From positions 1 through 23,329 of IMG/VR virus record IMGVR_UViG_3300028394_000320: a DNA stretch of 23,329 bases; one strand, 5' to 3'. Positions 1 to 23,329 of the stretch are shown here, one piece after another (positions within the stretch are counted from its first letter, which is position 1; every line of letters begins with the position of its first letter). A program made the translations under genes and the position numbers. The notes beneath the pieces are model-generated. The model was not told where the DNA came from and did not search any database. It saw only the letters and a list, made by a program, of their open reading frames with translations. The DNA comes from a virus.

Positions 1-267
1 GTCAAGGTCAGCACTTGCTTCGGCAATCAACTTGCGAATCGTGTGAGGGTCGCTCGAACCATAAGCCAAGCCAATCTGTCGAGCAGACTGCCCACCTATA
101 ATAGCGGAACGCACAGAGGCAACAACCTCAGCGTGAGCCTTGCGAGTAGCCTTCTCGATAAGTGCTTGTAGTTCCTTACGAGCAATCTGTGAGGCTTCAC
201 GCTCTCGCATACGAGCAATACGCACAGCCTCTAATAGTGCCTCATTATTGTTTAGTGTTCTAGCCAT
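1..267 (-). CDS. Helix-turn-helix-like DNA-binding protein, partial (3' end outside window)
   Basis: The frame runs 89 codons from an ATG at 267 and is still open at the left edge. GGAGAAACA just upstream is the ribosome site. Residues 1-50 are charged and look helical. Residues about 60-82 (containing SARQIGLAYG and then HTIRKLIAEA) have the spacing of a helix-turn-helix, as in resolvase-type or small phage DNA-binding proteins. It is the most downstream visible gene of the leftward operon. The HTH reading is inference from the pattern; target and role are unknown. Confidence 0.6.
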   Translation of the reverse strand, partial: MARTLNNNEALLEAVRIARMREREASQIARKELQALIEKATRKAHAEVVASVRSAIIGGQSARQIGLAYGSSDPHTIRKLIAEASADLD

Positions 268-275
268 TGTTTCTC

Positions 276-551
276 CTATTCTGAATAATAAGCATCATAC
301 CAGTCATCATCTCTGTCATCATCTTGGTCTGCGTAGTAGTCATCTTTGTCCTCAGAGAGCGAACTCTCTCGGTAAGTAGCACCACAGAACTCGCACTCGA
401 TAATGTATCTACCCCAGTCATCAGTCGCTGTGTTGCCAGCCTCGTTGGGCTTCTCGCACTCTTCGTTTTCGCAATCAAACTCATCATACGAAACATCACT
501 GGAATAAATCCCTGAGCCTCGCATAGAGCCTTCTGGATAGTTGCTAGACAT
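276..551 (-). CDS. Zinc-ribbon mini-protein with acidic tail (91 aa)
   Basis: The protein has two cysteine pairs, C27-x4-C32 and C53-x2-C56, which fit a zinc ribbon. After residue 66 the tail is almost only D, E, Y and S. The ATG at 551 is chosen because GGGAGGAG lies just before it. A longer frame back to 626 has no ribosome site and would cover the upstream gene. The start overlaps the previous gene by 8 bases. No specific family is recognised; binding of zinc is inference from the cysteines. Confidence 0.75.
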   Translation of the reverse strand: MSSNYPEGSMRGSGIYSSDVSYDEFDCENEECEKPNEAGNTATDDWGRYIIECEFCGATYRESSLSEDKDDYYADQDDDRDDDWYDAYYSE

Positions 552-717
552 CTTCGTTCTCCTCCCAGTAATCAACATCACCAAGGTCGCAACCTGCGAT
601 ACCCACATCAGTAATGTAATCGGCAATCTTCAATACTAACTCATTGTAGTCTAGTGGCGTGTCTGATGACACCTCGAACCCCATAGACATAGAGCCTGAG
701 TAATAGTGCTTAGTCAT
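544..717 (-). CDS. Small acidic protein of unknown function (57 aa)
   Basis: The frame starts at an ATG that shares one base with the stop of the upstream gene (TAATG) and is preceded by GGAGG. It ends with an 8-base overlap into the next gene. The protein starts MTKHYYSGSM, has one possible helix (NELVLKIADYITDVG), and ends acidic (YWEENEDV). The final GAG GAG codons also form the Shine-Dalgarno sequence of the next gene. No family is recognised. Confidence 0.7.
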   Translation of the reverse strand: MTKHYYSGSMSMGFEVSSDTPLDYNELVLKIADYITDVGIAGCDLGDVDYWEENEDV

Positions 718-1001
718 TATACTACCTCCTCTTCTGGAATGACTACAAAATCCATTCTTGGATTATTGTTTGGATAGTGGTCTTCAATCTTCTCGCCTTG
801 GAACGCTGTAATCCAGTATAGGATACGCTCGTCAAAGTCAATCCACTCAGGGTCATTATCCATAATCCCTTCGCTCATCTCGTGCCCTTGCTCCTCGGTA
901 TCAAGGAACGCAATGTTGGCAAGGAATGTCTTCTCAGGGTCTTCCTCATCAGTCCAGCGTAGTGTGTGTGTTTCTACTCTAATCGTGTTTATCAAGTTCA
1001 T
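717..1001 (-). CDS. Acidic phage protein of unknown function (94 aa)
   Basis: The start at 1001 has GAGGAGG eight bases upstream. The protein is rich in D, E, W and aromatic residues, with a beta-like N-terminus (MNLINTIRVETHTLRW) and a PEEEVV tail encoded by the next gene's ribosome site. It overlaps the upstream gene by 23 bases. The composition is that of a small cytoplasmic protein. No motif or family is recognised. Confidence 0.75.
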   Translation of the reverse strand: MNLINTIRVETHTLRWTDEEDPEKTFLANIAFLDTEEQGHEMSEGIMDNDPEWIDFDERILYWITAFQGEKIEDHYPNNNPRMDFVVIPEEEVV

Positions 1002-1110
1002 TTAGTGCCTCCTCTTCGCAATCATTACAAATGTCTTTACCATTGAAACTGGCGTTCCAATCCATAGTCTTAGCATCACACCAGATACAGGCTTCGGGTA
1101 ATACTACCAT
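979..1110 (-). CDS. Zinc-ribbon micro-protein (43 aa)
   Basis: This 43-residue protein has C8-x2-C11 and C28-x2-C31, a textbook four-cysteine zinc ribbon and little else. It starts at an ATG at 1110 joined to the upstream stop as TAATG, so translation is probably coupled. Its coding sequence contains the GAGGAGG ribosome site of the following gene (residues CEEEAL). The tight junctions on both sides and the paired cysteines support it as a real gene despite its size. Confidence 0.7.
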   Translation of the reverse strand: MVVLPEACIWCDAKTMDWNASFNGKDICNDCEEEALNELDKHD

Positions 1111-1454
1111 TAGTGAATCTCAACCTTCTTAGTTGTGTAGTAAGGCAGTGAGCGAACCCATACCTTTATCATAAATGGGGAATCACCTTCAAGCAAGTAG
1201 TTTGTAGTATCCCAGTAATCGTGGTCTTCCCAGTCTTGGTCTTCCCAGTCTTCGCTATCCAATAAGTAAGCAATAATGTTCCAGTGCTCCTTATCCATTG
1301 GTATAGGCAGGGTAATGGATTCGCTAGTATTAGTAGCGTAGTTTCCTTCCTTATCTTCTTGTAGTTGATAAGCAGTCAGCGATAGCACGCCATCACCAGC
1401 ACAATAAATGTTTATGTCATACAGGTCAATCTGATTCATCTGCTCTTTATACAT
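1110..1454 (-). CDS. Acidic protein with tandem EDWEDQDWEDHD repeat (114 aa)
   Basis: The N-terminal half is beta-like (DLYDINIYCAGDGVLSLTAY). Residues around 75-92 hold a short D/E/W tandem repeat, visible in DNA as two copies of a unit containing CTTCCCAGTCTTGGT at about 1223-1253. The start at 1454 is preceded by AGAGGAAG and overlaps the upstream gene by 8 bases. A second ATG six codons later is possible. No family is recognised. Confidence 0.75.
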   Translation of the reverse strand: MYKEQMNQIDLYDINIYCAGDGVLSLTAYQLQEDKEGNYATNTSESITLPIPMDKEHWNIIAYLLDSEDWEDQDWEDHDYWDTTNYLLEGDSPFMIKVWVRSLPYYTTKKVEIH

Positions 1455-1749
1455 TTGCTTCCTCTTCCTCCACAGGATACATCATTTCCCACGAGTTGTC
1501 AAAATCAGAATACAATCGTATTTCAAAGTTATTCTCAGCATAGATAGACAACTCGAAGAACTCGTTGTAATCGTTGTATCCTAGCAGATACATTGCCCCC
1601 ATACGATTCGGGTGAAGGCTCGTGTGCCACACAAAGTCATCTGTTCGGTGTCGCATAAGTTCGCTACTTGCTTCATCACCGATAATCTTCTCAGCCTTCT
1701 CAATGATTCCCAGAACGAACTCAGGCGTTTTTACTTCAATAAAGTCCAT
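1447..1749 (-). CDS. Phage protein of unknown function (100 aa)
   Basis: The ATG at 1749 is chosen because GAGGAGGAAA lies directly upstream and it forms a TAATG junction with the previous gene. An upstream in-frame start would run through that gene. The sequence alternates a helical segment (GIIEKAEKIIGDEASSELMRH) with beta-like stretches (MGAMYLLGYN, FEIRLYSDF), suggesting a small alpha/beta fold. It ends EEEEANV. Function is unknown. Confidence 0.75.
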   Translation of the reverse strand: MDFIEVKTPEFVLGIIEKAEKIIGDEASSELMRHRTDDFVWHTSLHPNRMGAMYLLGYNDYNEFFELSIYAENNFEIRLYSDFDNSWEMMYPVEEEEANV

Positions 1750-1922
1750 TAGTTTTCCTCCTCTAATACGAAATAAGTTTCCCAGTCGCACAAGTCCCAA
1801 CTGAGTTTAGTATCTACCATACCAAGTTCATCAAGTAATCCGTTTATCTGCTCATCAACTCCGTCTGTATCCTCCGCCTCCACATAGGTAGTGAAAGATA
1901 CAACCACTCTGTGTAGTCCCAT
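1749..1922 (-). CDS. Small strand-helix protein, DpnD/PcfM-like pattern (57 aa)
   Basis: The layout is a beta strand (HRVVVSFTTYVEAEDT), then a helix (GVDEQINGLLDELG), then a second strand (WETYFVLEEEN). This is the same order as in four other small genes of this operon, which resemble DpnD/PcfM-type proteins. Membership is weaker here because the usual EVEAD motif is only partly present. GGAGGAAG precedes the ATG at 1922, and both junctions are TAATG. Confidence 0.65.
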   Translation of the reverse strand: MGLHRVVVSFTTYVEAEDTDGVDEQINGLLDELGMVDTKLSWDLCDWETYFVLEEEN

Positions 1923-2122
1923 TAGTCTTCCTCCTCATAACACTCAGCACAACCATAACCCTCTACGAAATCGTAGATTCCTTTGTCTTCTTCTTCTAGC
2001 CAATCAACTGCCTCTGGGTCTGTGAATACTGAAATCCTATCAACAAATCTACCAGAACCAAACGAGGTGTCTTGATTACACCAGACACACTGGTTGCCAG
2101 CATCTAGAATCAAATCAGGCAT
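1922..2122 (-). CDS. Zinc-ribbon mini-protein (66 aa)
   Basis: C12-x2-C15 (CVWC) near the N-terminus and C58-x2-C61 (CAEC) near the C-terminus frame a 42-residue acidic middle. This is a probable zinc ribbon with a long loop. The first pair resembles the CIWC of the 43-residue gene at 979-1110. The ATG at 2122 is chosen for its GAGGAGGAAGA ribosome site; a longer frame to 2185 lacks one. It ends YEEED. Function is unknown. Confidence 0.75.
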   Translation of the reverse strand: MPDLILDAGNQCVWCNQDTSFGSGRFVDRISVFTDPEAVDWLEEEDKGIYDFVEGYGCAECYEEED

Positions 2123-2291
2123 TGTCTTCCTCCTCGATAATCTCAAACTCCCACGCACCATTGGTTTCGTAGTCCTCAAAGTCATCTGAAATCCAGTCGT
2201 CTAGTTCTGCGAACGCTCCAACCTCGTCTTCTGCCTCTACTTCAACTTCATACCAGATAGTTCTCTTTGCTTCAATCTTGAACTTAGCCAT
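2115..2291 (-). CDS. DpnD/PcfM-like small acidic protein, paralogue 1 (58 aa)
   Basis: The N-terminus MAKFKIEAKRTIWYEVEVEA, then a helix of acidic residues (DEVGAFAELDDWI) and a C-terminal strand (AWEFEIIEEEDNA), matches the small DpnD/PcfM-type pattern (strand, EVEAD/E motif, helix, strand). It is closest to the gene at 3557-3763, which shares the IWYE-EVEA core. The start at 2291 follows GAGGAGGAAA, and the gene overlaps both neighbours by 8 bases. The biochemical role of this family in phages is not known. Confidence 0.75.
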   Translation of the reverse strand: MAKFKIEAKRTIWYEVEVEAEDEVGAFAELDDWISDDFEDYETNGAWEFEIIEEEDNA

Positions 2292-2448
2292 TTGTTTCCT
2301 CCTCATAACTTGTAGAGCCGTCTATGTATTCGTAATCTGATAGCGTGATACCAGTGAGCAGTTCATTTCGCCAGTCCTCCTGTGCTTGCTCAATCGTATC
2401 AGCCTCAACTAAATACCTGTCTGTCTGTGTAATAATAAACTTAGCCAT
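2284..2448 (-). CDS. DpnD/PcfM-like small acidic protein, paralogue 2 (54 aa)
   Basis: It begins MAKFIITQTDRYLVEADTIE, followed by a helix (EQAQEDWRNELL) and a short strand (SDYEYIDG). The order strand-VEAD-helix-strand is that of its neighbour at 2115-2291, so the two are likely tandem duplicates that have diverged. AGGAGGAAACAA precedes the ATG at 2448. The last codons (YEEETNG) double as the ribosome site of the next gene. Confidence 0.7.
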   Translation of the reverse strand: MAKFIITQTDRYLVEADTIEQAQEDWRNELLTGITLSDYEYIDGSTSYEEETNG

Positions 2449-2460
2449 TTGTTTCCTCCT

Positions 2461-2931
2461 TTACCAACTTGACCTATAATAGAAATCATAGCACGAAAGT
2501 TTGTCGTTGTCAAGTATCTTACGCAACATCTTTCGGGTATAAGCAATCTGCTCGAAATACCATTCGTTATACTCACTCACGGCATAGTGGTCATCAGTAA
2601 TCGGTAGCAACTCTTTCGCTAGGCGAGGTGTATCCATAATCTGCCCACAAATCAAGTGTAGTGCTTCCAACTCTACCCTGCCAACATAGTAAGCCTTACA
2701 ATCATCTACGCCTTCTTGTAGATTCTGAACGAACCAGTCGTGAATCTGGTGAGCCTTACGCCAATAACCAACTGGCACTTCTACTGAAATGCTCGGTGAA
2801 TCTTGGTCAAGGTCATCATCAGTCAATCCAAGTGCTTCGGCAATGCTGTGAAACGCTTGCTTATCTTCCTGCTTACTGAATGTCCAGTTCGACACATACT
2901 TGCGTGCTTCTAGGTATTGGTCTAGTCCCAT
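2461..2931 (-). CDS. Conserved phage protein with MGLDxYL-RKYV N-terminus (156 aa)
   Basis: The start MGLDQYLEARKYVSNW is a signature I recognise from uncharacterised proteins in many phages and prophages. The rest is mixed alpha/beta with aromatic and histidine residues (YWRKAHQIHDWFVQN, DDCKAYYVGR) and a helical C-terminus. It is larger than its neighbours and slightly more basic. AGAGGAG lies about 11 bases before the ATG at 2931. It overlaps the upstream gene by 10 bases. The family's function is not established. Confidence 0.8.
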   Translation of the reverse strand: MGLDQYLEARKYVSNWTFSKQEDKQAFHSIAEALGLTDDDLDQDSPSISVEVPVGYWRKAHQIHDWFVQNLQEGVDDCKAYYVGRVELEALHLICGQIMDTPRLAKELLPITDDHYAVSEYNEWYFEQIAYTRKMLRKILDNDKLSCYDFYYRSSW

Positions 2932-3113
2932 TGGTTTTCACACTCCTCTTCTTCTGTAATCTCAACCTGTGAATAAGTCGCCTCTAAGTCCCAGCCGTAT
3001 TCGTCTGCGATTCTAGCCAAGGCGTTTGCTTCTGCCTCTTCTTCATTGTCAGCAGATACATTCGTAATAAGATTATAGTAATCACCGATAAACTCAACAT
3101 TATAACAACTCAT
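2922..3113 (-). CDS. DpnD/PcfM-like small acidic protein, paralogue 3 (63 aa)
   Basis: The protein reads as a strand (CYNVEFIGDYYNLITNVSAD), a helix (NEEEAEANALARIADEYG), then a final strand (YSQVEITEEEE). That is the EA-rich helix after V-AD seen in the neighbouring paralogues. The ATG at 3113 shares a base with the upstream stop (TGATG) and its own ribosome site is weak, so translation is probably coupled. Function is unknown. Confidence 0.7.
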   Translation of the reverse strand: MSCYNVEFIGDYYNLITNVSADNEEEAEANALARIADEYGWDLEATYSQVEITEEEECENQWD

Positions 3114-3313
3114 CAGTAGCCTCGAATCTCTTTTAGCACTTCGATAATGTCAGTCAAGTTCTCTTCCTTGATAGTCATTAGGTCTTCGGTGTCGAATCCG
3201 TCAGGGTAAACTAACTGAACATAAACCTCGCCAGCCTCAGTTGCGTGTGTAAATCTTAGTCGCTCGTATCCTCGTGGAATGTCAAACTCCACTATCTTTC
3301 GCTTGCTATACAT
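3113..3313 (-). CDS. Small phage protein of unknown function (66 aa)
   Basis: It starts MYSKRKIVEFDIPRGYERLR and contains beta-like segments (EVYVQLVYPDGF) followed by a C-terminal helix (NLTDIIEVLKEIRGY). GAGGAGGAAA lies upstream of the ATG at 3313, inside the last codons of the previous gene, which it overlaps by 8 bases. It is less acidic than most neighbours. No family is recognised. Confidence 0.75.
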   Translation of the reverse strand: MYSKRKIVEFDIPRGYERLRFTHATEAGEVYVQLVYPDGFDTEDLMTIKEENLTDIIEVLKEIRGY

Positions 3314-3560
3314 TTGTTTCCTCCTCTTCTAGTAGTTCTTCCACGATAGCACAGATTACTCTGTTTGTCAAGGCAACACCTTCATCAAGTGAATAGTCTG
3401 CCTGTTCGACAACCCGTTCCCAAATGTCCTCTTTATCGGCACTCTCTGGCACAAGGTCGTCAATGTCTGTAATGCTCCAATAGGTATACATCAGCACATC
3501 ATCAGGGTTATAGTTGTTTTGAATCTCCTTGATAAGTTCAACCGCTGTCTTCACGCTCAC
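3306..3560 (-). CDS. Small acidic protein, paralogue of the gene at 4640 (84 aa)
   Basis: Translation most likely starts at GTG (3558-3560), which overlaps the upstream stop as GTGA; no ATG is available at that junction. The pattern ELIKEIQNNYNPDDVLMY, then an IW-R-VEQADYSLDEGV block, matches the protein at 4640-4867 (KLIELLQGYDEDEKLVY, then W-L-GEQLDYELDEAI). The two are therefore paralogues about 1.3 kb apart. It ends EEEETNV, encoding the next ribosome site. Related small proteins occur in other phages; function is unknown. Confidence 0.75.
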   Translation of the reverse strand: MSVKTAVELIKEIQNNYNPDDVLMYTYWSITDIDDLVPESADKEDIWERVVEQADYSLDEGVALTNRVICAIVEELLEEEETNV

Positions 3561-3763
3561 TTGTATTCAATCCAATCGTATCCCTCTGAATCATCTTGGT
3601 CAAGGTCTAGGTAATAGAACTTGTCCTGAAACTCCGTAGTGTCATACAACTGCTCCCAGTCGCCACTCTCCTGTGCCTTGTCAATCGCTTCATCAGGGGA
3701 ATCTGCTTCTACTTCGGTTTCATACCAAATCTCAGCCATTTGCTGAACTTTATAGGTTGCCAT
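3557..3763 (-). CDS. DpnD/PcfM-like small acidic protein, paralogue 4 (68 aa)
   Basis: This is the clearest member of the local family: MATYKVQQMAEIWYETEVEA, then DSPDEAIDKAQESGDW (helix), then beta-like FYYLDLDQ. The EVEADSPDEAIDKA core is typical of DpnD/PcfM-like proteins. The ATG at 3763 is chosen for GGAGAGAAGT directly upstream; four extra upstream residues are possible but lack support. It overlaps the downstream gene by a GTGA junction and the upstream gene by 14 bases. Confidence 0.75.
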   Translation of the reverse strand: MATYKVQQMAEIWYETEVEADSPDEAIDKAQESGDWEQLYDTTEFQDKFYYLDLDQDDSEGYDWIEYK

Positions 3764-3932
3764 ACTTCTCTCCAATCTCTAACGCTAAGTCCCACTTGTC
3801 ATTGTCATTTGCTTCTTCTAGGTCGAGAAAGTCTTCCTCGCTCCACTTGCTCGTATCAACTAGCAATACGCTGTCAGTTCCGTAAGTCCCGTCTGGTGAA
3901 ATCCAGAGGTCGTGGTGAATACTACTCGACAT
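3750..3932 (-). CDS. Small phage protein of unknown function (60 aa)
   Basis: The start is placed at the ATG at 3932, with GGAG 11 bases upstream. This gives MSSSIHHDLWISPDGTYGTD at the N-terminus, followed by an acidic helix (WSEEDFLDLEEANDNDKW). It overlaps the upstream gene by 11 bases and the downstream gene by 14. The N-terminal WISPDGTYG-DSVLLVDTS pattern is seen in other small phage proteins, but I cannot name a family. Confidence 0.65.
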   Translation of the reverse strand: MSSSIHHDLWISPDGTYGTDSVLLVDTSKWSEEDFLDLEEANDNDKWDLALEIGEKYGNL

Positions 3933-4116
3933 CACTAAACTCCACTTCACTGAAATCAAACACGCCGTTGCTTCTCAGCAAGTCCTGTAAATCGTGAAAG
4001 GCATACTCTTCTACTTCCTCGGCGAAATCGTCTTCGGGAATCTCTCTGCCCGTCATAAATCTTAGGCTCTCCAAATCGTAGTCTAGCACAATCGTAATCT
4101 TTGCTTTCTTATTCAT
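3922..4116 (-). CDS. Small phage protein, conserved type (64 aa)
   Basis: Two adjacent ATG codons (4119 and 4116) follow GAAGGGACTT. The second is preferred because its spacing from AAGGGA is about seven bases. The protein opens with a beta strand (KKAKITIVLDYDLE), continues with a long acidic helix (DDFAEEVEEYAFHDLQDLL) and ends acidic. This resembles a common class of uncharacterised phage proteins with a KxKVTV strand and a helix of EE and QL pairs. It overlaps the upstream gene by 8 bases. Confidence 0.7.
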   Translation of the reverse strand: MNKKAKITIVLDYDLESLRFMTGREIPEDDFAEEVEEYAFHDLQDLLRSNGVFDFSEVEFSDVE

Positions 4117-4300
4117 CATAAGTCCCTTCGTTGTAGTCTTGGATAATGAGTTCCAGCAACTCGTCAATGTAGTTCTCTGCTCTGCCAACAATGTCGTCAG
4201 CAATCGCTTCCCACTGGCTATCGGTGATAGTATCACCTGTCCAATGCTCGAACTCTTCCTTTGTAATCTCTTGAATCTTTGCTACTGCTACCTTTGCCAT
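4109..4300 (-). CDS. Small helical acidic protein (63 aa), first gene after an internal promoter
   Basis: The protein is almost entirely helical by pattern (ITKEEFEHWTGDTITDSQWE, then ELLELIIQDYNEG). GAGAGGAGAAC precedes the ATG at 4300. A strong promoter (4326-4354) lies directly upstream with a leader of about 20 bases, so this gene heads its own transcription unit running to the left edge. No family is recognised; similar small W-x-D helical proteins are common in phages. Confidence 0.75.
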   Translation of the reverse strand: MAKVAVAKIQEITKEEFEHWTGDTITDSQWEAIADDIVGRAENYIDELLELIIQDYNEGTYDE

Positions 4301-4325
4301 TTTGTTCTCCTCTCGTTGTATTTAT

Positions 4326-4354
4326 AACCTAGCACAAGTCTAGTTGTTTGTCAA
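4326..4354 (-). promoter_or_regulatory. Sigma70-type early promoter P1
   Basis: On the minus strand: TTGACA, 17-base spacer ending in TGC, then TAGGTT. The -35 box overlaps the end of the upstream gene (stop at 4340). Its start point would lie about 20 bases before the ATG at 4300. Confidence 0.7.
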
Positions 4355-4639
4355 GTCAATCTCAATCTTTGTTATCATTCCGTTATCTATGGTCGCATAC
4401 ACGGGGAACACGCCATCTCCACCAGTTGAAACTGCTACTGCCACACCAGCCGAATGTTCGTTGTATAGCACGCCTCCTCTTCGGCTCGATAGAGTTGCCT
4501 CGCACGCTCCTGAGTAAGAATAACTATAAATACTATTGTCGCCGTAATCGTCATTTATGAAACTTCCTAGACTGGCAGGGTCGCCAATCATAACTTGCCC
4601 TGAATCAACACCAAAGTTGCCGATAAATACTCGCTCCAT
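4340..4639 (-). CDS. DUF4241-like phage protein (99 aa)
   Basis: The sequence carries the hallmarks of the DUF4241-like family: GVDSGQVMIGDPASL near the N-terminus, YSGACEAT in the middle, AGVAVAVSTGGDGVFPVY, then an I-I-I-DL ending. The family is common in phages and bacteria and has no agreed function. GGAGGA lies before the ATG at 4639, which abuts the stop of the preceding gene. It is the last gene before promoter P1, whose -35 box sits in its stop region. Confidence 0.75.
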   Translation of the reverse strand: MERVFIGNFGVDSGQVMIGDPASLGSFINDDYGDNSIYSYSYSGACEATLSSRRGGVLYNEHSAGVAVAVSTGGDGVFPVYATIDNGMITKIEIDLTNN

Positions 4640-4867
4640 TTAGTCCTCCTTTGTTTCGGCAGACTTCTGGTCAAACCAGAAATCAAGTTCAACAATCGCT
4701 TCGTCTAGTTCGTAGTCTAGTTGCTCACCGATTAGTTCCCACTCTTTCACGCTCATTGGTCGTTCCAGAATCTCGGCTACTGCTTCTCGGTCAATCACAC
4801 GATAGACAAGTTTCTCGTCTTCGTCATAACCTTGTAGTAGTTCAATCAGTTTCTTTATTGTAATCAT
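4640..4867 (-). CDS. Small acidic protein, paralogue of the gene at 3306 (75 aa)
   Basis: The protein reads MITIKKLIELLQGYDEDEKL, then a WELIGEQLDYELDEAI block. It aligns by eye over most of its length with the protein at 3306-3560. GGAGAGC precedes the ATG at 4867, and the TAATG junction couples it to the upstream gene. The pattern suggests an early helix, a short strand (KLVYRVID) and a second long helix. Function is unknown. Confidence 0.75.
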   Translation of the reverse strand: MITIKKLIELLQGYDEDEKLVYRVIDREAVAEILERPMSVKEWELIGEQLDYELDEAIVELDFWFDQKSAETKED

Positions 4868-5046
4868 TAGTTGCTCTCCTTTGTCTTCTTGATTAGTAGT
4901 GTCTGGTAGATTACGCTCGGCTCATCTGAATCCCAGTCCAGATAGAATCCTCTCAGCGTTCTCTTGTTCTTTGCCGAAACAATCTCAACAAACGGCTCGT
5001 GCCTATTGCTCGCTGTTCGCACAACTATGTATCTGTTCAATCTCAT
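4867..5046 (-). CDS. Small basic protein of unknown function (59 aa)
   Basis: The ATG at 5046 follows GAGGTAG and overlaps the upstream stop as ATGA. The protein is beta-like and basic (MRLNRYIVVRTASNRHEP, SAKNKRTLRGFYLDW), unlike its acidic neighbours, and ends with a KK tract. This could suit nucleic-acid binding, but no motif supports that. An alternative ATG five codons earlier lacks a ribosome site. Confidence 0.65.
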   Translation of the reverse strand: MRLNRYIVVRTASNRHEPFVEIVSAKNKRTLRGFYLDWDSDEPSVIYQTLLIKKTKESN

Positions 5047-5162
5047 TTTGCTACCTCGCAATCTCTATAAGTTATCTTGAAACAATCTTCGCACTCGGTT
5101 GCGAAACACTCTTCAAAGTGCTTTTCGCAATCTCGCCACATCTCGCTATCGTGAAGACACAT
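5043..5162 (-). CDS. Cysteine-rich micro-protein (39 aa)
   Basis: The 39 residues include six cysteines (2, 12, 19, 24, 27, 35) and two histidines, with C24-x2-C27 (CEDC) at the centre. Metal binding is plausible. The ATG at 5162 shares a base with the upstream stop (TGATG) and GGAAGACG lies before it. The longer frame to 5282 would sit inside the preceding gene. It is kept because junctions on both sides are tight and cysteine density is high. Confidence 0.55.
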   Translation of the reverse strand: MCLHDSEMWRDCEKHFEECFATECEDCFKITYRDCEVAK

Positions 5163-6127
5163 CAGCGAATCGTCTTCCACACGAATGTCGGCTCGCTCCA
5201 ACCACGCTTGGATAGAACTAGGTGAGTAGTTCGTGCCAAGGTGTAGCCTATGTTGTTCCAAGACAAGTCGTCTAGAACCCACTTCGGCAGTCTTGCCACA
5301 TCTTCGGCGTAGTGCTTCTGGGCAAAGTCCTCTCGGTCTTTGAACTCGCCAACGAATCGTGCCTTCTCCATAGATAGAATGTTGCTAGGGTCGCTAACAT
5401 CACTCTCGCTTAGGCTCATCTGGTTAGAGAACTCGCCGTCTAGCCACATCAGGAATCGCTCCTTGGTGTCGAACTCAGGCAAGGCTTCGATAAAGCGTGC
5501 CTTCAAATCGGCTTGCTCTTCGCTCTTAGCCTTTCGAATCGCTCGTTGCTTGTCGGCTTCAATCTGGTCGTCAATCTCAGTTCGCTTGGCACTAAACTGA
5601 GCCTCGAACCAATCATCAGTATAACCACTACTAGCCTTGCTCCAAAATCTGTCAATAAAGTTGCCAAACCTGTAAGAATACTCGAACATCTCGTTGTAAG
5701 TAAGTTTATACTTATCCAGCCAAGTGTTGATTAGCCACGCTTGCTCCTCGTCAGTTCGGTGAGGCACGGATAGTTTAGGCTTCACCTTGACACAAGACCA
5801 GTCGCTCTTATCCCAGTCCAGCACAATCCCGTGTTCTGTGAAGATAGCAACAACCTTGTCTTTCAAGTCGTCTGTGAGGTTAGAATGGTTTAGATAAATA
5901 CCACCAACATAGTTGCCCTCGGTGTCATAAACATAGTCGCCACTAAGACTAATGCGGTTGCCCTGCCCACCATAGTGCCAGAGAATCGGCTCTGTCGGGT
6001 TGTCGAACTTGTCGCTCCCAATACACGAACGGCAACAACCTTGAACATTGCGGTGAATCTTTATCCCAGCCTTGCGTAGTGCCTTGCTTGCCTCTGTGTA
6101 GCGTGCTTCGAATGTTTGGTAATCCAT
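5162..6127 (-). CDS. Two-part protein with ArdA-like C-terminal domain (321 aa)
   Basis: This is the largest left-arm protein. Residues about 15-115 (ALRKAGIKIHRNVQGCCRSC, then GIVLDWD) look like a small domain found in DUF6891-type proteins; that match is tentative. Residues about 205-300 resemble ArdA antirestriction proteins: FIEALPEFDTKERF-MWLDGEF, then RFVGEFKDREDFAQ-HYAEDV, then LDDLSWNNIGYTL. ArdA proteins mimic DNA and inhibit type I restriction enzymes. A central segment (about 175-210) is highly charged and helical. TAATG joins it to the upstream gene. Antirestriction activity is inference. Confidence 0.65.
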   Translation of the reverse strand: MDYQTFEARYTEASKALRKAGIKIHRNVQGCCRSCIGSDKFDNPTEPILWHYGGQGNRISLSGDYVYDTEGNYVGGIYLNHSNLTDDLKDKVVAIFTEHGIVLDWDKSDWSCVKVKPKLSVPHRTDEEQAWLINTWLDKYKLTYNEMFEYSYRFGNFIDRFWSKASSGYTDDWFEAQFSAKRTEIDDQIEADKQRAIRKAKSEEQADLKARFIEALPEFDTKERFLMWLDGEFSNQMSLSESDVSDPSNILSMEKARFVGEFKDREDFAQKHYAEDVARLPKWVLDDLSWNNIGYTLARTTHLVLSKRGWSEPTFVWKTIR

Positions 6128-6294
6128 TAGTTTGCCTCCTCGTAAGTGTCGGTGTCGCCTAATACTACTCTCAATACTGCCAGTTTGTCAAGTCGCTCGA
6201 ACGGCAGGTGAATCAGTGCCTCAGCAATCTTGTTGCGTGCCGTTAGGTTGCCAATCTTCTCGCTTGAATCCATTAGTTCTTTCGTTGTAGTCAT
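6127..6294 (-). CDS. Small helical protein, first gene of the P2 transcription unit (55 aa)
   Basis: AGGAGGATTTACA precedes the ATG at 6294, and promoter P2 lies 30-60 bases upstream. The protein (MTTTKELMDSSEKIGNLTAR, then NKIAEALIHLPFERLDKLAV) is predicted to be two helices with a short acidic tail (YEEAN). It is co-transcribed with the ArdA-like gene that follows. No family is recognised. Confidence 0.7.
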   Translation of the reverse strand: MTTTKELMDSSEKIGNLTARNKIAEALIHLPFERLDKLAVLRVVLGDTDTYEEAN

Positions 6295-6324
6295 TGTAAA
6301 TCCTCCTTTGTCGTTGTTAGTAAA

Positions 6325-6353
6325 ACACTAGCATAGTTTGTTTCGTTTGTCAA
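6325..6353 (-). promoter_or_regulatory. Sigma70-type early promoter P2
   Basis: On the minus strand: TTGACA, 17-base spacer ending in TGC, then TAGTGT. It drives the unit starting at 6294. A CGTTAT-N5-CGTTATAA box lies just upstream of the -35 element, overlapping the end of the gene at 6363. Confidence 0.7.
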
Positions 6354-6357
6354 GTGC

Positions 6358-6376
6358 CGTTATCAAATCGTTATAA
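6358..6376. promoter_or_regulatory. Operator-like box next to P2
   Basis: CGTTATCAAATCGTTATAA: two CGTTAT units 11 bases apart, centre to centre. The same 19 bases recur at 9045-9063, and a close variant is at 10568-10588. Every copy is immediately upstream of a TTGACA promoter. Confidence 0.5.
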
Positions 6377-6941
6377 TCTCTAAATCCCAAGTGTCTTTGG
6401 CATAACTCTCCAAATCCTTTGGCAAGTCCAGCATTACGCCACCGATAGAATCGGCAATCTCCCAGCGTTCGATAGAGTTGTCGCTGTCAATCGTATTGAC
6501 ATAGGTTTCTAAGTTCTCCCTAGCAACCACGAACACATCTCCTCTAAACCAAGCCCGTAAATCTTCCTTTCGGTATTTCAGGTATTCGGCGTTGTCAATC
6601 GGCGTGTAGATAACCACATCTGCCCATTCGCCTTGTGAATAACCTCGCAAGGTGATGAACTCAAAGGCATAACCCTTGGCTTCGAACCACGCTCCCAAGA
6701 CACGCTCTCGCTTGGCTTCGTAGTCGTTATGGCTATGATAGTGAATCGAATCCTTCACTCGCCTAACGGCTTCCTCCACCTCGTCTTTCGTGCTTATGTC
6801 ATTGTAGCCTCGTGCTATGTTCAGGGTTTGAACACCGAACTCATCTCCGCACAAGTCTTCAAAGGCATAGGCTTCAAAGTCGTGATAGGCTGTAATCCTA
6901 GTCGTGCTGTCAATCTCCAAAATCTCTACTGGCTTATCCAT
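6363..6941 (-). CDS. Phage protein of unknown function (192 aa)
   Basis: GAGGAGG lies before the ATG at 6941. The order of features is a beta-rich N-terminus (STTRITAYHDFEAYAFEDL), a helical middle (EEAVRRVKDSIHYH), an aromatic stretch (GYSQGEWADVVIY), then AWFRGDVFVVARE and WEIADSIGGVML. The W-RGDV plus W-ADSIGG arrangement recalls an uncharacterised protein group common in actinophages (RGDVYG followed by DSCWG). It is shared here only loosely, and function is unknown. Confidence 0.75.
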   Translation of the reverse strand: MDKPVEILEIDSTTRITAYHDFEAYAFEDLCGDEFGVQTLNIARGYNDISTKDEVEEAVRRVKDSIHYHSHNDYEAKRERVLGAWFEAKGYAFEFITLRGYSQGEWADVVIYTPIDNAEYLKYRKEDLRAWFRGDVFVVARENLETYVNTIDSDNSIERWEIADSIGGVMLDLPKDLESYAKDTWDLEIITI

Positions 6942-6943
6942 TA

Positions 6944-7153
6944 TTAGTCCTCCTCAATCGTTTCTACTACAACCATCTCTGCTATGTCATTGTATTTTAG
7001 CCCATTGAATAAACATTCGAGCAACTCACTACGAGCAAGGTCTAATAGTTCTTCTTCTGTTCTAGGTGTGTCATCTTCATCTTCCCATTCCATTAGACCA
7101 CTCTCGTCAGGGTAGATGTCCATAGTAATACTTGCTCTATAAATCTTAGTCAT
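6944..7153 (-). CDS. Small acidic protein, first gene of the P3 unit (69 aa)
   Basis: AGAAGGAGATTAGA precedes the ATG at 7153, and promoter P3 is 30 bases upstream. The pattern is strand (KIYRASITMDIYPDE), helix (TEEELLDLARSELLECLFNG), strand (IAEMVVVETIEED). This is the same topology as the DpnD/PcfM-like proteins further down the arm, though without the EVEAD motif. The terminal EED codons contain the ribosome site for the next gene. Confidence 0.7.
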   Translation of the reverse strand: MTKIYRASITMDIYPDESGLMEWEDEDDTPRTEEELLDLARSELLECLFNGLKYNDIAEMVVVETIEED

Positions 7154-7182
7154 TCTAATCTCCTTCTGTTGTTGTTAGTAAT

Positions 7183-7211
7183 ACACTAGCACATTCTTTT
7201 ATGTTTGTCAA
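7183..7211 (-). promoter_or_regulatory. Sigma70-type early promoter P3
   Basis: On the minus strand: TTGACA, 17-base spacer ending in TGC, then TAGTGT. The leader to the ATG at 7153 is about 23 bases. A CATAAC-TTTTGATAACG box (about 7220-7237) lies just upstream of the -35 element. Confidence 0.7.
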
Positions 7212-7452
7212 GTCAGTTTCATAACATTTTGATAACGGGCGATTATGTTATGTTGGTATTCTATTATGTTTTAGTGCTATGTTTGGTGCTATAAATCATA
7301 AAGGAATAACATAACATTATCGCCACTATTCTGTTGTCAAGGTGCTACTATCGGTTGAAAGTGAAACACATCTAATACTATTTCAGCACTTTCTTATACC
7401 TAGTTAGTAATACTATTATTATTTTATTATAGTATTATAAAGGTATAAAGGT
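7212..7452. other. AT-rich intergenic region with inverted repeats
   Basis: There are 241 bases without a gene. From right to left it holds a 9-bp-arm palindrome at 7408-7437 (TAATACTAT, 12-base loop, ATAGTATTA), then a long imperfect inverted repeat: CGATTATGTTATGTT (7240-7254) against AACATAACATTATCG (7308-7322), one mismatch. TATGTT and GTGCTAT units recur in between. The 7408-7437 palindrome follows the stop of the gene at 7453 and could end that transcript, but it has no GC stem. A replication origin or repressor-binding region is an alternative. Confidence 0.5.
7408..7437. repeat. AT-rich palindrome
   Basis: Arms of 9 bases (TAATACTAT / ATAGTATTA) flank a 12-base AT-only loop, 16 bases downstream of the stop codon at 7453. 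It is too weak for a standard terminator by itself. Confidence 0.45.
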
Positions 7453-7581
7453 TTAGAGGGCAAGGCGAATAAACTCGTGTTCTGGCACGCCACATTCGCC
7501 ACACCACCTATCCCCAGCAATACCCGTTATAACATAGGTATTCGGGTCAAGGTGATTAGGGCAGACTAATGCTGTCGCCAT
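7453..7581 (-). CDS. Zinc-ribbon micro-protein (42 aa)
   Basis: The protein has C7-P-N-H10 and C27-x2-C30 (CGEC), a C2HC-type zinc ribbon in 42 residues, between which lies DPNTYVITGIAG. The ATG at 7581 lies inside the end of the upstream gene (16-base overlap) with GAGGG about 9 bases before it. The residue pattern and the placement at the end of a leftward operon support it as real. Function is unknown. Confidence 0.6.
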   Translation of the reverse strand: MATALVCPNHLDPNTYVITGIAGDRWCGECGVPEHEFIRLAL

Positions 7582-7910
7582 ACATAACCCTCGTCAAACT
7601 CGTAATCCCATTGAAACGCTCTAAACCAAGTTTCACGCCAATCCACGCTAACCTCGTTTAGAATCCGTAGCGTTTCTTCGCTAGCCGTGTCGTCATAGTA
7701 TTGCTCGACAAACTGAGCCTCGTCTTCGTAATCGCCAACAAATCGGTCTTCTTCATCTCGAATGTAATCGGCGAGTTTGTCGGGTAAGTTCTCTGGCGTG
7801 TCGTCATAGCCGTTCCAACTAATCCAAACTGCTAGCCGTCTAATCTCAGGGTGGTCTATGTCGCCGTTAGGCATACCTTCCAGCACCTCTAAAATCTCTT
7901 CTTTATACAT
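7566..7910 (-). CDS. ArdA-like antirestriction protein (114 aa)
   Basis: Residues about 20-75 match the ArdA middle (LAVWISWNGYDDTPENL, then DKLADYIRDEEDRFVGDYED). Residues about 55-114 match the ArdA end (FVGDYEDEAQFVEQYYDDTA, then VDWRETWFRAFQWDYEF, then EGYVWRQH). ArdA proteins are elongated acidic DNA mimics of about 165 residues that block type I restriction-modification enzymes. This one is shorter and lacks the N-terminal domain. GAGGAGGAAG precedes the ATG at 7910. The net charge is strongly negative, as expected for a DNA mimic. Confidence 0.75.
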   Translation of the reverse strand: MYKEEILEVLEGMPNGDIDHPEIRRLAVWISWNGYDDTPENLPDKLADYIRDEEDRFVGDYEDEAQFVEQYYDDTASEETLRILNEVSVDWRETWFRAFQWDYEFDEGYVWRQH

Positions 7911-8035
7911 TAGTCTTCCTCCTCTTCGTTGATAACTTGTTCTAGGTAATCCACTAGGTCATAGACATTTATCTGCCCAGCGTGATAAGCACTATAAAGT
8001 TCTTTGAACTCTTTTGCCATTCTGTCGCTAATCAT
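7910..8035 (-). CDS. Small helical acidic protein (41 aa)
   Basis: The ATG at 8035 has GGGAGAAGAG directly upstream and overlaps the stop of the previous gene as ATGA. A second start (MAKEFKELYS) is five codons inside. The protein is one amphipathic helical stretch (AKEFKELYSAYHAGQINVYD, then LVDYLEQVINEEEED). The EEEED tail encodes the ribosome site of the ArdA-like gene, with which it is probably translationally coupled. Confidence 0.65.
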   Translation of the reverse strand: MISDRMAKEFKELYSAYHAGQINVYDLVDYLEQVINEEEED

Positions 8036-8202
8036 CTCTTCTCCCAGTATTCGTCTTGGGCAATCATAGACTCCAAATCGCTAATCCTGCCTTCTAGTAA
8101 TGCCCATAGGCTTAGGCTAGGTTGGGCGTTAGTGCCTAGGCTGTTGTATTTCCTCACATCTCGTTTCAGTTCGGCGAGTTCGGCTCGGTGTTCTTCTAGC
8201 AT
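8032..8202 (-). CDS. Small coiled-coil-like protein (56 aa)
   Basis: The N-terminus (MLEEHRAELAELKRDVRKYN) and C-terminus (LLEGRISDLESMIAQDEYW) have heptad-like leucine spacing, with a proline-containing break between them. A helical hairpin is likely. GGAGGCATA precedes the ATG at 8202 and a TAATG junction links it to the upstream gene. It contains the GGGAGAAGAG site of the next gene. Function is unknown. Confidence 0.65.
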   Translation of the reverse strand: MLEEHRAELAELKRDVRKYNSLGTNAQPSLSLWALLEGRISDLESMIAQDEYWEKR

Positions 8203-8414
8203 TATGCCTCCGTTCTTAGTAGTTCGACAATAATCCCTCGTGCCTCTTTCAAGGAATCTAGGGCTATGTCTAAATCGTCTAGGGTTGCCGATAGTTGCTT
8301 TACCTCGGTGTATTCGGCAATCTTCTCGGTGTCTAGGGCTTCGAACGAATCGAGTAGTTCATAAGCCCAGTAAATAGCATTGCCAATCTTGTCGAGTTTC
8401 TCAGGGTCAATCAT
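8202..8414 (-). CDS. Small helical protein (70 aa)
   Basis: The ATG at 8414 is chosen for AGAAGGAGAACTA directly upstream; the longer frame to 8480 runs through the preceding gene. The protein is strongly helical (DKIGNAIYWAYELLDSFEAL, then LDDLDIALDSLKEARGIIVE) and resembles a short coiled coil. It joins the upstream gene by TAATG. No family is recognised. Confidence 0.7.
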   Translation of the reverse strand: MIDPEKLDKIGNAIYWAYELLDSFEALDTEKIAEYTEVKQLSATLDDLDIALDSLKEARGIIVELLRTEA

Positions 8415-8563
8415 TAGTTCTCCTTCTTTGCTAGGGTAATGTAATCCTTTGGTCTTAGATAAGTTGCGTGGAATCCACACATCTTATAGGGCTGTTCTCC
8501 TCCATAGTATAGGGTAATCCTATCTTCGCTATGGTTATGCCCAAGTCTTTGGCAGTCTAGCAC
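8414..8563 (-). CDS. Small Cys/His-containing protein with GTG start (49 aa)
   Basis: No ATG gives a long frame here. A GTG at 8561-8563 sharing a base with the upstream stop (TAGTG) does, which matches the TAATG and TGATG junctions used along this operon. The protein reads MLDCQRLGHNHSEDRITLYY, then a GGEQPYKMCGFH motif and a basic end. Cys4, His9, His11, Cys29 and His32 could bind a metal. AGGCAGG provides a moderate ribosome site. It contains the AGAAGGAG site of the next gene. Confidence 0.5.
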   Translation of the reverse strand: MLDCQRLGHNHSEDRITLYYGGEQPYKMCGFHATYLRPKDYITLAKKEN

Positions 8564-8658
8564 TAATAACCTGCCTTAGTTAGTATTTCAAGTAGTTTGT
8601 CTAGGGTTTCTTCGTCTAGGTTGTCAATCGCCTCTTCGTTGATTACATTCTCAAACAT
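8563..8658 (-). CDS. Acidic micro-protein (31 aa), first gene after the promoter hub
   Basis: The protein MFENVINEEAIDNLDEETLD plus 11 residues is a small acidic helix. TAGGAGAAAC precedes the ATG at 8658, and promoter P4 lies 30-60 bases upstream with no gene between. It may be a true peptide or mainly a leader that couples translation into the operon. The good ribosome site and its junction with the following GTG gene favour translation. Confidence 0.55.
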   Translation of the reverse strand: MFENVINEEAIDNLDEETLDKLLEILTKAGY

Positions 8659-8688
8659 TCGTTTCTCCTATCTCTCGGTCTTAGTAAA

Positions 8689-8717
8689 ACACTATCACAC
8701 TTTTTGTTTCTTGTCAA
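8689..8717 (-). promoter_or_regulatory. Sigma70-type early promoter P4
   Basis: On the minus strand: TTGACA, 17-base spacer ending in TGA, then TAGTGT. It is closest to the ATG at 8658, giving a leader of about 24 bases. Confidence 0.7.
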
Positions 8718-8773
8718 GTCTTTTTAGAAACTTTTTTGAAACTTTTTTTGCTCCTGTGTTTCTTGTTGTTATC

Positions 8774-8802
8774 AACCTAGCACACTTTCTAACCTTTGTC
8801 AA
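8774..8802 (-). promoter_or_regulatory. Sigma70-type early promoter P5
   Basis: On the minus strand: TTGACA, 17-base spacer ending in TGC, then TAGGTT. It is in tandem with P4, 85 bases upstream. Confidence 0.65.
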
Positions 8803-8816
8803 ATCCGCTTGTCTTT

Positions 8817-8826
8817 CGGCGTGTCG
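8817..8826. promoter_or_regulatory. CGGCGTGTCG decamer, copy 1
   Basis: Exact CGGCGTGTCG, 14 bases upstream of the P5 -35 box and in the opposite orientation to it. Its two sister copies directly precede P6 and P7. Confidence 0.4.
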
Positions 8827-8861
8827 TTTATTTTGTTGTCTGGTGCTTTGTTGATAGCAAT

Positions 8862-8890
8862 ACCCTAGCACACTCTAAAACGCTTGTCAA
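8862..8890 (-). promoter_or_regulatory. Sigma70-type early promoter P6
   Basis: On the minus strand: TTGACA, 17-base spacer ending in TGC, then TAGGGT. It is in tandem with P5 and P4. Confidence 0.65.
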
Positions 8891-8893
8891 GTG

Positions 8894-8903
8894 CGACACG
8901 CCG
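8894..8903. promoter_or_regulatory. CGGCGTGTCG decamer, copy 2
   Basis: The exact decamer on the minus strand, three bases upstream of the P6 -35 box. Confidence 0.4.
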
Positions 8904-8956
8904 ATAAATCCAAAAAACTTTCAACTTGCCATAAATAAGCGTATAGGTCAAATAAG

Positions 8957-8985
8957 CCCTGTAAGCCTCGTAGAGAGGCTCAGGG
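8957..8985. repeat. Stem-loop CCCTG-AGCCTC / GAGGCT-CAGGG
   Basis: An 11-bp stem (CCCTG, two-base bulge, AGCCTC, loop GTAGA, GAGGCT, CAGGG). There is no adjacent T-run, so it is not a standard terminator. Sequence related to its arms (CTACGAGCCTC, AGCCCTGAAAG) recurs at about 9012-9038, so a larger RNA fold is possible in the transcript from P8. Confidence 0.45.
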
Positions 8986-9044
8986 TCAAAGTAAGGTAAT
9001 CACATACGGCAAGCCCTGAAAGTGTCCCTACGAGCCTCTGGTGG

Positions 9045-9063
9045 CGTTATCAAATCGTTATAA
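9045..9063. promoter_or_regulatory. Operator-like box upstream of P7
   Basis: CGTTATCAAATCGTTATAA, identical over 19 bases to the box at 6358-6376. It lies 17 bases upstream of the P7 -35 hexamer. Confidence 0.5.
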
Positions 9064-9068
9064 ATCTA

Positions 9069-9078
9069 CGGCGTGTCG
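9069..9078. promoter_or_regulatory. CGGCGTGTCG decamer, copy 3
   Basis: The exact decamer on the plus strand, two bases upstream of the P7 -35 box. This is the same placement relative to the promoter as copy 2 at P6. Confidence 0.4.
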
Positions 9079-9080
9079 GT

Positions 9081-9109
9081 TTGACATTCTGGGGAATCTA
9101 TGCTAGACT
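9081..9109 (+). promoter_or_regulatory. Rightward promoter P7
   Basis: TTGACA, 17-base spacer (TTCTGGGGAATCTATGC), TAGACT, followed by CAAAAAACCTTCG at the expected start. It is a near-duplicate of P9 at 9246. No gene on this strand lies downstream before the minus-strand operon, so its product would be non-coding or antisense RNA. Confidence 0.65.
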
Positions 9110-9138
9110 ATTCAAAAAACCTTCGTCAAGATTAGTCA

Positions 9139-9156
9139 TTCGAACATTTGTTCGAA
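9139..9156. promoter_or_regulatory. LexA-type SOS box
   Basis: A perfect palindrome TTCGAAC-ATTT-GTTCGAA. It fits the Gram-positive/actinobacterial LexA consensus CGAAC-N4-GTTCG. It lies between the facing promoters P7 and P8, within about 25 bases of both expected start points, where a bound repressor could block both. A phage repressor with similar specificity is the alternative. Confidence 0.65.
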
Positions 9157-9180
9157 CGCTAAAAAAAGGGTATCAAATCA

Positions 9181-9209
9181 AGCCTAGCACATTTTAGCCA
9201 TTTTGTCAA
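9181..9209 (-). promoter_or_regulatory. Sigma70-type leftward promoter P8
   Basis: On the minus strand: TTGACA, 17-base spacer ending in TGC, then TAGGCT. It is divergent from P9 (9246), sharing the box at 9220-9237, and faces P7 across the LexA-type site. Confidence 0.65.
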
Positions 9210-9219
9210 GGCGTGTTTC

Positions 9220-9237
9220 ATAACATTATCGTTATAA
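9220..9237. promoter_or_regulatory. Operator-like box between divergent P8 and P9
   Basis: CATAACATTATCGTTATAA has the CGTTATAA unit plus an inverted ATAAC. It sits between the two -35 boxes, 8 bases from P9 and about 10 from P8, where one protein could control both. Confidence 0.5.
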
Positions 9238-9245
9238 ACTAGGGC

Positions 9246-9274
9246 TTGACATTCTGGGCAAAGTGTGATAGACT
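9246..9274 (+). promoter_or_regulatory. Rightward promoter P9
   Basis: TTGACA, 17-base spacer (TTCTGGGCAAAGTGTGA), TAGACT, then CAAAAAACCTTCG, closely matching P7. A terminator-like hairpin begins at the expected start point. No plus-strand gene follows nearby. Confidence 0.65.
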
Positions 9275-9278
9275 AGAC

Positions 9279-9309
9279 AAAAAACCTTCGGCGTGTGGAG
9301 GGTCTTTTT
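9279..9309. terminator. Terminator-like hairpin at the start of the P9 transcript
   Basis: On the plus strand: ACCTTC (9284-9289), 8-base loop, GAGGGT (9298-9303, one G-U pair), then CTTTTT. An A-tract precedes the stem, so the minus strand also shows a stem (one C-A mismatch) followed by TTTTTT. It may end the transcript from P10 on the minus strand, or attenuate P9. Confidence 0.45.
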
Positions 9310-9403
9310 AGAGCCGATTATTTCGGGTAGGGTGGATTTTGAAAGGTTTATTTACAGAGCGTTATCCCACCGAACTCTTGCTTCGCTTTTCTTTTGTAAG
9401 AAT

Positions 9404-9432
9404 AGCCTAGCATACTTTTATTTATTTGTCAA
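9404..9432 (-). promoter_or_regulatory. Sigma70-type leftward promoter P10
   Basis: On the minus strand: TTGACA, 17-base spacer ending in TGC, then TAGGCT. The -35 box directly follows the 3' end of the tRNA-like fold at 9435-9480. Between it and the hairpin at 9279-9309 there is no start codon with a useful frame, so the first 120 bases of its transcript are non-coding. Confidence 0.65.
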
Positions 9433-9434
9433 GT

Positions 9435-9480
9435 GCCTAGTTAGGAATCGAACCTAATCTAAACTCGCCAGAGTCTAGGC
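9435..9480 (-). other. tRNA-like fold: acceptor stem plus T-arm (mini-tRNA remnant or attachment site)
   Basis: On the minus strand: GCCTAG (acceptor 5'), ACTC-TGGC-GAGT (hairpin), TTAGA, TTAGG-TTCGATT-CCTAA (a canonical T-arm), CTAGGC (acceptor 3'). The TTCGATT loop and 5-bp T-stem adjoining a 3' acceptor strand are hallmarks of a tRNA 3' end. At 46 bases it lacks a D-arm and a proper anticodon arm, so it is not a normal tRNA. It could be a decayed tRNA, a phage attachment core copied from a host tRNA, or a deliberate tRNA mimic. Confidence 0.5.
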
Positions 9481-9492
9481 TGTTGTTGCTTT

Positions 9493-9813
9493 TTACCAGT
9501 CTGCGAAACCTGCTTCACGGGTTGCGATTACCTGAGCAAGTGCTCCCTTGAATGTTGCCTCGATTAGTTTAGCCTTGTGAGCCTTCGGGCAGTCCTCGTA
9601 GAATGACAACCCTGCCAGTTGGTAAGTTGCGTGAATCTCCTCTATGGCGTTCCAAGTCGCAAAGATGGCGTTCTCCTCGTCTTCGGTGTAGTTCCAATAG
9701 TCGCCGAATGTGTAGGGTGAGCCTTTTAGGTGGCTCGCCAGAATGTAGGCGGTAATCCTTGCGTGTTCGCTTCGGGTTGGTGTTAGGTCAATCTTCTGTA
9801 AACTGATAGCCAT
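9493..9813 (-). CDS. Helical phage protein of unknown function (106 aa)
   Basis: The ATG at 9813 is chosen for AGAAGGAGAACAACTA upstream. The protein is mainly helical (SEHARITAYILASHLKG, then EENAIFATWNAIEEIHATYQ, then LIEATFKGALAQVIATREAG) with one cysteine. It is less acidic than the genes to its left. It is the last gene of the operon started by P11, and TAATG joins it to the membrane protein gene. No family is recognised. Confidence 0.75.
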   Translation of the reverse strand: MAISLQKIDLTPTRSEHARITAYILASHLKGSPYTFGDYWNYTEDEENAIFATWNAIEEIHATYQLAGLSFYEDCPKAHKAKLIEATFKGALAQVIATREAGFADW

Positions 9814-10031
9814 TAGTTGTTCTCCTTCTTTGGTAGTAATGCCCAAGCAGTTAGGGCTAGGGTAATGAGGGTTAGTGCTGTTTCAAGTCTGCCCAAGTTG
9901 TTGGCTAGGGCGTTTAGTTGAGGGTTCTCGCTTAGGTAATAATCGAACTCGACAAACCCAAGGTAAGAGTGAGTTATTGCTAGGCTTAGGGCTGTGCTTC
10001 CTGCTAGGGCTAACCTGCTTAGTCTGTTCAT
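9813..10031 (-). CDS. Small membrane protein, two transmembrane segments (72 aa)
   Basis: Hydrophobic segments lie at about residues 7-27 (LALAGSTALSLAITHSYLGF) and 51-67 (TALTLITLALTAWALLP). They are separated by a polar stretch with a YYLSENPQLN loop, and the C-terminus is KKENN. Size and topology would allow a holin, but no endolysin is nearby, so I leave it unassigned. GAGGAGGCG precedes the ATG at 10031, which overlaps the upstream stop as ATGA. Confidence 0.75.
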   Translation of the reverse strand: MNRLSRLALAGSTALSLAITHSYLGFVEFDYYLSENPQLNALANNLGRLETALTLITLALTAWALLPKKENN

Positions 10032-10204
10032 CTAGTCGCCTCCTCTGCCTCTTCGATAGCGTTCTGGAATCGGGTGCGGTCAAACCGAGGGTTATCGGCG
10101 ATTAGCACTGACATTAGTGCCGAGGTGAATCGGTCTAAGTTCGTGCCGTTGGCTCGCTCCTCTCCAATAAGTTGGGCTAGTTCCTTGTAGTCCTTGCGTG
10201 TCAT
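10028..10204 (-). CDS. Small phage protein, MTRKDYxxLA type (58 aa)
   Basis: The protein starts MTRKDYKELAQLIGEE and ends with an ADNPRFDRTRFQNAIEEAEE segment. I recognise this combination (MTRKDY N-terminus, NPRFDR-RF near the C-terminus) from small uncharacterised proteins widespread in actinophages and other phages. GAAGGCAAAC precedes the ATG at 10204. The terminal GAG GAG codons form the ribosome site of the membrane protein gene. Confidence 0.75.
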   Translation of the reverse strand: MTRKDYKELAQLIGEERANGTNLDRFTSALMSVLIADNPRFDRTRFQNAIEEAEEATR

Positions 10205-10314
10205 TAGTTTGCCTTCTTTCCTGTGATTAGGGCTTTCTCTGCCCGTTGCTGTTTGCGTGTCAAGGTCTTAGCCTTGGCTTGAATCGTTCTGTTGCTGTCT
10301 GGTCGCTTTGGCAT
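10204..10314 (-). CDS. Basic micro-protein (36 aa)
   Basis: MPKRPDSNRTIQAKAKTLTR followed by KQQRAEKALITGKKAN: 36 residues with about ten K or R, a likely helix and possible nucleic-acid binder. GAGGAGCAAC lies before the ATG at 10314, which shares a base with the upstream stop (TAATG). It contains the GAAAGAAGG site of the next gene. Its strong positive charge contrasts with the acidic arm. Family unknown. Confidence 0.65.
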   Translation of the reverse strand: MPKRPDSNRTIQAKAKTLTRKQQRAEKALITGKKAN

Positions 10315-10478
10315 TAGAGTTGCTCCTCGTCTAGTGTCAAGTTTTGCCATTCGGCTGGGTCTATGATTTCAATCGGCTCGTCAAGTGTTAGAGTTAGGCA
10401 AGAATAGCAAGCCTCCACACCCTTGGCGAACATTGTTTCGATTTCGGTTCTTTCGCATAGTTCACAAGTTCCAAACAT
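10314..10478 (-). CDS. Zinc-ribbon mini-protein, first gene of the P11 operon (54 aa)
   Basis: C5-x2-C8 (CELC) and C24-x2-C27 (CYSC) form a compact zinc ribbon, followed by an acidic tail ending TLDEEQL. The ATG at 10478 is chosen because AAGGAAACAA lies just before it. Promoter P11 is about 45 bases upstream, making this the first gene of the leftward unit that ends at 9493. The architecture is like the other cysteine-pair proteins of the arm. Function is unknown. Confidence 0.75.
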   Translation of the reverse strand: MFGTCELCERTEIETMFAKGVEACYSCLTLTLDEPIEIIDPAEWQNLTLDEEQL

Positions 10479-10522
10479 TTGTTTCCTTCTTTCTGTTTCG
10501 GTGTCCTTCACCTAACAAGATA

Positions 10523-10550
10523 AGACTAACACGAATGACAACCTTGTCAA
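10523..10550 (-). promoter_or_regulatory. Leftward promoter P11
   Basis: On the minus strand: TTGACA, 16-base spacer, TAGTCT. It is back to back with P12; the two -35 boxes are 45 bases apart around the box at 10568-10588. Confidence 0.6.
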
Positions 10551-10567
10551 GCCAAAACGCCAAAATA

Positions 10568-10588
10568 GTTATAACAAAATCGTTATAA
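10568..10588. promoter_or_regulatory. Operator-like box between divergent P11 and P12
   Basis: GTTATAACAAAATCGTTATAA contains the palindrome GTTATAAC plus the CGTTATAA unit seen upstream of P2, P7 and P9. It lies 7 bases from the P12 -35 box. Its position at the early/late divergence suggests control of both arms. Confidence 0.5.
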
Positions 10589-10595
10589 AAACCCC

Positions 10596-10624
10596 TTGAC
10601 AAAGAAACCATTTTATGCTAAGAT
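10596..10624 (+). promoter_or_regulatory. Rightward promoter P12 of the structural arm
   Basis: TTGACA, 17-base spacer ending in TGC, TAAGAT. It is the only TTGACA-class promoter facing the structural genes. The leader to the ATG at 10724 is about 93 bases and contains CTTTTTTTCG and a second -10-like motif next to the ATG. Confidence 0.65.
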
Positions 10625-10703
10625 GAACCTCTTTTTTTCGTGGGGCACACTCGCATCCACTTCACCAACTATTTGGAATTATTTGTGTAACTGAGTAGAA
10701 CTT

Positions 10704-10712
10704 TGGTATGAT
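10704..10712 (+). promoter_or_regulatory. Extended -10 motif just before the first right-arm gene
   Basis: TGG-TATGAT, 11 bases before the ATG at 10724, which lacks a Shine-Dalgarno sequence. It is the weakest member of the TGGTAKAATAGAA set found at right-arm gene junctions. A transcript from it would be nearly leaderless. Confidence 0.4.
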
Positions 10713-10723
10713 AAGATAGAGCC

Positions 10724-10954
10724 ATGTCTGAAATTATTGTAAACATGAGTGGATTCGGTTCGCACTCCATCAAGCTAGAGCTACATGACCCTGCACCCGT
10801 AGGTGAGGGAATAGATGTCTGGATTGCGGAGTTTTGCGACCTAGAGTCTGGCGACTGTGAGATAGTATACTTCGAAGCTGATACTGACTGTGAAGCTTGG
10901 GATATCATTGACGAAGCTATTCAGACATACCGCAAAGAAATCGCAGAGAATTAG
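10724..10954 (+). CDS. Small acidic phage protein, first right-arm gene (76 aa)
   Basis: The protein has beta-like segments (IIVNMSGFGSHSIKLEL, then GIDVWIAEFCDLESG) and a C-terminal helix (AWDIIDEAIQTYRKEIAE), strongly acidic overall. No ribosome site precedes the ATG at 10724; a -10-like motif lies 11 bases away, so it may be leaderless. It is followed by 73 AT-rich bases with no gene. Its acidic make-up is like the left-arm proteins, though it is read on the late strand. No family is recognised. Confidence 0.7.
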   Translation: MSEIIVNMSGFGSHSIKLELHDPAPVGEGIDVWIAEFCDLESGDCEIVYFEADTDCEAWDIIDEAIQTYRKEIAEN

Positions 10955-11027
10955 TTTCTAGCTGAAACAAAATCTCTAAAAATTTTCCGCAATATTTTCA
11001 AATCTTTTCAAATAATAAGGAGCTAGA

Positions 11028-11246
11028 ATGGCAAGAAGTATTAATGACCCAATTGAACCAACTGAAGAAGAGGTTCAAGAAACTAACGATAACCAAGAAC
11101 TACTTTACGAAATGCAGCAGATAGTCCAGCAGATTATCCTAAAGCACAACGAACTGGTAGCCAAGGTCGAGAAACTAGAAGACAAACTTACAGATGCTCG
11201 CATCCAGTTTGAGGCTCAGAAGCTAGTCTGGAATAAAGGACTCTAA
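11028..11246 (+). CDS. Small coiled-coil protein (72 aa)
   Basis: AAGGAGCTAGA precedes the ATG. The N-terminus is acidic and disordered (NDPIEPTEEEVQETNDNQ). Residues about 25-65 form a predicted coiled coil (LLYEMQQIVQQIILKHNELV, then KVEKLEDKL). The stop overlaps the next ATG as TAATG, so it is probably coupled to the putative small terminase. Its place just before the terminase genes suggests a packaging or assembly accessory role; this is inference. Confidence 0.75.
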   Translation: MARSINDPIEPTEEEVQETNDNQELLYEMQQIVQQIILKHNELVAKVEKLEDKLTDARIQFEAQKLVWNKGL

Positions 11247-11752
11247 TGGCTGGAGCAATTGCTTTACTGGATGATGTATTAATCAAAGCAGCAGCTGGCG
11301 GTAAGTCAGGTGTTGAGCTTGAGCGTTTGACGGGTATCCCGGCTGCTCAGGCTGTAGTCCATGTAAAGCAGTTGCTTGCCTCCAGAAATATCTGGACCGA
11401 ACATGAGCAACGCCAATTGCTATTGGCAGAACTAAACCAACTCAAAGAAGTCCTGACAGAAAACGCAATGAAGACTGGCGACCTTGACACACAGCGATTG
11501 CTACTCAAGTCACTAGAAACAATCGGAAAGCGTCTTGATGCCCAGCAGGAAGATGTTGATTCTAACACGCTGAAGCTGACCCAGTTCCAAGAGAAGATAC
11601 TCTTGCGAGCAATGGATGCTGCTTTGGATTTTGCAAAGAAGGAACTACATGAAAGATACCCTCAGATTACTAGGGGCGAGCTTGAAGAGATTGTTGCTGA
11701 AGGTCTACTACACGCTAAGGATGAGATTGTAGCAGATAATGAGCTTATCTGA
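11246..11752 (+). CDS. Putative small terminase subunit (168 aa)
   Basis: The N-terminal 60 residues look like a winged or simple helix-turn-helix (GKSGVELERLTGIPAAQAVV, then HVKQLLASRNIWTE). The middle is a long helical region (ELNQLKEVLTENAMKTGDLD, then LLKSLETIGKRLDAQ) suitable for oligomerisation, with a helical C-terminus. In tailed phages the small subunit binds the pac or cos DNA and loads TerL. Size, DNA-binding N-terminus, coiled core and position before TerL all fit, but no family signature is decisive. It overlaps the next gene by 14 bases. Confidence 0.55.
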   Translation: MAGAIALLDDVLIKAAAGGKSGVELERLTGIPAAQAVVHVKQLLASRNIWTEHEQRQLLLAELNQLKEVLTENAMKTGDLDTQRLLLKSLETIGKRLDAQQEDVDSNTLKLTQFQEKILLRAMDAALDFAKKELHERYPQITRGELEEIVAEGLLHAKDEIVADNELI

Positions 11753-11948
11753 GTCCTGCTCCTGTGGGGCTGGTTTCACAGCCGACAGAGATGATGAACT
11801 ATATCTACTAAACCAGTGGCGTAAGAACCATAAGTGCCCCCATCCTGAGCGTGGCGATTTAGGCTTATCGGCTGCTGTTGAAACTGCACCAAACCACACA
11901 CTGCCAGAATTGCATATAGGGTTTAGGAGTGACCCATACGATGATTGA
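11739..11948 (+). CDS. Small cysteine-containing actinophage-type protein (69 aa)
   Basis: The sequence begins MSLSESCSCGAGFTADRDDE, continues LYLLNQWRKNHKCPHPERGD and ends acidic. A CSCGA-F pair followed by W-R-H-C is a pattern I recognise from small uncharacterised actinophage proteins; C7, C9, C33 and nearby histidines could bind zinc. There is no clear ribosome site. It overlaps the upstream gene by 14 bases and the TerL start by 8, so translation is probably coupled. Function is unknown. Confidence 0.65.
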   Translation: MSLSESCSCGAGFTADRDDELYLLNQWRKNHKCPHPERGDLGLSAAVETAPNHTLPELHIGFRSDPYDD

Positions 11949-13452
11949 CAATGTAATTGACGAGGTAATCCGTGACCTCCGCAAGCGTTCTAAAAACGCC
12001 CTGTATTTGAATGACCCAGTTGCTTGGGCGAACGATGTTCTAGGTAAGCATATGTGGTCTAAGCAAGAAGAGATTGCACGAAGCGTTGTAGAGAATACTC
12101 ACACTGCTGTGGTATCTTGTAATGGTGCAGGTAAGTCTGCGGTTGCTGGTATCCTCGGAGCATGGTGGGTTGCTGTTCACGACCCGTATGACATTGCTTT
12201 GATTTGTTCTGCTCCTACTTATCCACAGATTGCACGAGTTCTTTTCCGTGAGTTGCGTGACAACCACAAGATTGCTGCTGAGCGTGGGTTCTCACTTCCG
12301 GGTCATATTAACCAGTCTGAAGAGTGGAAGCTAGAAGATAACTATGGAACGCTGATTGGGTTTGGTCGTAGACCAGCCGATACTGATATCGTATCTGCCT
12401 TCCAAGGTATTCACCGCCGTTATGTATTCGTGGTTCTTGATGAGGCTGGTGGTATTCCACTTGACCTTTATACTGCTACTGAAGCTGTTACTAATACTGC
12501 TGACGCACGAGTGCTTGCCATTGGAAACCCTGACCGAAGGGGAACGGAGTTCCACCGCATCTTCCGTGAAGACCCTACTTGGAACAAGATTTCAATTAGT
12601 GCTTACGATAGCCCTAACTTTACTGGCGAGAAAATCCCAGAAGAACTCAAGCCACTACTTATCCAGAAGTCATGGGTAGAAAAGCAGAAGATTTCTTGGG
12701 GTGAAGAGTCTGCTCGATTCAAGTCTAAGGTTTTGGGTGAGTTCCCAGATGAAGCCGATAATACTTTCTTCTCACAAACCGCCATTGACAGAGTGATTGA
12801 CACTGACATCGAAGATGACATGATGATTCCTGCCTATCTAGGCGTTGACCTTGCACGCTTTGGTGAAGACGACTCTGTTGTTTACATCAATCGTGGTGGT
12901 CGCTGTCGTAAGCTAGATAGCTGGACTAAGGCTACTGCTATTGAATCAGCCAACCGAGTGCACAGACTTGCAATGGAAACTGGAGCTACAGAAGTGCGTG
13001 TTGACGCATCGGGTCTTGGTGGTCCAGTAGTTGACTACATTGTGAATCTGTGTGAAGATAAGTATACAGTTATATCTATGCTTGGCTCAGCTGCTAGCCC
13101 AGACAATACTCGCTGGCTAAACGCTCGTGCGTTTAACTTTGACTCACTGCGTGAGCAAATGGTTACAGACAAGATTGACATTGACCCAGATGATAAGACT
13201 TTGCTAGATGAGATTATGATGATTCAGTATAAGTTCTCTGCTAAAGGTTCTATCCAGATTGAATCTAAGGATGATATGCGTTCTCGTGGCGTAAAATCCC
13301 CTGACCATTTGGATGCTTTAGTTTATGCAGTTGCTGACCTTAGCAACATTGTAAATCCGAAGTTTGGAGATAAGAAGCCCGGAGATTTGATTTCCTATGA
13401 TACTGCATTGCTAGACGCTCAGCATCCGTTTTATAGCAACTGGGTATGGTAG
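11941..13452 (+). CDS. terL: Terminase large subunit
   Basis: This is the DNA-packaging motor: an N-terminal ATPase that pumps DNA into the prohead and a C-terminal nuclease that cuts the concatemer. With the ATG at 11941 the protein has 503 residues. Walker A is CNGAGKS (60-66), Walker B VFVVLDEAGG (162-171, with D167 and E168), and motif III LAIGNPD (192-198). The RNase-H-like nuclease is visible as GVDLARFG (D303), VRVDASG (D355) and SPDHLDALVYA (D455, D458). TAGGAG precedes the start; a GTG four codons earlier overlaps that site and is less likely. The end GTATGGTAG doubles as a promoter motif. Confidence 0.95.
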   Translation: MIDNVIDEVIRDLRKRSKNALYLNDPVAWANDVLGKHMWSKQEEIARSVVENTHTAVVSCNGAGKSAVAGILGAWWVAVHDPYDIALICSAPTYPQIARVLFRELRDNHKIAAERGFSLPGHINQSEEWKLEDNYGTLIGFGRRPADTDIVSAFQGIHRRYVFVVLDEAGGIPLDLYTATEAVTNTADARVLAIGNPDRRGTEFHRIFREDPTWNKISISAYDSPNFTGEKIPEELKPLLIQKSWVEKQKISWGEESARFKSKVLGEFPDEADNTFFSQTAIDRVIDTDIEDDMMIPAYLGVDLARFGEDDSVVYINRGGRCRKLDSWTKATAIESANRVHRLAMETGATEVRVDASGLGGPVVDYIVNLCEDKYTVISMLGSAASPDNTRWLNARAFNFDSLREQMVTDKIDIDPDDKTLLDEIMMIQYKFSAKGSIQIESKDDMRSRGVKSPDHLDALVYAVADLSNIVNPKFGDKKPGDLISYDTALLDAQHPFYSNWVW

Positions 13453-13455
13453 AAT
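13447..13455 (+). promoter_or_regulatory. Junction promoter TGG-TAGAAT before the portal gene
   Basis: GTATGGTAGAATAGAAT, in which TGG TAG are also the last codon and stop of terL. The portal ATG is 30 bases downstream with GAAGGA in the leader. No TTGACA lies at the right distance. Confidence 0.5.
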
Positions 13456-13484
13456 AGAATTATCACAATTTAGAAGGATTTTTA

Positions 13485-14903
13485 ATGGATTTCAAACAAC
13501 TTTCAGAGCAATTTGAAGCAATTGCCAATGAAAACGAACTATTAAAGGAAAGTTACTCAAGCATGGCTCAGGCTATGCTAGCTTTCGAAGACAAAGGCTG
13601 GAATACTTTTGGTGGCATGGAGCTTGCTGAAAGCTTCAAGTTAGAGGAGCTTCAGAGAGCTGCTGCTGTTATCCGTGAGAACTCAGAAGCCAACCCACTG
13701 CTAAAGCGTGGTTGCGGTCTTCGCTCAAGCTACATCTTTGGTCGTGGTGTTACATTCACTGAGCAGCCACCTCGTATTCGTAAAGTTATTTTAGAGCAGC
13801 AAAACCAAGATGTTTTATTCTCATCAGAGGCACAAGCAATCAATGAGCGTAGCCACTTTACAGATGGTCAATTCTTTGTGCTTGGTGAAATAAATACTAA
13901 GAAATTCCAGCGTATTGCTTTTAGTGAGATTACTGGAGTCGTTACAGACCCAGATGACCCTGAGCAGGTTCGTTATTACCGCAGAAGCTGGACTCGCTAC
14001 GAGCAAGAGTTGAACTCTACTGCACCTAAGCCAGTTCAAATGAATCGCTGGTATCCAGCCGATACCTATGAGCCAGCAAGTGGTCGCTTTGCTGCAACAA
14101 TACAGAATCAGCCAGTTGATGCTAAGTATAGAATGTTTGCCTCTAAGGTGAACCGCCGTGCTGGTCAAATCTGGGGTGTTCCAGATGCTTTCCCTGCACT
14201 ACCTTGGGCACACGCTTATAATGAGTATTTAAAAGACGGCTCTCGTATGCTAAAGGCTCTCTCGATGTTTGCTTGGCAGTTGAAGGCTAAGACCAAGAGT
14301 GGAGCAACCGCTGCTGCTGCGACTATCGCAACTCCGGCTAGTGCAGGTTCTACTGCTGTGACTGGTGCTGACATGGAGCTAAGCTCGATGCCTCGCTCTG
14401 GTTCTGTGAACCTAAATGATGGTCGTGCACTAGGTTCGATGGTTGCTTCTGCTCTAGAGGTGTCTGTTGTGGCTTTGCTATCTGACCCCGGAACCTCTGG
14501 TGCTTACGGAACCGCACAGACCCTAGATGTCCCAACTGTGAAGGCAATGGAAGCACGCCAGCAGGTTTGGAGCTTATTCTATCGCAGGGTAATGAAGTTC
14601 CTTGGTGCTAACATGGCAGAGCTAGAAATCAATTGGCCTAAGATTGAAACTGAGCCAAGCCAGCGTATGATGCAAGCACTTGCTCTTGCTCACGAAGCTA
14701 ATGCAATCTGGGATGATGAATTCCGTGATGCAGTTATTGAAACTCTTGACATTGCTAAGTTGCATAATGCACCGCCTTCTTCGGCTGACCAGAGTAATAA
14801 CTCAGGGTCTATTGTTCCATCTCAAGGTAATTCTGGAGCAGTTGGTTCAATGCAGAATAATGCAAATGATTTAAGACCTGCGGATAACGCTCCTATTGCG
14901 TAA
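13485..14903 (+). CDS. Portal protein (472 aa)
   Basis: Portal proteins form the dodecameric ring at the capsid vertex through which DNA enters. Evidence is the position directly after TerL, the typical length, and portal-like segments: ANPLLKRGCGLRSSYIFGRG near residues 70-90, ASKVNRRAGQIWGVPDAFPA near 205-225 (a canonical portal region), then an AYNEYLKDGSRMLKALSMFA helix and a VWSLFYRRVMKFLG helix. The C-terminus after about 425 is low-complexity (S, N, Q). AGAAGGATTTTTA precedes the ATG. Confidence 0.9.
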   Translation: MDFKQLSEQFEAIANENELLKESYSSMAQAMLAFEDKGWNTFGGMELAESFKLEELQRAAAVIRENSEANPLLKRGCGLRSSYIFGRGVTFTEQPPRIRKVILEQQNQDVLFSSEAQAINERSHFTDGQFFVLGEINTKKFQRIAFSEITGVVTDPDDPEQVRYYRRSWTRYEQELNSTAPKPVQMNRWYPADTYEPASGRFAATIQNQPVDAKYRMFASKVNRRAGQIWGVPDAFPALPWAHAYNEYLKDGSRMLKALSMFAWQLKAKTKSGATAAAATIATPASAGSTAVTGADMELSSMPRSGSVNLNDGRALGSMVASALEVSVVALLSDPGTSGAYGTAQTLDVPTVKAMEARQQVWSLFYRRVMKFLGANMAELEINWPKIETEPSQRMMQALALAHEANAIWDDEFRDAVIETLDIAKLHNAPPSSADQSNNSGSIVPSQGNSGAVGSMQNNANDLRPADNAPIA

Positions 14904-14908
14904 GTGTA

Positions 14909-14917
14909 TGCTATAAT
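14909..14917 (+). promoter_or_regulatory. Junction promoter TGC-TATAAT before the protease gene
   Basis: GTGTATGCTATAATGG begins four bases after the portal stop codon. It is an extended -10 with a perfect TATAAT and no clear -35. The ATG at 14952 lies 34 bases downstream with GGAGA in the leader. Confidence 0.55.
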
Positions 14918-14951
14918 GGTGTATAGCAAATAAACTATTGGAGATTTTTTT

Positions 14952-15929
14952 ATGGCTATAAAGCTAAATGAGAATTTGGCACTTACCGCCCCTGAAACAA
15001 AGGGTAATAAGTGGCGAGTTAAAGTCATAGAAGCTGGCTGGGGTTCTTCTGGATATTACGGAAGCGAAATGCTTGCTAATTATGGTCCACAGGTCTTCAA
15101 AGCTGGAACTAAAGTTTTTATGAATCACCCATCTGTAAATGAGGCTTCTGATAGACCAGAGCGTGATGTTCACCAGCTTGCTGGTAAGTTAACATCTGAT
15201 GCTGTGTTCTCAGAGAATGGTCTTGTAGCAGAAATAGAGTTCTACTCTCACTACGCCCCAATCATTAAAGAAATGGCTAGTGATGTAGGTTTGTCAATAC
15301 ACGCTCTTGGCGAAGCCAAGATTGGTGAGGCAGAAGGCCGTGAAGGGCCAATCATCGAATCGCTCGTGTCAGACCCTTTGACTAGCGTTGATGTCGTAAC
15401 AGTAGCTGGAGCTGGAGGAAAATTTATTTCCCTTCTTGAAAGCTATACCAGAAAAGATACTGAAACCACTCCGGTTACAGAATCATTATCGGAAGGAAAT
15501 GGAATGTCCATTACTAAGGAAGAATTTGACGCAGCTATTGCTGACCTCAAAACTGCCTTCGTTGAGGCACTAACTCCAGTAGTCGAATCAGTTTCGATTC
15601 TGGCAGAAGCAGCAAAGCCAGCTGAGTTCACAGCAGAAGAAGAGGCAACTCTAGAAGCTGTAAACCCAATTGACATCGCTGTTAAATTCAACGAGTCTGG
15701 TCTACCGACCAAGGCCCTCTCTCGTGTAGTTGAGGCCCTTAAGTCAGAAGCCAATGTTAAATCAGTTGACGAACTGATTACGGATGAGAAGGCATATGTT
15801 GCTGAAATCACTGAGTCTGTCGTTACCGCCCCAGAAGCTGACACCACTGGTGTTATCCACGAGGCATCAAAGTCAAGCCTAGTAGATGAGTTTGCAGACA
15901 TTGTAAACCGCATTTCAGGCAATAAGTAG
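14952..15929 (+). CDS. Capsid maturation protease with C-terminal scaffold-like domain (325 aa)
   Basis: Residues 1-165 resemble actinophage prohead proteases: KVFMNHPS (H59 as catalytic candidate), RPERDVHQLAGKL, GLSIHALGEA (S115 as candidate nucleophile) and SVDVVTVAGAGGKF. In HK97-like phages this enzyme cleaves scaffold and capsid termini. Residues about 185-325 are acidic, alanine-rich and helical, as expected of a scaffold (delta) domain. An in-frame ATG at 15504 (residue 185) has GGAAGGA seven bases before it and could make the scaffold separately. The catalytic residues are inference from pattern. Confidence 0.8.
   Translation: MAIKLNENLALTAPETKGNKWRVKVIEAGWGSSGYYGSEMLANYGPQVFKAGTKVFMNHPSVNEASDRPERDVHQLAGKLTSDAVFSENGLVAEIEFYSHYAPIIKEMASDVGLSIHALGEAKIGEAEGREGPIIESLVSDPLTSVDVVTVAGAGGKFISLLESYTRKDTETTPVTESLSEGNGMSITKEEFDAAIADLKTAFVEALTPVVESVSILAEAAKPAEFTAEEEATLEAVNPIDIAVKFNESGLPTKALSRVVEALKSEANVKSVDELITDEKAYVAEITESVVTAPEADTTGVIHEASKSSLVDEFADIVNRISGNK
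15504..15929 (+). CDS. Possible nested scaffolding protein (internal in-frame start, 141 aa)
   Basis: ATG at 15504 is in frame with the protease and is preceded by GGAAGGAAATGGA, a better ribosome site than most here. The product (MSITKEEFDAAIADLKTAFV onward) would be the acidic helical C-terminal part only. The arrangement parallels the nested scaffold of lambda (C and Nu3). Production of this shorter protein is inference. Confidence 0.45.
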   Translation: MSITKEEFDAAIADLKTAFVEALTPVVESVSILAEAAKPAEFTAEEEATLEAVNPIDIAVKFNESGLPTKALSRVVEALKSEANVKSVDELITDEKAYVAEITESVVTAPEADTTGVIHEASKSSLVDEFADIVNRISGNK

Positions 15930-15942
15930 AAGGAAAAAGTAA

Positions 15943-16299
15943 ATGTCTAAAATTGAAATTTACAAAGATGCCAACGAGCTAGTCTTCCCTGTTACAAGTG
16001 CTGTTACATCAGGTATGTTAGTTCAGGTTGGTCAGGTTGTCGGTGTGGCAGAAAAAGATGCAGTTAAAGGTGAAGATGGTAACTATTACACCACTCTAAA
16101 ACTAAACGGCGTTTTCAAGCTGACCACATCTGTAGCAGTTACAGTTGGTGCAGCTATGTATTTAGCTGGTGGAACCAGTGCTGGTGCAGGAACAGTTACA
16201 ACTACATCAACTAGCAATAAATTTATTGGTCACGCAATTAAGGCGAAGACTACTAGCACCGCTGGTGATGTCTATGTTCGTCTACACCAGAGTGCGTAA
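15943..16299 (+). CDS. DUF2190-type capsid decoration protein (118 aa)
   Basis: The sequence (KDANELVFPVTSAVTSGMLV, then VGQVVGVAEKDA, then GVFKLTTSVAVTVGAAMYLA) is typical of the DUF2190 family, small beta-rich proteins found next to major capsid genes. They are thought to decorate or stabilise capsids. The N-terminal beta strands, the VAVTVGAA motif and an alanine-, glycine- and threonine-rich loop fit. AGAAGGAAAAAGTAA precedes the ATG. It lies between protease and major capsid genes, the usual place for a decoration protein. Confidence 0.8.
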   Translation: MSKIEIYKDANELVFPVTSAVTSGMLVQVGQVVGVAEKDAVKGEDGNYYTTLKLNGVFKLTTSVAVTVGAAMYLAGGTSAGAGTVTTTSTSNKFIGHAIKAKTTSTAGDVYVRLHQSA

Positions 16300-16316
16300 G
16301 GAATAGGATAATTATT

Positions 16317-17423
16317 ATGGAAAACATTACCCCACGCCAATTGGAAGCAGCTAAGCTTCTAGAAGGTGCCATTCGTGGTGACCGCAATGACAAGCTAAAG
16401 CTTCAGGAAGGTATCTCTACAAGCGACCTTCCAACTCAGCTTGCCCCAACAATCAATAAGATTCTTCTTCAGAACTACCAAGCTCTTCCAAAGGTTTGGG
16501 ATATGTTCGCAACTAAGGTTGTAGTAGATGACTTCCGTGCACAGTCATTTGTAAGCTTGTCTTATGATGACGATGGCTCAGATAATCAGGGTGACACCTT
16601 CCGCAAGGGTTCACTGCCAACTGTCGGTGAGTATGATGAGTATCCTGCTGCTGGTTGGTTCTCAGTAACAGAGAAGACACTAGCTGTAAAGAAGTCTGGT
16701 CAGCGTGTTCGCTTCTCATGGGAGTCTATCGTAAATGATGGAAATATCTCTCTACTTGAGCGTCTACCTATAGAGCTTGCCCTAAAGGCTGCTGGAAAAG
16801 AAGACGAAGAAGTTACAAAGCAGCTTGTTACAAGCTCTGGTCTAAATACCACTAACTTCAACTCAACTAACCAGAACCTATTTACTGGCAATGGTGCATT
16901 GACAATGGAAAACCTAGACAAAGCTATTCAGGCAGCTAATCTACAGACCTACAATGGTCGCCCAGTTACTGCTGTAAGCAGATTTGCTTTGGTTGTTCCA
17001 CAGGCACTAGAGGCTACTGCGAAGAAGATTCTGGCTATCCAGTCAGTTGAAACTGCAACAGTATCAGGCTCAATCACAACTAAGACAATCACTGGAAACC
17101 TTGTTGGCTCACAGGTTGAGGTTGTTGTAAACCCTTGGATTAAGAAGATTTACAATAACTCACTTGCTGATGCCTTCTGGTTCTTGATTCCAGTTCCGGG
17201 CCAGAGCCTAAACCCATCTGTTGCACTTGGATTCCTTCGTGGTCACGAGGCTCCTGAGCTTCGTATCAAGTCTAATGGTGGAACCTACCTTGGTGGCGGT
17301 GCAGTTCCTGCCCGTGAAGGTGGCTTTGACAATGATGACTTCGAAATGAGAATTCGTCACATTGCAACCGGTGGATTCCTAGTTCCTGCTGGAACTATTG
17401 TTTCGACAGGTGCAGGTAGCTAA
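16317..17423 (+). CDS. Major capsid protein, HK97 fold (368 aa)
   Basis: It follows protease and decoration genes and has the length and layout of an HK97-type capsid protein. An N-terminal arm with a helix (TPRQLEAAKLLEGAIRGD) could be partly removed by the protease. An E-loop/spine region around 90-140 (GEYDEYPAAGWFSVTEKTLA, then GQRVRFSWESIVNDG) is followed by a peripheral-to-axial domain ending RIKSNGGTYLGGGAVPA and FEMRIRHIATGGFL. Assembled copies form the icosahedral shell. AGGAATAGGA lies upstream of the ATG. A strong terminator follows 16 bases after the stop. Confidence 0.9.
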   Translation: MENITPRQLEAAKLLEGAIRGDRNDKLKLQEGISTSDLPTQLAPTINKILLQNYQALPKVWDMFATKVVVDDFRAQSFVSLSYDDDGSDNQGDTFRKGSLPTVGEYDEYPAAGWFSVTEKTLAVKKSGQRVRFSWESIVNDGNISLLERLPIELALKAAGKEDEEVTKQLVTSSGLNTTNFNSTNQNLFTGNGALTMENLDKAIQAANLQTYNGRPVTAVSRFALVVPQALEATAKKILAIQSVETATVSGSITTKTITGNLVGSQVEVVVNPWIKKIYNNSLADAFWFLIPVPGQSLNPSVALGFLRGHEAPELRIKSNGGTYLGGGAVPAREGGFDNDDFEMRIRHIATGGFLVPAGTIVSTGAGS

Positions 17424-17438
17424 TAGCCCTCAGTTTCA

Positions 17439-17475
17439 CAAAAGAAACCCTCACTTCGGTGGGGGTTTTCTTTTG
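17439..17475 (+). terminator. Rho-independent terminator after the major capsid gene
   Basis: CAAAAGAAA-CCCTCAC-TTCG-GTGGGGG-TTTTCTTTTG: a 7-bp GC-containing stem (one T-G pair) capped by a TTCG tetraloop, continued by an A-tract/T-tract stem with one bulge. It separates the capsid genes from the reductase cassette. The A/T flanks could let it act on both strands. Confidence 0.85.
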
Positions 17476-17486
17476 TCTAGGTAGTG

Positions 17487-17495
17487 TGCTATAAT
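17487..17495 (+). promoter_or_regulatory. Promoter of the ribonucleotide reductase cassette
   Basis: TGC-TATAAT, a perfect extended -10 with no clear -35, 12 bases after the terminator. The leader to the ATG at 17529 is about 28 bases and contains AAAGGAGAT. Confidence 0.65.
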
Positions 17496-17528
17496 GGTAG
17501 ACCATCCACCAACTAACAAAGGAGATTA

Positions 17529-19562
17529 ATGTTTTCATTTAAGCTTTCTGATGAATTTATCAGCGATTACCGCAAGAAAGAATCACCCTTCGGCTATAAA
17601 GATGTAGCTGGAAACTCAGTAGGAGAGATTACATTCCTACGCACCTATTCACGCAAGAAGGAAGACGGAACAAAGGAAACTTGGGCTGATGTCTGTGAGC
17701 GTGTAATCAATGGTATGTATTCCCTTCAAAAAGACCACTGTAAGGCTTCTAGGCTGCCTTGGAATGACTCAAAGGCATCTGCATCCGCTAAGGAGGCGTT
17801 TGACCGCCTATTCACCCTCAAATGGACTCCTCCGGGTCGTGGGCTATGGGTCATGGGAACCGATATTGTAAATCGCCAGAGAAACTCTGCTGCTCTGCAA
17901 AACTGTGCTTTTGTTTCAACCAATGAGATGACAAAAAACAATCCGGGCAAGCCATTTGCGTTCCTTATGGAAGCATCCATGCTTGGCGTTGGAGTTGGCT
18001 TTGATGACAAGGGTGCTGATAAGGGATTTCAGATTTATGCCCCAGCTTCGCCATCTGACTATGTAATTCCAGATACTCGTGAAGGCTGGGCTGAGTCAAC
18101 TGTTGCACTTATTAATTCATTCCTAAAACCTGACCAAAAGAACTGGGACTTTGACTATGACCAGATTCGACCATATGGAACTCCAATTGTTGGATTTGGT
18201 GGAACAGCATCTGGACCGGAACCGCTAATCAAGCTACACAATCAGATTAGAAAACTATTTCTTGGTCGTGCTGGTGAGATGGTTACTCGCCGTGACATTG
18301 CCGATATTGGTAATATGATTGGTGTCTGTGTCGTTTCTGGAAATGTTCGCCGTTCTGCTGAGCTTCTTATTGGTCGCATTGATGATGAGGACTTCTTGAA
18401 CCTGAAGAACTCTGAGCGATTCCCTGAGCGTAACTCTTATGATGCTGAAACTCCGGGCTGGGCTTGGATGTCAAACAACTCTGTAGAAGTAGAGGTTGGA
18501 ACAAACTTCTCTCCTATCGTAGATGGTATTGTTCGTAATGGTGAGCCGGGTGTTATCTGGATGGATATGAGCCGTAAGTATGGTCGCATCACAGATGGAA
18601 TCAACAACAAGGACCACCGAGTTGTGGGATACAACCCTTGTGCTGAGCAGTCACTAGAGTCATTTGAGATGTGCACCCTTGTAGAAACTTACATGAACAG
18701 ACACGACTCAATCGAGGACTTCAAGAGAACCTTAAAGTTCGCTTATCTTTATGCAAAGACTGTAACTCTACTCCCAACCCACTGGGAAGAAACAAATGCA
18801 ATCATGCAGCGTAACCGCAGAATCGGAACCTCGATTTCTGGTATTGCCAACTTTGCAGATATCAATGGTCTACCAGCTACTAGGACTTGGATGGATGCTG
18901 GATTCAATGAAGTAAAGCGTTATGACCAGACCTACTCCGAGTGGCTAGGTGTTCGTGAGAGCATCAAGACTACTACTGTAAAGCCTTCTGGCACAGTGTC
19001 AATCTTAGCTGGAGAATCTCCGGGTGTTCATTGGACTCCGGGTGGCGAATACTTCCTTCGTGCTATTCGCTTTGGCAACTCTGACCCAATGCTTCCGCTA
19101 TTCAAGATGGCTAACTACACCATCGAGCCAGCATCTGAAGACCCAGTTGGAACTTCTGTTGTATTCTTCCCAGTGAAATCTGGTGCAAGACGAGCAGAGC
19201 GAGATGTATCCATCTTTGAGAAGATTGCACTGGCTGCAACTGCCCAGCGTTACTGGTCTGACAACTCTGTTTCGGTAACTGTGTCATTTGACCCAGAAAC
19301 TGAATCTAAGGATGTTGGCACTGTGCTCCATATGTATGATGGTCAGCTAAAGACTGTATCATTCTTACCAAGCGGAAACCACACTTATCCACAGATGCCT
19401 TACACGCAGATTACTCAGGAAGACTACGAGCAGTATGCAATGAAGCTTTTCCCAATTGACTTCTCTGGGGTTTATGCTGGAATGGCTTCTGAGGCGATTG
19501 GTGATGCCTACTGCACTACTGATGCGTGTGAAATCAAATTGATTGTAGAAAATCAAAAGTAA
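17529..19562 (+). CDS. nrdJ: Adenosylcobalamin-dependent (class II) ribonucleoside-triphosphate reductase
   Basis: The enzyme makes deoxynucleotides by reducing ribonucleotides through a thiyl radical generated from coenzyme B12. The sequence fits the monomeric triphosphate reductase type (Lactobacillus-like). The radical site is NPCAEQ (N369, C371, E373). The reducing pair is C126 (LQNCAFV) and C382 (FEMCTLVE). KPSGTVSILAG is at 485-495, and the C-terminal thiol pair C662-x4-C667 (CTTDAC) transfers electrons to the active site. At 677 residues it is somewhat shorter than the 739 of the Lactobacillus enzyme. AAAGGAGATTA precedes the start. It has its own promoter and flanking terminators inside the virion gene block, so it looks like an inserted metabolic cassette. 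Confidence 0.93.
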   Translation: MFSFKLSDEFISDYRKKESPFGYKDVAGNSVGEITFLRTYSRKKEDGTKETWADVCERVINGMYSLQKDHCKASRLPWNDSKASASAKEAFDRLFTLKWTPPGRGLWVMGTDIVNRQRNSAALQNCAFVSTNEMTKNNPGKPFAFLMEASMLGVGVGFDDKGADKGFQIYAPASPSDYVIPDTREGWAESTVALINSFLKPDQKNWDFDYDQIRPYGTPIVGFGGTASGPEPLIKLHNQIRKLFLGRAGEMVTRRDIADIGNMIGVCVVSGNVRRSAELLIGRIDDEDFLNLKNSERFPERNSYDAETPGWAWMSNNSVEVEVGTNFSPIVDGIVRNGEPGVIWMDMSRKYGRITDGINNKDHRVVGYNPCAEQSLESFEMCTLVETYMNRHDSIEDFKRTLKFAYLYAKTVTLLPTHWEETNAIMQRNRRIGTSISGIANFADINGLPATRTWMDAGFNEVKRYDQTYSEWLGVRESIKTTTVKPSGTVSILAGESPGVHWTPGGEYFLRAIRFGNSDPMLPLFKMANYTIEPASEDPVGTSVVFFPVKSGARRAERDVSIFEKIALAATAQRYWSDNSVSVTVSFDPETESKDVGTVLHMYDGQLKTVSFLPSGNHTYPQMPYTQITQEDYEQYAMKLFPIDFSGVYAGMASEAIGDAYCTTDACEIKLIVENQK

Positions 19563-19564
19563 GG

Positions 19565-19570
19565 TATAAT
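19565..19570 (+). promoter_or_regulatory. Junction promoter TATAAT after the reductase gene
   Basis: GGTATAATAGAATAG starts at the nrdJ stop codon. It has a perfect -10 and the AGAATA extension but no TG. The predicted start (about 19577) coincides with a hairpin, and a terminator follows 40 bases later, so the transcript would be a short RNA. Confidence 0.5.
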
Positions 19571-19576
19571 AGAATA

Positions 19577-19646
19577 GCACAGATTCCTCCTTTTCTGTGT
19601 GTTGTGTGTGGAAGCCCCCGTTGAGCCATAGCTCCGGGGGTTTTCC
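19577..19646 (+). ncRNA. Possible small RNA with CCTCC loop
   Basis: Between the TATAAT at 19565 and the terminator ending at 19646 lie about 70 bases without a gene. They begin with a hairpin CACAGA (19578-19583), loop TTCCTCCTTT, TCTGTG (19594-19599), then GTGTTGTGTGTGG and the terminator. The loop shows CCUCC, complementary to Shine-Dalgarno sequences. Alternatively this is only the 3' end of the nrdJ transcript. Confidence 0.3.
19610..19646 (+). terminator. Rho-independent terminator after nrdJ
   Basis: GGAAG-CCCCCG-TT-GAGC-CATA-GCTC-CGGGGG-TTTTCC: an upper 4-bp stem with a CATA loop stacked on a 6-bp GC stem and extended by A-T and G-T pairs. It ends the reductase cassette. Confidence 0.85.
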
Positions 19647-19654
19647 CTTTTGTA

Positions 19655-19663
19655 TGGTATAAT
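19655..19663 (+). promoter_or_regulatory. Promoter of the collagen-like gene
   Basis: TGTATGG-TATAAT-AGAATAACT-ATG: an extended -10 that ends nine bases before the start codon. No Shine-Dalgarno sequence lies between, so translation is probably leaderless or nearly so. Confidence 0.6.
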
Positions 19664-19672
19664 AGAATAACT

Positions 19673-21256
19673 ATGGCAATCTACTTTCCAGATACTAATC
19701 TCCCTCCTCAGTCCCAAGATTGGACCGACAAGGTTGAGAATGAAATCAAAAAACTCGACAAACGACCTTTTGGTGGGGGTGGTGGCTCTTCTTCTAGTGA
19801 GGGAACAGTTGGACCACAAGGACCGCAGGGACCACAAGGACCACAGGGTGAAGTTGGACCACAGGGTCCACAGGGTTTACAGGGGCTTACTGGTCCCACT
19901 GGAGTGACTGGAGCAACTGGACCAACTGGACCACAGGGTTTGACTGGTCCACAGGGCGATGTTGGTGTTCAGGGGCCTCAAGGTTTAAAAGGCGATACTG
20001 GAGCTGCTGGAGCGACTGGTGCACAAGGTGTTCAAGGTCCTGCTGGACCTAAAGGAGATACTGGAGCCACTGGAGCTGCTGGAGCTGCTGGAGCTACTGG
20101 TGCTACTGGTGCTACAGGTGCTACTGGTGCACAGGGGCCTATCGGTCTTACTGGAGCCACTGGAGCTACAGGCCCACAGGGAATACAAGGCTCACAAGGT
20201 CTAAGGGGTGATACTGGTTTAACTGGTGCAACTGGTCAGGGTGTCCCTACTGGTGGAACTACAGGTCAGGTTCTAGCAAAAATAAATGGAACCGATTACA
20301 ACACTCAGTGGGTAACTCCTTCCGGTGGCGGTGGGTCTGGCTTTACTGGTGCAGGAACATCTGTTACAGGTATTGCTGGCACTAATTCTACTGGTTTTGT
20401 AACTGTAACAAGCCCAAACTTTACTATGGCTACTGGCACAGCAATTACTTCTCTAACCTCTGACCCTGAATCACCTGATATTGCTACTTCTGGTAATTTA
20501 TACCTTAAATCTGGAAACGCTGAAGGTTTTCAGGCATACTCTGGAAATGTGTATTTACAAGGTGGTTCAATAGCCTATGATGGCGATAGTGGTTATGGCA
20601 TTAATGGAAGAATTTTTATTGGTGATAATAATACATCTACTGTTGCTATCGGGTGGACAGACACTACTGGATACACTTCTGGAATAGGTGCTACGACTGT
20701 AAATATTATGGATAGGGCTTCATCTGCTACTGGTAAACAATTGAATCTTGTTACTAATGGTGATTCAACTTTAAATATTGCTACTGGAGCGAATAATACT
20801 TTAGTAAGAATTGGAACAAGTTCAACAACAGCGAGTATAAACATTGGTACAGGAACAACTACTCCAACTGTTCAAATCGGAACAAACTTAGTTGCTTCTC
20901 GTACTTTCCTAAATGGAAAAAACTTCTTTTGGCAGCCCTCTCCGCCTACAACAATATCAACTGCCAGAACACTTACTTATACAGACCTTCAAACTTTTAT
21001 TGTGGTGTCTAGTGCTACTACAGGAAACTTTCCATTGCCTACAGGCACTTTGATGGATACTAATGTCCAAAACACTTCTACAGACATGGGCTTTGATTGG
21101 TCATTCATAAATACTGGAGCATCGGGGTCAAACACAGTAACCGCAGGAACTGCACATACTATTGTGGGTAGCGGAGTCGTTGCTTTTGGTACTTCTGCAA
21201 GATTTAGGTCAAGAAGAACGGCTGGCAATACTTGGATAACATACAGGATAGGATAG
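19673..21256 (+). CDS. Collagen-like fibre protein (527 aa)
   Basis: Three parts are visible. Residues 1-43 are a polar N-terminus with a GGGGGSSSS hinge. Residues 44-190 are Gly-X-Y repeats rich in GPQ and GAT, which should form a collagen triple helix. The rest is beta-structured, starting with a [17 protein letters not shown] segment typical of phage fibre linkers and ending in threonine- and glycine-rich strands. Such trimers are tail fibres or head fibres; the gene lies between capsid and connector genes, so a head-attached fibre is possible. It is probably leaderless. Confidence 0.85.
19802..20243 (+). repeat. Collagen-coding triplet repeat region
   Basis: About 49 consecutive GGN-NNN-NNN units, including runs of GGACCACAG and GGTGCTACT variants. 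Near-identical 9- and 18-base units make it prone to length change by recombination. Confidence 0.85.
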
Positions 21257-21259
21257 AAT
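21254..21259 (+). promoter_or_regulatory. Junction promoter TAGAAT before the adaptor gene
   Basis: GGATAGAATAGAACT-ATG: the hexamer overlaps the stop codon of the collagen-like gene (TAG at 21254-21256) and ends six bases before the next ATG. This is the spacing expected for a leaderless gene. A weak AGGA is 12 bases upstream of the ATG, so ordinary initiation cannot be excluded. Confidence 0.45.
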
Positions 21260-21265
21260 AGAACT

Positions 21266-21661
21266 ATGCCAGATACTACTCCTCCAAACTATTCAACTGC
21301 CATTGGGCAGGTTCGCCTACTGATTCCAGATGTAGAACAACTAGATAACCTAGATAACTCAAGCACTGCTGTCGAGTATCTATTTAGCGATGCTCAGATT
21401 CAGGCACTGCTATCTCTTTACTCAGATAATGTAAAGCGTGCTGCTGCTCAGGCAAAGCTAATCCTCGCAACTAGCGAAGCCCTTATCAATAAGGTTATCC
21501 GCACCACAGACTACACCACTGATGGTGCAAAACTGGGTGCTGAGCTTCGTGCACAGGCTAAGGCACTTCAGGATGAGGCTGCTAATGACGACTTGGCTGA
21601 TTCCTACGAAACCTTTATTGTCGCACCTCCTGCTGTGAAGTGGGGCGACACTTGGCTTTAA
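21266..21661 (+). CDS. Head-to-tail adaptor (connector) protein (131 aa)
   Basis: The pattern PPNYSTAIGQVRLLIPDVEQ, then FSDAQIQALLSLYSDNVKRA, then an ATSEALINKVIRTTDYTTDG helix is characteristic of actinophage head-tail adaptors of the gp6/gp15-like fold. These bind below the portal after packaging. The protein is largely helical, as expected. It follows a TAGAAT motif that allows leaderless translation. It overlaps the next gene by 22 bases. Confidence 0.85.
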   Translation: MPDTTPPNYSTAIGQVRLLIPDVEQLDNLDNSSTAVEYLFSDAQIQALLSLYSDNVKRAAAQAKLILATSEALINKVIRTTDYTTDGAKLGAELRAQAKALQDEAANDDLADSYETFIVAPPAVKWGDTWL

Positions 21662-22125
21662 ACTCTCGTGGCAGTATTGACCCACGCTGGTTGACCCATA
21701 GCCAGCGAGTCCTTTATGCTCTTGAACTAGCTCAAATTGAGATATTTGAGCCAACTACCGCTACTCAGGTTTATAACCCAACCACCAATACTTGGACTGT
21801 AACTAGCGATAAGGTTTATACTGGACCTGCTCGTATTCAGCCAATTATGACTGCTGGAAATGAGGGTGAGGATTATAACCCAAGCCTTTTCCAGAATGTA
21901 AAGATTCAAATTTCAAATGGTCGCAATACTCTTGCTGGCACAAGTGGAGTTATTCCAGATATTCGCTCAAACTATCAGATTAGAGTTACTTCAGCATCAA
22001 AGAATCCCACTCTTGAGAAGTTTGTCTTTGTTGTGACTAGCGTTCTAAATAGCTCAAATGCTTGGGAACGCACACTTCTGTGCAAGGTAGACATCGAGCT
22101 TGACCCTACCATAACTGGAGCCTAG
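21640..22125 (+). CDS. Head-closure protein, DUF6093-like (161 aa)
   Basis: Position after the adaptor and the segments IEIFEPTTATQVYNPTTNTW, VYTGPARIQPIM and NYQIRVTSASKNP fit the DUF6093-type stopper proteins of actinophages, which close the portal channel and bind the tail. The start is uncertain: GTG at 21640 gives MGRHLALNSRGSIDPRWL, and TTG at 21652 is an alternative. Neither has a strong ribosome site, so coupling to the overlapping upstream gene is likely. The beta-rich C-terminus ends VDIELDPTITGA. Confidence 0.75.
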   Translation: MGRHLALNSRGSIDPRWLTHSQRVLYALELAQIEIFEPTTATQVYNPTTNTWTVTSDKVYTGPARIQPIMTAGNEGEDYNPSLFQNVKIQISNGRNTLAGTSGVIPDIRSNYQIRVTSASKNPTLEKFVFVVTSVLNSSNAWERTLLCKVDIELDPTITGA

Positions 22126-22126
22126 T

Positions 22127-22732
22127 ATGGCTAGAACTGGTTATGAAATAACTCCACCGACTAGGGGTGGAAATCAGGCTATTATATTCAAGATTGATAA
22201 GTCTGGATTCTATAAAGGTGCTAAAGAAACTGGTAAAGCACTGACGGCTTTGCAACGCAGGATTAATTCTGAAATTAAAAATACTGGCTACTCTAAGACT
22301 GTAAAAGTTGATATGAAGATTACTGGTGGGGCAATGTTTTCTGAAGTTGCAGTTAGAACTTTGAATAAAGCAATAGATGATGTAGCTAGGCAGTGGAGCA
22401 AGCAGATTGCTGCCTCTGGCAAGCAGTTCTTCAAAAATGTAATTAGAACTGCACCAAATAGGGTAAAGGGTCAGCCCGGAAGAATTGATACTGGTCTTAT
22501 GATTCGTAGCGTTCAAGGAAGAAGCTATCACACAAAAGACATTACTTATGTTGGAATTGGTTGGGATATTCAAGGTGGAACATATTACCGATACTTCTCA
22601 TTTCAAGAGGATGGAACTCGCAATGGCCCAATGCCTATGCGTGCTGTTCCGCAGACTGCTAGATTCTTGTCTAAACAGTTTGAAGAGGGTCTTGGTAAGG
22701 CTCTAAAGATTAGATTGGATAGCATCAAATGA
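22127..22732 (+). CDS. HK97 gp10-like tail-completion protein (201 aa)
   Basis: The central and C-terminal parts carry the family's landmarks: a basic helix (QWSKQIAASGKQFFKNVIRT) followed by APNRVKGQPGRIDTGLMIRS, a strand around YVGIGWDIQGG, then YFSFQEDGTRNGPMPMRAVP and a final helix. This RTG/DTGL plus E-GT-PMPMRA order is typical of HK97 gp10-like neck proteins. The N-terminal 90 residues are an extra alpha/beta region. The ATG lies one base after the previous stop; no strong ribosome site is seen. Confidence 0.8.
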   Translation: MARTGYEITPPTRGGNQAIIFKIDKSGFYKGAKETGKALTALQRRINSEIKNTGYSKTVKVDMKITGGAMFSEVAVRTLNKAIDDVARQWSKQIAASGKQFFKNVIRTAPNRVKGQPGRIDTGLMIRSVQGRSYHTKDITYVGIGWDIQGGTYYRYFSFQEDGTRNGPMPMRAVPQTARFLSKQFEEGLGKALKIRLDSIK

Positions 22733-23142
22733 CATTACTTACTATTCAGGATGCAATTGTTGCAAGGCTAAATGAACTTGCACAAGATGTTTATGATGAT
22801 GGCGTTCCAGAAGAAACTAAGCTACGCTTTAGCACAGACGGCATCCTATTGCCTTATATCATCGTTGAGCACGCTGGCATAATTGCTGGCAGTATGCCAA
22901 TCTCTGGTGTTGCAGGAGCTTCTGGTCAATCATCCGTCAGTGTTCTGTGTATTGGTCCAAATCAAAGGTCGTCAAGACAAGTCGCTGGGCTAGTGAGGGA
23001 GAAACTCACTGGATTCAAGACTTCTGGCTCAGGAGAGCTAACCCCAAACCTCGCCCCATACACATATGTGGATGGTAACGCAAGGCCAATCCGTTATGTA
23101 ACTGAGGTCAGCTTTGACTTCATTACAGACACTGTATGGTAG
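22729..23142 (+). CDS. Tail terminator protein (137 aa)
   Basis: Position after the gp10-like gene and the layout fit a tail terminator, which caps the tail tube and joins it to the head: an N-terminal helix (LTIQDAIVARLNELAQDVYD), a GILLPYIIVEHAG strand pair, an SVSVLCIGPNQRSSRQVAGL helix region, and a final RYVTEVSFDFITDTVW strand. The ATG overlaps the previous stop as ATGA. The last codons GTATGGTAG form part of the next promoter motif. Confidence 0.75.
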   Translation: MTLLTIQDAIVARLNELAQDVYDDGVPEETKLRFSTDGILLPYIIVEHAGIIAGSMPISGVAGASGQSSVSVLCIGPNQRSSRQVAGLVREKLTGFKTSGSGELTPNLAPYTYVDGNARPIRYVTEVSFDFITDTVW

Positions 23143-23145
23143 AAT
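23137..23145 (+). promoter_or_regulatory. Junction promoter TGG-TAGAAT before the last gene
   Basis: TGTATGGTAGAATAGAAC overlaps the stop of the tail terminator gene (TGG TAG). The same 12-base core, GTATGGTAGAAT, occurs at the end of terL. The next ATG is 24 bases downstream with GGAAGGA in the leader. Confidence 0.5.
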
Positions 23146-23169
23146 AGAACATAGTATGGAAGGATTCTA

Positions 23170-23329
23170 ATGGCTTACATTAAGAATGTAGTGACTGGTG
23201 TATACGATACAGTGCCAGACCACTATCTAGAACACCCAATTTTGGGCAAAGACCTTATTCTCATGGAGGATGAAGTTTTGGCTGCTCCAAAAAATAAAAT
23301 AACCAAGGAGCAGCAAGCTCCAGAGGCTG
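23170..23329 (+). CDS. Small tail-region protein, partial (3' end outside window)
   Basis: The frame starts at ATG 23170 after GGAAGGATTCTA and runs 53 codons to the right edge without a stop. The start MAYIKNVVTGVYDTVPDHYL, then EHPILGKDLILMED, resembles a small protein found between the tail terminator and the major tail protein in actinophages (VYxVPxHYLxHPxxGK). Its function is not established; it may help tail tube assembly. Confidence 0.65.
   Translation, partial: MAYIKNVVTGVYDTVPDHYLEHPILGKDLILMEDEVLAAPKNKITKEQQAPEA

Follow-up and report, generated by a model that had tools for sequence, protein, structure and literature searches.

A LexA-type palindrome between two facing promoters of an uncultured phage: a probable operator of host LexA on one promoter pair

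Does a phage with no repressor of its own in view place promoters under the LexA protein of its host and, if so, how much of its transcription? The question is raised by a palindrome at positions 9139–9156 of the viral contig IMGVR_UViG_3300028394_000320, the whole 23,329 bases of which were analysed and are hereafter called the window. Its right arm carries genes for terminase, portal, capsid, and a B12-type ribonucleotide reductase, and its left arm carries many small leftward genes. The class II (B12-dependent) ribonucleotide reductase gene (17529–19562) is situated amid the head genes, and a collagen-like protein with Gly-X-Y repeats (19673–21256), possibly a fibre, is encoded among the structural genes. 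A nucleotide search of cultured phages found no near match to the window. The identity of its terminase to cultured-phage terminases reaches ~46% at most, with Arthrobacter and Clavibacter phages ranking first, and a terminase search of 297 Actinomycetes genomes gave partial or distant matches only.

The palindrome TTCGAACATTTGTTCGAA consists of the arms TTCGAAC and GTTCGAA separated by ATTT, and its exact presence at 9139–9156 confirmed the original prediction of a perfect LexA-type SOS box with 7-base arms. The inverted repeat TCGAAC-N4-GTTCGA is perfect at 9140–9155, with the arms extending one further base. The window contains a single perfect CGAACN4GTTCG, inside the palindrome, and ~0.02 such 10-base cores are expected per window from the base composition. 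The 7-base-arm form, with up to one mismatch allowed, occurred in none of 100 dinucleotide shuffles of the window. Inverted repeats of 7 bp around any 4-base spacer are not rare in themselves (~1.4 expected per window, 23,329/4^7), and what carries the weight is therefore the agreement with a known operator, together with the related phages. A one-mismatch CGAACN4GTTCG site at 10427 was rejected as an operator; it lies within a predicted reading frame and is probably a chance match. Intrinsic termination at 9139–9156 was rejected as well, since neither strand shows a T-run after the hairpin.

Consensus and pattern scans place the box between the rightward promoter P7 (9081–9109, plus strand; TTGACA-N17-TAGACT), the layout of which recurs in the related phages L101 and L240, and the leftward promoter P8 (9181–9209, minus strand; TTGACA-N17-TAGGCT), a member of the repeated promoter family D1. 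Both have a TG before the −10 region. With the starts placed 7 nt after the −10 regions, transcription is predicted to begin at ~9116 from P7 and ~9174 from P8. The 14-bp core of the box would then occupy about +26 to +39 of the rightward promoter and +21 to +34 of the leftward one, at most ~40 bp from either start. These positions support the earlier view that the box lies in the early transcribed stretch of both promoters, which are themselves assigned by consensus. A second rightward promoter (9246–9274, plus strand), divergent from that at 9209 and found in consensus scans, shares the repeat D3 with 9078–9125. A terminator-like hairpin at 9284–9308, ~10 bp past the predicted start of this strong promoter, would permit a very short RNA only; promoters at 4499 and 4955 of L101 are comparable to it and have the same AGACAAAAAACC start. 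On the minus strand, the leftward arm (2513–9432) displays at least 10 near-identical promoters (TTGACA-N17, TG before the −10 region) in a repeated-promoter layout.

Consensus promoters of the leftward arm that carry no LexA box are located at 9432, 8890, 8802, 8717, 7211, and 6353, among other positions. The box had also been proposed to link an "early switch" of the phage to DNA damage, and this part of the prediction was not supported, as at least six other leftward-arm promoters are without the box. Because of these promoters, LexA could tune only one promoter pair, and its effect would be partial rather than all-or-none. The most likely role of the site is that of a host LexA operator on one promoter pair, not of a master early switch. 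We consider it probable that the palindrome is the LexA operator of an actinobacterial host and dampens the pair with a partial, damage-dependent release. LexA dimers would bind at 9139–9156, ~20–40 bp downstream of both converging starts, and would impede transcription both ways, at promoter escape or in early elongation. Upon DNA damage, RecA would trigger the self-cleavage of LexA and the pair would be released, so that the output of one transcription unit would rise partially in response to the damage. Binding, repression, the damage response, and the identity of the host are all inferred here from the sequence. Two features count against this reading: most repressor sites lie less far downstream than the box, centred here near +27 and +32, and one box on its own may form a weak roadblock.

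Chromosomal operators provide a comparison for this assignment. The sequence TCGAACN4GTTCGA is present in 252 of the 297 Actinomycetes genomes, and eight sites were read in six genomes of 1.3–1.4 Mb that have two sites each. Two of the eight lie 5' of lexA (LexA_DNA_bind and Peptidase_S24; TIGR00498), and the other six precede a short gene and, after it, a gene for a DnaE-type polymerase (the family of the polymerase was checked by a scan in one case). Their centres are of the ANNT kind, like the ATTT of the window, and the window site also matches perfectly the LexA motif of S. venezuelae, tCGAAC-N4-GNNCGa (PMC9380542). The actinobacterial lexA/dnaE2 operators thus have the 16-bp TCGAAC-N4-GTTCGA and the ANNT-type centre in common with the window site, whereas they are situated at chromosomal SOS genes, over the promoter core, and the window site belongs to a phage and follows the starts. 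A regulator other than LexA, for example a phage-encoded one with a similar site, would reduce the likeness to an SOS box to convergence. The window encodes many small proteins without annotated function, the fragment may lack the gene of such a regulator, and a protein of the phage GIL01 works together with host LexA. However, sites of the same kind precede lexA itself in Actinomycetes, LexA sites have this spacing of 4 and this ANNT centre, and the motif is common to diverse phages, and we regard another regulator as unlikely.

The host LexA assignment was further examined in 60 distinct terminase relatives, reduced from a larger set in which the motif was not a selection criterion. The 356 kb to the left of the terminase, the regulatory side, contained 13 perfect sites and the 373 kb to its right contained none, and for the 16-bp form, allowing one mismatch at most, the counts were 16 and 0, respectively; paired boxes among the counted sites are not independent of one another. 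At spacing 4 on the left side, CGAAC ranked second of 1024 half-sites, behind the AT-rich TATAT (mean 0.55), and CGAAC with other spacings gave 0–3 sites. Not every perfect match was accepted as a site. Five of the 13 overlap reading frames, are equally well explained by coding, which speaks against the LexA reading, and were discounted as possible by-products of conserved peptides. Examples of matches dropped as lying in reading frames are those in L101 (4046) and L257 that encode EQVFD at gene starts, a similar one in L012, and one in L032 within a ribonucleotide reductase gene. Eight sites are left in six phages, namely the window, L101, L018, L227 (two), L216 (two), and L206. The perfect box of L101 lies between facing promoters, in the same order of rightward promoter, box, leftward promoter, and accompanying elements as in the window, and occupies +19 to +32 of the leftward promoter, compared with +21 to +34 in the window. 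The box of L018 and the two of L227 lie around the −10 region of a late promoter; those at 8889 of L018 and at 2238 and 2282 of L227 surround or take the place of this region, and the late promoter of the window (10596) is intact. The two boxes of L216 are 30 bp apart, in a region of several short overlapping frames that are not clearly genes, and the box of L206 lies over a start codon.

In L240 and L241, an orthologous block that can be aligned with the window over the span of the two facing promoters contains a one-mismatch box, TCGAAAATCTGTTCGA, and the box of L007 is also a one-mismatch form. Most of the 60 relatives, L013 among them, are without the site, and in the corresponding region of L004 the facing promoters are present and the box is absent, so that the site was gained or lost within the group. 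The expectation of the same site in related phages held for a minority (L101, L240, and L241) and failed for others (L004 and L013). This minority distribution and the single mismatches in L240, L241, and L007 count against the LexA reading. A second sample comprised 118 further viral loci chosen solely for containing GTTAYCAAATCGTTATAA, an element described below; some are near-duplicates, and the independent cases are fewer. In these 1.09 Mb, 21 perfect CGAACN4GTTCG were found, and at spacing 4 no other of the 1024 half-sites was as frequent as CGAAC. The box lies within ~15 bp of GTTAYCAAATCGTTATAA in nine loci (L023, L049, L050, L090, L091, L110, L114, L126, and L127).

That few relatives keep the site, and that coding for EQVFD and similar peptides accounts for some perfect matches elsewhere, would be in line with a functionless chance occurrence. 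Nevertheless, the 0.02 copies expected in the window, the 13:0 and 16:0 distributions about the terminase, the same location in L101, L240, and L241, and the paired boxes in L216, L227, L070, and L091 make chance a quite improbable explanation. An action of the palindrome in RNA, as a 7-bp leader hairpin of the converging transcripts (in pausing, stability, or as part of a small RNA), is marginally less credible still: the predicted rightward RNA 9116–9310, hairpin included, folds better than shuffles (z −4.4), but the near-symmetrical promoter pair (I1) contributes to this fold as well, the enrichment is specific to CGAAC and not to 5-bp inverted repeats generally, the box replaces the −10 region in L018 and L227 and would be outside any leader there, and without a T-run on either strand the hairpin is not a terminator.

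Besides the probable LexA operator, the region contains a second element that resembles a host regulatory site. The 18-bp sequence GTTATCAAATCGTTATAA (9046–9063, plus strand) is located 17 bp upstream of the −35 region at 9081, and a diverged copy, ATAACATTATCGTTATAAA (9218–9238, plus strand; repeat D12), identified by sequence similarity, lies between the divergent promoters at 9209 (minus strand) and 9246 (plus strand). The reverse complement of the 9046–9063 element, ATAACGATTTGATAAC, agrees with the MtrA consensus (PMC3353115), and ATAACGATTTGRTAAC, the reverse complement of the 18-bp element, matches the MtrA box of C. glutamicum. This box is (A/G)TAACAATttn(A/G)TAACAAT and lies upstream of the −35 region where MtrA activates (PMC3353115). 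Compared with the direct repeat (A/G)TAACAAT-N3-(A/G)TAACAAT, the cores, the 11-bp period, and the position agree, and the outer bases differ. Plausibly, the 18-bp element is a site of a host activator, MtrA. In the phages, the distances from the element to the −35 region cluster near 7, 18, and 30 bp (5, 25, and 40 in the opposite orientation), close to whole helical turns, although the numbers are small and the loci partly redundant. GTTAYCAAATCGTTATAA and its variants lie upstream of window promoters at 6359–6376, 9046–9063, 9218–9238, 10571–10588, and 7219–7236, and the GTTAYCAAATCGTTATAA element occurs in more than 120 viral stretches, its cellular matches being mostly in Actinomycetota. 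Among the exact matches in cellular genomes, 27 of 48 are in Actinomycetota, and several lie 5' of genes that resemble fas, dnaB, and genes of secreted proteins, as judged by eye from the translations. A combined pattern of element plus box, as a route to the host through prophages, gave 0 matches in the genome collection.

The statement that no encoded repressor is in view held, as an S24-type repressor was found neither in the window nor in 21 related records. Tyrosine integrase, serine resolvase, and S24 peptidase families, as well as ParA-like and OmpR-type DNA-binding families, gave no match in the 22 group records scanned, many of them 47–55 kb long; these records may be partial, and the window is a fragment. 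The results suggest that phages of the group neither integrate nor encode a LexA-type repressor. We tentatively propose, as a possibility that we would not yet favour, that uncultured tailed actinophages without a recognisable integrase or LexA-type repressor place promoters under MtrA, an activator connected with the cell cycle and envelope, and under LexA, a repressor connected with DNA damage, and that infection would thereby follow the growth state and damage of the host.

Among cultured phages, Arthrobacter phage Amigo and Clavibacter phage CMP1 are the nearest relatives by terminase (~42–46% identity) and have a comparable head-gene order; the 50 kb examined of each contains no perfect LexA box and no MtrA-box-like element at up to three mismatches. 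Our search of the open literature, incomplete in coverage, yielded no description of LexA or MtrA sites in phages of this kind, and for actinobacterial tectiviruses the absence of a detectable LexA site has been reported (PMC6950372). The Bacillus thuringiensis tectivirus GIL01 has a host LexA site of the CGAACN4GTTCG type (dinBox1) just past a phage promoter start (P1), to which the probable operator of the window corresponds; GIL01 does not integrate and has no CI-type repressor (PMC4551915, PMC6182141), which may also be the case in the present group, judged from possibly partial records. In GIL01 the box is centred at +17 of P1, and SOS induction is ~4-fold (PMC4551915). GIL01 is a small tectivirus proven to be temperate, its LexA control has been measured and involves the helper gp7, whereas the window is a fragment of a tailed actinophage, with the site between two converging promoters and LexA control deduced from sequence. 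Direct control of temperate-phage promoters by host LexA is known already, as in GIL01; here a probable operator recurs in environmental tailed actinophages without visible integration genes, together with a putative second site of a host-type activator. If the proposal is true, such phages would need no repressor of their own to sense the DNA damage and cell-cycle state of the host, and LexA sites could point to hidden non-integrating lysogeny or damage-responsive infection in uncultured phages.
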